Source: Candidatus Zixiibacteriota bacterium
GTDB lineage: Bacteria; Zixibacteria; MSB-5A5; GN15; FEB-12
Length of the DNA: 54,711 nucleotides
Direction of reading: 5' to 3'
NCBI GenBank assembly: GCA_024280215.1
Contig: JAJRQO010000010.1
Location: 1-54,711 of the forward strand
The notes beneath the pieces were generated by a model. That model did no database searches. It was not told the origin of the DNA and saw only the letters and a program-made list of their open reading frames with translations. Made by a program: the position numbers and the translations under genes. Shown piece after piece: positions 1 through 54,711 of the stretch; the stretch's first letter is position 1, and each line of letters starts with the position of its first letter.

Positions 1-108
1 CTTAAGATATTTGAGTATATTGAATTGTTTTATAACCGTAACCGTCGTCATTCGAGCTTAGGATACAAAAGTCCAGCTCAATTTGAAGTGATGACAAAAC
101 ATACTTAA
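1..108 (+). CDS. IS3-family transposase (OrfB), C-terminal fragment
   Basis: Frame 1 reads to a TAA stop at 106-108. The visible residues include [19 protein letters not shown], the signature of the end of the rve integrase core in IS3 OrfB transposases, where the final catalytic glutamate region is followed by the R-x-H-S-x-L-G-Y-x-S-P motif. These enzymes cut and join DNA at the element ends. The 5' part is outside the window, so completeness and activity cannot be judged. It lies directly against the right inverted repeat. Confidence 0.9.
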
Positions 109-138
109 CTCCGTGTCCGTTTTTGCGGGGGAAGTCCA
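1..138 (+). mobile_element. IS3-family insertion sequence, right end only
   Basis: The window opens inside an IS3-family element. The last 35 codons of its integrase-type transposase are followed by a short non-coding tail with the sequence ctccgtgtccg and a G-rich stretch ending in tcca near 138. This matches the usual IS3 right inverted repeat, which begins TGGACT when read inwards from the end. The left end lies outside the window. Immediately beyond 138 the sequence continues in frame into a SIR2-like protein, so the element appears to sit inside that gene. The exact border is inferred from family resemblance and could be off by a few bases. Confidence 0.75.
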
Positions 139-460
139 GAAGTATACTATCAGGCCGATGATAGTACCACCTGCTTATGATAAAGGCAGATTTTATTCTG
201 ACATATTAAAACCTTCATGGGATGTTGCACAAGAGAAGCTTTCTGATGCAGATCGAATTATTGTCTTTGGGTACTCTTTACCTGAAGCTGATATGAAAGC
301 TCTTAAAATGCTTTTAATAGCTTTTTCGCAGAACAAAGAAGTAAGGTTTGATATTATTGACATCGATGAAAGTATCTTAGGAAAATTTAAAAATAAGTTA
401 CAAATTGAAAACATTAATTTTTATAAGAGCGTTACTGATTTTGTAAAACAAAACAAGTGA
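139..460 (+). pseudogene. SIR2-like domain protein, 3' remnant cut by the IS3 element
   Basis: About 107 residues remain, read in frame up to the stop at 460. An open frame can be started at a GTG at 113, but its first eight to nine codons belong to the IS end, so the true start is lost. Visible features are IVPPAYDKG, then W-D-V-A-x-x-K-L, then RIIVFGYSLPEAD, followed by alternating hydrophobic strands. This order resembles the C-terminal half of SIR2-like (SIR2_2 type) domains, where GYSLPxxD follows the helix carrying W and A. Many such proteins are NAD-consuming defence effectors, but the NAD-binding half is not present here. The assignment rests on motif memory only. Confidence 0.6.
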
Positions 461-489
461 CTGGATTCCCGATTTCTCGGGAATGACAT
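461..489 (+). repeat. Dispersed stem-loop, CTGGAyTCC family
   Basis: CTGGATTCCC, a perfect stem ATTCCCGA-tttc-TCGGGAAT (464-483) and the tail GACAT, directly behind the SIR2-like stop. The same flanks with a different stem occur in reverse at 18805-18833. It could also act as a weak transcription stop for the remnant. Confidence 0.75.
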
Positions 490-555
490 TGTGGGAATAT
501 TTGGCATAGGATAAAAAATTAACATTTAGGAAAATTCATATAAAAAATAAATATC

Positions 556-2154
556 TTATTTCCGCCAGACGTAAGGGCGGAAGATAATCAGTACTGTAAA
601 AATTTCAAGTCGTCCCAACAACATAGAAAAGATAAGTATCCATTTGCCAGGAATCGGAATCCATCCGAAGTTTTCAACCGAACCAACCCCCGCAAGTCCA
701 GGACCGATGTTACCAATCGTCGCAATCGAGCATGAGATAGCTGTCGTTAAATCAGGCACAAACAAAGTCATCGCTCCCGCGACAATAACAAAGAGCAGTA
801 TAAAGAGAAAGATAAACGCCATGACATTCATCATAGTTTTATCATCCACAGCTGAAGTTCCGATTTTTACTGGAGAAACTAATCGTGGTTGAGTAAGTTT
901 TTTGAGTTCGTTAAGTCCGAATTTGCTAATCAACATAATCCTAATAATTTTCATACCACCGCCTGTTGACCCAGCACAACCACCAAAAAACATCAGAGCT
1001 ATTAATAAAAATCGTAAGAAGTCAGGCCACAAATCAAAATCAGCTGTCGCAAATCCTGTTGTTGTAATTATTGCGAGAGTTTGAAATGATGCTATTCGGA
1101 AAATATCATAGAGAGAATCATACTGTGCCGATTGGGCATTATAATGTTCGGTGAACTGTTCAATAGATGGTTGTCCATTGCGGTAATGTTCAGCGGTGTT
1201 TTCAACCGAGTCCAAACCATTAAAATATAGAACTGTTGTAACTACAATAATAACGGCTAAAATTGTCCCAGTGTAAAAAATAAATTCTTTATTTTTAAAC
1301 ATTGAATTCAAATCACCACGCAAAGCTTTAAAATGCAGAAGGAAATTTATCCCCGCAAAATACATGAAGATAATTATTATCCATTCTATAAAATCAGAAT
1401 TATAAGCAGCTATCGACGAGTTTTCGGTTGAGAATCCACCTGTTGCTAAAGTTGCAAATGAGTGGTTCACTGCGTCAAACAAATCCATCCCTGCAAACAT
1501 CAAAAGTCCTACCTCAGCAGCAGTAAAGAGTAAATACACCCCCCACAAAATCGAAGCAGTCTGAGCAAGACGTGGTTGAAGACGTTCTTTGGTAGGACCA
1601 GGAACTTCACCACGGAACATCTGATAACCCGATACTCCCATGGCAGGAAAGACAACGATGGCAAGCGTGATAATTCCCATACCACCCAACCAATGAGTCA
1701 GCGAACGCAAAAAGAGAATTGAACGAGGTGCCGCTTCTATGTCGGATAAAATTGTTGAACCAGTTGTGGTGAAGCCAGACATTATTTCAAAAAAAGCATT
1801 GGTAAAATGTAAAAACATATTCGACCAACCATACGGATCTGTAGATATAAACCAAAAGAGTAGGGGGATTGCTCCGATAAATGTTAGCCCAAGCCATCCG
1901 AATGTAACTATCGCATATCCTTCTTTGACACCCTGTAGATGTTTCCCTGACTGAAAGAGAAAGACACAGAGAGTCCCAACGGCAAGTGCAACCAGAATTG
2001 CAAATCCGAAGCCAAAGACTTCAGCGTTTGTAAATATCTCACCGATTGTAATTGGAGAGTTGTCATATATAGCAAGTGAGAAAGGAACCAATAGCAGCAT
2101 TCCCATGACTTGCAGAAGTTTGCCAATGGCATAACCGACAGCAGTTTTATGCAT
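556..2154 (-). CDS. trkH: TrkH/KtrB-type potassium uptake membrane subunit
   Basis: 532 residues, a normal length for TrkH. It forms the potassium-translocating pore in the inner membrane and works with the cytosolic NAD-binding regulator TrkA. Four pore-loop signatures are visible in order: SGFTTTGST, ATLATGGFS, ITTTGFATAD and ATIGNIGPG, each between hydrophobic segments, giving the expected fourfold M1-P-M2 arrangement after two extra N-terminal helices. The start ATG abuts the trkA stop (TAGATG, no spacing), so the two are surely co-transcribed and probably translationally coupled. No terminator is obvious downstream. Confidence 0.95.
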   Translation of the reverse strand: MHKTAVGYAIGKLLQVMGMLLLVPFSLAIYDNSPITIGEIFTNAEVFGFGFAILVALAVGTLCVFLFQSGKHLQGVKEGYAIVTFGWLGLTFIGAIPLLFWFISTDPYGWSNMFLHFTNAFFEIMSGFTTTGSTILSDIEAAPRSILFLRSLTHWLGGMGIITLAIVVFPAMGVSGYQMFRGEVPGPTKERLQPRLAQTASILWGVYLLFTAAEVGLLMFAGMDLFDAVNHSFATLATGGFSTENSSIAAYNSDFIEWIIIIFMYFAGINFLLHFKALRGDLNSMFKNKEFIFYTGTILAVIIVVTTVLYFNGLDSVENTAEHYRNGQPSIEQFTEHYNAQSAQYDSLYDIFRIASFQTLAIITTTGFATADFDLWPDFLRFLLIALMFFGGCAGSTGGGMKIIRIMLISKFGLNELKKLTQPRLVSPVKIGTSAVDDKTMMNVMAFIFLFILLFVIVAGAMTLFVPDLTTAISCSIATIGNIGPGLAGVGSVENFGWIPIPGKWILIFSMLLGRLEIFTVLIIFRPYVWRK

Positions 2155-3528
2155 CTATGAACTCCGTTTAAAAAAACCGCGTGGTTTGAAAAGTTTTGAA
2201 ATAGTAGCAAGGTTCCTATGATGGGTTATTACCAGCACATGGTCATCTGGTAAAATTTGAGTCTCACCATCAGGAAGTATCATAACATTATCACGGATTA
2301 TCACACCAAGCATCGTACCTTTTTTCATCTTAGTTGCTAAGTTACGAACTTTCATACCCGCAATTTCGGAATCTTTATCAACCGTCAGACGAACCGCCTC
2401 GATATCAACATTGGAAAGTTTCACGACCGCACCAATATGTCCACGCGAAATAATTTCTAAAATTTCACGAGCAGTTGTCAATCTTGGATTGATGACATGG
2501 TCGATACCAATAGAACTATACAGTTTGTTATGCGATGTATCGGTCGTTGTTGCGATAACCTCGTGGGCTCCCTCAGCTTTTGCAAGCAGAGCCGAAAGCA
2601 TATTGTAATCTGGTGAATCGGAAACGGCGATAAAAAACGAAGCTTTGTCAACGTTGAGTTCAGTCAACAAATCTTCTTCAGTGCAGTCACCATGAAGTAC
2701 TTCGATATTTTCAAAACGAGCCGCCGCAAGTTGGGCATGTTCAATATTTGGATTTACAAAGGTTACATGATAATCAAGTTTGTCAAATGCCTGTGCAAGT
2801 TCCATGGTAGCGTATGTATCACCAGTTATAATAACTTTTCTATTTTTCTTTTCATAACCGATGAGATGCATAAAGCGATTGATAGATTCTCTTGGAAAGA
2901 GTGCATAGACAATATCACCTGGTTCAATTTTTGTTTCGCCATCAGGAATCATGCCGACTCCATTTCGCACTATAGCTGAGAACAGTATAATTTCGGGTGC
3001 TATCTCTTCACGAATCTCTCGAGTTGTCTTGCCCGTGATTGGCATGCTCTCGGTTACTTTATAACCACGCATCAGGATTTGACCATTTTCAAAATTAGCT
3101 GATTGCACCGCATGCGGTGTTTCTACGAATTGCAAGATATGATCAACGAGTACTTGCTCAGGATGAATAACCGATGTGATTCCGATTTTTTGCAAATCAA
3201 TTAGGTCTGAATGTTCAGAGAACTCGCCACCACGAAGACGAGCGATACGACGTTTGACATTGTACTGTGCGGCAATGGCACAGACAATCATATTGACTTC
3301 ATTGTTTGGTGTCACGGCAAGTACCATGTTGGCAGATTCTATTCCCGCAGCTTTTAGAACTGCTGGCGATGAACCCGAACCTTGAATTACCTGCATGTCG
3401 AGTTTTTCGGAACTCTGGGTACAGAGATTGGGATTTAGCTCGACCATCGAAATATGATGTTTTTCATTTAATAAATATTCAGCTAAGGAATTTCCAACAA
3501 TTCCACCACCGACTATAATAATTCTCAT
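2155..3528 (-). CDS. trkA: Trk potassium transport regulator TrkA
   Basis: 457 residues with the duplicated architecture of TrkA: RCK_N (start to about 120), RCK_C (to about 220), a second RCK_N, then a second RCK_C to the end. The first Rossmann domain has an intact IIVGGGIVGNSLAEYLL nucleotide-binding loop. The second starts VIITGDTYATMELAQAF, lacking the canonical GxGxxG, as is common for the second half. TrkA sits on the cytosolic face of TrkH and gates it in response to NAD(H) or nucleotides. It is first in the trkA-trkH operon; about 200 bp of AT-rich DNA upstream should hold the promoter, but I could not pick it out. Confidence 0.95.
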   Translation of the reverse strand: MRIIIVGGGIVGNSLAEYLLNEKHHISMVELNPNLCTQSSEKLDMQVIQGSGSSPAVLKAAGIESANMVLAVTPNNEVNMIVCAIAAQYNVKRRIARLRGGEFSEHSDLIDLQKIGITSVIHPEQVLVDHILQFVETPHAVQSANFENGQILMRGYKVTESMPITGKTTREIREEIAPEIILFSAIVRNGVGMIPDGETKIEPGDIVYALFPRESINRFMHLIGYEKKNRKVIITGDTYATMELAQAFDKLDYHVTFVNPNIEHAQLAAARFENIEVLHGDCTEEDLLTELNVDKASFFIAVSDSPDYNMLSALLAKAEGAHEVIATTTDTSHNKLYSSIGIDHVINPRLTTAREILEIISRGHIGAVVKLSNVDIEAVRLTVDKDSEIAGMKVRNLATKMKKGTMLGVIIRDNVMILPDGETQILPDDHVLVITHHRNLATISKLFKPRGFFKRSS

Positions 3529-3727
3529 ATTGTTACCTTGTTTATATTCATATCCATAATCTGTAATTTCGGTTAAAGTAAGCTATAAATCAAACAATTA
3601 TTTTAATTTTTTATTATTTAAATAGACATATTCTGTTATCGGACTTCTGTTTAAGATAAATAAGTAGCTTTTAACGCCGATAAAGATTGATTTATGAACG
3701 GAATTAGTTTACTATAAAAACGAACTT

Positions 3728-3892
3728 ATGAAAAAACTGCGCAAATATTTCAAATTCCCTCATAATTGGGCGGAAGTCAAAGCTCTCGGATGGAAATTCA
3801 TCGTCGGATTTATTCTCTTTTATCTGATTCGAGATACGATTTTGTATATCCTGATACCATATCTGATTTACAACGGTGCAACGGGAAATTGA
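3728..3892 (+). CDS. Small conserved-looking membrane protein, 54 residues
   Basis: A 54-codon frame starting ATG AAA AAA and ending TGA at 3890-3892. The peptide begins MKKLRKYFKFP with a basic, aromatic head, then HNWAEVKALGWKF, one long hydrophobic segment (about residues 23-50: FIVGFILFYLIRDTILYIL and following) interrupted by a single Arg-Asp pair, and ends NGATGN. The composition (W, Y, F, well-placed charges) is far from random AT-rich translation, which is why I call it real although no strong Shine-Dalgarno is visible. It resembles single-span or hairpin inner-membrane proteins. It is alone on this strand between divergent trkA and the lipoprotein at 4109. Function unknown. Confidence 0.7.
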   Translation: MKKLRKYFKFPHNWAEVKALGWKFIVGFILFYLIRDTILYILIPYLIYNGATGN

Positions 3893-3894
3893 TT

Positions 3895-3928
3895 TGTCAT
3901 ACTGAGCGGAGTCGAAGTATGTTCCACT
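3895..3928 (+). repeat. Dispersed stem-loop, GAGCGGAGTC-loop family
   Basis: Stem CATACT/AGTATG around the constant loop GAGCGGAGTCGA, starting 3 bases after the stop of the 54-codon gene. A near-identical copy lies at 24123-24156, and a copy with the same loop but a different stem lies at 24071-24098. Confidence 0.8.
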
Positions 3929-3970
3929 TATCTACACATTATTAAATACTCTCATCCTACCACCACCCCT

Positions 3971-3994
3971 TTCCATGCTTGACACGGAGTCCAG
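3971..3994 (-). repeat. Dispersed stem-loop, CTGGAyTCC family
   Basis: Read on the minus strand it is CTGGACTCCGTG-tcaag-CATGGAA, the same constant flank as at 461, 5249, 13974 and 18805, with a stem based on TCCGTG/CATGGA (one G-T pair). The motif gacacggagt also recalls the IS3 end at 111-138, but the stem-loop family explains it better. Confidence 0.65.
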
Positions 3995-4042
3995 AACAGT
4001 AACAATTGGTTGCCGTTTGAATTTATTCTGACTAATTTAATA

Positions 4043-4071
4043 TTGACTGTCAGTTCGATTTTTCTTATACT
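4043..4071 (+). promoter_or_regulatory. Candidate sigma70-type promoter for the 4109 lipoprotein gene
   Basis: TTGACT (4043-4048), a 17-base spacer and TATACT (4066-4071), with a Shine-Dalgarno aaaggaggaata just before the ATG at 4109. A second -10-like TATAAT follows at 4074. Seen by eye only. Confidence 0.5.
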
Positions 4072-4108
4072 TTTATAATGTATACTACATCTAAACAAAG
4101 GAGGAATA

Positions 4109-5212
4109 ATGTATAAGTTCAAATTTTATCAACCATTACTTATAATTATAGGACTTTTAATTTGTCTTAGTTGTGCTCAAGTCCCAACTTATGAAATATG
4201 GAGACCTTGGACAAGGTCCTTGAGTTCAATTGATAAAATTGTCTTGGGTAATTCTATAGCAATTGAAATTGAAGGAGAAACAGATCCCTTATTAGGCGAA
4301 GAAAATCTCCTAAAAATAGAGATGAAAAGTATTTTAAATAATTTATTGCAAAGAAGAGGCTTCAAAATATCAAATCAATCCTCTGATTATAAATTAAAAT
4401 TTTCATATAAGACCATACATGAAGTTAGAAATTCAAGTAGCTCAACAGTATTGTCAAAGAATTTAAGTGCATTTTCTTTTGGTACTCTAAGTGGAAGTGG
4501 ATATTCTTCAGGGCTTGGAGTAAGCATAGCTGCCGCAGTAAGTAAATCAATATCACAATCAACTTTATTCTCAAAACAAACGCAGGTTGATCGGGATAAC
4601 TATGTACATACTATTTCAATTGATATTTTAGATAATAATAATAAAAGTATTTGGGTTGGTGATTCTAAATGGAATTCTCGTTCTGTAGATATACGAACTG
4701 ATATCTTCTCAGCAATACAAATTCTTTTAAGCGATTTACCTTCTGATGAATCTATCCTTCCAAGAGTTAGAGAAGTTAAAGAAGATTATGCCTTAAATTA
4801 TTATCGCATCTATTGCTGGAATAGTTGGTTTGCATGTCCAGCACTTCCATATCGTATATATTTTAATGATCTTAGAGGAAATTCAAAAATTCCAAACTCA
4901 GTTTATAATAATATGGCTTTTGCCGCATATTTAGATTTAATGCAAACAGCTGAGTATGCCTTACCAGTAGGGATAAAAAAAGCTAAAAGTCCGCTCAACA
5001 GAGATTTATGGAAAAAAGTTGTTTTGGGTGGAGAGTATTATATAGGTGATAGTAATATAAAACAAAAGGTGCTAATAAAGTTAAAAGGTGAATCTTCGGG
5101 ATATGAAATCGAAAAATGCTGGATTGCTTCAGATGAAGAGTATCAAGACTACCAAGAAAAGATAACAAGATGGAAAGATTTTCTTGAAGATTATTATAAT
5201 GTATATAAATAA
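4109..5212 (+). CDS. Putative lipoprotein of unknown function
   Basis: 367 residues. The first 22 form a lipoprotein-like signal: a basic head, a hydrophobic run LLIIIGLLICL and Cys22 after LS, although Cys rather than Leu at -3 makes the lipobox imperfect. The start is fixed by a strong AAAGGAGG site. After a region of mixed strands (about 45-115) there is a Gly/Ser-rich segment (about 124-155, with FGTLSGSGYSSGLG) that could be a membrane-active or flexible loop. The second half has W and Y clusters (YRIYCWNSWFACPALPYRIYF) and a charged C-terminal helix. No family was recognised. It is a single-gene unit with its own promoter, and a terminator lies about 90 bases downstream. Confidence 0.75.
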   Translation: MYKFKFYQPLLIIIGLLICLSCAQVPTYEIWRPWTRSLSSIDKIVLGNSIAIEIEGETDPLLGEENLLKIEMKSILNNLLQRRGFKISNQSSDYKLKFSYKTIHEVRNSSSSTVLSKNLSAFSFGTLSGSGYSSGLGVSIAAAVSKSISQSTLFSKQTQVDRDNYVHTISIDILDNNNKSIWVGDSKWNSRSVDIRTDIFSAIQILLSDLPSDESILPRVREVKEDYALNYYRIYCWNSWFACPALPYRIYFNDLRGNSKIPNSVYNNMAFAAYLDLMQTAEYALPVGIKKAKSPLNRDLWKKVVLGGEYYIGDSNIKQKVLIKLKGESSGYEIEKCWIASDEEYQDYQEKITRWKDFLEDYYNVYK

Positions 5213-5248
5213 TTAAATAATATCATTTTGTTTTAAAACGCTCCTGCA

Positions 5249-5275
5249 CTGGATTCCGGCTTCGCCGGAAAGGAG
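5249..5275 (+). repeat. Dispersed stem-loop, CTGGAyTCC family
   Basis: CTGGATTCCGGCttcGCCGGAA followed by AGGAG. It is preceded by ttttaaaacgctcctgca, which is matched by the bases before the copy at 13974, so the repeat unit may be about 45 bases long. Confidence 0.75.
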
Positions 5276-5298
5276 TTCAAAAGAATCACATAAATTAT

Positions 5299-5337
5299 AA
5301 AAAAGGTCAAAACTAAATGGTTCTGACCTTTTTTTAT
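5299..5337. terminator. Bidirectional intrinsic terminator between convergent genes
   Basis: A-rich run, stem GGTCA-a-AAC paired with GTTC-TGACC (one mismatch), then a T-run. It lies between the plus-strand lipoprotein gene (ends 5212) and the minus-strand M32 peptidase gene (ends 5428), so it can serve both. Confidence 0.75.
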
Positions 5338-5349
5338 AGATTCTACATA

Positions 5350-5414
5350 GGCAGACGAGGACGTCTGCCATGCACGTATTATTTTATTATCGCAAGAGCG
5401 TTATATATAACGCT
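5350..5414. repeat. Two perfect intergenic palindromes
   Basis: First, GGCAGACG-agga-CGTCTGCC (5350-5369). Second, an 18-bp perfect palindrome AGCGTTATATATAACGCT (5397-5414), 13 bases from the 3' end of the M32 gene. The second resembles the longer palindrome at 13281-13310, which also has a GCGTT(T)TATA core. Confidence 0.7.
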
Positions 5415-5427
5415 GCTACAAAATAGT

Positions 5428-6942
5428 CTAAAAGCCGTAGATTTCACCGTACTTTTTGTTCATGTAGGCAATCAACGGTTTATGATCCAGCGCATCACCT
5501 GTGACAACTTTGACTAAATCTGTCGCACGGTATCTGGAACCATGTTCATGAATGTTGGTGCGTAACCATTCACGAATCTGTTTATAATCACCCGATGCAA
5601 ACTGTACATCAACATCACCTAAATCAGCATTAGCTTTATTGAAGAACTGTGCCGAATATAAATTACCCAAAGTATAGGTTGGGAAATATCCAAACAGCCC
5701 CGCCGACCAATGAACATCCTGCAGACAACCGTTGGCAGCTGAGTCAACTTCAAGTCCAAAGTATTTTTTGAAACGTTCGTTCCACTCTTCCTGAATATCG
5801 GCTGGTTTAATTTCACCAGTCATCAAACCCCGTTCAAGTTCAAAACGCAAAAGGATATGCAAGTTGTAGGTTGCTTCGTCCGCTTCAACACGAATATACG
5901 ATGGTGCAACATTGTTGATGGCACCGTAGAACTCATCAAGAGTGACATCACCCAAAGTTTCTTTGAACATACGTTGTGCTTGAGGGAAAAAATATTTCCA
6001 GAATGATTTTGAACGACCGACTTGGTTTTCCCACATACGTGATTGTGATTCATGAATACCCAAAGATGTTGAGTCCCCCATTGGAGTTCCAAAATGCTTT
6101 TCTTTATCAATACCCATTTCATAGAGTGCATGACCCGCTTCGTGCATAATGCCAAAGAGGGCATCATTGACACGACTTGGATTGTAACGAGTAGTGATAC
6201 GAGTATCGCCAGGTCCCATGCCAGAGCAGAACGGATGAGTGGTGACATCCAAACGTCCTTCATTGAAATCAAAACCAATTGCTTGGGCAACAGATTCACC
6301 AAAGATACGTTGAAGTTCGACGTCATATTTTCTGGTAACGATTGATTCATTTGGTTTTTTGGGAGCGTTTTTAATTTTGTCCAAAAGAGTGACAAGTTCG
6401 GTGCGAAGATTTGCAAACACTTCAACAATCTCTTTTGTTTTAGCACCTGGTTCGTAGTCGTCAAGCAAACAATCGTATGGTTCATCTTCGTAGCCGTATG
6501 CTTCTGCTTTTTGTTTTGTTAAGTCGACAACTTTTTCAAGCCAAGGTAGAAACGATTTAAAATCATTGTTGGCACGAGCCGAGACCCATTCCCCTTGAGC
6601 AAGGGTAGTTGTTTTTGAAAGTGCTTCGACTAAATCAGATGGAAGTTTGGTCGCTTTGTCATAGCCATGACGAGTCTCGCGAATATTAACCGCTTCAACA
6701 GATGTTGCATCTTTCATGTAATCGGATTGTTCGAGTTCAGAAAGAAGTTCTCCAATTTTTGGGTCGGTATATTTTTCATGAGCTAAGACAGAGAGCAGAC
6801 CTAACTGGTCAGCACGGAATTTTGATCCCGCTTTTGGCATATAGGTGCGTTCGTCCCATCCAAGAACCCCAGCACATGAGCCGAGTAGGGAAACATTTTT
6901 GAGACGGGTAACTAAATCATTGTATGCATTTTCAGCAGACAT
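5428..6942 (-). CDS. M32-family metallocarboxypeptidase (carboxypeptidase Taq type)
   Basis: 504 residues, the usual M32 length. These zinc enzymes remove C-terminal amino acids from peptides in the cytosol; no signal peptide is present. Visible hallmarks are the family-specific HPFCSGMGPGDTRITTRY at about residues 236-253, the zinc-binding HEAGH at 267-271 and the downstream glutamate ligand in GIHESQSRMWEN near 296. The start at 6942 follows a short GGAG-like site. It is a monocistronic minus-strand unit closed by the shared terminator near 5318. Probable role: peptide turnover. Confidence 0.95.
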   Translation of the reverse strand: MSAENAYNDLVTRLKNVSLLGSCAGVLGWDERTYMPKAGSKFRADQLGLLSVLAHEKYTDPKIGELLSELEQSDYMKDATSVEAVNIRETRHGYDKATKLPSDLVEALSKTTTLAQGEWVSARANNDFKSFLPWLEKVVDLTKQKAEAYGYEDEPYDCLLDDYEPGAKTKEIVEVFANLRTELVTLLDKIKNAPKKPNESIVTRKYDVELQRIFGESVAQAIGFDFNEGRLDVTTHPFCSGMGPGDTRITTRYNPSRVNDALFGIMHEAGHALYEMGIDKEKHFGTPMGDSTSLGIHESQSRMWENQVGRSKSFWKYFFPQAQRMFKETLGDVTLDEFYGAINNVAPSYIRVEADEATYNLHILLRFELERGLMTGEIKPADIQEEWNERFKKYFGLEVDSAANGCLQDVHWSAGLFGYFPTYTLGNLYSAQFFNKANADLGDVDVQFASGDYKQIREWLRTNIHEHGSRYRATDLVKVVTGDALDHKPLIAYMNKKYGEIYGF

Positions 6943-7092
6943 TATGTGACTCCTTTATGTTAGTTTTGTCAATCGTACTATAAAATTCTTTCTACGTGTG
7001 AAATCCAAAATTGTTCATTTTTTCACACAGTAGGAATTAAAAATATAGTGCGATTTCAACCCAAAAGCAAGGACAGCCAAAATGAAATCTTT

Positions 7093-7635
7093 TTAAAAAA
7101 CACTCACTGTTAAAGCGAGATGGATAATATGAAACCTATAATCTTTATTTGTGAAGAGAGAGCCATTATTGAGATAAAAATAGTTCAATCCAACATCTAC
7201 ATATTTTGCTATCTCATATCCTCCACCAAGCATAATACCAGTTCCAATAAAGCCAGAGTTATCAATACCACCAAAACTTAACCCAGCACCAGCTGAAGTA
7301 AAGAATGATTCTTTAGTTTTATCTAAGTCATGGTACCAAGCCAATCCTAAATAGCCATGCCTATTATTTTTTTGATCTACATTGGAAATCTTACCCATTG
7401 ATATAACCTCTAAGGCAAGTAAATCTCTATTGTTCCAGTTGACACCTAATGAAAATTTAACTCCAAAACCATTTGTATTCCCATTCGTATCGTTAATAAC
7501 TTCATGCCAATTATAAATTGGCATATAAGCAACACCAGCCCCTATGACGAACCCTTTTCGAATTCCATCAATTGCAAAGCTTTGTGATGTGCTAATTATT
7601 AGAAACAATATCACAAATAAAATTTTCTTTAGCAT
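7093..7635 (-). CDS. Small outer-membrane beta-barrel protein
   Basis: About 180 residues from the ATG at 7635. A longer frame reaches 7722, but its extra 29 residues are not signal-like, whereas MLKKILFVILFLIISTSQSFA is a clean Sec signal peptide preceded by a GGAAACGAG site. After the signal, amphipathic strands alternate (GFVIGAGVAYMPIYNW, GLAWYHDLDK, FFTSAGAGLSFGG, IGTGIMLGGGYEIAKYVDVGLNYFY) and the chain ends in a hydrophobic LALTVSVF, the terminal aromatic signature of BamA-assembled barrels. About eight strands, OmpX/OmpW-like in style. No specific family or substrate can be named. Confidence 0.75.
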   Translation of the reverse strand: MLKKILFVILFLIISTSQSFAIDGIRKGFVIGAGVAYMPIYNWHEVINDTNGNTNGFGVKFSLGVNWNNRDLLALEVISMGKISNVDQKNNRHGYLGLAWYHDLDKTKESFFTSAGAGLSFGGIDNSGFIGTGIMLGGGYEIAKYVDVGLNYFYLNNGSLFTNKDYRFHIIHLALTVSVF

Positions 7636-7776
7636 CTCGTTTCCATCCAATTGTTTAATATTGAAGTGCAGTAAGATTCTTTTTGATAGAAATAAAATAC
7701 ATTTTTTTACATACGAAGTCAATCGTAAGTGACATTTTCAAACAATAATAAACGGATTTTAATACATATCGGCAGA

Positions 7777-7804
7777 GGTACAGGCAAGCCTGTTCCCTAC
7801 AAAA
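7777..7804 (+). repeat. Dispersed stem-loop, ACAGGC-AGCCTGT family
   Basis: GGTACAGGCaaGCCTGTTCC followed by the constant tail CTACAAAA. Copies with the same tail lie at 22024-22052 and 22450-22478. Confidence 0.8.
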
Positions 7805-7835
7805 ACAATTTTATCAAATAACTTATTATTTGTTT

Positions 7836-7858
7836 GTCAGAAGCACGAGACTTCTGAC
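7836..7858 (+). repeat. Dispersed stem-loop, CACrrG-core family
   Basis: GTCAGAAG-cacgaga-CTTCTGAC, followed by CTACA. The loop resembles those at 20329-20345 (cacagg) and 22485-22509 (acagg), while the stem differs. Confidence 0.65.
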
Positions 7859-7903
7859 CTACACAACTGAATTACCGTTAGGTGTTACATATAAACTGAG
7901 TAG

Positions 7904-7921
7904 CCGACCCCTTGGGGTCGG
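7904..7921. repeat. Perfect palindrome
   Basis: CCGACCCCttGGGGTCGG, 8-bp arms with a 2-base centre. It stands alone in composition (very GC-rich in AT-rich DNA). No other copy of this stem was seen. Confidence 0.6.
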
Positions 7922-7995
7922 TCTCCGTTCTATCTAAATTAGTTTCATTCTTTGAATAATTTTAAATTAGATATTGAAAAAATATGAATATTAAA

Positions 7996-8013
7996 CGTAC
8001 CCCAAGGAGTACG
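7996..8013. repeat. Short hairpin
   Basis: CGTAC-cccaaggA-GTACG, fourth hairpin in this gap; its loop ccaagg echoes the centre ccttgg of the palindrome at 7904-7921. Confidence 0.5.
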
Positions 8014-8084
8014 CCACCCAGTTTACTAAGTGAAGCAAATTCACCATAGCAGATTTCTCGACTTTTGATGACATGATTGTCTTG

Positions 8085-8113
8085 TTGACTTAAACTCTTT
8101 TCTATTATATATA
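8085..8113 (+). promoter_or_regulatory. Candidate sigma70-type promoter for the vWA/LVIVD gene
   Basis: TTGACT (8085-8090), 17 bases, then TATATA (8108-8113). An AGGGAG site at about 8130-8135 lies between this and the gene. Identified by eye. Confidence 0.45.
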
Positions 8114-8185
8114 TAAAGAGATTAGTTCACAGGGAGAAAACTTACTTTGACCACATTGTTTGAAACAAAAATCAAGAACGGCATA

Positions 8186-10318
8186 ATGAAATTTAAAAAT
8201 ATTCTTTTACTCAGTCTTATTCTACTCACTTTATCATTGTTAAGCTGCTCGGATGATGAATCGAACAATCCAGTCTATGGTGAGACAAATCCAAGTGCAA
8301 CATTTATCCTTAGCGGGCAAGGTGTTCGCACCGAGCTTCCCAATTATGTGTACCTTCCATTTCAGGTCAATGATGCCAACGGTAAACCAATCACCAATTT
8401 AACTATTGATGATTTCAAATTCACTGAGCGACGAGTCCCAATTAACCCAATCATATCAGCACCGAAAATATTTACAAATGACGACCTCCCCTATGCATTT
8501 AAAACAGTTCTCATGATTGACAACTCTGCTAATCGTCAAATTGATTTAGCACTAATTAAAGAAGCGGCGAATTCATTTGTCGACTCTCTTGCATATAACC
8601 AACAGATTGCAATAGTTGCATTTTCCGACACAACAGAACTTCTACAAGATTTCACTACCGATATACAAGCACTCAAGAATGCAATCAATAGTATACAAGT
8701 ACAAAACTATACAATGAATATGTATGGCTCGGTACTATCGGCGGCGACACTTTGGGAGGATGTATACTCCCCCAAGACAATCAACCCAGGATTCATCGTT
8801 CTTGTTACTGGTAGTAATGACAACACTAACGCATATTCAATCTATGAGACTAATCTGCAGTTAAACCATAAACAGATTTATGCAATCTCAATTGGGAATG
8901 ATTTCAACTATATGGCACTTGATTCTCTTGACACCGAAGAATATATAGAACTTATCGATGCGTCCGAGCTTACAGCTGCTTTACAAGTTGTTCAAAACAA
9001 AATGGTCAACTGGGCTGACAATTATTATCTCTACTCGTACATGAGTGAATTGAGAGGTTACTACTTAAATATAATCACGTTAAGTCTTAATGTTAATGAA
9101 AACATAACTTCCGATGGGTTTGTTGAAGATCGTTTTCTTGCTCATTCATTTTACTCTATAGACGAAGGTGTCTTCATAAATTCATCCGCAGATAAACCAT
9201 TTGGGGTTGACTCTTTGGAAATCGGTTTTATCAATACAAGCATTATGAAGGCAGTTACTTTTTATGGTGACAACATTCCAAGATACAAGTGGTCAACAAC
9301 CAGTTCTCATATCACTATGGAAATTTCGGGACTACAAAATGAAATATTAACAGCTATATCAACTAACGTTATTGAACCAAATGCTACTATCACTCTTGTC
9401 GATGAAGCCAATAATTTTTCTCAGACCATTGCGGTTTCTTCATTGATGCTTGAACCGATACATGTTATAGAAACATCTGGTACTCCAAATGGAATTGCTG
9501 TCCGAGATAATTTTGCATATATCGCCGACTACTCCGAAGGTTTCAAAATTTTTGACATAACTGATAAAACCAAGCCCGACTCAGTAGGGTATTTTTCAAC
9601 ATGGAGTTCAACACGGGATGTATTCTTGCTGGGCAATTTTGCCTATGTAGCCAATTGGACCGAAGGTTTAACAATTATAGATATTTCAGACCCAGCCAAT
9701 GCACAACAAACTGGAGGGTTTAACACCTGTCGTTCACCTGCTCTCTTTGTTAGAGATACGCTTGCATTTATGGCAGATAACACTTGCGGGCTTACGATAC
9801 TTTCTGTTGCAGATTCATCGAACCCAACATTTATCTCACGCTATGATTCTGTGAGGTATTCATTTTCTTTAGATGTCGTCGGCGACTATGTCTATCTTGC
9901 CGACTTTAGTGGCGGGCTCAAAATTATAGATATTTCAGACCCTGCCAATCCTATTCGCAAAAGCACAATAAACCCTGGGTTACCATGCTACGATGTGAAA
10001 GTTCGAGGGAACTATGCCTATGTTGCCGTTGAGCAACGAGGTATATCTATAGTTGATATTTCAAATCCTTCGGCACCATTTGTAGTAAGCTCAAAATATA
10101 CCCCGGGAAGTGCCTATGAAATTGTTCTCGACGGTGATATTGCCTACATCGCTGATTATTATGGCGGTGTTTCTGTTTTAGATATTAGCAACCCGAACAG
10201 TATTAAGATATTAGATAATTTTGATACGGGAGATGCCTATTCAATTTACATTGATGGGAACTATCTCTATGTAGCCGACATGAAAACAGGTCTGCATATT
10301 TTTCATACTGCCTATTGA
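8186..10318 (+). CDS. Lipoprotein with von Willebrand A domain and LVIVD beta-propeller repeats
   Basis: 710 residues from the ATG at 8186, which gives a textbook lipoprotein signal ending LLSC (Cys21). An upstream in-frame TTG at 8147 has a better-spaced AGGGAG site and would add 13 residues, so the start is uncertain. The vWA domain follows (about residues 100-270) with VLMIDNSAN at the metal site; the canonical DxSxS is degenerate at its last position. From about 425 to the end run seven LVIVD repeats of about 42 residues, each of the form YAYIADxxxGLxIIDISDPxNP, typically folding as a surface beta-propeller. Likely cell-surface adhesion or binding; the ligand is unknown. Confidence 0.85.
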   Translation: MKFKNILLLSLILLTLSLLSCSDDESNNPVYGETNPSATFILSGQGVRTELPNYVYLPFQVNDANGKPITNLTIDDFKFTERRVPINPIISAPKIFTNDDLPYAFKTVLMIDNSANRQIDLALIKEAANSFVDSLAYNQQIAIVAFSDTTELLQDFTTDIQALKNAINSIQVQNYTMNMYGSVLSAATLWEDVYSPKTINPGFIVLVTGSNDNTNAYSIYETNLQLNHKQIYAISIGNDFNYMALDSLDTEEYIELIDASELTAALQVVQNKMVNWADNYYLYSYMSELRGYYLNIITLSLNVNENITSDGFVEDRFLAHSFYSIDEGVFINSSADKPFGVDSLEIGFINTSIMKAVTFYGDNIPRYKWSTTSSHITMEISGLQNEILTAISTNVIEPNATITLVDEANNFSQTIAVSSLMLEPIHVIETSGTPNGIAVRDNFAYIADYSEGFKIFDITDKTKPDSVGYFSTWSSTRDVFLLGNFAYVANWTEGLTIIDISDPANAQQTGGFNTCRSPALFVRDTLAFMADNTCGLTILSVADSSNPTFISRYDSVRYSFSLDVVGDYVYLADFSGGLKIIDISDPANPIRKSTINPGLPCYDVKVRGNYAYVAVEQRGISIVDISNPSAPFVVSSKYTPGSAYEIVLDGDIAYIADYYGGVSVLDISNPNSIKILDNFDTGDAYSIYIDGNYLYVADMKTGLHIFHTAY

Positions 10319-10394
10319 TTGTAGGTCTCTACTCCACATGGTAATTCGTAATAACTGCTGTGCGATTAGTTTTTTATGAAACAGCTTTCAGGCT

Positions 10395-10419
10395 GTTACC
10401 TGTTCATCTCGTCGATGAG
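10395..10419 (-). repeat. Displaced copy of the coaX 3' end (att-like direct repeat, distal)
   Basis: These 25 bases are identical to 11124-11148, which encode the last codons and stop of coaX. Similarity continues 11 bases further (8 of 11 match). Read on the minus strand the copy still spells S-G-L-C-L-I-D-E-M-N-R-stop, against T-G-L-R-L-I-D-E-M-N-R-stop in coaX. It therefore looks like a diverged second coaX end left behind the HEPN-like gene. Confidence 0.85.
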
Positions 10420-10437
10420 ACAAAGTCCTGATTCTAC

Positions 10438-11115
10438 TTAATAACCTTTGTCATGCAAAGAAGAAATAAGTTCATTAAATGTTAAGATACTTCTTTCAAG
10501 AAATACTTTATTGAAATCAGACCCTAGTAATACTTCTTTTGAATGTTCTTGAAGATTAATATTTGGATAAAGTACCTTACAATTTTCGATAAGAATTATT
10601 GTTTGTTCGATTTTTCTTTCAATAACTCCATTATTATGAATTGAAGCATTCCTTATATTTGAAAGTAACTTCAATTCACTATCATGTTGAAAAAACAGAG
10701 GTTGTTCAATTTTAAGTACTTTTTGTAGATAAGTTTTAACTTGGTTGATTCCAGAACCCTTAAGATCACTTAAAAGAATAGAACTTGAGTTATTTTCTGT
10801 ATGTTTACAAATATCAATTAAGTTTTTTTCTAAAAAAGAATAACTTGTTAAAAACAGAGACCTTCTAATAAGGTCTGGAAATGTTTCTGTGAAATTTTGA
10901 TATTCTTCAATTTGTCCTTCAAAAATATGATTCGCATATTCATCATTTCCAAATTGTTCTTCAAGTTCTTCTAAGCTTTTACCATTTTCATTTAACTCAT
11001 TTTTTTTATTATTGAAGTAGTTTTCAATAACTGTATTTAGACCTAAAAAATTATTTAGTTCATAGTTAATGGAGAGCTGAAATACTGATGAAACTTTGTT
11101 TGAAAAAAATTCCAT
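10438..11115 (-). CDS. HEPN-like protein inserted behind coaX
   Basis: 225 residues, cytosolic and largely helical. A helix-rich N-terminal half (with a charged segment at about 36-60) is followed by SYSFLEKNLIDICKH (about 91-105), then SDLKGSGINQVKTYL and LLSNIRNASIHNNG. R155-N-x3-H160 fits the R-x4-6-H motif of HEPN ribonuclease-like domains, so an RNA-cutting toxin or defence role is possible; the identification rests on the motif and helix pattern. The gene starts 9 bases after the coaX stop with no clear ribosome site, which suggests translation coupled to coaX. It is flanked by direct repeats of the coaX 3' end and is more AT-rich than coaX, both consistent with acquisition by transfer. 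Confidence 0.65.
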   Translation of the reverse strand: MEFFSNKVSSVFQLSINYELNNFLGLNTVIENYFNNKKNELNENGKSLEELEEQFGNDEYANHIFEGQIEEYQNFTETFPDLIRRSLFLTSYSFLEKNLIDICKHTENNSSSILLSDLKGSGINQVKTYLQKVLKIEQPLFFQHDSELKLLSNIRNASIHNNGVIERKIEQTIILIENCKVLYPNINLQEHSKEVLLGSDFNKVFLERSILTFNELISSLHDKGY

Positions 11116-11123
11116 ATGTGGCG

Positions 11124-11148
11124 GTTACCTGTTCATCTCGTCGATGAG
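11124..11148 (-). repeat. coaX 3' end (att-like direct repeat, proximal)
   Basis: The 25-base partner of 10395-10419. It covers the coaX stop codon (11125-11127) and the seven codons before it. The unit from one repeat to the next is 729 bases and contains only the HEPN-like gene. Confidence 0.85.
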
Positions 11149-11892
11149 TCGAAGACCTGTCAGGGTCAGAGTTGGTTCGACAAAGGCGATATGTTTGGAA
11201 AATTTTTCGATACCTTTGGCAAGTCCACCCGTCGCAATCACTGTACAGTTTGTAAAGTTTGTTTCTTCGATAATTTTTTCAATAATAAAATCGACCTGTC
11301 CAACTGTTCCATAAAACAGTCCCGACTTGAGCGCACCCGCAGTAGATTTACCAACGACGGCATCGGGTGGTTCGATAGATACTTCAAAAAGTCGTGCTGC
11401 TTTTTTGGCAAGTTGCTCAAGTGAGGTTTCAGGTCCTGGGATAATCACACCACCGATATAGGCACCCTCGGCATTGACAATATCAAATGTTGTTGCGGTG
11501 CCAAAGTCGACAATAATAAGTGGTCCCGAAAATTTATCAAAGCCTGCGGCAGCGTTGGCAATTCGGTCGGCACCAACTTGGTTGGGATTATCTATCTCGA
11601 TTGTAATTGGCAAATCGAGTTTATGCGATACGACAGTTGGGATACATCCGAGATAGGATTTTGTCACCATCTCAAATGTTCTTGTCAATGGTGGTACCAC
11701 CGAGCAGATAATCGCTGATTCAATATCTTCGTTTTGGCAACTCATATTTGAAAGCCATTGGGAGATAAGCAGTCCCGCTTCATCGGCTGTCATGTTATGA
11801 CGTGACGCCATACGAAAGTGGTCTTTGAGACGAGTCCCTTTAAAAAGTCCTATGACAATATTTGTATTGCCGATATCGATAGTCAGTAGCAT
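11125..11892 (-). CDS. coaX: Type III pantothenate kinase
   Basis: 255 residues, standard for CoaX. It phosphorylates pantothenate, the first step of coenzyme A synthesis, in the cytosol. It belongs to the ASKHA fold: the N-terminal phosphate loop LLTIDIGNTNIVIGLF is clear, as are the P-site GADRIANAAAGF and the second phosphate loop IVDFGTATTFDIV. The gene lies 55 bases from the recA terminator hairpin, so it probably has its own promoter. Its last codons are the site at which the HEPN-like insert joins, and the coding sequence remains intact across the junction. Confidence 0.95.
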   Translation of the reverse strand: MLLTIDIGNTNIVIGLFKGTRLKDHFRMASRHNMTADEAGLLISQWLSNMSCQNEDIESAIICSVVPPLTRTFEMVTKSYLGCIPTVVSHKLDLPITIEIDNPNQVGADRIANAAAGFDKFSGPLIIVDFGTATTFDIVNAEGAYIGGVIIPGPETSLEQLAKKAARLFEVSIEPPDAVVGKSTAGALKSGLFYGTVGQVDFIIEKIIEETNFTNCTVIATGGLAKGIEKFSKHIAFVEPTLTLTGLRLIDEMNR

Positions 11893-11946
11893 GAAGACAA
11901 TATGCGTAGAAAATTGTGAGAAGTCAAATTATCATATAGTTACAAA

Positions 11947-11974
11947 AAAAGAGCGGACAAAAATCCGCTCTTTT
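11947..11974. terminator. Intrinsic terminator downstream of recA
   Basis: AAAAGAGCGGA-caaaaa-TCCGCTCTTTT, 11-bp perfect arms with T-runs on both strands. It ends the recA transcript (minus strand). Confidence 0.9.
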
Positions 11975-11998
11975 AAACAAACTATACAGGATGCAAGA

Positions 11999-13099
11999 TT
12001 ATTCTTTTACTGCGACTTCTGCTTTTTCTTCTTCGACGACTTCAACGGAATCATCTTTAATCATGCCCAAAGCAACTTTGACTTGGTTGAGAATATCATC
12101 CATAACCTCAGGAGAGTCGAGCAAAAATTGTTTTGCTTTTTCTCTTCCCTGACCAAGCCGCTCGGCACCATAGGAGAACCATGACCCAGATTTTTCAATA
12201 ATACCACAATCTACCGCTTTGTCGACAAGCTCACCAACAAATGAGACACCTTTGCCATAGATAATATCAAACTCGGCTTCTCTAAATGGAGGAGCCATTT
12301 TATTTTTAATTACTCGAACACGAGTACGGTTACCGATAGGCTCGTTGTTGTCTTTGATAGTCGCAATCCGACGGATATCCATACGCACCGATGAATAGAA
12401 CTTGAGTGCATTCCCACCAGTTGTTGTTTCAGGAGAACCAAACATGACACCAATTTTCATACGAATTTGGTTGATAAAGACAAGTGATGTTTTTGATTTT
12501 GAAATAACACTGGTCAATTTTCTGAGTGCTTGAGACATAAGACGAGCTTGCAGTCCCATGTGTGAGTCACCCATATCGCCTTCGATTTCTGCTTTTGGTG
12601 TCAAAGCAGCGACGGAATCGACCACAATAATATCAATAACACCTGAGCGAACCAAAGTTTCACAGATTTCAAGTGCTTGTTCACCAGTGTCAGGTTGTGA
12701 AACAAGCAGATTGTCGGTGTCGACACCTAATGCTCTGGCGTAGGTCGCATCGAGAGCATGCTCTGCATCGATAAATGCGGCCGTACCACCTGCTTTTTGT
12801 GCTTCGGCGATAAAATGTAGTGCCATTGTTGTTTTACCAGATGATTCTGGTCCATAAATTTCACACACTCTTCCACGAGGAATCCCGCCTATACCGAGAG
12901 CATAGTCTAAACCGAGTGAACCAGTTGGAATATATTCAACTTCTAAAACTTGGTTGTCGCCGAGACGCATGATTGAGCCTTTACCAAAAGAGCGTTCAAT
13001 CTGTGTGAGGGCAGCATCGAGTGCTTTTTGACGGTCTGGAGCTTGAGTACCTGCCATGTCCGCTGTACCTTTCTTTATATTTAATTTCTTTTTTGCCAT
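11999..13099 (-). CDS. recA: Recombinase RecA
   Basis: 366 residues from the ATG at 13099 ([11 protein letters not shown]); a TTG four codons earlier is also in frame but a less likely start. RecA forms ATP-dependent filaments on single-stranded DNA, drives homologous recombination and, in many bacteria, triggers LexA cleavage. Walker [10 protein letters not shown] is at about residues 83-91. Also visible are the [10 protein letters not shown] segment, the [20 protein letters not shown] region with the loop that contacts DNA, and [20 protein letters not shown]. The tail is acidic ([15 protein letters not shown]). It is monocistronic, with a strong terminator. Confidence 0.98.
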
Positions 13100-13143
13100 A
13101 TATGAATCCAATCTATTAAGTTTTATTGAATTAATATATCACA

Positions 13144-13189
13144 TTTTACGTAAAAATAAAATAACTAATTAGACTGACAGGGTATGTCA
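13144..13189 (-). promoter_or_regulatory. Two palindromes upstream of recA, candidate operator
   Basis: TTTTACGTAAAA, a perfect 12-bp palindrome (13144-13155), and TGACA-N5-TGTCA (13175-13189) lie 45-90 bases upstream of the recA start. Neither matches the Escherichia (CTGT-N8-ACAG) or Bacillus (GAAC-N4-GTTC) LexA boxes. Either could be the damage-response operator of this lineage; this is speculation from position alone. Confidence 0.3.
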
Positions 13190-13243
13190 CTCTTTTTTTT
13201 GGGAAAAATGAATTTTTATTGCTGAAATTGACTCTAAATGAAA

Positions 13244-13271
13244 AGCTGTCAGGAAAGGGTTCCTGACAGCT
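13244..13271. repeat. Perfect stem-loop upstream of recA
   Basis: AGCTGTCAGGAA-aggg-TTCCTGACAGCT, 12-bp arms. The inner part TCAGGAA/TTCCTGA recurs at 14015-14032 with the loop tgag. Confidence 0.75.
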
Positions 13272-13280
13272 ATAAAGGTT

Positions 13281-13310
13281 TGTAGGAGCGTTTTATAAAA
13301 TGCACCTACA
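13281..13310. repeat. Long near-perfect palindrome
   Basis: TGTAGG-a-GCGTTTTATAAAATGC-a-CCTACA: 30 bases folding on themselves apart from one mismatched pair and one G-T pair. Related to the palindrome at 5397-5414. Confidence 0.7.
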
Positions 13311-13314
13311 ATCA

Positions 13315-13338
13315 GACAGGGCAATGCCCTATCGGTAC
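13315..13338 (+). repeat. Dispersed stem-loop, AGGGCAATGCCCT family
   Basis: gacAGGGCaatGCCCTatcGGTAC, 10 bases before the stop of the DUF1971 gene. Copies at 14044-14067 (same strand) and 21994-22017 (opposite strand) keep the GGTAC tail. Confidence 0.75.
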
Positions 13339-13348
13339 AAATGTCATG

Positions 13349-13699
13349 CTATTTATCTAAAAAATCTTCGCCTGGGCGTTCACCCTCATTATTTGCAACG
13401 ACATCAACTGGCATCTGATAGAATTCGACACGGAATTTCACAGGACCGTCGATGACAACATGATGAAACCGATCTGGGTATATTATAATCGGATGGTCTG
13501 TATCAGCATCTAACACATTTGAGGCGTCATCTTCCCATACAAATTTCAAGCTTCCTTCTTCAACGACCACAAGCCCGTATTTCCCTTTTGGGGCAAGATG
13601 GTTTTTGAGGATTCCTTTGACCACAGTCACTTCATCCATAGTAGGAGTTGAGCCAACTTTGACAGCTTTTTCTGGGAGAGTATCATTTTGAAAGTTCAT
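13349..13699 (-). CDS. DUF1971 (YeaR/TehB-like) small cupin-type protein
   Basis: 116 residues. The sequence runs TLPEKAVKVGSTPTMDE, KGILKNHLAPKGKYGLVVVEEG and YPDRFHHVVIDGPVKFRVEFY, which matches the DUF1971 domain found in YeaR and at the end of some tellurite-resistance TehB proteins: a compact beta-barrel with a conserved His-rich face (NHLAPKGKYG and RFHHV). Its biochemical role is not established; in enterobacteria yeaR responds to nitrate and nitric oxide. A good AAGGA site precedes the start. It is monocistronic between recA and dnaE. Confidence 0.8.
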   Translation of the reverse strand: MNFQNDTLPEKAVKVGSTPTMDEVTVVKGILKNHLAPKGKYGLVVVEEGSLKFVWEDDASNVLDADTDHPIIIYPDRFHHVVIDGPVKFRVEFYQMPVDVVANNEGERPGEDFLDK

Positions 13700-14211
13700 C
13701 TGTTTTCCTTTTTTACATTTAAGAGTTATCTCTTTATACTAAAAAATAGCCTTAAAAGCCTAAAAGATACTTTACTTAAGTCAATAAAACCGAAAATAAA
13801 TGTAGATTATGGAGCTATTATCTCTTTGACAAAAAGCACAACCTTTCTCAGCCAAATACAAAGTCTGGGATAGAAGTATAGTTAGCTGATTAATAAGTTT
13901 ATCTGTTTCTTATTTATCAATAAATAAACGATAATTTCGATATAATTGTCAAATATAAATAAACCGCTTCTGTACTGGACTCCGGCTCCGCCGGAGAGGA
14001 GATTGAGGTAATCGTCAGGAATGAGTTCCTGAAGACGCTGTGAGACAGGGCAATGCCCTGTCGGTACGGCTATTTGTTTTGCCCCACAAAAAATCACTTT
14101 TTTATCCCTAAGTTTTCAAAAAGAGATTGACGATTTCATCGTTTAGTAGTACTTATAAAGGAGTACTTTTAATCTGATAAATTTTATCCTAAGAAGGCGA
14201 ATTATCACTCT
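13700..14211. other. Intergenic region between divergent DUF1971 and dnaE genes
   Basis: About 510 bases. The left half is plain AT-rich DNA, where I see no coding frame of quality. The right half contains three stem-loops in a row (13974-14067). The dnaE promoter must lie after them, but no good hexamers were found. Confidence 0.6.
13974..14067 (+). repeat. Cluster of three dispersed stem-loops
   Basis: In order: the CTGGAyTCC family member ACTGGACTCCGGC-tcc-GCCGGAGAGGA (13974-14000); TCAGGAA-tgag-TTCCTGA (14015-14032); and GACAGGGC-aat-GCCCTGTC followed by GGTAC (14044-14067). Each has relatives elsewhere in the window in other combinations, so they behave as separable units. Confidence 0.8.
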
Positions 14212-17200
14212 GTGAAATATTCCAATTTTATACATCTGCATACTCATAGTCAGTACTCTCTATTAGATGGTGCTTGCCGACTTGATGCGGTCATCAAAAG
14301 AGCAATCGAACTCAAAATGCCCTCTCTTGCTATTACCGACCATGGAAACATGTTTGGAGCAATCGAATTCTACAAAAAAGCAAAAAAAGCTGGTATCAAG
14401 CCGATTATCGGATGCGAAACATACGTTGCTGGTGGTTCACGACATGATAAAAAACCATCACGGGAACATCCTGATGGTGGCTACCATATGGTGCTGCTTG
14501 CTAAAAATGAAATCGGTTATAAAAATTTAATCAAGTTGACATCGGCTGGATTTTTAGAAGGCTTCTACCACCGCCCTCGTATTGATAAAGATCTGCTTCG
14601 AGAATATGGCGAGGGTATCATCGCTACATCGGCATGTCTCAAAGGCGAGGTCAACTGGAATCTGATGCATGGCAACACCGACCGAGCGGTCACAGTCGCA
14701 CGGGAACTTGAAGAGATATTTGGAAAAGGGAATTTCTTTTTAGAAATTCAAAACCATGGTATAGATAAAGAGATTAACAATATTCCCAAGATAGATGCTA
14801 TCTCTCGTGAGACAGGCATTCCGATGGTTGTCACCAACGATTGCCATTATCTTCGACAAGAAGACGCCGACGCACATGATGCCCTGATTTGTATTCAGAC
14901 AGGTAAAAATGTCGAAGATGAAAAACGGATGAAGTACAATACCGACCAGATTTATTTTAAATCACATAATGAGATGGAACAACTTTTTGGTGATTTTAAA
15001 CCGGCTATGGAAAACACGATGCATATCGCCGAATCTTGTAATCTTGAAATTGAACTCGGCAATCTGAAACTTCCGAAATTTCCTATCCCGACTCCATTTG
15101 TTGAACCTGATGCATATCTGAAACATCTTTGCGAAGAAGGATGCGAACGACTCTACGGCGGTATCGACGAAGTGGTACGGACACGGTTGGACTATGAGCT
15201 GAGCGTTATCAAAAGAATGGGATATGCGGGCTATTTTCTTATTACAAAAGATTTTATTGACTACTCTCGCTCGATTGGGGTACGGGTTGGCCCTGGACGT
15301 GGTTCCGCGGCAGGTTCATTGGTATCCTATGCATTGAAGATTACTACAATTGATCCTATCAAGTTTGATCTGCTTTTTGAAAGGTTCTTAAATCCTGAAC
15401 GTATTTCGATGCCTGATATTGATATTGATTTTGCTGACCGTGGTCGTGAAAAAATTATTCACTACGTTGTAGAAAAATATGGTAAAGATAATGTTTGCCA
15501 GATTATTACCTTTGGAACCATGGCAGCACGGGGCGTGATTCGTGATGTCGGACGAGTGCTGAGTGTACCATACGCCGAGGTTGATAAAATTGCCAAGATG
15601 GTTCCTGAAGGCCCTGGAGTGACATTGACCCAAGCCTTAAAACAAGTACCTGAATTAAAAAAGCTCACACAGACCGACAAACGGATTGAAAAACTTCTTA
15701 ACTATTCTCTAACACTTGAAGGTCTGGCTCGTCATTGTTCAACCCATGCGGCTGGTGTGGTGATTGCACCATCGGCACTTACTGATTTTGTTCCACTTTT
15801 TAAAGGTTCCAAAGACGAAATAACAACTCAGTATGATATGAAAATGGTTGAGGAAATCGGTCTATTGAAAATGGATTTTTTAGGACTGAGAACCTTGACA
15901 GTTATTGACGATGCCTTGAAATTCATCAAAGATACACATCCTGAATTTGATATTGATATAGACGAAATTCCAATTGAAGATCCAAAGATTTATGAAATTT
16001 TTGCTCGTGGTGATACGATTGGTATTTTCCAATTTGAATCGGCGGGTATGCGTGACTATCTTCGTAAGTTAGGTCCTGAAAATTTCACCGACATTACCGC
16101 GATGAACGCTCTCTATCGACCTGGTCCACTCGACTCTGGTATGATTGATTTATATATCGAACGAAAAAAAGGGGCGGCATCGATAAAATTCGACCATCCT
16201 ATACTTGAAAAAATTCTCGGCAACACTTATGGTATTATTGTTTTCCAAGAACAAGTGCTACACATTGCCAATCACTTAGCTGGTTACTCATTAGGTAAGG
16301 CGGATTTTCTTCGTAAAGCGATGGGTAAAAAAGATGCAGCACTTATGGCGTCACAGAAAAAAGAGTTCCTTGCTGGTGCTGATGCGAATAACATTGATAG
16401 AAAAATTTCTGAAGATATTTTTGACCAGATAGAAACTTTTGCACGTTACGGATTCAACAAAGCTCACTCAACCTGCTACGCTTTCATCGCCTATCAAACA
16501 GCTTGGTTAAAATTATATTATCCAAAAGAATTTATGGCAGCTTTGATGACATCGGAAATAGGTTCTGCCGAACGGATATATGTTTTCTTAGAAGAATGCA
16601 AAAAAATGGGCATTGAAGTCATGCCACCAAATATCAATGAGTCAAAAACAAATTTCACTGTCGTTGGCAATAAGATTCTCTTTGGTTTAAAAGCTGTTAA
16701 AAATGTTGGAGATGGACCTGCAAAAGCTATCGAAACTGAAATGGTTAAAAATGGCAAGTTCAAAGATATGGCAGATTTTGTTAGCCGAGTTCCTCTTAAA
16801 GCTCTCAACCGTCGGACTATTGAATCCTTAATCAATGCAGGGGCTTGTGATGCTTTGGAGGGTAACAGAGCCCAAAAAGCGGAAGCGGTAGAAGCAATGC
16901 TTGAGTTCGGACATAAAGTTGCCGAAACTCATAGCTCTCATGACCTTTTTGCTGATGGTGGCGGAGCAATTGAACGGACTGCCCCTCTATTGAAAAATAT
17001 TGATGAGTTCTCAAATGCTGAAAAACTAAAGATGGAAAAAGAGATGCTCGGTTTTTATATTTCGGGGCATCCTCTTGATAAATATAGAGATACAGTCGAT
17101 TGTTTTACTACCTGCTCAATCGGCAAATTATCTGAGCTCAAAGATGGTACCGAAGTGACCGTCGGAGGTATTATTGCGGCGATAAAAACGATGATTGATA

Positions 17201-17664
17201 AAAAAGGTAACCAGATGGCATTTGCCACGTTAGAAGATTATTCTGGTTCATCTGAACTTATTATCTTCTCTAGTTGTTATGAGATAAATAAAGAATTTAT
17301 CGATGTTGAGAAAATGGTCATAATGTCTGGTAAAGTTTCCACCCGTGAGGGTGAAGCAGCCAAAATAATCGTTACTGAAGCACTCCCAATGGAAAAATTG
17401 ACGGAACGATTTAACTGTCAATTGGTTATAAAGATAGGTTCTGACTGTTCCGATAAGACTATAGATAGAGCCTTAGATTCTTTATCTGAGTACAAAGGTC
17501 CATCACCTGTTCTTTTAGCGGCAAGGGAAAATGGTTCTGAAGTATATATCAAATCCGACAAATATGCGGTTAATATTAACTTTGAACTACTCAACCAGCT
17601 TAAAGATTTGTTAGGTGAAAATGGGGCATATTTGAGACCTTTAAATAAGAAAAATAATGTTTAG
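14212..17664 (+). CDS. dnaE: DNA polymerase III alpha subunit
   Basis: 1150 residues, normal for DnaE1. It is the replicative polymerase. The N-terminal PHP domain starts at once (FIHLHTHSQYSLLDG), so the GTG at 14212 has to be the start; AAGAAGG lies about 14 bases upstream. The polymerase core is seen in GPGRGSAAGSLVSYAL and the catalytic acid motif MPDIDIDFADRGR, then RHCSTHAAGVVIAP. The C-terminal region has a helix-hairpin-helix (LKALNRRTIESLINAGACD) and an OB fold (GTEVTVGGIIAAIKTMIDKKG). Two thioredoxin-fold genes follow within 17 and 2 bases, an unusual companion set. Confidence 0.98.
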   Translation: MKYSNFIHLHTHSQYSLLDGACRLDAVIKRAIELKMPSLAITDHGNMFGAIEFYKKAKKAGIKPIIGCETYVAGGSRHDKKPSREHPDGGYHMVLLAKNEIGYKNLIKLTSAGFLEGFYHRPRIDKDLLREYGEGIIATSACLKGEVNWNLMHGNTDRAVTVARELEEIFGKGNFFLEIQNHGIDKEINNIPKIDAISRETGIPMVVTNDCHYLRQEDADAHDALICIQTGKNVEDEKRMKYNTDQIYFKSHNEMEQLFGDFKPAMENTMHIAESCNLEIELGNLKLPKFPIPTPFVEPDAYLKHLCEEGCERLYGGIDEVVRTRLDYELSVIKRMGYAGYFLITKDFIDYSRSIGVRVGPGRGSAAGSLVSYALKITTIDPIKFDLLFERFLNPERISMPDIDIDFADRGREKIIHYVVEKYGKDNVCQIITFGTMAARGVIRDVGRVLSVPYAEVDKIAKMVPEGPGVTLTQALKQVPELKKLTQTDKRIEKLLNYSLTLEGLARHCSTHAAGVVIAPSALTDFVPLFKGSKDEITTQYDMKMVEEIGLLKMDFLGLRTLTVIDDALKFIKDTHPEFDIDIDEIPIEDPKIYEIFARGDTIGIFQFESAGMRDYLRKLGPENFTDITAMNALYRPGPLDSGMIDLYIERKKGAASIKFDHPILEKILGNTYGIIVFQEQVLHIANHLAGYSLGKADFLRKAMGKKDAALMASQKKEFLAGADANNIDRKISEDIFDQIETFARYGFNKAHSTCYAFIAYQTAWLKLYYPKEFMAALMTSEIGSAERIYVFLEECKKMGIEVMPPNINESKTNFTVVGNKILFGLKAVKNVGDGPAKAIETEMVKNGKFKDMADFVSRVPLKALNRRTIESLINAGACDALEGNRAQKAEAVEAMLEFGHKVAETHSSHDLFADGGGAIERTAPLLKNIDEFSNAEKLKMEKEMLGFYISGHPLDKYRDTVDCFTTCSIGKLSELKDGTEVTVGGIIAAIKTMIDKKGNQMAFATLEDYSGSSELIIFSSCYEINKEFIDVEKMVIMSGKVSTREGEAAKIIVTEALPMEKLTERFNCQLVIKIGSDCSDKTIDRALDSLSEYKGPSPVLLAARENGSEVYIKSDKYAVNINFELLNQLKDLLGENGAYLRPLNKKNNV

Positions 17665-17681
17665 AATATAAGTGAGACTTC

Positions 17682-18197
17682 ATGAAAAGTTTAAAATTTT
17701 TAATCCCGATTTTACTGCTCATTTTCACCTTTCAACAAGTAGGTGCTGAATCTGAAGCTGTTTCAATAACAAAAGATGGTATCAAATGGTATGCGTTAGA
17801 TGAAGCACTACCAATGGCAAAAGAACAGAAAAAATTTATCTTTATTGACTTTTATACGACTTGGTGTGGCTATTGTAAAAAAATGGATAAAGAAGTGTTT
17901 AGCAAACAACCAATTATTGATTTACTTAACAATGACTATATTGCAGTCAAAGTAAATGGTGACTCGAAAAAAGTTTTAGAAATCGATGGGTACAAAATAA
18001 CAGAAAATGAACTCGCAAAAAAAGAGTTCAAGGTAACAGGTTATCCGACTTTCTGGTGGCTGACCCCATCTGGTAAAAAACTTCACACTCAATCAGGCTA
18101 TGCTCCAGCAGATTTTTGGATTAACGCTTTGACACAAATAAAAGAACTTGAATTAGATTCTTTAGGAAACGCAATTCAACCTGCAGAGAAAAAATAA
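17682..18197 (+). CDS. Exported thioredoxin-fold protein
   Basis: 171 residues. A Sec signal (MKSLKFLIPILLLIFTF, cleavage near VGA-ES) is followed by a thioredoxin domain with the active site TTWCGYCK (Cys62 and Cys65) and the cis-proline motif TGYPTFWW. The Cys-Gly-Tyr-Cys centre and the K-K-M-D-K-E-V-F helix are typical of the periplasmic thioredoxin-like group related to the DsbD C-terminal domain. It probably carries electrons or reduces disulfides outside the inner membrane. It starts 17 bases behind dnaE and ends 2 bases before the TlpA-like gene. Confidence 0.85.
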   Translation: MKSLKFLIPILLLIFTFQQVGAESEAVSITKDGIKWYALDEALPMAKEQKKFIFIDFYTTWCGYCKKMDKEVFSKQPIIDLLNNDYIAVKVNGDSKKVLEIDGYKITENELAKKEFKVTGYPTFWWLTPSGKKLHTQSGYAPADFWINALTQIKELELDSLGNAIQPAEKK

Positions 18198-18199
18198 TT

Positions 18200-18787
18200 A
18201 TGAAAACTATGACAAACAGAATTTTCACTCTTGTAGCGATACTATCTCTTACCTGTTTTTTCATCTCATGTGGAGGTGACACACAATCACAAGAGACAAC
18301 TACAACCGATACAACAAAAATAGCGCAACAAACACCAAACAGCGAAATGCTTACATTTACTGTTACTGATACCAAGGGTGTCGTACGTCAATCATCAGAA
18401 TGGATTGGCAAACAACCTATCGTGATAAATATTTGGGGAACATGGTGTCCTCCATGTCGTGCTGAGATTCCTGCCTTTGTCAAAGCGTATGAAATTTACA
18501 AAGATAAAGGTATCGAAATTTTAGGCGTTGCCGTTCGTGATACTCCTGACAAAGTATTGACCTTTGCGGGACAGAATAATATGAATTGGGAAATGATGCT
18601 GTTTTCAGACGAAGCCTTGCAAAAGCGTTTTAATATTCAGTCGGTACCAACAACTATATTTGTAGACCGCACAGGTAAAGTGATGGAAATATATAACCCT
18701 CGTACAAAAACGTTTACGGAATCATTCTCAGGTTCCATGCACTATGAACAATTTGTAGGTCACTTAGATAGTTTACTGACGTTGTAA
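18200..18787 (+). CDS. TlpA/ResA-like thioredoxin lipoprotein
   Basis: 195 residues. The signal ends FISC-GG with Cys24 as the lipidated residue, then a Thr/Gln-rich linker to about residue 45. The TlpA-type domain carries NIWGTWCPPCRAEIPAF (Cys83 and Cys86), AVRDTPDKVLTFA in the family's inserted region, and the cis-Pro motif QSVPTTIFVDRTGK. Proteins of this type are membrane-anchored periplasmic reductases used in cytochrome c maturation or disulfide reduction. With the preceding thioredoxin it may form a relay, possibly for the multiheme cytochrome encoded at 26766, though no ccm or ccs genes are in the window. Confidence 0.9.
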   Translation: MKTMTNRIFTLVAILSLTCFFISCGGDTQSQETTTTDTTKIAQQTPNSEMLTFTVTDTKGVVRQSSEWIGKQPIVINIWGTWCPPCRAEIPAFVKAYEIYKDKGIEILGVAVRDTPDKVLTFAGQNNMNWEMMLFSDEALQKRFNIQSVPTTIFVDRTGKVMEIYNPRTKTFTESFSGSMHYEQFVGHLDSLLTL

Positions 18788-18804
18788 GAAATATATTGAA
18801 AAAA

Positions 18805-18833
18805 TGTCATTCCCAACTTGATTGGGAATCCAG
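18805..18833 (-). repeat. Dispersed stem-loop, CTGGAyTCC family
   Basis: Minus-strand reading CTGGATTCCCAA-tcaag-TTGGGAATGACA. Flanks equal those at 461-489; the inner stem bases differ in a complementary way. Confidence 0.8.
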
Positions 18834-18835
18834 AG

Positions 18836-18867
18836 ACGGAATCAACAATGTGGGTTCCGTTTTTTTA
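18836..18867 (+). terminator. Intrinsic terminator of the dnaE operon
   Basis: ACGGAAtC paired with GgTTCCGT (one mismatch), then TTTTTTT. It follows the last gene of the dnaE-thioredoxin-tlpA run. Confidence 0.7.
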
Positions 18868-18877
18868 ATACTAAAAC

Positions 18878-19153
18878 TTATTTAAATTTTGGATTAAAAT
18901 ACTCAGGCAAATCAAAAAAGATTAATGCGATAAGTGAAACGATTAAACCTAAAATTAAAATATGTGAGGGGAATTTTGTTGAGCCTTGTTTGTCATTGTA
19001 ATGTGCATAGGCATAGTACACTAAGTATGGGTAGAAGACAATGCTCAGAACTCCATCAATCCACTCATCTTGAAACGCTAATATAACAACCCATATCCCC
19101 CCAATAGCCTGCGACAATACAGTTACATAAAATAAGATTTTAACAATATCCAT
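18878..19153 (-). CDS. Small membrane protein with three predicted spans
   Basis: 91 residues from the ATG at 19153; an in-frame TTG at 19165 would add four residues. Hydrophobic segments fall at about 3-23 (VKILFYVTVLSQAIGGIWVV), 33-47 (VLSIVFYPYLVYYAYA) and 63-82 (HILILGLIVSLIALIFF), separated by short charged loops. No family was recognised. It starts 18 bases from the end of the gene at 19172, so it is probably last in that transcript. Confidence 0.65.
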   Translation of the reverse strand: MDIVKILFYVTVLSQAIGGIWVVILAFQDEWIDGVLSIVFYPYLVYYAYAHYNDKQGSTKFPSHILILGLIVSLIALIFFDLPEYFNPKFK

Positions 19154-19171
19154 GCATATTTCCAACTTGAG

Positions 19172-20305
19172 TTATTTTTGCCAACTGATACCTTCGGGTT
19201 TTGTGAAAAGTGTACTATCAAAATCTAGATTAGATTGATATGTTTCATAATACACCGACATCATTTTATTATCGGGACCTTTGCGAGAGACAAGGTAGGG
19301 AAGGTTCGTATCTTTGCGTACATATAATTTTAAGACCCAATAGAGTCTCGTTAATTCAAAGACATTGCATTCATGCGAATCAATAATTTCATCTTTAAGT
19401 TGTCTTGCCCCATAATGTTTGAAAAAAGTTTGTTCCTGACCAAACTCAAATTCCCTTAATCCATTATCTTTCTTCTCTCCAAAGACAGGAATTCTTGTAT
19501 TAAAAGTTGGTCCTGGGTCAACATGATGCTGACCTTTTTTGGTTTTTTGATTTACCGCCCACAAATCGGGTTCAGAAACAATAATTTGCATATGCTTTTC
19601 ATTTTCTACATCTTCATGTTTTTCCGTACGCATATATGTATTTGTTGCTCTCCAAAGTTTTTTTGATTTAAGATAAATGGGATTCTTTGGGGCTTCGGAT
19701 GTTTTATAACGATACTCTATAAATATCATTTGTTCAGAGTTACTTAAGAGTGGACTGTTTAAATTTTTTGTCGATTCATCAGGGTTAAACTCTTTGGCAT
19801 TCTTGAAAGACTCTACCCAATGTTGTTTTTGATTTAAAAATTGTTTTTCATCATGAGCAGCATATAAAACTTGGTGGACTCCATCACTACCGAGCATAAA
19901 AAGAATCAACGTATACTCACCTTGAGGATAATTTTTATCTGGGTGAATATATATTTTATCAATTATTTTAGTATTCGATTTAAAAAGTTCTATAACCTCA
20001 CCTAGGTTATATTGATTTATATAATTATTATTAATCGAGTTTAGCAGATCTTCATCTGGTTTGAAAGGGAATGTTTGTATCGTTACCATTTCAGACCAGT
20101 TAAAAACTGATTCACCTTTTAGCACATATTCTACCAACTGCATTTCTTTATTTGCATTAGCATAATCAGCAACCCATTCTCGACCATCAAAATCAAAAAT
20201 TATTTTTTCATCATACACATCCCCTGCTATCGAAGTTTTTGGAATAAAACAAATACAGAGAATAAATAAAAATTTGAAAATATAAACACTTTGAAATTTA
20301 GGCAT
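19172..20305 (-). CDS. Exported protein of unknown function
   Basis: 377 residues with a Sec signal (FKFLFILCICFIPKTSIAGD, mature end near residue 28) and an excellent AAGGGAGG site before the ATG. The first half (to about 170) contains FDFDGREWVADYANANKEM and IDKIYIHPDKNYPQGEYTLI. The second half resembles the one-sided beta-sheet proteins of the LolA type in layout: an RATNTYMRTEK strand, then DLWAVNQKTKKGQHHVD, and near the end LYVRKDTNLPYLVSRKG. The resemblance is weak. A periplasmic or outer-membrane-linked role is likely; the substrate is unknown. Confidence 0.6.
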   Translation of the reverse strand: MPKFQSVYIFKFLFILCICFIPKTSIAGDVYDEKIIFDFDGREWVADYANANKEMQLVEYVLKGESVFNWSEMVTIQTFPFKPDEDLLNSINNNYINQYNLGEVIELFKSNTKIIDKIYIHPDKNYPQGEYTLILFMLGSDGVHQVLYAAHDEKQFLNQKQHWVESFKNAKEFNPDESTKNLNSPLLSNSEQMIFIEYRYKTSEAPKNPIYLKSKKLWRATNTYMRTEKHEDVENEKHMQIIVSEPDLWAVNQKTKKGQHHVDPGPTFNTRIPVFGEKKDNGLREFEFGQEQTFFKHYGARQLKDEIIDSHECNVFELTRLYWVLKLYVRKDTNLPYLVSRKGPDNKMMSVYYETYQSNLDFDSTLFTKPEGISWQK

Positions 20306-20328
20306 AATACCTCCCTTAGAAATAAGTC

Positions 20329-20345
20329 AGGAGCACAGGGCTCCT
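20329..20345 (+). repeat. Short stem-loop, CACrrG-core family
   Basis: AGGAGC-acagg-GCTCCT, 3 bases before the stop codon of the gene that ends at 20348. The loop resembles those at 7836 and 22485. Confidence 0.5.
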
Positions 20346-20347
20346 TG

Positions 20348-21046
20348 TTATAGTGAACACTCAAAAACTCCCCATGGTTGCCAATAAACTGGTTCAGCTC
20401 CAGTACTTTCCAAATTTGTATAATTAGCTGCTTTTACTGCATTTTCATAATTATCTATTAATCCATGGCTATTGATATCTATTTTTAACTCTTGTTTATA
20501 ATCATAAATTAAATCATGACAAGCAAAAGAATGAAATGCATTCCATTCATATCCTAATATTTCATATCCCCAAAACTTGTAGTTAGCGGGAATAATCATA
20601 TTTTTCTCTAGAGCATTTAGAATACCTTCACTTTCGGAATTTTCAACTTTGAAACTTTCAACTTCAGGGACTTTTAATCCAATCGCAAATAATTTTATTC
20701 CAGATAAGTTTTTTAAGAAATTATTATAAAATTCTTTCGCAGTACTTATGTCATAAAATGTATTTGACCACCCTAGCAATTTTTTATCTAAATATGTATC
20801 TATTTTCTTTTGAAGATTGCTATATTCTGTATCATTTAAGCATAAGTCATTTGCATATTTTTTTTGATCTTCTTGAGATATTGGGTCCCAACTGTATCCA
20901 GATATTTCTGGGTGTATAGAACAAATACATTTACTCTGAGAATAAAAATATTTCGGTATAAGTTTACAAGATTCATGCCTTAATTTACTAGGTTGAACTA
21001 AGTAGTAACCACCAAAAATAAATTCTTCAATTGATTGTTTATTCAT
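20348..21046 (-). CDS. Unrecognised cytosolic protein, 232 residues
   Basis: No signal peptide or membrane span. It begins NKQSIEEFIFGGYYLVQPS, has a Cys-containing segment KCICSIHPEISGYSWD, a helical middle (about 70-115), and a conserved-looking end with YEILGYEWNAFHSFACHDL, AVKAANYTN and GAEPVYWQPWGVFEC. The layout (single soluble domain, Trp/Cys-rich end, no enzyme motif) recalls SMI1/Imm-type immunity or substrate-binding proteins, but I cannot name a family. AT-rich relative to thyX. The ribosome site is weak. It precedes the exported-protein gene at 20305 by 42 bases. Confidence 0.55.
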   Translation of the reverse strand: MNKQSIEEFIFGGYYLVQPSKLRHESCKLIPKYFYSQSKCICSIHPEISGYSWDPISQEDQKKYANDLCLNDTEYSNLQKKIDTYLDKKLLGWSNTFYDISTAKEFYNNFLKNLSGIKLFAIGLKVPEVESFKVENSESEGILNALEKNMIIPANYKFWGYEILGYEWNAFHSFACHDLIYDYKQELKIDINSHGLIDNYENAVKAANYTNLESTGAEPVYWQPWGVFECSL

Positions 21047-21102
21047 AAAATCAATCTACATTTTCCTAAATTATACAAATTAAAACATAAAAGTTTAATT
21101 CT

Positions 21103-21960
21103 CTACTCTTTCAATTTATCCAACTTGTCTATCATCTCTTTGGCTTCACGTTTGGAAATACCCCGTTCGTGCAGTTGATCAACAGTCAGATCAAAATCTT
21201 TGAGATAGTCTTTTAAAATATTCATCTCAACCCCTGAGAAATACGATGCATTCACCGAATAATCCATAAACGCTTCAAAGGCAATCGGGCAAACTTTTTG
21301 AGCCATCATCGCCATTACCTCGCCATAGACCTGAATCTCTTTTTGTGCATGAGGGTCCATGCGAAGACGCAGGAAATGAAAGAGATTATGCAAATCGATT
21401 TTCCAATACCATTCGGTGTACATTGAAAGAGGTAGATTTATCCGAGCTAACTCACGAGCAAGCCCTTCATCAACATAACCCATATATTTATCGTAGGTTT
21501 CTTTTTGAGAATTTTGCATATAAGAGAGCATTTCGTTTTTAAGCTGATCGGGAACTTCTTTGGATGAGCGACCTTGTTTGTTGACAGTCGACTGGTAGCG
21601 AATTTCACTTGCGTCGGGAGTGTAAAACTCATCTTTCATAACCGAGTAACGACCAGAGTATTCGTTGACATTGGCAGTACGATGACGAATCCACTGACGG
21701 GCGACAAAAATCGGGAGCTTGACATGAAATTTGAACTCAACCATCTCAAGCGGAGTGGTGTGTTTGTGACGCATGAGGTAGCGAATCAGTCCTCTGTCTT
21801 CGGAAACCTTTTTGGTGCCGTCGCCATAGCTGACTCGTGCCGCCTGTACGATAGCATTGTCGGAACCCATGTAATCGACTAAACGGACAAAGCCGTGGTC
21901 GAGAACATTATATTCTTTATCTAAAATTGCATCAGCTTCTTTATTTATCACGTGTGCCAT
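21103..21960 (-). CDS. thyX: Flavin-dependent thymidylate synthase
   Basis: 285 residues. ThyX makes dTMP from dUMP with FAD and methylenetetrahydrofolate, replacing ThyA. The family motif RHRTxSxNExSxRY appears as RHRTANVNEYSGRY at residues 92-105, with Ala in place of the usual Ser-like residue. The dUMP-binding SMYTEWYWKIDLHNLFHFLRLR follows, with R and Q residues in FLRLRMDPHAQKEI. The C-terminal extension after about 230 is helical (LKEREAKEMIDKLDK style). AAGG precedes the ATG. Probably a monocistronic housekeeping gene. Confidence 0.97.
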   Translation of the reverse strand: MAHVINKEADAILDKEYNVLDHGFVRLVDYMGSDNAIVQAARVSYGDGTKKVSEDRGLIRYLMRHKHTTPLEMVEFKFHVKLPIFVARQWIRHRTANVNEYSGRYSVMKDEFYTPDASEIRYQSTVNKQGRSSKEVPDQLKNEMLSYMQNSQKETYDKYMGYVDEGLARELARINLPLSMYTEWYWKIDLHNLFHFLRLRMDPHAQKEIQVYGEVMAMMAQKVCPIAFEAFMDYSVNASYFSGVEMNILKDYLKDFDLTVDQLHERGISKREAKEMIDKLDKLKE

Positions 21961-21993
21961 ATAAGTTTGCCTTTATAAAGTAATTTTCAATAA

Positions 21994-22052
21994 GTACCGA
22001 CAGGGCATTGCCCTGACTAAGACGGAACAGGCGAGCCTGTTCCCTACAAAAT
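21994..22052. repeat. Two dispersed stem-loops upstream of thyX
   Basis: GTAC-cgaCAGGGCattGCCCTGac (21994-22017) is the reverse of the 14044 copy. GGAACAGGC-ga-GCCTGTTCC plus CTACAAAAT (22024-22052) matches 7777 and 22450. They are joined by only six bases. Confidence 0.8.
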
Positions 22053-22117
22053 CATCATAAGCTTATAATATAAGAAATAGGAATAAGTCAGACAATCATT
22101 TTGTAGAAAATTTTAAA

Positions 22118-22345
22118 TCATCGTTCATTGCCATGTTTGAAATTGCCTGTGATTTTGGCAAGGGCAAGCTGGACTGTTTTTGAGTCTTTGCCTGTTATTC
22201 TTTTTAGCAGAGCTTCAGCCTTTTTCTCTTTGACAGTCATAATCTGTTTGTTCTGCCAAGAGATGAAGATTTTACCATCTTTGGCAATGCGGTATGAAAA
22301 TGGCTCGGATTTGAGTTTGTTTCGTTTGTCGATGTTATCGGTCAT
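22118..22345 (-). CDS. Small conserved-type basic protein, 75 residues
   Basis: The ATG at 22345 gives MTDNIDKRNKLKSEPF; the longer open frame to 22492 adds 49 residues that overlap stem-loop repeats and is unlikely. The body FSYRIAKDGKIFISWQNKQIM, a helix VKEKKAEALLKRIT and the tail LALAKITGNFKHGNE match my memory of a widespread uncharacterised small protein family ending in TGNFKRGNE. It is compact and positively charged, suggesting nucleic-acid or ribosome contact, but no function is established. No good ribosome site is visible. Confidence 0.7.
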   Translation of the reverse strand: MTDNIDKRNKLKSEPFSYRIAKDGKIFISWQNKQIMTVKEKKAEALLKRITGKDSKTVQLALAKITGNFKHGNER

Positions 22346-22391
22346 ATGATAAGATAGGAGATGGTAACTGATTTTGCAATAAAAGACTGAA

Positions 22392-22509
22392 TTTCTGCCT
22401 TCGCAGAAAAGGAGTGTGCTAGGATTACAACATTCTAATAGTAAAAAAAGGAACAGGCAAGCCTGTACCCTACAAAATAATATCGGAACCACAGGGGTCC
22501 CGACCTACA
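22392..22509. repeat. Three dispersed stem-loops
   Basis: TTTCTGC-ctt-cGCAGAAA (22392-22409) is flanked by CTGAA and AGGAG, as in the CTGGAyTCC family. GGAACAGGC-aa-GCCTGTaCC plus CTACAAAAT lies at 22450-22478. GGAACC-acag-GGGTCC plus CGACCTACAAAT lies at 22485-22509 and shares the CTACAAAT tail. They lie between the aminotransferase gene and the small protein gene. Confidence 0.75.
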
Positions 22510-22515
22510 AATTAT

Positions 22516-23940
22516 CTACAACGTGTAATAGTCTTCGAAATTGAATTCAAAACCTTCGGGAGTGTACTCCCCTTTTTCTTTATCTAAGATATAGTTTTGA
22601 TTATAATCGCCAGCGACGATTTTTTTTATCATCTCAATAAAGCGGTCGACTTCATCAAAAGTATTATAAATTCCAAACGACATACGAATAGTCCCCGGTA
22701 TACCAGAACGGTCTCGGTTTAAAATCTGCTGTTCCATAATATGAGACTCTTCTTCTGTCACTTGCATAATTTCTTTGACATAAGTATGAGCGCAAAAACA
22801 TCCCGATCTTACACCAATAGCTCCTTCGTAACTCAAAATAGCTGCTACAAGATAATGCGGTATATCACCAACATTCATAGAGATAACCCCAAGACGATTC
22901 ATAGTATTATTCGGGTCTGTATCGCCGTACAGTTTCACTTCGGGGATTTTTTTGAGAGCTTTAAGTGCATAGGTTGTAAGGTCTGCCTCATGCTTGACTA
23001 TCGCATCCCAACCTATCTGTTGAAGTAGCTTAATCATGTGACCAAGTGCTACTACGCCGACAATATCAGGAGTGCCAGCTTCTTCTTTGTCTGGCAGGTC
23101 CGCCCAATACGCTTCTTCAAGAGTCACAATATCAACAACACCACCGCCAACTTGGTCGGGGTCACCTTCTTCAAATGTTTCCAAATCAGAAATCAAAACA
23201 CCCACACCAAATGGTGCATACATTTTATGAGCTGAAAGAACAAAATAATCAATTGAGCATTCAGGGTCATTTGGCTTTAAATCTATCGGACGGTGCGGGG
23301 TCAGCTGGGCACCATCAATCATAATTTTTGCTCCGATTTTGTGGGCTTCTCTGGCGAAGAAATCTAAATCATTAAGATAACCAGTTACATTTGAGGCACC
23401 TGTTACGGCAACCAATTTTACACGGCTCCCGAACTCTTTTAGTTTTGCTAAAAAATCATCTGTGTCAATTGTCCCATCATCGTTGAGCCCAACATGCTGT
23501 ACTTCGGCGACTCGACGCCATGGCAATTCATTAGAATGATGTTCCATATAAGTAGTTATAACAATATCACCCTCTTCAAAGACTAACCGTGATGCAAGTT
23601 TGTTGATTGCTTCGGTAGCATTTTTAGTAAATAGAACAACCTGTTTGGAAAGGTCGGCACCGACAAATTCTGCTACTATGTCGCGGGATTCTTCAAACGC
23701 CCAACTTGAAAGTTGTGATTTAAATCCTGTACCACGATGCACATTAGAGTACCATCTGAGAAATGATTTCAGAGAATCAGCAATAGGAATAAAAGTCGGT
23801 GTCGATGCGGCGTTGTCGAAATTGATATACTGTTTCATACCGTGAATTGTTGGGACTTGGGTATCAGCACCTACTAATAAATTGGGAAGATCATCTATCG
23901 TGATTTTTTTATTCTGATATGTTAATTCTGTTGTCGTCAT
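22516..23940 (-). CDS. Class V aminotransferase (cysteine desulfurase-like)
   Basis: 474 residues, PLP-dependent, about 60 longer than SufS. Visible signatures: TKNATEAINKLASRL, the PLP-contact MIDGAQLTPHRPIDLK, the Schiff-base lysine in FVLSAHKMYAPFGVG, and near the end RSGCFCAHTYV, whose Cys sits where SufS/CsdA carry the reactive persulfide cysteine. It could mobilise sulfur from cysteine or act on another amino acid; the Cys-rich loop favours desulfurase or cysteine lyase chemistry. No suf or isc partners are in the window, so the physiological role is open. Start with GAGGTAA site. Confidence 0.85.
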   Translation of the reverse strand: MTTTELTYQNKKITIDDLPNLLVGADTQVPTIHGMKQYINFDNAASTPTFIPIADSLKSFLRWYSNVHRGTGFKSQLSSWAFEESRDIVAEFVGADLSKQVVLFTKNATEAINKLASRLVFEEGDIVITTYMEHHSNELPWRRVAEVQHVGLNDDGTIDTDDFLAKLKEFGSRVKLVAVTGASNVTGYLNDLDFFAREAHKIGAKIMIDGAQLTPHRPIDLKPNDPECSIDYFVLSAHKMYAPFGVGVLISDLETFEEGDPDQVGGGVVDIVTLEEAYWADLPDKEEAGTPDIVGVVALGHMIKLLQQIGWDAIVKHEADLTTYALKALKKIPEVKLYGDTDPNNTMNRLGVISMNVGDIPHYLVAAILSYEGAIGVRSGCFCAHTYVKEIMQVTEEESHIMEQQILNRDRSGIPGTIRMSFGIYNTFDEVDRFIEMIKKIVAGDYNQNYILDKEKGEYTPEGFEFNFEDYYTL

Positions 23941-24070
23941 TAGTTTACCTCGTAATGTTTATTGTCACTTGTAATATAGAGTACGGAATATGAAAAAACA
24001 ACTTGATTACTTAGGAATTTTAAAGGAACATATTTTACCTTTGTATCAGATTATTAGAATAGTCTTTCAA

Positions 24071-24156
24071 GACCCTTTGACTCCGCTCAGGGTGACTTAA
24101 AAGACTAAAATATTCGACTATCTGTCATACTGAGCGGAGTCAAAGTATGCTCCAAA
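24071..24156. repeat. Inverted pair of GAGCGGAGTC-loop stem-loops
   Basis: 24071-24098 (minus strand) has the stem ACCCT/AGGGT; 24123-24156 (plus strand) has CATACT/AGTATG. Both hold the loop GAGCGGAGTCAA. The pair faces itself between wecB and the aminotransferase gene, so the two could also pair with each other through the shared loop. Confidence 0.8.
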
Positions 24157-24168
24157 ATAAATAATTAT

Positions 24169-25266
24169 TTATAGATTTTTTTCGAGATAGGAGACTATAC
24201 GTTGAGCAGTTGCTCCATCCCAAAACTTTGGCACAGCAGATTGCTTGTAGTTGCCATTTAAAATTTCATCAATTTTCTCATTGAGAAAACCGATATCTTC
24301 ACCGCAAAGCGTGTTACTTCCGATAGAAATAGTCTCTGGCTGTTCGGTATTAGAGCGAATGGTCAGACACGGAATTTTTAGATATGTAGTGTCGCCTTGG
24401 ATACCACCGCTATCGGTAATGACAAATTTTGAATATGCAAGTAATGCAAGAAAATCAATATACCCGAGTGGCTCAATCAAATGAAATGAATCTGATTGGA
24501 TGAGAGATTGTAGTTCAAATTTTTCAATCATCTTGAGAGTTCTTGGATGACATGGAAAAACAACATCTATTTTTTTACTGAGTTCAACAAGTAGAGCCAA
24601 ATATTTCGTCAACCGTTCTTTATTATCAACATTTGACGGGCGGTGCATCGTTACGGCGACATATTTTTTTTCTATCAGAGAATTATCAGAAATAACTTTA
24701 GAGTCTGAAAGTTTAGAAAGATTTTGTTTTAACGAATCAATCATGATATTTCCGACCATTATTACATGCTTTTTGTCGATTCCCTCATTTACAAGATTAT
24801 CAACTCCCGCCTGTTCGGTGACAAAATGAAAATCAGCAAGACGATCGGTTACAATACGGTTTATTTCTTCGGGCATCCTATTATCAAAAGAACGAAGCCC
24901 TGCCTCAACATGGGCAAGTTTAATTCCAAGTTTTGCGGTGACAACCGCTGTTGCCAAAGTCGAGTTTATATCGCCAAAAACAATGACCACATCAGGTGCG
25001 AGATTAATAAGTTCTTTTTCTAATGCGACCATGACATTGGCAGTTTGCTCTGCGTGGGAACCAGAACCAACTCCAAGATAGATATCAGATTTTGGAATAT
25101 TCAGATCTTCAAAAAAAAGTTGCGAAAGATTGTAGTCATAATGCTGACCTGTATGAATAAGAGTAATCTCAAACTGGGCTGATTCTCGCAACATGGCATG
25201 AATCAGCGGAGCGGCTTTCATAAAATTTGGTCTGGCACCAACAACTAAAACAGCATGTTTTTTCAT
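24169..25266 (-). CDS. wecB: UDP-N-acetylglucosamine 2-epimerase
   Basis: 365 residues, the normal length. The enzyme interconverts UDP-GlcNAc and UDP-ManNAc for surface polysaccharide synthesis in the cytosol. Motifs seen: VVGARPNFMKAAPLIHAM at the start, HTGQHYDYNLSQLFFEDL, HVEAGLRSFDNRMPEEINRIVTDR (catalytic acids, residues about 118-140), VTMHRPSNVDN and the UDP-contact ITDSGGIQGDTTY; the usual EE after GGIQ is GD here. It follows the glycosyltransferase gene by 87 bases, forming a small glycan cluster. Confidence 0.93.
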   Translation of the reverse strand: MKKHAVLVVGARPNFMKAAPLIHAMLRESAQFEITLIHTGQHYDYNLSQLFFEDLNIPKSDIYLGVGSGSHAEQTANVMVALEKELINLAPDVVIVFGDINSTLATAVVTAKLGIKLAHVEAGLRSFDNRMPEEINRIVTDRLADFHFVTEQAGVDNLVNEGIDKKHVIMVGNIMIDSLKQNLSKLSDSKVISDNSLIEKKYVAVTMHRPSNVDNKERLTKYLALLVELSKKIDVVFPCHPRTLKMIEKFELQSLIQSDSFHLIEPLGYIDFLALLAYSKFVITDSGGIQGDTTYLKIPCLTIRSNTEQPETISIGSNTLCGEDIGFLNEKIDEILNGNYKQSAVPKFWDGATAQRIVSYLEKNL

Positions 25267-25353
25267 ATAAAAGAAAGTTACCTGTTTGTGAAATTATACA
25301 TATCAAAATATCAGAGTAGAAAATAGAGGATTTAAAAGAGAAAGCAATCTTTT

Positions 25354-26571
25354 TTATAATACTTTTTCATCTAAAAAAACAAGATACTTGCCAGCCCAAA
25401 TCTCACGAGAGTGGAATTTTTTAACATGCTCTGAATATTGACGACCCAAAGTAGCTCCATCAATTTGTTCAGATTTGAGTTCTAAGATAAGTTCAGTTAG
25501 ACGATTGACATCTTCGCAATGATAGGACAATGCTCCCCCAGCTTTTTGTAACTCATCAACAGCCTCGCCACCTGTTGAACCATAAATAATTGGTTTGCCA
25601 GAAGCCATATATTCAAAGAGTTTACTTGGTAATGAACCTTTGGTAACTGGAACATCTTTCATAGAGTGTACTAAGACATTTCCTGCTTGTAAGAAAAATG
25701 GTATAGATTCAAGCGGCTGTACACCGACAAATTCTACATTTTTTAGTCCGTAATCACGCACCATCCCTTCGAGTACTTCCTTCTTTTGTCCATCACCGAT
25801 AAAGGTAAACAAAATATCAGGTTGGTCGTGCAACTGACGAGCAGATTCGACAAATGTCTCAAGTGAGTGAGCCCATCCGAGCGTCCCAGAGTAAATAACT
25901 AAAAATTTATTTTCCCAACCAAATTTCTGACGAATACCATTTGAACTGGCATTGATAAATTCGGCTCCAACTCCAGATTTGATAGTGACAATCTTATCAG
26001 GATCATTGGTTACTTTTGTAAGAAAAGTTGTAATACCTTCTGTAACGCCAACAATTTTATCCGCTTTTCTATACATTGTATGCATATATTTTTTGAGCAT
26101 TCTGGTAAAAAGAGAGCGATTGAGGTTTCCAAAATCTTCAGAAGATTCAGGTTGTAAATCTCTGATTTCCAAAACAAATTTACATTTTTTCAATTTACTC
26201 AAAATCCATCCAATAAGAGGAGTAGTAATCGGCGGTGATGAAGCAATTAGCATGTCAAATTTACCAGTAACTCGGAATGAGTTAATAATAGTCGTAATTA
26301 GAAATATGATAAACCCAAGCATTCTTTTTTTGGGTTGACTGTTTGAAGCAGGTAAAACCCAACTGCGATATACCTTTACGCCATCCATGACTTCATAATC
26401 AAAGAATTTACCCCTATATTTAGGCGGAACTATCCCATCAGGGTAGTTCGGAATCGCCGTTAAAACAGAGACATCGTGTCCTTGACGTACAAAATACCTG
26501 GCAAATTCGAATATTCGCCTGACTGCTCCCCGTTCAGGAGGAAAATGTTGAGTTACAAATAAAATCTTCAT
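25354..26571 (-). CDS. GT4-family glycosyltransferase (WbuB-like)
   Basis: 405 residues with the GT-B fold. The N-terminal domain begins ILFVTQHFPPERGAVRRIFEFARY, typical of WbuB/WcaI-like enzymes, and contains LEIRDLQPESSEDFGN. The C-terminal domain has FLVIYSGTLGWAHSLET, the FIGDGQKKEVLE segment, VSMK-type HSMKDVPVTKGSLPSKLFEYMASGKPII and the catalytic-region acids in GSLPSKLFEY. It probably transfers a sugar to a lipid-linked O-antigen or capsule precursor. Its neighbour wecB supplies UDP-ManNAc-type donors. Confidence 0.88.
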   Translation of the reverse strand: MKILFVTQHFPPERGAVRRIFEFARYFVRQGHDVSVLTAIPNYPDGIVPPKYRGKFFDYEVMDGVKVYRSWVLPASNSQPKKRMLGFIIFLITTIINSFRVTGKFDMLIASSPPITTPLIGWILSKLKKCKFVLEIRDLQPESSEDFGNLNRSLFTRMLKKYMHTMYRKADKIVGVTEGITTFLTKVTNDPDKIVTIKSGVGAEFINASSNGIRQKFGWENKFLVIYSGTLGWAHSLETFVESARQLHDQPDILFTFIGDGQKKEVLEGMVRDYGLKNVEFVGVQPLESIPFFLQAGNVLVHSMKDVPVTKGSLPSKLFEYMASGKPIIYGSTGGEAVDELQKAGGALSYHCEDVNRLTELILELKSEQIDGATLGRQYSEHVKKFHSREIWAGKYLVFLDEKVL

Positions 26572-26765
26572 ATATATTTCACCATCTAAATTCTACGTAA
26601 AATAAGGCATATTGGCAAGGGCTTTTTCAGCTTTTACGTTCTTTGTAATAAACTATCTATAAATGCTTGACTATAATTGAATTAGTGTATATTTTCACAA
26701 AGTAAGGACATAATGATGATTATAATTGTATAAGGTATAACTAAAACAACTGAGAGGTAGTTATT

Positions 26766-27263
26766 ATGCGTAAAGTTTCAATTTTAGTTTTAATGTTCAT
26801 GGCTTTAATGGCAAGTTCTGTATTCGCATCAGATGCCAAAAAAGACCACGCGTATGTAGGTGTAAAAAAATGTAAAACATGTCATAAAGCTCAATTTAAG
26901 TCATGGAGCGAAACAGGTCATGCCAAAGCATTTGACTTGCTTTCTGCTGAAGAACAAAAAGATCCAAAATGTGTAGGTTGTCATTCAACTGGTACAACAG
27001 CAAAAGGTGTTTTCTTAGAAGGCGTCCAATGTGAAGCTTGTCATGGTGGTGGTAAAGATTTCAAATCATCAAAAATCATGAGTAAGAAAAAATGGAAAGC
27101 TGATCCAGAAGCACACAAGAAAATGGCTATTGAAGCTGGTTTGATTTATCCAAAAGAAGAAAATTGTGTTCGTTGTCATACTAAAGAAGGTAATACAAAT
27201 TTCAAAGAATTCAAATTTGCTGAACGCAAAGAATTAGTTCACCCAGTACCAGCAAAAAAATAA
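26766..27263 (+). CDS. Exported tetraheme cytochrome c (c554-like)
   Basis: 165 residues with a Sec signal (MRKVSILVLMFMALMASSVFA). Four CxxCH heme sites: CKTCH (36-40), CVGCH (69-73), CEACH (89-93) and CVRCH (134-138). The spacing and the YVGVKKCKTCH-x7-WSETGHAKAF start match the cytochrome c554 / multiheme c-type family, where His residues outside the motifs (for example GHAKAF) serve as distal ligands. The protein should act in the periplasm as an electron carrier or small-molecule reductase. A GAGG site precedes the ATG; TTGACT (26667) and TATATT (26688) are a possible but closely spaced promoter. The mature protein is lysine-rich. Confidence 0.9.
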   Translation: MRKVSILVLMFMALMASSVFASDAKKDHAYVGVKKCKTCHKAQFKSWSETGHAKAFDLLSAEEQKDPKCVGCHSTGTTAKGVFLEGVQCEACHGGGKDFKSSKIMSKKKWKADPEAHKKMAIEAGLIYPKEENCVRCHTKEGNTNFKEFKFAERKELVHPVPAKK

Positions 27264-27280
27264 ATTATTAGATTATATAG

Positions 27281-27314
27281 AAAAAACCGTTCATAAATAT
27301 GAACGGTTTTTTTT
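27281..27314. terminator. Intrinsic terminator after the cytochrome gene
   Basis: AAAAAACCGTTCAT-aaat-ATGAACGGTTTTTTTT: 14-bp perfect arms including the A/T runs. Confidence 0.9.
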
Positions 27315-27371
27315 GTGCAATAACTTAAACAAAATTCAATACATCCGCATCATAACCTCCCCAAGTAATAG

Positions 27372-27400
27372 TTGACAATTTGTGTCGCCTTTTATATCTT
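27372..27400 (+). promoter_or_regulatory. Candidate sigma70-type promoter for the globin gene
   Basis: TTGACA (27372-27377), 17 bases, TATCTT (27395-27400), about 85 bases upstream of the ATG at 27487. The globin therefore appears to be transcribed separately from the cytochrome. Confidence 0.5.
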
Positions 27401-27486
27401 TTATTAGTATTTTATCCTCTCGCAGAAAAGTAATATAAAAATAGAAGTGTGGTAAATCATTAATTTTTCAATGAAAGAGAATTAAA

Positions 27487-27966
27487 ATGAGGAAAAAATT
27501 AATAATCAGAAACGTATTACTCATGTTTGTATTGTGTAGTCTATTCTTTGTATCTGTTATTTCAGCAGAAGATGCTACTGAACAAGCTGACGTATCATTG
27601 TATGAACGTTTAGGTGGCGTATATGCTATCGCATCTGTTGTGGATGAGCTTATAGATCGACTTGAAGTAAATGATGTTTTGAATGCAAATCCAATACTCG
27701 ATAAAGCTCGTACAGAAGTTCCAAAAGCAGGAATTAAATTTAGATTAACAGCTATGCTTTGTCAAGCTACAGGCGGTCCAGAAGTATATCATGGTCGTTC
27801 TATGAAAGAGTCTCACTCACATCTTAATATTTCAAATGCGGAATGGGACGAAATGGTAAAGGTCTTTTCAAAATTATTAAATGATTTTAAAGTTCCTGAA
27901 AAAGAACAAGGCGAATTGTTTGCATTGATTGGTCCAACAAAAGCCGATATTGTTACAAAAAAATAA
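27487..27966 (+). CDS. Exported group 1 truncated hemoglobin-like protein
   Basis: 159 residues. A basic, hydrophobic leader (KKLIIRNVLLMFVLCSLFFVSVISA) should direct export, which is unusual because truncated globins are mostly cytosolic. From residue 37 the globin reads SLYERLGGVYAIASVVDELIDRL, then TGGPEVYHGRSMKESHSHLNIS with the probable heme-ligating His110 aligned to the family pattern GxSMKxAHxxLxI, then a final helix pair. Typical roles of the family are nitric oxide or oxygen binding. The gene lies right behind a periplasmic tetraheme cytochrome that could be its electron donor; each gene has its own terminator. Confidence 0.85.
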   Translation: MRKKLIIRNVLLMFVLCSLFFVSVISAEDATEQADVSLYERLGGVYAIASVVDELIDRLEVNDVLNANPILDKARTEVPKAGIKFRLTAMLCQATGGPEVYHGRSMKESHSHLNISNAEWDEMVKVFSKLLNDFKVPEKEQGELFALIGPTKADIVTKK

Positions 27967-27981
27967 ATTATTTTTTTATAT

Positions 27982-28012
27982 AAAAAAAGCCCGCTTAGGC
28001 GGGCTTTTTTTT
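27982..28012. terminator. Intrinsic terminator after the globin gene
   Basis: AGCCCGC-ttag-GCGGGCT with A- and T-runs on either side; it can also end the minus-strand operon whose last gene stops at 28034. Confidence 0.92.
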
Positions 28013-28033
28013 GCAATAATATATTTATGAATC

Positions 28034-28582
28034 TTATTCAAATGAAAATGTTCGCACCGACACCCATCTAAAATTCGCAAGTGGAGTTACCAAGTCTAAG
28101 GCAGTTGCCTGAAATGTTTCGTTTGGTAAATACGATGCGATAGCATCTTTGACTGTTTCAACACGATGTGTTGAGATTTCTCTGGCAAGAGTAGCATGCG
28201 GAACAAAATTTTTATGAGGGATAGCAATGCCAAGCTCAGCATACAAATTGATATACAGCTCTCTCAAATGTAAATTATCTTTTACTTGCCAATAAATCAC
28301 AGGCGACTGTGGATAAAAATCTGAAATAGAATCAAGCTTTATATCTATCGGTTTATACCCTTTGATAATAGAATTTACCGTTGTCGACAATTCATCTAAA
28401 GTTTTTTCAGTATAAAATGGAAAGACCAATGTTATATGTGATGCAACTTGATTATATACTGGATCATATTTTTCCCGAAAGGGTTGAATAATCTGATCTA
28501 AGTTAAATGGTAAATATGTTATGATAGCATATTCTGTTTTTCTGCGATTGATAAAATCATCTTCAAATGAAAACTTTGACAT
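28034..28582 (-). CDS. 2'-5' RNA ligase/cyclic phosphodiesterase-fold protein
   Basis: 182 residues of the 2H phosphoesterase superfamily. Both HxT/S catalytic motifs are present: ASHITLVFPF in the first half and FVPHATLAR in the second, with about 80 residues between, as expected. Members open 2',3'-cyclic phosphates or join RNA ends; the natural substrate here is unknown. It is the last gene of the six-gene minus-strand operon, 11 bases behind the OmpA gene, an odd companion for cell-wall genes. A GGGAAAA site precedes the ATG. Confidence 0.8.
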   Translation of the reverse strand: MSKFSFEDDFINRRKTEYAIITYLPFNLDQIIQPFREKYDPVYNQVASHITLVFPFYTEKTLDELSTTVNSIIKGYKPIDIKLDSISDFYPQSPVIYWQVKDNLHLRELYINLYAELGIAIPHKNFVPHATLAREISTHRVETVKDAIASYLPNETFQATALDLVTPLANFRWVSVRTFSFE

Positions 28583-28593
28583 TTTTTCCCGTT

Positions 28594-30045
28594 CTATTTA
28601 TAAAACATAATTTCTATACGTCGGTTTTTTGCTCTACCTGCTGAAGTCTTATTAGATTCAACAAAATTTGTTTCACCTAATCCAAAAACTTTTATACGGT
28701 CAGCATCAATTCCTAAACCAACTAAATAGTCTCTCACTCTTCTTGCTCTTTTTTCTGATAGTTTTTTATTCGCAACAGTCGTACCAATATTATCAGTATA
28801 GCCAGAAATATCAAATCGGACATCTTTGACAAAATTAAGTATCCGAGATAAATCCTTTAAACGTTTTCTATTGTTTGGATCGACTTCAAATGAACCCGGT
28901 AGATAATCAATATTTAAGACTAATGTCTTAGATAAAATAGTTAAATCAATACAGCCGTTTTTATCAACATCAACGCCAAACAATGTGTTCGGACAATCAT
29001 CGAGCCCATCAGGAACCGAATCACCGTCGGAGTCAACAGGACAGCCACTCTCATCAACATGAGCACCTTTTTTATTATTTGGACAATTATCTAAATAGTC
29101 AGCGATTCCATCAAAGTCTGAATCTATCGGACAACCATTGATATCAACTGCACCGTACGCGGCACGATTAGTACCAGGGCAATGGTCCAACCCATCTGGA
29201 ACCGAGTCACCATCGGAATCTATCGGACAACCTTTTTTATCAACCATAGCTCCCGAAGCGGTCTCTGGACATTTATCTTTAGAGTCAGAAACACCATCAC
29301 CATCGGAGTCTATACCTGACCTTTTTTTACTAACAACAATTTGAGCTGGTTGCCGCCATGTTTCATCTGATTTCCAATTTGTTTTTTTAAAGCCACCAAA
29401 CAAAAATTTCAACGATGCAAAAACTGAAAGTTGTTGTTTGTTTCTTTGAATTTTCACGACGGGGTCAAACTCTGCTCCGCCACCTGAAAGGTAATCATAG
29501 GCTATATCAGTTGAAAATGTCCATTTCGATGAAAGATTATAGTTAATACCAAGTGCTGATGAAAAGATAAGTTCCGAAGCATCATAGTCAACTTGGTCAT
29601 CATGCAGACCTGTAACATTTAAAATTGTATCTGTGGCAGGGTCACGTACGTCCCAATTAAGAAGACCTACTCCAACTCCTAATTGTAAATTAATTTTTGC
29701 ATCAGGATTATTAAGAGACCGATACATCATTACTGAATAACGTGACGCTTTCCATTGTTGGGTCGCATTAAGCGGAGAACCGTTAAAATCAAACGATGAG
29801 TTTTTTGTACTGTCATTATAATTTTCGTGAGTTGTGTATCCAAATTCAAAGATATAATTGCGATGGAAATGATAACCAAAAATTCCACCAACAGTTTTTT
29901 CAAATGGCATCGTCAATGTATCAGCAGTCGCTCCCATAGGGTGTGACATCCCTCCACGCAACCCAATATAATACGTATAGTCATATCCATAAGAATATGA
30001 ACTACATAGTAGCAAAAGACTCAGTATGTATAATAATTTTTTCAT
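28594..30045 (-). CDS. OmpA-family outer membrane protein with thrombospondin type-3 repeats
   Basis: 483 residues. Signal peptide MKKLLYILSLLLLCSSYSYG, then an eight-strand-type beta-barrel domain (to about 210). From about 245 to 365 there are four calcium-binding repeats of the form DSDGDxVxDxxDxCPxTxxGAxVDxxGCP. The end (about 380-483) is a peptidoglycan-binding OmpA domain with FDISGYTDNIGTTVANKKLSEKRARRVRDYL cut into its usual motifs and ending GRAKNRRIEIMFYK. It anchors the outer membrane to the wall. It starts 2 bases after the SpoIID-like gene, which places it firmly among wall-turnover genes. Confidence 0.92.
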   Translation of the reverse strand: MKKLLYILSLLLLCSSYSYGYDYTYYIGLRGGMSHPMGATADTLTMPFEKTVGGIFGYHFHRNYIFEFGYTTHENYNDSTKNSSFDFNGSPLNATQQWKASRYSVMMYRSLNNPDAKINLQLGVGVGLLNWDVRDPATDTILNVTGLHDDQVDYDASELIFSSALGINYNLSSKWTFSTDIAYDYLSGGGAEFDPVVKIQRNKQQLSVFASLKFLFGGFKKTNWKSDETWRQPAQIVVSKKRSGIDSDGDGVSDSKDKCPETASGAMVDKKGCPIDSDGDSVPDGLDHCPGTNRAAYGAVDINGCPIDSDFDGIADYLDNCPNNKKGAHVDESGCPVDSDGDSVPDGLDDCPNTLFGVDVDKNGCIDLTILSKTLVLNIDYLPGSFEVDPNNRKRLKDLSRILNFVKDVRFDISGYTDNIGTTVANKKLSEKRARRVRDYLVGLGIDADRIKVFGLGETNFVESNKTSAGRAKNRRIEIMFYK

Positions 30046-30047
30046 AG

Positions 30048-31307
30048 TTAATATAATTTTTTTATCTCTACGTCAGTATAGTAACGTTTTAAAATATTTT
30101 CAAATGTCCAACCTTGGCGTGACAAACCAATTGCCCCGCATTGGCACATGCCAACTCCGTGTCCATACCCTTTTCCTTCAAAAGTAACTGCCTCAACGTA
30201 ACCATCAGCAGCTCTGGTAATATGCACATCAAAATTATCAGATGGAAGAATTAAATCTGGGTTTGATGTACGCCCTAAAACCCATCTGATACGATCTTTC
30301 TTAAACCGATAAATATCATTTTCGGTGGTAACTTTCATTACTGAAACTCGTCCACCTGGGGTACGTCCGACAATTTTAATATCTTTAATTTTTTCAATAC
30401 GTAAATCTTTCCCACGATCAGATGACAAATACTGTTCAATTCTATTTCTTATTTGTTGTTCGGTAAAGTGTTCTTTCCATCTAAAATATTTTGACCAAGA
30501 ACAGGCGTCATCATCTTTTACCGCTTTTAAGTATGGTGATTCTTTGCGATCCCATACCTGTTCGATATTATCTGTCATTCCACCACAGGTTGAATGGTAA
30601 TATACCGTCACATATTTATCCTGACTATATAAAACCTGTCCCGCGGTTTCATCAATCGCTCTATTAACAAGTTTGAGCTCAACTGATGCTCCACCATAGA
30701 CCTGATCGATAATTGATGATTTCATATCGTAAGGTTGATTGGCATATTGCTTAAGATGTGCCATTGCGTATGTACGAGCGGCGACTGCCTGTGCTTTGAC
30801 CGCTTCAATTTCTGATTCTTTACGGGGACCAAGCTCAGGAGGAACCACTCCACGGAGATAGTCTTCCATATAGATAATATTAATCAATTTGACATTACCA
30901 CCATCAGGAAGAAATTTTAGAATGCCTCTATATTTTTTCTTTAAGGCAATCAGTTTGTTGTCTGTCCCACGAGGTAAAATATTTATTTCATCAAGACGGT
31001 CAGCAATTAAATTACCTTTGTGATTGATGACTTTTACAAAATTTCCTTGGTTGCTTATTTTTACTGGTTGTGCAGCATAAAAAATTGACTGCTCACCATC
31101 TTTGAGACATTCTATGGCAAATGATTCTTCAGCCGTAATTGAAAATTCAGACTTGTTTTCTTCAAGCAAAACACGCACAAAAGGAATACGGATATATTCA
31201 CCATTTTTTTCTTCTTGTAGCCCTGGGACTCTGGCACAACTCCACACCAATGCCATCAAGCCAAAAATTGTTCCAACCCGAGCAAAATATTTTAATGCTT
31301 TATCCAA
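30048..31307 (-). CDS. SpoIID/LytB-domain lipoprotein
   Basis: 419 residues. The start is TTG at 31307 with AAAGGAA seven bases before; it gives a lipoprotein signal ending VWSC (Cys24). The SpoIID domain occupies about 135-400: YLRGVVPPELGPRKESEIEAVKAQAVAARTYAMAH, cut here into its hallmarks, then VYYHSTCGGMTDNIEQVW and GYGHGVGMCQCGAIGL. Spore-type SpoIID is a lytic transglycosylase on peptide-free glycan strands; members in non-sporulating Gram-negatives probably do similar wall trimming. Lipid anchoring puts it in the periplasm, where it would feed NagZ and AnmK of the same operon with wall fragments. Confidence 0.9.
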   Translation of the reverse strand: MDKALKYFARVGTIFGLMALVWSCARVPGLQEEKNGEYIRIPFVRVLLEENKSEFSITAEESFAIECLKDGEQSIFYAAQPVKISNQGNFVKVINHKGNLIADRLDEINILPRGTDNKLIALKKKYRGILKFLPDGGNVKLINIIYMEDYLRGVVPPELGPRKESEIEAVKAQAVAARTYAMAHLKQYANQPYDMKSSIIDQVYGGASVELKLVNRAIDETAGQVLYSQDKYVTVYYHSTCGGMTDNIEQVWDRKESPYLKAVKDDDACSWSKYFRWKEHFTEQQIRNRIEQYLSSDRGKDLRIEKIKDIKIVGRTPGGRVSVMKVTTENDIYRFKKDRIRWVLGRTSNPDLILPSDNFDVHITRAADGYVEAVTFEGKGYGHGVGMCQCGAIGLSRQGWTFENILKRYYTDVEIKKLY

Positions 31308-31319
31308 GATGATTCCTTT

Positions 31320-32495
31320 CTACACTACTTGAGGCGGTAGATTTATTTTTCCGTATACCAAATTCTTATTATTATTTAGAGATGGAAGAGCTTTGCCAAA
31401 CAAGCTCGCTTCGCCCATCACCGCATATGCGGTCGCTTCGACAAAATCACCATCAATACCTTCGGTATCTATATTTTCAATCTGACAAGTCGGAAGATAC
31501 TGCTGTAATCTTTCAACTAAGAAGATGTTCTTTCTTCCACCTCCCGTCAAATATAACTTTTGAATATTTTCAGATTTTATAAGTCGTTTAATTGAATAAA
31601 ATATTGAAATAGCTGTAAATTCAATAACCGTCGCAACCATATCAGCACTTGAAAGTTTTAATTTTTTGCCCTGATGTACCATTTTTTCTGCCAATTTAAG
31701 TCCATAAAGCTCACGCCCAGTTGATTTTTCTTTTTTTGTCCCAAATAAGACAGCAGTAAAATAAGAGAGCAGACTTTGAGATATAGAGCCGGAACGAGCG
31801 ATTGAGCCGTTTTTATCATACGGTTTATTATATAACTTTTGCATAAGTAAATCAGAGAGAACATTCCCTGGGCCGCAATCCTGAGCAGACATCATCTTAT
31901 TTGATAATTTTTGTGGTAAATAAAAATAATTTGACATACCGCCAATATTAATTATCAGTTTTGAATCTTTAGAAGAAGCAAATAGTTGATACATCGCCCC
32001 TGTTGTAATTGGAGCCCCTTCACCACCTGCAACAATATCGGCTTGTCTAAAGTCTGAGACAACAGGAAGATTACACAATTGTGCGATATGTTCGGCTGAG
32101 CCAATTTGAAAGGTACCATTTACATTCATACCAAAACGTTTAACTTTTTTGGGAAGATGTCTGATTGTCTGGCCATGTGATGCGACCGCATCAACAATCA
32201 AATTTTTCTTTTTTAAATTAGTTATATAACTTTTAAGTGCTTTGCTATAAAACTTACCCAAGATATGATTAAGATAGATAATTTCATCAACAGATGGTTT
32301 TGGGCTATCGCAGATTGAAAGGATGGCATCTTTTAAGTCTTGCGGATATTTCTTTTCTTTACCACAGACAAACTTTGTGCTACAGCTCTCCCCTTTACGA
32401 TGGCATGCGACCAGTGCCATATCGAGTGCATCGGCTGAAGTTCCTGAGTTGAGACCAATTATCAGGTTCTTTTTTTTTCTTAAAATGTTTATCAT
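31320..32495 (-). CDS. anmK: Anhydro-N-acetylmuramic acid kinase
   Basis: 391 residues. AnmK hydrolyses the 1,6-anhydro ring of recycled anhMurNAc and phosphorylates it to MurNAc-6-phosphate in the cytosol. The N-terminal nucleotide loop reads GLNSGTSADALDMALV; the usual form is GLMSGTSxDGxD, so Met is Asn and Gly is Ala here. HGQTIRHLP, SDFRQADIVAGGEGAPI (catalytic Asp) and LTGGGRKNIFL are all present. It lies 13 bases behind nagZ and 12 before the SpoIID-like gene, a direct pathway cluster. Confidence 0.93.
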   Translation of the reverse strand: MINILRKKKNLIIGLNSGTSADALDMALVACHRKGESCSTKFVCGKEKKYPQDLKDAILSICDSPKPSVDEIIYLNHILGKFYSKALKSYITNLKKKNLIVDAVASHGQTIRHLPKKVKRFGMNVNGTFQIGSAEHIAQLCNLPVVSDFRQADIVAGGEGAPITTGAMYQLFASSKDSKLIINIGGMSNYFYLPQKLSNKMMSAQDCGPGNVLSDLLMQKLYNKPYDKNGSIARSGSISQSLLSYFTAVLFGTKKEKSTGRELYGLKLAEKMVHQGKKLKLSSADMVATVIEFTAISIFYSIKRLIKSENIQKLYLTGGGRKNIFLVERLQQYLPTCQIENIDTEGIDGDFVEATAYAVMGEASLFGKALPSLNNNKNLVYGKINLPPQVV

Positions 32496-32508
32496 TTTCT
32501 ATAGTATA

Positions 32509-33507
32509 TTAAAACAAAACGGAATTTGCTATCTTGAACTTTAAAGCAGAAATCCTCTCAAGCGATTTTTTTATACGCTCTTCCGATATTTCACCACGCT
32601 TATACGCACCACGAAAATGTTCAAACGCTTCCATCGCAGAATCAGTATTCTGCCCAAACAATAACAAATCATGCCCGGCAAGAAATGCTTTGATAGTTCG
32701 TTCGCCAATTTCACCTAAGCAATCTGCTCCTTGCATTTGTAAATCATCGGTAATAACAACACCGTTAAATAAAAGCCTTTGCCTGAGAAGCCGCTCAACT
32801 ATAACCTGCGAACCAGTCGCGATTTCACTGTCAAATTTTGGAAGTTTGATATGAGTTGTCATTACCATATCAGCACCTGATGCGATTCCTTTTTCAAAGA
32901 CAATCCGTTCACGTTGTTCCCATGTCGATTCGTCATAGGAACTCACAGTTGTCTCTTTGTGCGGGTCAATCGCAGCAGCACCAAGCCCGGGAAAATGTTT
33001 TAAACAAGAAAGAACACGAGATTTTTTTGCGATTGTAACCGCTTTTGTAATAAAAGGTACAACCTCATCGGCAGTTTTACCAAAACATCGTCCATCCAAA
33101 CAACTGTTGCTATCATTGACAAAAATATCACAAACAGGAGCAAGATTCATATTCACACCAAGTGATTCGAGATATAGCATAGAACGGGAATAATCATCAG
33201 AAAAACGAGAGAGGCCATATGACTCAGCATATGTTTTAGCAGATGCTATTTCAACAGGTGAACCAAAAATTCGGCAGACCCGTCCACCCTCTTGGTCAAT
33301 TGCTATAAAAGGATGTTTGTCAGATGATGCGGTCGTAAGCAGTTCACAATTTTTCTGCACCTGTTCATGCGTCTTGCAATTATCCTTAAAAAGTATTGCA
33401 CCACCAATTTTTTCTTCTGAGAAAAAATTGAGAAATGATGACGGTGGCACTTCACCTTTGAAGCCGATAATAAATAATTGTCCGATTAGTTCATTTATTG
33501 TTTTCAT
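32509..33507 (-). CDS. nagZ: Beta-N-acetylhexosaminidase NagZ (GH3)
   Basis: 332 residues, single GH3 TIM-barrel as in NagZ. It removes GlcNAc from anhMurNAc-peptides during wall recycling. Seen are IGGAILFKDNC, FIAIDQEGGRVCR, the His/Asp general acid motif KHFPGLGAAAIDPHKETT (the usual second His is Leu, but D-P-H is kept), and the nucleophile Asp in GVVITDDLQMQG. No signal peptide, so it should be cytosolic, as in Proteobacteria. Product anhMurNAc is the substrate of the next gene product, AnmK. Its start lies 43 bases behind the GGDEF gene. Confidence 0.93.
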   Translation of the reverse strand: MKTINELIGQLFIIGFKGEVPPSSFLNFFSEEKIGGAILFKDNCKTHEQVQKNCELLTTASSDKHPFIAIDQEGGRVCRIFGSPVEIASAKTYAESYGLSRFSDDYSRSMLYLESLGVNMNLAPVCDIFVNDSNSCLDGRCFGKTADEVVPFITKAVTIAKKSRVLSCLKHFPGLGAAAIDPHKETTVSSYDESTWEQRERIVFEKGIASGADMVMTTHIKLPKFDSEIATGSQVIVERLLRQRLLFNGVVITDDLQMQGADCLGEIGERTIKAFLAGHDLLLFGQNTDSAMEAFEHFRGAYKRGEISEERIKKSLERISALKFKIANSVLF

Positions 33508-33550
33508 AATTTTCTTTATCTCTTATACGCATCTTAACATCTAAAGTCAA

Positions 33551-35110
33551 TTAGTTAGTACAAACAAGATTTCGCCCCTCATCTTTTGCTCTATATAGTG
33601 CTTGGTCAGCAAGAGAAATAAGTTCCTCATGCGACCTCCCATTTTCAGGATATGATGAGATACCAACCGAGACAGTCACTTTGAGTATTTCATCTTTATT
33701 CGATTTGAATTCAAATTCTGATACTTTGGTTCTAATCCGCTCACCAATCACCAAGGCATCTTTGAGTGGCGTCTGTGGCAAGATAATCGCAAACTCTTCT
33801 CCACCATAGCGAGCAAAAATATCAACATCACGAACACATTCTTTAATAATTTCTGAAAGTGCTGCAAGTACTCTATTACCAGACTCATGCCCATATGTAT
33901 CGTTAAGTTTTTTAAAGAAATCTATATCAACCATAATCAGAGACAATGCTAAATTGTATCTTGATGCTCTTCGTTTTTCTTCTTCTAACTTCTGAGCAAA
34001 ATAGCGATAGTTATAAGTCGAGGTCAAAGCGTCTGTTACAGTAAGCTCCTCGGTCTGTTTATGTAACTCGGCATTTTCAAGAGCAAGTGCTGCCGAACGG
34101 GCAACCGCTGTAAGCATTTGCAAATCTTTATCTTTAAAGTAATCAGCTTTACTTGCTTCAGCAATAATTATCCCTCGTAATTCATCATGTGCCACCATCG
34201 GAACAATCATCACAGAATGCGAGTTGGCATTAAGTGGTACGTAATCATCTCTGTTGGAAACATTTTTAATCATAACTGCATTGATTTGCATGGCAACTTT
34301 ATCTAATAAATCAACAGCATGTAATGGAATTTTTTCTATCTGGAAATTATTTTGTTTGTTATGAAAACGAGCTCTGTAATAATAGTTGTTGTTAGCGTCC
34401 TTAAAAACAACAGAATATCCCTCAAAGTGCATTAATCTCCCAAGTAAATTCATTAGCTCCGAGACTACCGAATCAGTATCAAGTATCGATGCCAGAACTC
34501 TGGAGTTTTCATATATCATTTCAAGATGAGCTTGGTATTTTTCAAGCTCTGAAGTACGCAAATTAAGTGTATCAAGTAGTTTCAATAACCGTTTTTCTGA
34601 CTTATGCATAAACTCCGAAGCATAGACAATAGCCAGATAATATACCCAGAAAAAACCAGTATTAAGAGCGACATTAAACATATCGTTTAATTGGATACTG
34701 TTGAATACTGATAATATGTAGCCTGCTGTCACTACAACAAGGACCAAAAATGAGAAAAAATTAGCCAAAACATAAGCAGCCACTGAAACGGTTAAGAAAA
34801 AGAGAAGAAAGTATGAGGAATGAATCCCGCCAGTATACATAATTAATAATGGAATCAGAACTAAATCATATATAATTGTCGAAAAATAAGCTAATTTTAT
34901 GTCAAACTTGTTCTCGGTTGAGAGGTAAAAGAGAATGAGATGAGCAACATACGTCCCGAAAACGATCTGAAAAATCATATCATACGTATCTACCAAACTA
35001 CTGAAAAATAATAACCAGGAAATACTCAATAAAATCATACCTCTTGCAATGAGGTATATCTTATCTACCCGTGGTAAAAGCGTCTTATTTCTGTCTAAAA
35101 AGAGTTTCAT
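33551..35110 (-). CDS. Membrane GAF-GGDEF diguanylate cyclase
   Basis: 519 residues. Five to six hydrophobic spans fill about 20-165, then a short coiled coil (about 168-200), a GAF-like sensor domain (about 200-345) and a GGDEF domain. The catalytic loop is FARYGGEEFAIILP with an intact GGEEF, so it should make cyclic di-GMP; a product-inhibition site RxxD is not obvious upstream of it. It is the first gene of the operon containing nagZ, anmK, spoIID, ompA and the RNA ligase-like gene, which suggests that c-di-GMP output is co-expressed with wall turnover. Confidence 0.92.
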   Translation of the reverse strand: MKLFLDRNKTLLPRVDKIYLIARGMILLSISWLLFFSSLVDTYDMIFQIVFGTYVAHLILFYLSTENKFDIKLAYFSTIIYDLVLIPLLIMYTGGIHSSYFLLFFLTVSVAAYVLANFFSFLVLVVVTAGYILSVFNSIQLNDMFNVALNTGFFWVYYLAIVYASEFMHKSEKRLLKLLDTLNLRTSELEKYQAHLEMIYENSRVLASILDTDSVVSELMNLLGRLMHFEGYSVVFKDANNNYYYRARFHNKQNNFQIEKIPLHAVDLLDKVAMQINAVMIKNVSNRDDYVPLNANSHSVMIVPMVAHDELRGIIIAEASKADYFKDKDLQMLTAVARSAALALENAELHKQTEELTVTDALTSTYNYRYFAQKLEEEKRRASRYNLALSLIMVDIDFFKKLNDTYGHESGNRVLAALSEIIKECVRDVDIFARYGGEEFAIILPQTPLKDALVIGERIRTKVSEFEFKSNKDEILKVTVSVGISSYPENGRSHEELISLADQALYRAKDEGRNLVCTN

Positions 35111-35338
35111 TTCATATATATCCTATCATAGAATATATCGGCTAATTTGTGAGTTTATTTATTGAAAGAGAACAAATTACAACTATTTCCCTCACAATTC
35201 ATTTTTTTCTACAAAAACAATCTCTCTCTTTGAGAAGGCGATTTTTTTGTTTGATTTTTTGATTAGAATCTCCATATTTAGAAAGCAACCGAATCAAATT
35301 TATGACGTATAGAGTTTTAGAGATTAAAGGATATAAAT

Positions 35339-36643
35339 ATGTTTACAACCAAGAAGAAAATTGCATTATTTTTGTATTTATATATAGGCTTGCTTCTGAG
35401 TACTTCTCTTTCCTATGCGGCTCAGTTTGAATCAGATGAACATGTACACATTTCCAATATTCATAATATCGACGGCGATCTTTATACTTGGGGCGAAAAA
35501 GTTACTATAGATGGCGTCATCACGGGGGATTTGCATAGTGGATATGCGAATACATCGATTAATGGAGTAATTGAAAATTCTGCCAATATCATAGCCAAAA
35601 GATTCATTCACAATGGAGAAATAAATGGGTCGCTCCGAGTTTTTGCCGAAGATGCTACTATTGATGGCAGTGTTGACCGTTCGGTCTTACTCTTTTGTGG
35701 AGAACTTCTGATTGGTAAAAATGCGGAAATTGGAAAAGATGCGAACATCTATGGTGCCAGTATCACTATCGACGGAGTAATCCATGGTGATGTCACAATT
35801 CATTCGGGTGGCTCTGAAATAATTAGTTCTGGAGTTTCATCGATTAAAGAAAACGTGTATATCTCAGGTACTATTGATGGCGATTTAACCGTATATGGTA
35901 AAAATATTCATATCATCGCACCAGCCTTAATCAAAGGGAACTTTCGATATATTTCTGAAAACCAAGTCGATATGGATATTTCTTCAGGTGTTACAATCCT
36001 CGGAACACACACTTGGGACCTTCCTGACAATACCGAAAAAGAAGAGAGTGAAAGTCTCTTTTTAACAACAGTAAAAACTGTATCTCGATTTTTTGCAACC
36101 TTTTTGTTTGGACTACTCTTGATGGTTCTCTGTAAAAATTATATCAGCTCGATGGTTTTCCAGCTTAAAGAAAAATTTGCTATTACCGCCGCTGTCGGAT
36201 TTATCTCTTTGGCTCTATTAGTTATCTTTGTTATTATTTTAATCTTTACTGTCATTATGCTCGTTACTGGACTTGCATTAATTTCAAAAGGTGATGTAAC
36301 AAGTGGTACAATCATCGTCGCCCTATCATCTATTTTTGGACCAATCTCTACTGTGACAATTACCACATTGGGTATAATGATTTATAGTGGGAAAATTGTC
36401 GTCGCACTTTTTATAGGTTCTACGATAATATCAAAACTAAAATCAAATCCAAAATACCTAAGCATCAGCCAATTCTTTTTGGGCTTAGCAATTACATACA
36501 TTCTATTCGCTGTCCCTTATATAGGCACATTGCTATTTTGGATAATTTCATTGATTGGTGTAGGAGCTATAATATTAGGGCTTAAAAACTGTAACAAAGG
36601 TCTTGATAAAACCAAGATGATTAGCGATCAAGCAGGTATTTAA
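35339..36643 (+). CDS. Membrane protein with bactofilin-like beta-helix ectodomain
   Basis: 434 residues. Signal peptide FLYLYIGLLLSTSLSYAA, then about 200 residues of polymer-forming repeats (INNIDGDLYTWGEKVTIDGVITGDL-like turns, many G-D-L/V and I-D-G steps), characteristic of the bactofilin right-handed beta-helix. From about 240 to the end come five to six membrane spans (FATFLFGLLLMVLC, AAVGFISLALLVIFVIILIF, VALSSIFGPISTVTI, GLAITYILFAVPYIG). Bactofilins are usually cytosolic and form scaffolds; here the helix should face the periplasm, so this is a related but distinct arrangement. Divergent from the GGDEF operon; its stop is one base from the gamma-glutamyltransferase stop. Confidence 0.82.
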   Translation: MFTTKKKIALFLYLYIGLLLSTSLSYAAQFESDEHVHISNIHNIDGDLYTWGEKVTIDGVITGDLHSGYANTSINGVIENSANIIAKRFIHNGEINGSLRVFAEDATIDGSVDRSVLLFCGELLIGKNAEIGKDANIYGASITIDGVIHGDVTIHSGGSEIISSGVSSIKENVYISGTIDGDLTVYGKNIHIIAPALIKGNFRYISENQVDMDISSGVTILGTHTWDLPDNTEKEESESLFLTTVKTVSRFFATFLFGLLLMVLCKNYISSMVFQLKEKFAITAAVGFISLALLVIFVIILIFTVIMLVTGLALISKGDVTSGTIIVALSSIFGPISTVTITTLGIMIYSGKIVVALFIGSTIISKLKSNPKYLSISQFFLGLAITYILFAVPYIGTLLFWIISLIGVGAIILGLKNCNKGLDKTKMISDQAGI

Positions 36644-36644
36644 T

Positions 36645-38357
36645 CTAATAGCCTGCTGTTGTTCCTCTCCCTCTTGGGTCTGACATGCCAGTTTTAAAAT
36701 GCGATGGATTGATGTAAATCATTTGAATATCAGAATACGCCTCCCGCTCCTTTAGTTGATACCCATACGATTGTAATTTATTTTGAATCTCTTGAGAGAA
36801 TCGATCTTTTTCAAGGTATAAAACATCTGGCACCCATTGATGATGGAACCTTCCTAACTCGGATGCTTCCTTGAGATTCAGATGGAACCGTGTAATCGAA
36901 ACAATTGCCTGAGCCACAACGGTAATAATTTTTGAACCACCTGGCGAACCCAATACTAAAAGAGGTTCGTTATCTTTGAGAACTATCGTTGGTGACATAG
37001 ATGAAAGCATACGCTTATTTGATTCGATTTTGTTTGCCTCTCCCCCAATAAGTCCATACAAATTTTGTACCCCTGCCTTGATTGAAAAATCATCCATCTC
37101 ATTGTTTAACAAAAAGCCAAAACCATTGACAACAAGTTTACTACCATAGGGAGCATTCAATGTATAGGTAATCGATACTAAATTCCCCTCTTTGTCAGCG
37201 ATTGAAAAATGAGTCGTCTGGTCTGACTCTGTTTGAAGCATACCACCTGGAAGAATTGCATCTGATTCATTTGCCTTCCCAATTTCTATCAACTCCCTAC
37301 GGTTATCCAAATAATTATCATCAAGTAATCTCTCAACTGGAACATTATAAAATGATGGATCGCCAAGATGTTTAGAACGGTCAGCAAATGCTAATTTGGA
37401 TGCTTCAGAGAATATATTGATATATTCAGCAGAATTAGGGTTGTATCTTGAGAAATCAAATGGCTCAATCAGTTTGAGTATCTGCCCTATAACAATTCCA
37501 CCTGAACTTGGTGGTGCCATACTATAAATATCAAGAGAGTCAAATTTTACATGTAATGGTTCTCGCCAGACTGGTGCATAACTTTGTAAATCTTCTTTTG
37601 TTATCAATCCATTTTGAGCCACCATTGTCGCCACAATAGAATCAGCAATTTCACCATCATAAAAACTGTCCTCTCCCTCGGCAGCTATCAGATAAAGTGC
37701 TTTTGCTAATTTATTTTGTACAAAAAGATTACTCTCTTTGATGGTTTGATTATTTGGATAAAATATTTCAGCAGTCGTTTCAAACTGTGATAGTTTAGCT
37801 CTCTGTTCACGAAAAGATGATTCAAGATAGGCGTCAACGACAAACCCAGAATCGGCAAGTTTGGCAGCAATTGAGACCAATTCAAACCAATCCATCGAAC
37901 CCTTTTTTTCCCAAAGGGCGTACATGCCAGCCACAGTTCCCGGTACTCCAACAGCTTTTGCTCCGACAGTTGAGAGGTCAGCAATAACATTGCTATCGTT
38001 ATCAAGATACATTCGTTCAGTAGCAGCATTTGGTGCTGTCTCGCGAAAATCTAATGACATAACTTCTTTGGTCTCACCATCACGTAGTAAAGCGAACCCG
38101 CCGCCACCGATATTTCCAGCCTCTGGATGCACCACCGCTAAGACAAATCCGACCGCTACGGCTGCATCAAAGGCATTACCGCCTTGCTTGAGAATTTCTA
38201 CACCAATATCAGTTGCGAGTGGTGATGCGGTTGCGACGATACCGTATTCATAATACGTTTCAACTTTTAATGCGGAACAACTAAGAAGAAATGAAAAAAG
38301 AAAAACCGTTCCACATGCAAGAAGTGCAACAGAACGGTTTTTTATATATCTCAACAT
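36645..38357 (-). CDS. ggt: Gamma-glutamyltransferase lipoprotein
   Basis: 570 residues, normal length. The enzyme cleaves glutathione and other gamma-glutamyl compounds in the periplasm and self-processes into two chains. The signal ends LLSC with Cys27 as lipidation site, so it should be membrane anchored. The processing and catalytic Thr381 lies in SDQTTHFSIADKEGNLVS; the SMSPTIV and LVLGSPGGSKIITVV stretches of the small subunit follow. GGGGFALLRDG and SLDFRETAP mark the large subunit. The start is 9 bases behind the GH35 gene. A terminator-like hairpin occupies codons 6-19. Confidence 0.95.
   Translation of the reverse strand: MLRYIKNRSVALLACGTVFLFSFLLSCSALKVETYYEYGIVATASPLATDIGVEILKQGGNAFDAAVAVGFVLAVVHPEAGNIGGGGFALLRDGETKEVMSLDFRETAPNAATERMYLDNDSNVIADLSTVGAKAVGVPGTVAGMYALWEKKGSMDWFELVSIAAKLADSGFVVDAYLESSFREQRAKLSQFETTAEIFYPNNQTIKESNLFVQNKLAKALYLIAAEGEDSFYDGEIADSIVATMVAQNGLITKEDLQSYAPVWREPLHVKFDSLDIYSMAPPSSGGIVIGQILKLIEPFDFSRYNPNSAEYINIFSEASKLAFADRSKHLGDPSFYNVPVERLLDDNYLDNRRELIEIGKANESDAILPGGMLQTESDQTTHFSIADKEGNLVSITYTLNAPYGSKLVVNGFGFLLNNEMDDFSIKAGVQNLYGLIGGEANKIESNKRMLSSMSPTIVLKDNEPLLVLGSPGGSKIITVVAQAIVSITRFHLNLKEASELGRFHHQWVPDVLYLEKDRFSQEIQNKLQSYGYQLKEREAYSDIQMIYINPSHFKTGMSDPRGRGTTAGY
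38301..38343 (-). terminator. Terminator-like hairpin inside the start of the ggt gene
   Basis: AAAAACCGTTC and GAACGGTTTTT form 11-bp perfect arms around a 20-base loop that itself holds TGCA-agaag-TGCA. On the minus strand the hairpin is followed by TTTTTCTTTTTTC, so it has all parts of an intrinsic terminator, yet it lies within codons 6-19 of ggt. It might end most GH35 transcripts while ribosomes on ggt melt it, giving attenuation. Confidence 0.6.
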
Positions 38358-38366
38358 AACAAATAT

Positions 38367-40553
38367 TTATTTACTTTTTTCAACGACAAAAATTAATCCA
38401 TCTGGATATTGAATCGGCAATGAAATTCCATCTTTGAGTTCTTTGGATGTAATTTTCATTGGAACCGCTTCTTCATCATCATTGAAAACATCAATCAATT
38501 TCATCTTGGCTGCTTTAAAACCAAGTGCTTTTAAATCTGCTTTAATAATAATTTCTTTTTCACCAGACTCAAATCCATCTGAAAGTTCTCCTGGAGGAGG
38601 AGCAACGATATATAAGACGCCACGTTTTTCACCCATTTGGAAAGATACATCCAGCGATGGATCAGAACAGTATAAATGCGACTCATGTTTTTCAGTTTGT
38701 AAAATAGATTCAAAGAATGAAAGTTTTTGATGGTTACCACCAGAGGCACAATCAAAAGCAAAGAGATAAAAGTTACCTTTGAAACGTGATGATGATACTC
38801 CAATAACTTTGGCATCAGATTTGACAAGTTTTTTTACTTTGGAATCATCTGTAGAGCGAATCGAACCATAGATATATCCAGGATATGAACCTGTTTTATG
38901 TTCAATAGCACCAATCCGATAATCAACAGAAGTTTTGATTCTAAAGTGGTTTGCAAGGATCTGACAATCTTTTAAATTTTCATCATACTTAGGCATCAAA
39001 CCACACATGATAACAGTCACACCAGCCTTGACAAGCTCGACAATTGCTTCTTGTTCTTTTTCCGCCATAATTTCAGTTGAAGCGATAAAGACAAGTTTGT
39101 ATTTTTTGAGTGATTCAAAATCACGATTTTCACGAATTCCATAGTTCATTTTTAGACGCATCAAATCACGACAGATTCCTACTAATGAATCAGAAACAAC
39201 TTTGTTTGTGTAAGCAAATTCTTTTTTCACCGTTACTTTTGATAACCATGAATATAAACGGTTGCCAACAACTGCTATCTCATCCTCAGACTCCATCTCT
39301 TCAAGCCCTAATTCCATCAACTTGTTATTGAAATTTTTCAACAAATTGTAGCCTTCGGTAATCGTTCCATCAGATTGAAGTGGAGCACCATACCATTTTT
39401 CTCGATTCACAAACATGTAGTGATTAAGACCTTTAAAACCAGAAGAAAGACCAGCAGCTAAATAAAACCTACGAGTATTATTGGCGATTGGTGCGATTTC
39501 TTCTTCACGAGATGGTTCAGTTGCAGCTGCTCCAGAAGTAAATGATGATGCATAGGCAAAACCATATTCTGACCTCAAGAATTTCGCTTTGACTGATAAG
39601 TCAAAATAATTGCCATCAGGGAAAACATTAGAACCTAAAAATGGTGAGCGATCCTCAGGTACCAAATTAAAGGCTGGCAGTAAATCACCATTTTTGAAAT
39701 AAAGCGAACGGAAAATAAGTGGCTCTACGGTATATGATTTAAAAATATCCTCCAATGTCTCAAGATACGTATTCAGCATAAATTCTCTATAGCGGAACCA
39801 ATCAAAAGCTTTCGGAAGTTCTTTAATATCTAAATCTTTAAAGTTACGAGGAGGTTGTACTTCCTCGAAGCTATCATTTTTTTCTTTATAGAGCGAATTT
39901 AATTTTTTTATATCATCATATCGTTCTTCTAAAAACTCACCATAATAACGCTCGAGTACATCCTGATTATAATCTGCCGACTCAGGATTTAAGAGACGGT
40001 TAAATGATGTTTCGTAATCAAGTTCAACCATAAAAATTGGTCCACGAGGATGAATATAGTTTTTGGTCGTTTCGATAAATGCTTTAAAATAACTCTTTAA
40101 ATGAAACTGAAAATTGGAATGCAGATAACTTGGAAGATAACCAGCATCAACACCCATATCTTTAAGCAATTTTTGTTCGTTGCCTTGGGCATCACGAGCA
40201 AATACTTTTATGTCGTTAAAGAGAGATTTCGGTAGTCCTCCGTACTCTAACTGACCCGCTACAAAAGGTCCAGGGCGTAATATGACTTTGAAACCAAACT
40301 CACGAGCTAATTCTAAAAAGACTATCAAATCTTTTCGTGGGTCATCAAAGCCACCAAAATCGTATGTTTTAGTTTCGTCCTGATGAATATTCCACGGCAC
40401 TGTTGTCGTGATAATACGAAAGCCAGCCCGTTTGATACGTTCAAAACAGATTGACCAATATCTTTTATCTATTCGGAAGTAATGTAATTCCGCCGAAAAC
40501 GGATGATACGTTTCTTTTCCGATTGAAAACTTATTACCAATTATTCCTAACAT
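38367..40553 (-). CDS. GH35-type glycoside hydrolase (beta-galactosidase-like)
   Basis: 728 residues without a signal peptide. The TIM-barrel N-terminus is typical: PFSAELHYFRIDKRYW, KRAGFRIITTTVPWNIHQ, FKVILRPGPFVAGQLEYGGLP. At the acid/base site the family pattern V-Q-x-E-N-E is V-E-L-D-Y-E, keeping the last Glu but changing the Asn before it. A Rossmann-like segment (about 450-600: FIASTEIMAEKEQEAIVELVKAG) resembles glutamine-amidotransferase-like domains in GH35/GH42 relatives, followed by a beta-sandwich end. It may act on galactosides or related beta-linked sugars; the substrate is uncertain because of the altered site. AAGG precedes the ATG. Confidence 0.85.
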   Translation of the reverse strand: MLGIIGNKFSIGKETYHPFSAELHYFRIDKRYWSICFERIKRAGFRIITTTVPWNIHQDETKTYDFGGFDDPRKDLIVFLELAREFGFKVILRPGPFVAGQLEYGGLPKSLFNDIKVFARDAQGNEQKLLKDMGVDAGYLPSYLHSNFQFHLKSYFKAFIETTKNYIHPRGPIFMVELDYETSFNRLLNPESADYNQDVLERYYGEFLEERYDDIKKLNSLYKEKNDSFEEVQPPRNFKDLDIKELPKAFDWFRYREFMLNTYLETLEDIFKSYTVEPLIFRSLYFKNGDLLPAFNLVPEDRSPFLGSNVFPDGNYFDLSVKAKFLRSEYGFAYASSFTSGAAATEPSREEEIAPIANNTRRFYLAAGLSSGFKGLNHYMFVNREKWYGAPLQSDGTITEGYNLLKNFNNKLMELGLEEMESEDEIAVVGNRLYSWLSKVTVKKEFAYTNKVVSDSLVGICRDLMRLKMNYGIRENRDFESLKKYKLVFIASTEIMAEKEQEAIVELVKAGVTVIMCGLMPKYDENLKDCQILANHFRIKTSVDYRIGAIEHKTGSYPGYIYGSIRSTDDSKVKKLVKSDAKVIGVSSSRFKGNFYLFAFDCASGGNHQKLSFFESILQTEKHESHLYCSDPSLDVSFQMGEKRGVLYIVAPPPGELSDGFESGEKEIIIKADLKALGFKAAKMKLIDVFNDDEEAVPMKITSKELKDGISLPIQYPDGLIFVVEKSK

Positions 40554-40695
40554 AATACCTTATCTATCATTGAGTTAAAGTAAATTGTCCTTTTCTATAT
40601 CCCTGTATAATAGTGTAATCAGACCTCAAAGTCAAATTAAAACTCTTATCTCATTGTTAGCCAACAAGATACTGCAGCCGACATAGATTGTAGCC

Positions 40696-40731
40696 AAAAA
40701 AAGAAGTTCTCTAAGTTGAGAACTTCTTTTT
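40696..40731. terminator. Intrinsic terminator of the Por-tail protein gene
   Basis: GAAGTTCTC-taagtt-GAGAACTTC with A-run and T-run; just downstream of the gene ending at 40756 (minus strand). Confidence 0.92.
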
Positions 40732-40755
40732 GTAAAGATTTATATCAAAAAATGA

Positions 40756-41613
40756 TTATTTCAAGAGCATCATTTTCTTTGTTTCAGAGAAATCACCAGC
40801 TACGATTTTGTAGAAATAAACACCAGAAGCAACAGTTGATGCATCCCATTCAAAAGAATGGAATCCAGCTTCTTGAGCTTCATTGATTTCTTTTACTTTT
40901 TGACCAGTTACATTGTAGATAGTCAAAGAGACATCAGATTTTACTGGTAAAGTATAATCGATAGTTGTAGTTGGGTTGAATGGATTTGGATAGTTTTGAG
41001 CTAATGAGAACGAATGAGGTAATCCGTCAATGCCACTAACAATATCAGTAGAACCAGAATCAACTATAGTATAACAATGAGGTCCGTCCCATGTTGGGAA
41101 CGCTTCAGGGCCAGCCCATTTCCATAATCCAGTTGAACCATAGAATGAAGAGTCAAGACAAAGAGTTTGACCATGATGAGTCGCACCTGCTGGAATAGGT
41201 CCAACAGTAATTGTGTACGCAATAGCATCAAAGTTAGCAGGAAGCCCACCACCAAATAAAGCAGCTCCACCAAAACCAACAGTATCAGAATCAGCACCAG
41301 TAATGCTGTAAGGGTTAATTGCCCAAATCAAATCAAAGTTAGAACCACTTGGTGTACCAGTCGTATCACCAACTGTTGTAGTCCAAGTAGCACCATCGTC
41401 AGAGTAAACTCTAAAGCCATTTGTAATACCTGAATAAGTTGAAACAGCAGTTATACGAATGTTAAAAACATATGTAGAACCAGCCATGATAGAATCAGGT
41501 TGTCCGTGCCACATACCACCAGTTACGTTATCTAAAGTAATTGATTGTCCAAAAGAGATTCCAAACGACATTACAAAAATCGCAAGAACCATAGTAATAA
41601 ATTTAGCTTTCAT
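40756..41613 (-). CDS. Secreted protein with Por (T9SS type A) C-terminal sorting domain
   Basis: 285 residues from the ATG at 41613; GGAGG lies about 12 bases upstream and overlaps an earlier ATG that would add six residues. Signal peptide KAKFITMVLAIFVMSFGISFG. The middle (about 25-195) is a beta-rich domain rich in Gly, Ser, Thr and Asp, with no enzymatic motif I can see. The last 80 residues are the sorting tail: LAQNYPNPFNPTTTIDYTLP, LTIYNVTGQKVKEI, SGVYFYKIVAGDFSETKKMMLLK. Known role of such tails: recognition by type IX-type secretion or related surface anchoring. Single-gene unit. Confidence 0.88.
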   Translation of the reverse strand: MKAKFITMVLAIFVMSFGISFGQSITLDNVTGGMWHGQPDSIMAGSTYVFNIRITAVSTYSGITNGFRVYSDDGATWTTTVGDTTGTPSGSNFDLIWAINPYSITGADSDTVGFGGAALFGGGLPANFDAIAYTITVGPIPAGATHHGQTLCLDSSFYGSTGLWKWAGPEAFPTWDGPHCYTIVDSGSTDIVSGIDGLPHSFSLAQNYPNPFNPTTTIDYTLPVKSDVSLTIYNVTGQKVKEINEAQEAGFHSFEWDASTVASGVYFYKIVAGDFSETKKMMLLK

Positions 41614-42073
41614 AATATTAAAAGCCTCCATAGCTATTTAATTATTTTCATTTTCTATTTAATAAAACTTCTATTTCAAATTAACAAATTGTCTTAGGCT
41701 ACTTCCTCCTAAATTTTGGAAAACATTTTTATCTATAATTCTCATTTTTTTATATTATCATTCGTCTAAACATAAATAAATAGAAATAGTGAGTCAATAA
41801 AAAACTCAAAAAATAATGACTCAATTTCAAGATTTACTTATTATAAAAACATCCTTTACATTCATAATATCATTCATCATCACTACTCTTATTTATACAA
41901 GAAATATGCCAATTTTGATTAAAAATAAAAGCACTTTATAGCTTAAAACCTTTGTTTTCTATAAAAAAACATGCAATTTATTGCCTATTATTTAGTGAAA
42001 ACGCTATTAAAGAGAAAACCGCCATTCAGTATAATAAATGACGGTTTAAGCTTAAAAAAGTTTATTAAAAAAT
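41614..42073. other. Intergenic region upstream of the Por-tail gene
   Basis: About 460 bases, very AT-rich. Apart from the terminator at 42016-42047 and a free-standing GGAGG-like site at about 41703-41710 (minus strand) that is not followed by a usable start codon, I see nothing coding here. Confidence 0.6.
42016..42047 (-). terminator. Probable terminator of the S8 protease gene
   Basis: AAACCG-c-CATT paired with AATG-a-CGGTTT around an AT loop; the minus-strand reading ends in TTTTCTCTTT. Confidence 0.6.
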
Positions 42074-44515
42074 TTAGTTACATGACGCAGGAGCAGGTCC
42101 ACTTTGGAACATATAATCAACCAATAGAACCAAGTCAGCAATATCTATAAGTGGAACACCTGTTGAACCGTCGATATTAGCTTCCTCTTCACAGGTAGGT
42201 GCTGGTCCACCTTGGAACATAAAGGCTACAAGTCCAACCAAATCAGAGATGTCAATTTGATCGAGTGGGTCATCATTAAAGTTACCACGAAAACCGATAC
42301 AACATCCACCAACATTAATAATACCTGGAACATATCCCGCAGGGAAATAATCACCATATATCGACCGAACATAAGAGGTCTTTCCATTAAATGTCGTCGT
42401 GTCAAGAGTCATCAACCCAGTAGAACCATTATTACCAACAGTCAGATGAAGCTTTAGTACCACACCTGTGTCAGCTTGTAAATATGTTGAACCGACAGAA
42501 GTATTCGTTTTTAAGAAAACAGAAATCCGCTTATTCCAAGCGTCAAAGGCGTTCATAGTTACTGTTTCAAAGTAATCAGAACGAGTTCCTTCGACAGAAA
42601 TAGAATCAAAATCTACATCTAAAGTATTGGCATATGAAAATACATATTGCATTTCCATAATTTGAGACGTGTTATGTAAATAAATTGGAATCACAACTTC
42701 ACTATTAAATGGAGCATCAACTGAATCACCCAAGATAGAATCTTGTCTGACCCAAACATATCTTTTAAGATGTTCTTCACCCGGACCCAAAGGATTGTTT
42801 TCATCAATAATTAAAGAAACATTATAAATCCCTGGATCGTTATAGACATACTGTGGATTTTGGTCAGTTGAAACATCACCAGTCCCAAAAGTCCAGTCCC
42901 ATCCGATTGGAGAGTTAGGAGAAAGGTCAGTAAAGTTGACTGTTAATGGTGCGACACCTTCGGTGATATCAGATGTAAATTTAGCATTTGCTAAATCAAT
43001 TAAAGCAGCTAAAGCATCTATACGTCCTGAGCCTAAATTACCTTGATAAAGAGGATTGGCAGTATATAAAGCAAGTGAGTCAGCAGTTGCTAAAATAATA
43101 GAATCAACTTGAGCACCTGAGAGTGACGGCATTTGAGAACGAATAAGAAGCGATAAACCAGCAACCATAGGTGCCGCCATAGATGTACCACCAATAGTTG
43201 CGGTACCAGGAGTATATGAGAAAGAGTATGTCGAAAGAATATCAGAGCCAGGAGCAGCTACATCAACCCAGTTTCCCCAGTTAGAAAAACTTGATTTATT
43301 ATCAGAGCTTGGTCCAGTAGAAGCAACCGAAATCACAGCAGCAATCGCATCAATAGCATCAGAGTCATTGGCGTCACTATTACCGGCAGCGTGAGTAAAA
43401 GTAACCCCAGCAGCGACGGCATTATTAGCAGCAGCAGCTGAAGTAGAACCACCACCCCAACTTGCGTTAATAACATGAACACCCATTTGAACGGCATAAT
43501 TTATCGCAGCAGCGGCATCATTAGAGTTCACATAACCAGATTCGAATCCATTATCTGGATTGACAGCAGATGCCCCCATGCGGGTACATATTATTCGTAC
43601 TCCTCTACGTGATCTATGACCACCATACCAACCACCAGCCGCACCAGTAACATCAATACCATTATTATTCATAGCAGCGGCAATACCAGCGACATGGGTT
43701 CCATGTCCATTAAAGTCAGATGGGTCATTATCACGAGTGCCAGCATCTTCACCTGGCCATATCGTCAAACTAAGACCAGAGAAAAAATCATAACCGATGA
43801 CATCATCAATCAAACCATTACCGTCATCATCGATACCATTAAAATCATCTTCATCAAAAACAACACCATCACCATCAAGATCTTCACCTGGATTAACCCA
43901 GATATTTCCGATAAGATCTTGGTGCTTATATAAAATACCAGTATCAATAAGAGCAAATTTTATAGAGTCAGAACCAGTTTCATAATCCCATGCAGAATAA
44001 AAATTAGGATCAGGTCCAGGAGAACTCATCGCCCACTGGTTTGCCCAAAGAGGATCGTTCGGTACTGCTCTTACAGGCGTCGCCCATACTTCTTCAGCCA
44101 TACGAAGGTTTGGATTTTGTGAGAGTTCATTAATAACTTGTTGAATATCGACCTTTTTAGAAAAAGAAAGTTCATAGTAGCGTGTCAAATCAATCATACC
44201 AGAATTTGTGGCAGGTTTGCTTTTTTCCATTGGAAAAATTTTCTTTGCATCTACAACGCCATATTTACTCAACAAAATATCTAAGTCTGGCAAATTAAAG
44301 GAAACTGAGCCTAAGCCTCGTTGCATTTTGTTACTTACTTCTAAATCGACATTATCTTCAAATTGAATTGTTATAATATTATCTATAACAAATGGTTCTG
44401 GCTTATTTTGATTAAGGCCAGGATAATTGATGGCAAAACTGGTTGAGACAAAAATCAGCAAAAACAGCATCGCCAAAAGAGGGGTGAAAGTTAATTTAGC
44501 TCTTTGGTTCATCAT
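42074..44515 (-). CDS. Secreted subtilisin-like (S8) protease with PKD and dockerin-like modules
   Basis: 813 residues. After a signal peptide (LTFTPLLAMLFLLIFVSTSFA) comes a pro-region (to about 155), then the S8 core: Asp in KFALIDTGILY, His in FNGHGTHVAGIAAA, oxyanion Asn in HAAGNSD and Ser in GGTSMAAPMVAGLS. An Asp-rich loop between Asp and His (NPGEDLDGDGVVFDEDD) probably binds calcium. A PKD domain with VNFTDLSPNSPIGWDWTFG follows, then a cohesin-like or beta-sandwich region (about 600-735). The tail holds CC-IGFRGN and two EF-hand-like repeats ending QSGPAPASCN. Likely extracellular peptide degradation or processing of its giant neighbours. Confidence 0.93.
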   Translation of the reverse strand: MMNQRAKLTFTPLLAMLFLLIFVSTSFAINYPGLNQNKPEPFVIDNIITIQFEDNVDLEVSNKMQRGLGSVSFNLPDLDILLSKYGVVDAKKIFPMEKSKPATNSGMIDLTRYYELSFSKKVDIQQVINELSQNPNLRMAEEVWATPVRAVPNDPLWANQWAMSSPGPDPNFYSAWDYETGSDSIKFALIDTGILYKHQDLIGNIWVNPGEDLDGDGVVFDEDDFNGIDDDGNGLIDDVIGYDFFSGLSLTIWPGEDAGTRDNDPSDFNGHGTHVAGIAAAMNNNGIDVTGAAGGWYGGHRSRRGVRIICTRMGASAVNPDNGFESGYVNSNDAAAAINYAVQMGVHVINASWGGGSTSAAAANNAVAAGVTFTHAAGNSDANDSDAIDAIAAVISVASTGPSSDNKSSFSNWGNWVDVAAPGSDILSTYSFSYTPGTATIGGTSMAAPMVAGLSLLIRSQMPSLSGAQVDSIILATADSLALYTANPLYQGNLGSGRIDALAALIDLANAKFTSDITEGVAPLTVNFTDLSPNSPIGWDWTFGTGDVSTDQNPQYVYNDPGIYNVSLIIDENNPLGPGEEHLKRYVWVRQDSILGDSVDAPFNSEVVIPIYLHNTSQIMEMQYVFSYANTLDVDFDSISVEGTRSDYFETVTMNAFDAWNKRISVFLKTNTSVGSTYLQADTGVVLKLHLTVGNNGSTGLMTLDTTTFNGKTSYVRSIYGDYFPAGYVPGIINVGGCCIGFRGNFNDDPLDQIDISDLVGLVAFMFQGGPAPTCEEEANIDGSTGVPLIDIADLVLLVDYMFQSGPAPASCN

Positions 44516-44837
44516 TTAACTCCATATTATATTAAAATATATTATTATCCATTGTCTATATAAACAATTATCATGCCAAAGTTTACAATAGCCAAGATGT
44601 TGCTCTAAAGCTATTTAAGAGTATCATTCTTGTGCCACAAGTGCTGAATATGTTGCAATGCTTTGTCAATTTTCTGAAACTAAATATCGTAAGTACTGTA
44701 GACGGTTATTTTCATAACACAATAGAATATAACGGATAAGAGGTATAATTCCAAACAAAAAAACAGCCCGCTAAAATCTGCGGGCTGTTTATCTATAGTT
44801 AGATTAAAAATCTACTATGTAATAAATAATACCAATA
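44516..44837. other. Intergenic region between two dockerin-like protein genes
   Basis: About 320 bases with a terminator at the right and, presumably, the S8 gene promoter at the left. No other structure was recognised. Confidence 0.6.
44755..44790 (-). terminator. Intrinsic terminator of the Asp-box protein gene
   Basis: AAACAGCCCGC-taaaatct-GCGGGCTGTTT, 11-bp arms; the minus-strand reading continues TTTTTGTTTG. Confidence 0.92.
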
Positions 44838-47800
44838 TTACGGACAAGCTACAGGAGCTGCGCCACCTTGGAACATAAAGGCAACAAGAGCTACTAAATC
44901 AGCAATATCGATAGGAATAGCACCACCAGAACCGTCGATGTCAGCTTCTTCTAAACAAGCAGGAGCTGCGCCACCTTGGAACATAAATGATACAAGATAA
45001 ACTAAATCACCAATATCAACAGAACCAGGGAAAGTACCATCATCTGGACCACCGTCAACATTACCGCGGTCAGCGATACAACAACCACCACTACCGAAGA
45101 AATTAGCAGCAGCAAATGCGGCAGCATCGTCAGCAGCTGTTTCGATATCTGTAGAAGTACCAGATTGAACAGTTACAAAAGATACATAATATTCAACTGT
45201 ATCAGTAGCACCAAGGCTTAAGCCTGGGTTGTAACACATAACCATGTGTTGATCTTCAACAGTAGCATCGATTGTATAACCAGATGCGTCCATATTAGTC
45301 CAAAGTTCGCCGGCAATAAAGTTACCGTTAGGGAAGACAAATGAATCATTACGTGCTGTATAAGCAGAGTAAGGAATATTAGAGTCTTCAGTTCCATTAA
45401 GGAATGATTTCAAGAATGCCATACCACCAAAACGAGTGTTTTGGTCGACACAGTCAGTTCCCTGAGGATTGATAGTACCGTTATCAAGAGTATCATCTTG
45501 ATCAAATTCAGCACCAATTTGATAAATCAAATTACGTGTTGCATCAAATGCAGCAGAGTTCCATGCACCAGAATCAGAAGGGATATCCCAATCAACCGCA
45601 TCACCAATTCTTACGCCAGCATGAGCAGCACCATCATGAGACCAAACTTTAAGTTTTTTGATCACATAGTTAGCACCAGAAGCAGTAGGAGCATAATAAG
45701 TTTGTTCGAATGCGATAGTAGAATCAGGAGTTACAAATGTACCAGTAGAATACCAGTTATAAGCAACTTCTGAACCTTCAGATTTACCACCAGTAGGTCT
45801 GAAACCATTTGGTGACAACCAAGAGTCGTCAAAGATAGAACCAGAAAGTGTAGTATCAACACCAGAGATTTGTAAAACAACTGGAGAGCCGTCATACAAA
45901 TATACAGTAGCTGTAGTATCACAATCAGCACCATTGTTAACGAAGTCTAAGTTAAGTCTATTATCACCAGAATTACCATAGTTACCAGCATTGTTAACTG
46001 CTAATGATAAGTAACCTGAAACAGTGTCAACTTCTTCACCAACTAATGTATCAACAACTAAAAGTAATACAGAAAGTGTATCAGGATTAGAAGGAGCGTT
46101 AGAAGTAAAGATTACACGACCAACTAAACCAGCTTCAGTTGTTTGAACACCAGCATTGTTTAAGTGGAGAGTACCAACTTCAACGTTTGAAAGACCAGAA
46201 GGAACTGCACCAGATAAACCAGAGACAGCTAACCAACCAGCAGTACCATTATCTTCTTCAATAGTAGTAGAGAATGATAAGGCAACGTTACCGTTGTTTT
46301 CAACAGTTAAGTCAAGAGGTAATTCAATACCAGGTTTTGTCCATACAGGAGCATTGATATTGTTTGGAGAATAACTTAGTTGTGGATTTGGAATTGGTTC
46401 AACACAAGCAAGACGGAACCAGTTCATATTCGACAACTGCCAAGTACCTTCATTTTGAACGATACCACCAGCATCGCGATCATGAACATATTGGATATCA
46501 AGATAAGTAGCACCAGCGTATGAACCAGAAGGATCAACAACTACAGCGCCAGACCAATCTTCACCAGCAACATCAGTACGACCATAACGAGTCATAGATG
46601 CCCAGTTATCAGATTCACAATCACCAAGACCACCATTAGGGTCACAACCAGGTGTACGTGAGTTTGTTAAGTTACGAGGAGCATCCCAAGTAGTACCACC
46701 ATCAGAAGAGATAGCAATATAAAGTTCACCATTAGCTGAACCAGAGTATTCAGATGAAGCACGTGCAGCACAATCATCAGTAATACCGTTAGCTAAATCT
46801 TGGAATTGAACCCACATAACGTAGATTTTACCATCACACTCAGAAATTTGCATTTTTGAGATGAAGATATTCCATGCACCAGGACCACAATCAAATGTAT
46901 TGTCACCATTTGGAAGTGAAGTTGCCCATTCAGCATTAGCAACTGTACGGATGAAAGGAACATTTTCAGAATAATGGAATAGACGACATTGACTATCTAA
47001 GAAAGTATTAGCAATATCAGCAGCCCAAGGTACAGCAGACCATACAACGTGAGCGTTATCAGCAGCATCAAGTGTTACTGATAAATCAGTATATGCACGG
47101 TATCCAGCTACACCATATTGGTATTTAGTTGCATTAACTCTTGGGTTCCAAGTAACACCTTGGTCATCAGAAGTTTGCATATAAATATCATTATCCCACT
47201 GTACAGAGAATGGTGATGTATCGGAACATGTATCACATGTTGCGTTCATTGTACCATCAGTGAATGCAGGATCATATGCTAAGTTGGCTGTCCAAGCAAT
47301 AGCAATTTTATCAGAAGTTTTACTTGCAACGATATCATGAGAGAGATCGTATACAGTATCAACTATACGTGGAGGGTAATCCCAAACGCCAGTTTGGTTT
47401 GCGCCAACTTTACGGAAGTAATAGTTAGACTGAGGATCACCAGCACCAGCAGAAGAAACCTGAGCAATAACGTGAGTTACTGTATCAGTACCTTCTTGAT
47501 AAGCAAATTTAGGCCAAATAACAGCATGTGCAACTTCACCAAATCCAGCTGTTGAATCAGGGACACGAGCACTGTTAGACCAGAAAGCAAAACCAGGTGC
47601 AAAGTCATAATACATGTGTGCTTGGTTTCCAGCACCTTGATCATTATGTCCACCGATGATTGCTCTTGCATCACCAGTAGATTGTACGTTTACATAACCA
47701 GCATATTCATCTGTAGGTTGTACATCAGAAACACTACCAACAAGACCGAGATCGGAATTGAAATGGTTGTATGCGTAGTTACGTTCTGCCAAAGCAGCAT

Positions 47801-48170
47801 CTGGAAGTTTCATCCAACTAAAGTGGACTACTGCAGCACCAACGGTAGTGGCGCCAGGGTTATTTCCCCAATCGATCATACGACCGATAGTACCATTATG
47901 CTGATAATCATACCAAGTGTTACCAATAGTAACACCAGGTGATACAGCAGAGGCACTTCTTGAAAAAGTAGATTTACCAAGTGAGGTTGTGCTACCTGAA
48001 GCATCCTGACGAATAGTTTCGTCTGGATAAGAATAAATAAGAGATTTATTAATTCTTGGGTCAATAGAACGTTTTAGTTCTACTGGGCTTTTGGCAGCAA
48101 ATGCTGTCATTGCCATAAAGGCAACTAACAGGAAGGAGAGGGTAAAAATAGTTGAAAATCTCCTTAGCAT
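44838..48170 (-). CDS. Secreted Asp-box (sialidase/BNR-like) protein with dockerin-like tail
   Basis: 1110 residues with a signal peptide (FSTIFTLSFLLVAFMAMTAFA) and a strong AAAGGAG site. A large beta-propeller-like region (about 80-590) contains two clear Asp-boxes, SDDQGVTW and SSDGGTTW, the turn motif of sialidase-type propellers. An Ig-like segment (about 600-720: LDLTVENNGNVALSF) and a further beta domain (about 735-1030) follow. The tail has GGCCIADRGNVDGGPDDG and two EF-hand-like repeats with DIGDLVYLVSFMFQGGAAP and DIADLVALVAFMFQGGAAP, ending in VACP. No sialidase arginine triad was identified, so binding or structural function is as likely as catalysis. Confidence 0.85.
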   Translation of the reverse strand: MLRRFSTIFTLSFLLVAFMAMTAFAAKSPVELKRSIDPRINKSLIYSYPDETIRQDASGSTTSLGKSTFSRSASAVSPGVTIGNTWYDYQHNGTIGRMIDWGNNPGATTVGAAVVHFSWMKLPDAALAERNYAYNHFNSDLGLVGSVSDVQPTDEYAGYVNVQSTGDARAIIGGHNDQGAGNQAHMYYDFAPGFAFWSNSARVPDSTAGFGEVAHAVIWPKFAYQEGTDTVTHVIAQVSSAGAGDPQSNYYFRKVGANQTGVWDYPPRIVDTVYDLSHDIVASKTSDKIAIAWTANLAYDPAFTDGTMNATCDTCSDTSPFSVQWDNDIYMQTSDDQGVTWNPRVNATKYQYGVAGYRAYTDLSVTLDAADNAHVVWSAVPWAADIANTFLDSQCRLFHYSENVPFIRTVANAEWATSLPNGDNTFDCGPGAWNIFISKMQISECDGKIYVMWVQFQDLANGITDDCAARASSEYSGSANGELYIAISSDGGTTWDAPRNLTNSRTPGCDPNGGLGDCESDNWASMTRYGRTDVAGEDWSGAVVVDPSGSYAGATYLDIQYVHDRDAGGIVQNEGTWQLSNMNWFRLACVEPIPNPQLSYSPNNINAPVWTKPGIELPLDLTVENNGNVALSFSTTIEEDNGTAGWLAVSGLSGAVPSGLSNVEVGTLHLNNAGVQTTEAGLVGRVIFTSNAPSNPDTLSVLLLVVDTLVGEEVDTVSGYLSLAVNNAGNYGNSGDNRLNLDFVNNGADCDTTATVYLYDGSPVVLQISGVDTTLSGSIFDDSWLSPNGFRPTGGKSEGSEVAYNWYSTGTFVTPDSTIAFEQTYYAPTASGANYVIKKLKVWSHDGAAHAGVRIGDAVDWDIPSDSGAWNSAAFDATRNLIYQIGAEFDQDDTLDNGTINPQGTDCVDQNTRFGGMAFLKSFLNGTEDSNIPYSAYTARNDSFVFPNGNFIAGELWTNMDASGYTIDATVEDQHMVMCYNPGLSLGATDTVEYYVSFVTVQSGTSTDIETAADDAAAFAAANFFGSGGCCIADRGNVDGGPDDGTFPGSVDIGDLVYLVSFMFQGGAAPACLEEADIDGSGGAIPIDIADLVALVAFMFQGGAAPVACP

Positions 48171-48705
48171 TATCGCTCCTTTCGAGAGTTTTCATAGTTC
48201 CCAACTTATTTCATCCTATGCGAAATAAGAAAGTACGAATTAGAATCAGAAAATAAATAAATTTTTATAAAGATTATCATCCAACAATCTTTATGAAAAA
48301 TTTTACTCTTTGTGTTACACCTAATTTCTTAAAACAAAGAACATCACCATGCTACAATGTTTAATTGTTTCTTTAAGGAAACTTCGTCCGTTTGAACATT
48401 TTCCGAATAAGAATTTTTTCGCTCCAAAGAACCCATTACTTATTTCTTATTCGCGTTTTATATAAATTATTATTCATTAAATGTTCTCTTGCGAGAAAAA
48501 AACGTAAGACACACAGCTAACAAAAACCCTGGTCCAAGAGGGCTGTATTTAAAAATACTTTTTTTTAGATAAATGTCAAGAGATTTTGGATTTTAAATTA
48601 AGGAGATATTAAACAAATAACCAATGCGAAACATATTAAAAAAAGCCGCTGTTTTTAGCGGCTTTTTAATGTTTTTTTCAAATTATTTAGTTCAAATTAT
48701 CGCAA
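48171..48705. other. Long intergenic region upstream of the Asp-box protein gene
   Basis: About 535 bases. It contains a terminator at the right end and a 10-bp inverted repeat CGAATAAGAA (48404-48413) / TTCTTATTCG (48444-48453), with a related GCGAAATAAGAA at about 48218. No reading frame of quality. The remainder probably forms the promoter and long 5' leader of the Asp-box gene. Confidence 0.6.
48638..48667 (-). terminator. Intrinsic terminator of the giant Ig-repeat gene
   Basis: AAAAAGCCGCT-gttttt-AGCGGCTTTTT, 11-bp perfect arms, 39 bases from the stop codon. Confidence 0.92.
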
Positions 48706-51700
48706 TTATTGCGGCGGACGAGGTCCCGCTTTATACATATAATTCACAAGGTATGCGATATCGGCTACATTGATAGTTCCACTAAGGTCAATATCACCCG
48801 CTGTTTCAGGATATGGAGAAATTCCTGAACGGAAGAGATAGTTTACGATGTAGACAATATCATTCATCGTATACTTGCTATCATCATCTAAATCACCTCG
48901 CATGAAAGAACTAATGCGTATATTTGTTGTAATTGTATCAGCAAGTAGAAGAGGGTCTGTCACGATAAACGTAACAGGCGTCACCGTACCTAACTGAGTA
49001 ACATCGGGATTCACAGAGTATGTCGCCTGTCCAATACCTGCGTCTGCAAAGACGGCATTGAACATAACTGGGTTTGCAGTAATAACAACCAACTGTGCTT
49101 CAGGGTCAGTTGCTGAGACCACAATATTCAATCCAATTCCGACAAAAACATCAGTAGTATCTGCCAGAACAGTTGTAAACAGTGGTGCCTGATTACCCGC
49201 ATCAGTCACATTGATTTCAACTATTGTTGTATCAGCAGCACCAAGAAGATCCTCAGCGATAATATTCACGAAGTATTGACCTGCCTGAGTAAAGTCAGGT
49301 GTAAATGATAACGTATGAAGATTAGTCACACCAGAAAAGGTCGCATTGAGTGGAAGTCCTTCAGCCCTGAAATTGACAACATCACCACCTTCTGGGTCGA
49401 GAACCGCAACCTGGAAGCTCAAGTTTTGACCTTCGTTAACAGTAAATGGTCCGGCACCATCTGGGAATATCATCTCAGGTGGGAAGTTTTTATCTGCTAC
49501 ACGTATAGTAATAACACGGGATAAGACACATAAAGTTGGGTCAAATTCATCACATATATCAAAACGAAGATTATAGAATGTTGCTACAGGAAAATCACCC
49601 TGAGTATGATCAGGTACAAAAGTCAAAATTCCAACACCATTTCCAGAGTCTACAAATGTCATATTTGTTGCCAATGTATCTTGACCATCCAAGAAACCTC
49701 TAATTGTAGGGATAGTACCATCAAAGTCTTGAGTAAGGATAGAAAATTGTACTGTTTCACCTTCAGAATAAGTACTATCTCCAGTATAACTGATAAAGAA
49801 AATCGGCACACGGTTTGTATCTATGACAGTCAACTGCATCATCTGAGAGTCAACAAGCAATGGATCGACAAAATCGGTCGCATAAATCATGATATCATGA
49901 ACCCCCGCATCTAAATCGGTTGGTGTCCATGTAAAGAATCCAGTTCCGTCACCGTTGTCAGTCATTACCGCACCTGCTGGTGTAGCGGCTGAAATAATCG
50001 GGAAATCACCATCAGGGTCTGATGATGTCACGGTAAAGTTGACATCGATTAACTCAGTAGTAAATGTATCAGCAACAAAGTTTAAAACAGGCATTTGATT
50101 TCCCGCATCAGTAACAGTAAATGTCACTGTAATAGTGGTCGTTAAAATACCATCTGTTACAATAATATCAACATCAAATAAACCAGATTGAGTAAAGTCG
50201 GGAGCAAAGAAATATGCTGCGACACCATTGCCAGAATCTACCAAAGCAAAGTTGGCAGGGACCGTCAAGGTATCAGCATAAATAACGATTGGTAGTGTAT
50301 CAGGATCAAAGGCAGTAATTACACCCTCTAAGAGATTACCTTCAAGAATAATTGGAGCAGGGATAGAATCAAAGAGCGGAGCTTGTTCCCCAGCTTCATA
50401 AATCTGAATAATGACAATTTCTTTATCAATATCAAATCCATCATCAGCAACAATAGCAACCTGTGCCAGCCCCGATTGAATAAAGTTCGGTGTAAATGTA
50501 AACGTTCCAGTACCATCACCATTATCAACAAATGCAGAGTTAAGTGGTGCATTCTCAGCACGCAACGCTGGAGCAAGACCGTCTGGGTCAGTTGCCGAAA
50601 CCAAGACAGTTAGCAAAGTACCTTCGGTCACAACTTGCGGACCAATTGCATTCAGTACTGGTGGAATATTATCAGGAACTACTGTAATGGTAATAATCTC
50701 AAAGACTGAGTCAACACCATCGGTAGCATAAAATGTTATATCATACAAACCAGCTTGTCCAAATGATGGAATCCAGTTAAACGATGCAGTTCCGTCACCA
50801 TTATCAGTATATATTGCACCTGTCGGTAAAGCTGTTGTAGTTAAGACAGGATTGGTACCATCAGCATCTGAAGCTGTTACCAAGAAAGTAAGCAATTTAG
50901 TTTCAAGCACTGATTTTGCCCCAATTGAGTCTAAGACAGGCACTTGATTTATATTTCCAACAGTAATCGTCACAAGTTCAGAATCAGAAGCAACACCGTC
51001 TGAGGCATAGAACATGACATTATGAATACCTCCCTGAGCAAATGAAGGAGTCCAATCAAACGATGCAGTACCATCAAGATTGTCAACAAATACTGCTCCA
51101 CCAGGAAGCGTCGATGTTGTCAAAGTTGGAATTGTACCGTCAGCATCGGTTGCTGTAACAACTAAGTTGAAAAGAACATTTTCAGTCGCTACCTGAGCAC
51201 CAATCGCAGTAAGAACAGGAGTCTGGTTACCAGCTTCTGTAACTGTTATCGTGACAAGTTCCGAATCAGTCGCAAGACCATCGGTCGTGTAGAAAGTAAT
51301 TGGATACGCACCTACATCGGTAAATGTTGGTGTCCAATCAAACGTCGCAGTTCCGTCACCATTATCTGTAAAGAGAGCACCTACTGGGAGAGGAAGAGAA
51401 GTTGAAAATGTAGGCACGTTATCCAAATCGGTAGCAGAAATATTTAAAAGTAATTGAGAGCCTTCAGCAATTGTCTGGTCGCCAATAAGAGCAAGTACAG
51501 GAAGTTGGTTGCCAGACTCAGAGACAGTTATAACAACTATTTCAGAATCAGAACCGACCCCGTCACCCGCAAAGAAAGTAACATTGTACACACCAGCATC
51601 AGTAAATGTTGGTGTCCAATCAAATGAAGCGGTTCCATCAAGATTGTCTGTTAAGACAGCACCAATTGGAAGTGAAGTAGCCGTGAAACTTGGAATAGTT

Positions 51701-54700
51701 CCATCTAAATCTGTTGCGGACATATTAAAGAGTAGTTGAACATTTTCAGCAACAGCCTGTGCCCCAATTGCAGCAAGAACAGGAAGTTGGTTCCCAGCAT
51801 CGTTTACCGTTATAGTTACGATTTCAGTAATAGGACCAGAACCATCATTGGTACCAAAGGTGACGTTGTACACGCCCGCATCGGTAAATGTAGGTGTCCA
51901 GTCAAATGTTCCTGTACCATCACCATTGTCAACAAACGTAGCAGTGCCTGGAAGAGGTGATGCGGTCACTATAGGGAAAGTACCATCTGGGTCTGTCGCA
52001 GTAATTGTGAAAAGCAGTTGAATGCCTTCATTGACTGCTTGAGGACCTATTGGATTTAAAATCGGAAGTTGGTTCCCCGCTTCATTGACAGTAATCGAAA
52101 CGATTTCAGAATCAGAAGCGACACCATCGCCCGCAAAGAACGTAATATTATAAATTCCTGCTTGATTAAATGCAGGTGTCCAATCAAATGATGCAGTACC
52201 ATCGAGGTTGTCAGTTAAAACCGCACCCGCTGGTAATGCAGAAGTTGTGAAACTTGGAATAGTCGCATCATTATCAGTTGCCGATATAGCAAATGATAAC
52301 AAGTTACCCTCGGTGATTGCTCTTGGTCCGATAGCAGCAAGCACAGGAATCTGGTTACCAGCATCGTTAATTGTTATTGTTACTATTTCACTGGCGGTCA
52401 AAAGACCATCAGTAGTTGTAAAGGTAACAGTATAGATTCCAGCATCAGTAAATGATGGTGTCCAATCAAAGGTCGCAGTCCCATCAAGGTTGTCAGTAAA
52501 GACAGCACCAACAGGAAGACCAATAACTGAGAAGTTTGGAATGGTAGCATCTGGATCGGTTGCTGAAATATTAAAGAGGAGTTGTGTTGTTTCAGAACCA
52601 ACTTGCGCACCAATAGCAGCAAGAACAGGAGCCTGGTTACCTGCTTCTGTTACTGTCACAACAACTATTTCAGAATCAGAGGCGACACCATCGTTCGCAA
52701 AGAAAGTAACATTGTACACACCAGCATCAGTAAATGTTGGTGTCCAATCAAATGAAGCGGTTCCATCAAGATTGTCTGTAAGCACAGCACCAACTGGTAA
52801 GCCAGTAGCAGTAAAGCTTGGCGTGGTTCCATCTAAATCAGTAGCTGACATATTAATGAGTAGTTGTACATTTTCAGTTGTTCCCTGAGCACCTATTAAG
52901 GCAAGCACAGGAGTTTGGTTGCCAGCATCGGTTACTGTGACAACAACAATTTCAGAGTCAGAGGCGACACCGTCATTTGCGAAGAAGGTTACATTGTAAA
53001 TCCCTACATCGGTAAATGTTGGTGTCCAATCAAACGTTCCAGTACCATCAAGGTTGTCGGTAAAGACAGCTCCAACAGGAAGTCCTGTTGCGGTAAAACT
53101 CGGGGTAGTAGCATCTGGGTCAGTTGCTGAAATACCAAAAAGAAGTTGTGAACCTTCGACTATACCCTGCGCACCAATTACGGCAAGTACAGGAGTCTGG
53201 TTACCTGCTTCTGTGACAGTCACAACAACTATTTCAGAATCAGAGGCGACACCATCGTTCGCAAAGAAAGTAACATTGTACACTCCCGCATCAGTAAATG
53301 ATGGTGTCCAATCAAAGGTTGCTGTTCCATCAAGATTGTCTGTTAAGACAGCACCGACAGGTAAACCTAAAGATGTAAAGCTTGGTATTGTAGCATCTAA
53401 ATCTGAGGCGGATATGTTAAAGAGTAGTTGAATATTTTCAGTTGTACCTTGTGGTCCAATTGCAGCAAGCACAGGAGTTTGATTACCTGCTTCGTTGATT
53501 GTAATTGTGACAATTTCATTATCTGTCAAAGCACCATCAGTCGCTATAAAGGTAACGTTGTACACACCAGCATCAGTAAATGATGGAGTCCAATCAAATG
53601 TCGCCGTTCCATCAAGGTTGTCAGTGAAGACAGCACCAACAGGAAGACCAGTCGCTGAGAAGTTTGGAATAGTTCCATCTAAATCAGAGGCGGACATATT
53701 AAATAAAAGTTGTACGTTTTCTGTTTGTGCCTGCGCACCAATTGCCGCAAGGACAGGAGCTTGGTTACCGGCATCAGTTACAGTAATAACAACAATCTCG
53801 TTATCTGTCAAGAGACCATCGGTAGTTGTAAATGTAACGTTGTAAACTCCAACATCAGTAAATGTTGGCGTCCAGTCAAATGTACCAGTACCGTCAAGGT
53901 TGTCAGTGAAGACAGCACCAACAGGAAGACCAGTCGCGGAGAAATTTGGAATTGTTCCATCTGGATCTATTGCCGAAACATTGAATAGAAGTTGTGTTCC
54001 TTCGATAATTCCTTGAGGACCGATTGCAGCAAGCACAGGAGCTTGGTTACCTGCTTCGGTAACGGTAATAGTTACGATTTCATTATCTGTAAGTAAGCCA
54101 TCAGTCGTAGTGAATGTAACGTTGTACACACCAGCATCGGTAAAGCTTGGAGTCCAATCAAAAGTACCAGTTCCGTCAAGGTTGTCAGTAAAGACAGCAC
54201 CAACAGGAAGACCAGTCGCTGAGAAGTTTGGAATAGTTCCATCTAAATCAGATGCCGAAACATTAAATAAGAGTTGTACATTTTCAGTAGTAGCTTGAGC
54301 ACCAATAAGAGCTAAGACTGGAGCTTGGTTACCAGCTTCGTTGATAGTAATCGCAACGATTTCATTATCAGTTAATAGACCATCGGTGGTAGTGAATGTT
54401 ACATTGTACACACCAGCATCAGTAAATGATGGAGTCCAATCAAAGGTTCCAGTTCCATCAAGGTTGTCAGTAAAGACAGCACCAACAGGAAGACCAGTCG
54501 CTGAGAAGTTTGGAATTGTTCCATCAACATCAGAAGCGGATATATTAAACAACAATTGAATATTTTCAGTTTGTGATTGTGGTCCTATAACAGCAAGAAC
54601 AGGAGCTTGGTTACCTGCATCATTAATAGTAACAACGACGATTTCATTATCTGTCAATGCACCATCAGGTGTCGTAAATGTAACGTTGTAAATTCCAGCA

Positions 54701-54711
54701 TCAGTAAATGA
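48706..54711 (-). CDS. Giant secreted protein of Ig/cadherin-like repeats with dockerin-like tail (N-terminus outside window)
   Basis: At least 2002 codons; the frame stays open to the window edge, so the gene is longer. Roughly 20 modules of about 94 residues follow one another, each of the form GNQxPVLxxIG, then TENxQLLFNISAxDxDGTIP, LPVGAVFTDN-DGTGTFDW and TPSFTDAGVYNVTF: the putative-Ig/cadherin-like (He_PIG) type, usually a rod that binds calcium at module joints. The modules nearest the window edge are almost identical; those near the C-terminus are diverged (NIPPVLNAIG, NFPPEMIFPDG). The protein ends in two EF-hand-like repeats, DLDDDSKYTMNDIVYIVNYLF and DIDLSGTINVADIAYLVNYMY split as separate hands, then GPRPPQ. 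Likely a surface fibre or adhesin. Confidence 0.93.
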   Translation of the reverse strand, partial: SFTDAGIYNVTFTTPDGALTDNEIVVVTINDAGNQAPVLAVIGPQSQTENIQLLFNISASDVDGTIPNFSATGLPVGAVFTDNLDGTGTFDWTPSFTDAGVYNVTFTTTDGLLTDNEIVAITINEAGNQAPVLALIGAQATTENVQLLFNVSASDLDGTIPNFSATGLPVGAVFTDNLDGTGTFDWTPSFTDAGVYNVTFTTTDGLLTDNEIVTITVTEAGNQAPVLAAIGPQGIIEGTQLLFNVSAIDPDGTIPNFSATGLPVGAVFTDNLDGTGTFDWTPTFTDVGVYNVTFTTTDGLLTDNEIVVITVTDAGNQAPVLAAIGAQAQTENVQLLFNMSASDLDGTIPNFSATGLPVGAVFTDNLDGTATFDWTPSFTDAGVYNVTFIATDGALTDNEIVTITINEAGNQTPVLAAIGPQGTTENIQLLFNISASDLDATIPSFTSLGLPVGAVLTDNLDGTATFDWTPSFTDAGVYNVTFFANDGVASDSEIVVVTVTEAGNQTPVLAVIGAQGIVEGSQLLFGISATDPDATTPSFTATGLPVGAVFTDNLDGTGTFDWTPTFTDVGIYNVTFFANDGVASDSEIVVVTVTDAGNQTPVLALIGAQGTTENVQLLINMSATDLDGTTPSFTATGLPVGAVLTDNLDGTASFDWTPTFTDAGVYNVTFFANDGVASDSEIVVVTVTEAGNQAPVLAAIGAQVGSETTQLLFNISATDPDATIPNFSVIGLPVGAVFTDNLDGTATFDWTPSFTDAGIYTVTFTTTDGLLTASEIVTITINDAGNQIPVLAAIGPRAITEGNLLSFAISATDNDATIPSFTTSALPAGAVLTDNLDGTASFDWTPAFNQAGIYNITFFAGDGVASDSEIVSITVNEAGNQLPILNPIGPQAVNEGIQLLFTITATDPDGTFPIVTASPLPGTATFVDNGDGTGTFDWTPTFTDAGVYNVTFGTNDGSGPITEIVTITVNDAGNQLPVLAAIGAQAVAENVQLLFNMSATDLDGTIPSFTATSLPIGAVLTDNLDGTASFDWTPTFTDAGVYNVTFFAGDGVGSDSEIVVITVSESGNQLPVLALIGDQTIAEGSQLLLNISATDLDNVPTFSTSLPLPVGALFTDNGDGTATFDWTPTFTDVGAYPITFYTTDGLATDSELVTITVTEAGNQTPVLTAIGAQVATENVLFNLVVTATDADGTIPTLTTSTLPGGAVFVDNLDGTASFDWTPSFAQGGIHNVMFYASDGVASDSELVTITVGNINQVPVLDSIGAKSVLETKLLTFLVTASDADGTNPVLTTTALPTGAIYTDNGDGTASFNWIPSFGQAGLYDITFYATDGVDSVFEIITITVVPDNIPPVLNAIGPQVVTEGTLLTVLVSATDPDGLAPALRAENAPLNSAFVDNGDGTGTFTFTPNFIQSGLAQVAIVADDGFDIDKEIVIIQIYEAGEQAPLFDSIPAPIILEGNLLEGVITAFDPDTLPIVIYADTLTVPANFALVDSGNGVAAYFFAPDFTQSGLFDVDIIVTDGILTTTITVTFTVTDAGNQMPVLNFVADTFTTELIDVNFTVTSSDPDGDFPIISAATPAGAVMTDNGDGTGFFTWTPTDLDAGVHDIMIYATDFVDPLLVDSQMMQLTVIDTNRVPIFFISYTGDSTYSEGETVQFSILTQDFDGTIPTIRGFLDGQDTLATNMTFVDSGNGVGILTFVPDHTQGDFPVATFYNLRFDICDEFDPTLCVLSRVITIRVADKNFPPEMIFPDGAGPFTVNEGQNLSFQVAVLDPEGGDVVNFRAEGLPLNATFSGVTNLHTLSFTPDFTQAGQYFVNIIAEDLLGAADTTIVEINVTDAGNQAPLFTTVLADTTDVFVGIGLNIVVSATDPEAQLVVITANPVMFNAVFADAGIGQATYSVNPDVTQLGTVTPVTFIVTDPLLLADTITTNIRISSFMRGDLDDDSKYTMNDIVYIVNYLFRSGISPYPETAGDIDLSGTINVADIAYLVNYMYKAGPRPPQ
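51232..54615 (-). repeat. Tandem 282-bp coding repeats
   Basis: The codon for Gly of GNQ falls at 54615, 54333, 54051, 52923 and 51231, all separated by exact multiples of 282 bases, so twelve periods run without net length change. In the four copies nearest the right edge, stretches such as acagcaccaacaggaaga are identical; in copies left of 52,000 they are heavily substituted. Confidence 0.9.

Follow-up and report, generated by a model that had tools for sequence, protein, structure and literature searches.

The locus and its cytochrome

The window, the whole stretch of DNA analysed here, comprises 54,711 nucleotides of a Candidatus Zixiibacteriota genome (G000) whose assembly totals 3.03 Mb in 42 contigs. 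On its forward strand lie two neighbouring genes, one for an exported c554-like tetraheme cytochrome of 165 residues (26766 to 27263) and one for a group 1 truncated haemoglobin (trHb) of 159 residues that is predicted to be exported (27487 to 27966), with a putative leader in its first 27 residues (27487 to 27567). Both open reading frames were found where an earlier sequence-only reading had placed a group 1 globin next to a tetraheme cytochrome. The globin is the single match to the Bac_globin profile in this genome. The surrounding block (22516 to 31307) is conserved in the phylum and runs in the order aminotransferase, epimerase, glycosyltransferase, tetraheme cytochrome, LigT, OmpA/TSP3 protein and a last gene that we take to be SpoIID-like. 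Two of its members, both on the reverse strand, are the usual neighbours of the cytochrome: the glycosyltransferase (25354 to 26571; PF00534) and a LigT/2'-5' RNA ligase-like gene (28034 to 28582; PF13563, E 5.4e-21).

The cytochrome matches PF13435 (Cytochrome_C554; E 2.4e-13, 51.3 bits, cut-off 20.8), contains four CXXCH motifs and has cytochrome c554 of Nitrosomonas europaea (1bvb) as its closest structure (E 3.1e-13), which bears out its description as a c554-like neighbour. The two proteins share the four motifs, the PF13435 domain and aligned SW..T.HAKA and CE.CHG segments, whereas 1bvb has 211 residues and the window's protein has 165 including its leader. Against the NCBIfam equivalog Cyt554_Nsmonas the window's cytochrome scores 66.5 bits, far below the cut-off of 400. 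Beyond the four motif histidines, His28 (13 of 14 proteins), His52 (14 of 14) and His159 (14 of 14) are conserved in an alignment of the 14 family members retrieved from 17 sought, the window's included. Seven histidines for four haems suggest that one haem perhaps has no distal histidine, and c554 too has one five-coordinate haem. A role of the cytochrome in nitric oxide (NO) chemistry, separate from the globin, is possible. The cytochrome of one congener (G003; L052 6896 to 7300 on G003:C85) gives two separate matches that lie in different reading frames and looks broken, or may reflect an assembly error.

Terminator-like hairpins lie 3' of the cytochrome (27276 to 27317; −21.1 kcal/mol, z −9.4 against shuffles) and between the globin and the convergent LigT gene (27982 to 28011; −19.8 kcal/mol, z −4.4 against shuffles). 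A terminator scan called no terminator after either gene, probably because the A/T tracts pair inside the stems, and the separate terminators of the sequence-only reading stand as strong hairpins but not as called terminators. The promoter it assigned to the globin is unproven: a TTGACA-17-TATCTT site is located at 27372 to 27400, 5' of the gene, and the region holds 9 promoter-like sites against 7.5 ± 2.7 in shuffles, which is chance level.

The globin, its haem pocket and its proposed ligand

The globin matches the Pfam family Bac_globin (PF01152; E 1.5e-12, 48.2 bits, cut-off 21), and its closest solved structures by sequence are group 1 truncated haemoglobins, the best being a variant from Shewanella benthica (E 1.4e-11). 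A structure of the mature protein was modelled from six sequences, and the best of five models reached a pLDDT of 84.3 while the other four averaged 56 to 74. In a Foldseek search with the best model, ranks 1 to 24 were occupied by group 1 structures, including ciliate and algal entries that we presume to belong to group 1, and the first group II structure appeared at rank 27. The predicted 2-on-2 fold is thus nearest to group 1, not to group 2 or 3.

Proteins of the same type were collected from 16 genomes of the phylum (the window's included), one member of the Poribacteria, three Methylophaga-order genomes and Azoarcus sp. KH32C, giving 21 in all. The Azoarcus relative is annotated in its plasmid record simply as 'group 1 truncated hemoglobin'. 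Alignment of these proteins, which left out the globin of genome G026, with TrHbN proteins, namely HbN of Mycobacterium tuberculosis (1idr) and the TrHbN-2 protein SbHbN of S. benthica (8ugz), shows a shared fold, an LYERLGG start, a GGP..Y.G segment and the proximal HisF8. The window's globin differs by its export leader, six additional residues between the B and E helices, the lack of an aromatic residue in the CD1 column and an arginine at E10. In the tree, SbHbN pairs with a leaderless protein from genome G029 (94/89); the deep forks are weak (62/31) with the bootstrap unsettled, and the tree gives no firm position for the early branching of the exported proteins.

Pocket positions were read from the alignment with SbHbN, with B10, B13, CD1, E7 and F8 numbered as in PMC11904497. 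The comparison with trHb1 pocket residues called for by the sequence-only reading returned an invariant HisF8 (His110 in the window's globin; histidine in 21/21) and a hydrophobic distal pocket, with Ile, Leu or Val at B10, Ile or Leu at E7 and Leu or Val at E11 in all 21 proteins. The window's own residues are Ile56 (B10), Ile83 (E7) and Leu87 (E11), the hydrophobic B10/E7/E11 combination that characterises TrHbN-2. Position E10 is His in 11 proteins, Arg in four (the window's among them), Gln in four and Ser in two. The CD1 column, Phe or Tyr in the TrHbN-2 subgroup, is Arg throughout (Arg75 here), an assignment made uncertain by the six-residue insert. None of the 21 aligned proteins has TyrB10, GlnE7 or GlnE11, which weakens the case for NO turnover by the globin itself, and an NO dioxygenase of the HbN type was rejected because these residues are replaced by Ile, Ile and Leu in the window's globin. 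Low O2 affinity is expected where E7 and E11 are hydrophobic, according to PMC4720485 and PMC11904497.

Genomes that carry the globin are enriched for nosZ and haem-copper oxidases. At E 1e-15 the globin profile matched 17 of 132 genomes of the phylum; the exported type accounts for 16 of them, and the remaining genome, G029, has a leaderless type. In tests that ignore phylogeny, on metagenome-assembled genomes that are incomplete, nosZ was present in 6/16 carriers of the exported type and 7/116 non-carriers (Fisher p 0.0013), and within one family (f1) in 6/10 carriers and 2/44 non-carriers (p 0.0002). Proteins of the COX1 family exceeded the cut-off in 15/16 carriers compared with 62/116 non-carriers (p 0.002). 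Long NorB-like forms, recognised by length and score, gave a weak association (at least 6/16 against at least 16/116, p 0.03), and of their members only that of the window's genome was checked as NorB. A full-length-like NrfA (E < 1e-100) was found in one of the 16 carriers (G055); short matches just over the cut-off occur in four more (G014, G062, G063 and G125), and NirK at E 1e-30 is absent from all 16. NrfA and NirK, which show no clear link to the globin, were rejected as partners on these counts.

The window's genome encodes subunits of aa3-type and cbb3-type oxidases, together with a NorB (PF22085 and COX1; no NCBIfam match) adjacent to an Rrf2-type regulator. The latter two lie at L097 1661 to 4358 (G000:C39), and the Rrf2-family protein has weak similarity to NsrR (63.5 of 182 bits). 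Searches of this genome for nosZ (E 1e-10), NirK (E 1e-30) and NrfA (family cut-off) gave no match and so showed no internal source of NO, a point against the best explanation offered below. Because nosZ and haem-copper oxidases are enriched in carriers, and NorB and its Rrf2-type neighbour are present here, a link of the globin alone to NO or O2 is kept alive. The genes shared by carriers point to a micro-oxic or denitrifying life and so to a ligand that is either NO or O2.

The reading that we favour, to which we give a probability of about 0.45, is that the protein is a stand-alone, Sec-exported group 1 trHb of a coherent and little-noticed subfamily, and that it binds and buffers NO or O2 in the periplasm. 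It would bind haem b through HisF8 after export. The pocket formed by Ile B10, Ile E7 and Leu E11 would suit a globin that binds NO or O2 reversibly and gives it up quickly, and not NO dioxygenation. The globin would most likely act as a buffer at the transition between aerobic and denitrifying growth, close to the haem-copper oxidases, to NorB and, in other carriers, to NosZ, and any periplasmic donor could serve to reduce it.

A more specific role, in which the globin captures periplasmic O2 at low tension and passes it to the cbb3 and aa3 oxidases, appears unlikely. The near-universal COX1-family proteins of carriers and the two oxidases of the window's genome agree with it, as does the description of a hydrophobic pocket as suited to O2 transport and storage in PMC11904497. 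Against this, COX1-family proteins are also found in more than half of the non-carriers, as counted above, and since O2 diffuses to the oxidases, a carrier of low affinity that is expressed at an ordinary level would probably contribute little.

It is rather unlikely that the globin is instead a periplasmic haem protein that reacts with peroxides in the manner of a peroxidase. In the Methylophaga-order genomes a second exported trHb type lies directly beside an OhrR-like MarR regulator at three of four loci (L093 5197 to 6332, L094 5388 to 6497 and L091 1435 to 2539), a position that suggests a role with peroxides and not with NO. A leaderless trHb on a Roseovarius plasmid has the same kind of neighbour (L040 4503 to 5402). 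These sister globins and their regulators are possibly peroxide-linked pairs. Reaction with peroxides is reported for the TrHbN-2 protein SbHbN in PMC11904497, and significant peroxidase activity for a group II trHb in PMC4319818. The window's type departs from this pattern in that no OhrR-like gene was detected by tblastn at any of its 21 loci, two of which have flanks of about 1.5 kb. At the fourth sister-type locus (L092) no OhrR-like gene was seen either, the OhrR matches themselves score 129 to 155 bits, under the curated cut-off of 200, and the window's type lacks the CD1 tyrosine that has been implicated in the reactivity of SbHbN. One Methylophaga genome has four matches to the globin profile.

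Gene order around the globin and the cytochrome

Among 41 related genomes the cytochrome was matched in 37 and the globin in 11, two of which (G026 and G029) hold leaderless types only. Gene order was examined at 18 cytochrome loci out of the 37 genomes with a match. Twelve have LigT with no globin between, two have LigT with the globin between, two have no LigT, and two have neither neighbour; the glycosyltransferase is near the cytochrome in 16 of the 18. Where cytochrome and LigT occur with no globin between them the gap measures 73 to 134 bases (12/12 loci), compared with 777 and 866 bases in the window's genome and its congener G002, where the globin lies in the gap. Two other congeners, G001 and G003, have the block with no globin there, and the globin of G001 is on another contig.

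Around the globin, open reading frames of at least 80 residues with two or more CXXCH motifs were sought within flanks of up to 5 kb. At 8 of the 16 loci in the phylum, and at 2 of the 3 outside it, at least one flank was shorter than 5 kb. None was found at 14 of the 16 phylum loci, the remaining two being those of G000 and G002. Outside the phylum the count was 0/3, one apparent match being UvrA; two further loci with flanks of about 1.5 kb (L089 and L090) were left out of this count. The survey of co-occurrence suggested by the sequence-only reading did not bear out the pairing: of the loci examined, only those of G000 and G002 have an exported globin next to a multiheme cytochrome.

The simplest reading of the spacing is that a segment with the globin was inserted before G000 and G002 diverged, although it could instead be an old arrangement lost elsewhere. 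By insertion, the gene would have landed in a long-standing gap between cytochrome and LigT in the common ancestor of these two congeners, with no functional unit formed. The adjacency is most likely a local accident of gene order and the apparent partnership coincidental. The statement that the two genes are linked by position rather than by transcript fits the locus, but the position itself looks accidental across loci.

Pairing inferred from adjacency was rejected on the grounds that the cytochrome block occurs without the globin, and the globin elsewhere without a multiheme neighbour. Since both genes occur apart in other loci, the joint binding and turnover of periplasmic NO or O2 that the sequence-only reading proposed for the pair has no comparative support. 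A working pair, with electrons passing from the cytochrome to a globin that turns over periplasmic NO or O2, is improbable. Both proteins are predicted to be exported and are adjacent in two species, and the seven conserved histidines, four proximal and three possibly distal, may leave one haem open. In cable bacteria, periplasmic proteins in which a trHb is fused to a multihaem domain are proposed to be oxidases (PMC11976967). These points are set against the unequal distribution of the two genes, spacing that suggests insertion, separate hairpins 3' of each gene and a globin pocket with no TyrB10, GlnE7 or GlnE11.

A related idea, which we consider highly doubtful, is that the two proteins are the unfused counterpart of the cable-bacterial fusion, with the widespread c554-like cytochrome reducing a soluble globin through an open haem and periplasmic O2 or NO being removed. 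It need not depend on adjacency: among the related genomes counted above, seven of the nine with the exported globin (the window's included) have a strong cytochrome match (E < 1e-25); one has a weak match and one has none.

The export leader and the wider family

As a rule, truncated haemoglobins are regarded as proteins of the cytosol. The leader of the window's globin, MRKKLIIRNVLLMFVLCSLFFVSVISA, is followed by ED; it has an n-region charge of +4 and a hydrophobic stretch of 12 residues with a mean hydropathy of 2.97, and it ends in I-S-A before the glutamate. All 21 proteins of the window's type have a hydrophobic extension of 30 to 56 residues ahead of the globin core, with start codons, and hence leader lengths, set by a script rule. 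Three aligned leaderless trHbs (two types in G029 and one from the Roseovarius plasmid) have only 5 to 7 N-terminal residues there. The motif [AVILGSTM]-x-[AGS] before E or Q follows the hydrophobic stretch in 21/21 proteins, and the strict form A-x-A before E or Q in seven, the window's own not among them. The n-region is positive in 19 of the 21, while G125 and G130 have no net positive charge at the script-chosen start.

Codon comparisons bear on whether the leader is translated. Relative to G002 the differences at first, second and third codon positions number 10/7/21 in the leader and 8/2/40 in the mature part, and relative to G075 they number 17/10/25 and 15/8/73. The excess at third positions in the leader, moderate against G075, supports its translation. 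These counts suggest that the leader is translated and that it evolves faster than the mature part, and faster evolution is typical of signal peptides. The later start codon that might have removed it was sought, and the only one able to do so is a TTG at codon 38, which was rejected because it falls inside the globin core and the codon bias of the leader favours translation. A lipoprotein was also rejected, as Cys17 is Phe in a congener and hence not part of a conserved lipobox. A further Methylophaga trHb-like protein (L095 5832 to 6254) has a lipoprotein-like leader.

The layout common to all 21 proteins upholds the convincing export signal described for the globin, as a prediction from sequence. 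The leader is more likely a cleavable signal peptide than a membrane anchor, with cleavage probably after residue 27, following VISA. A membrane anchor, which would have undone that description, is opposed by the permissive small-residue site in every protein, although the strict site occurs in only seven. It is very unlikely that an uncleaved leader tethers the globin to the periplasmic side of the inner membrane, as the long hydrophobic stretch (residues 10 to 27) and the scarcity of strict sites might suggest, given the mostly positive n-regions and the small residues that precede E or Q throughout. That the window encodes a truncated haemoglobin which belongs to a defined subfamily and is predicted to be exported is confirmed, an observation of modest interest.

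The general idea of an exported trHb is not new, since periplasmic trHbs are known from cable bacteria, where some are fused to multihaem domains and are proposed to be unusual oxidases (PMC11976967 and PMC12093952). The window's globin, if exported as predicted, resembles them as another case in which a bacterium that respires has a truncated haemoglobin in its periplasm. The cable-bacterial trHb-pentahaem protein (lPHCtX) is described as a globin fused to a multihaem domain, whereas the window's globin is a separate single-domain protein of 159 residues. In the open-licence literature, covered mostly as titles and abstracts, no stand-alone exported trHb subfamily of the window's kind was found.

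The locus also illustrates how neighbouring genes in a single genome can look like partners until other genomes are compared. If the favoured reading of a stand-alone periplasmic buffer is true, an exported trHb subfamily found in several phyla, with a hydrophobic pocket and statistically linked to N2O reductase and haem-copper oxidases, would make haem-based handling of NO or O2 outside the membrane a wider strategy.
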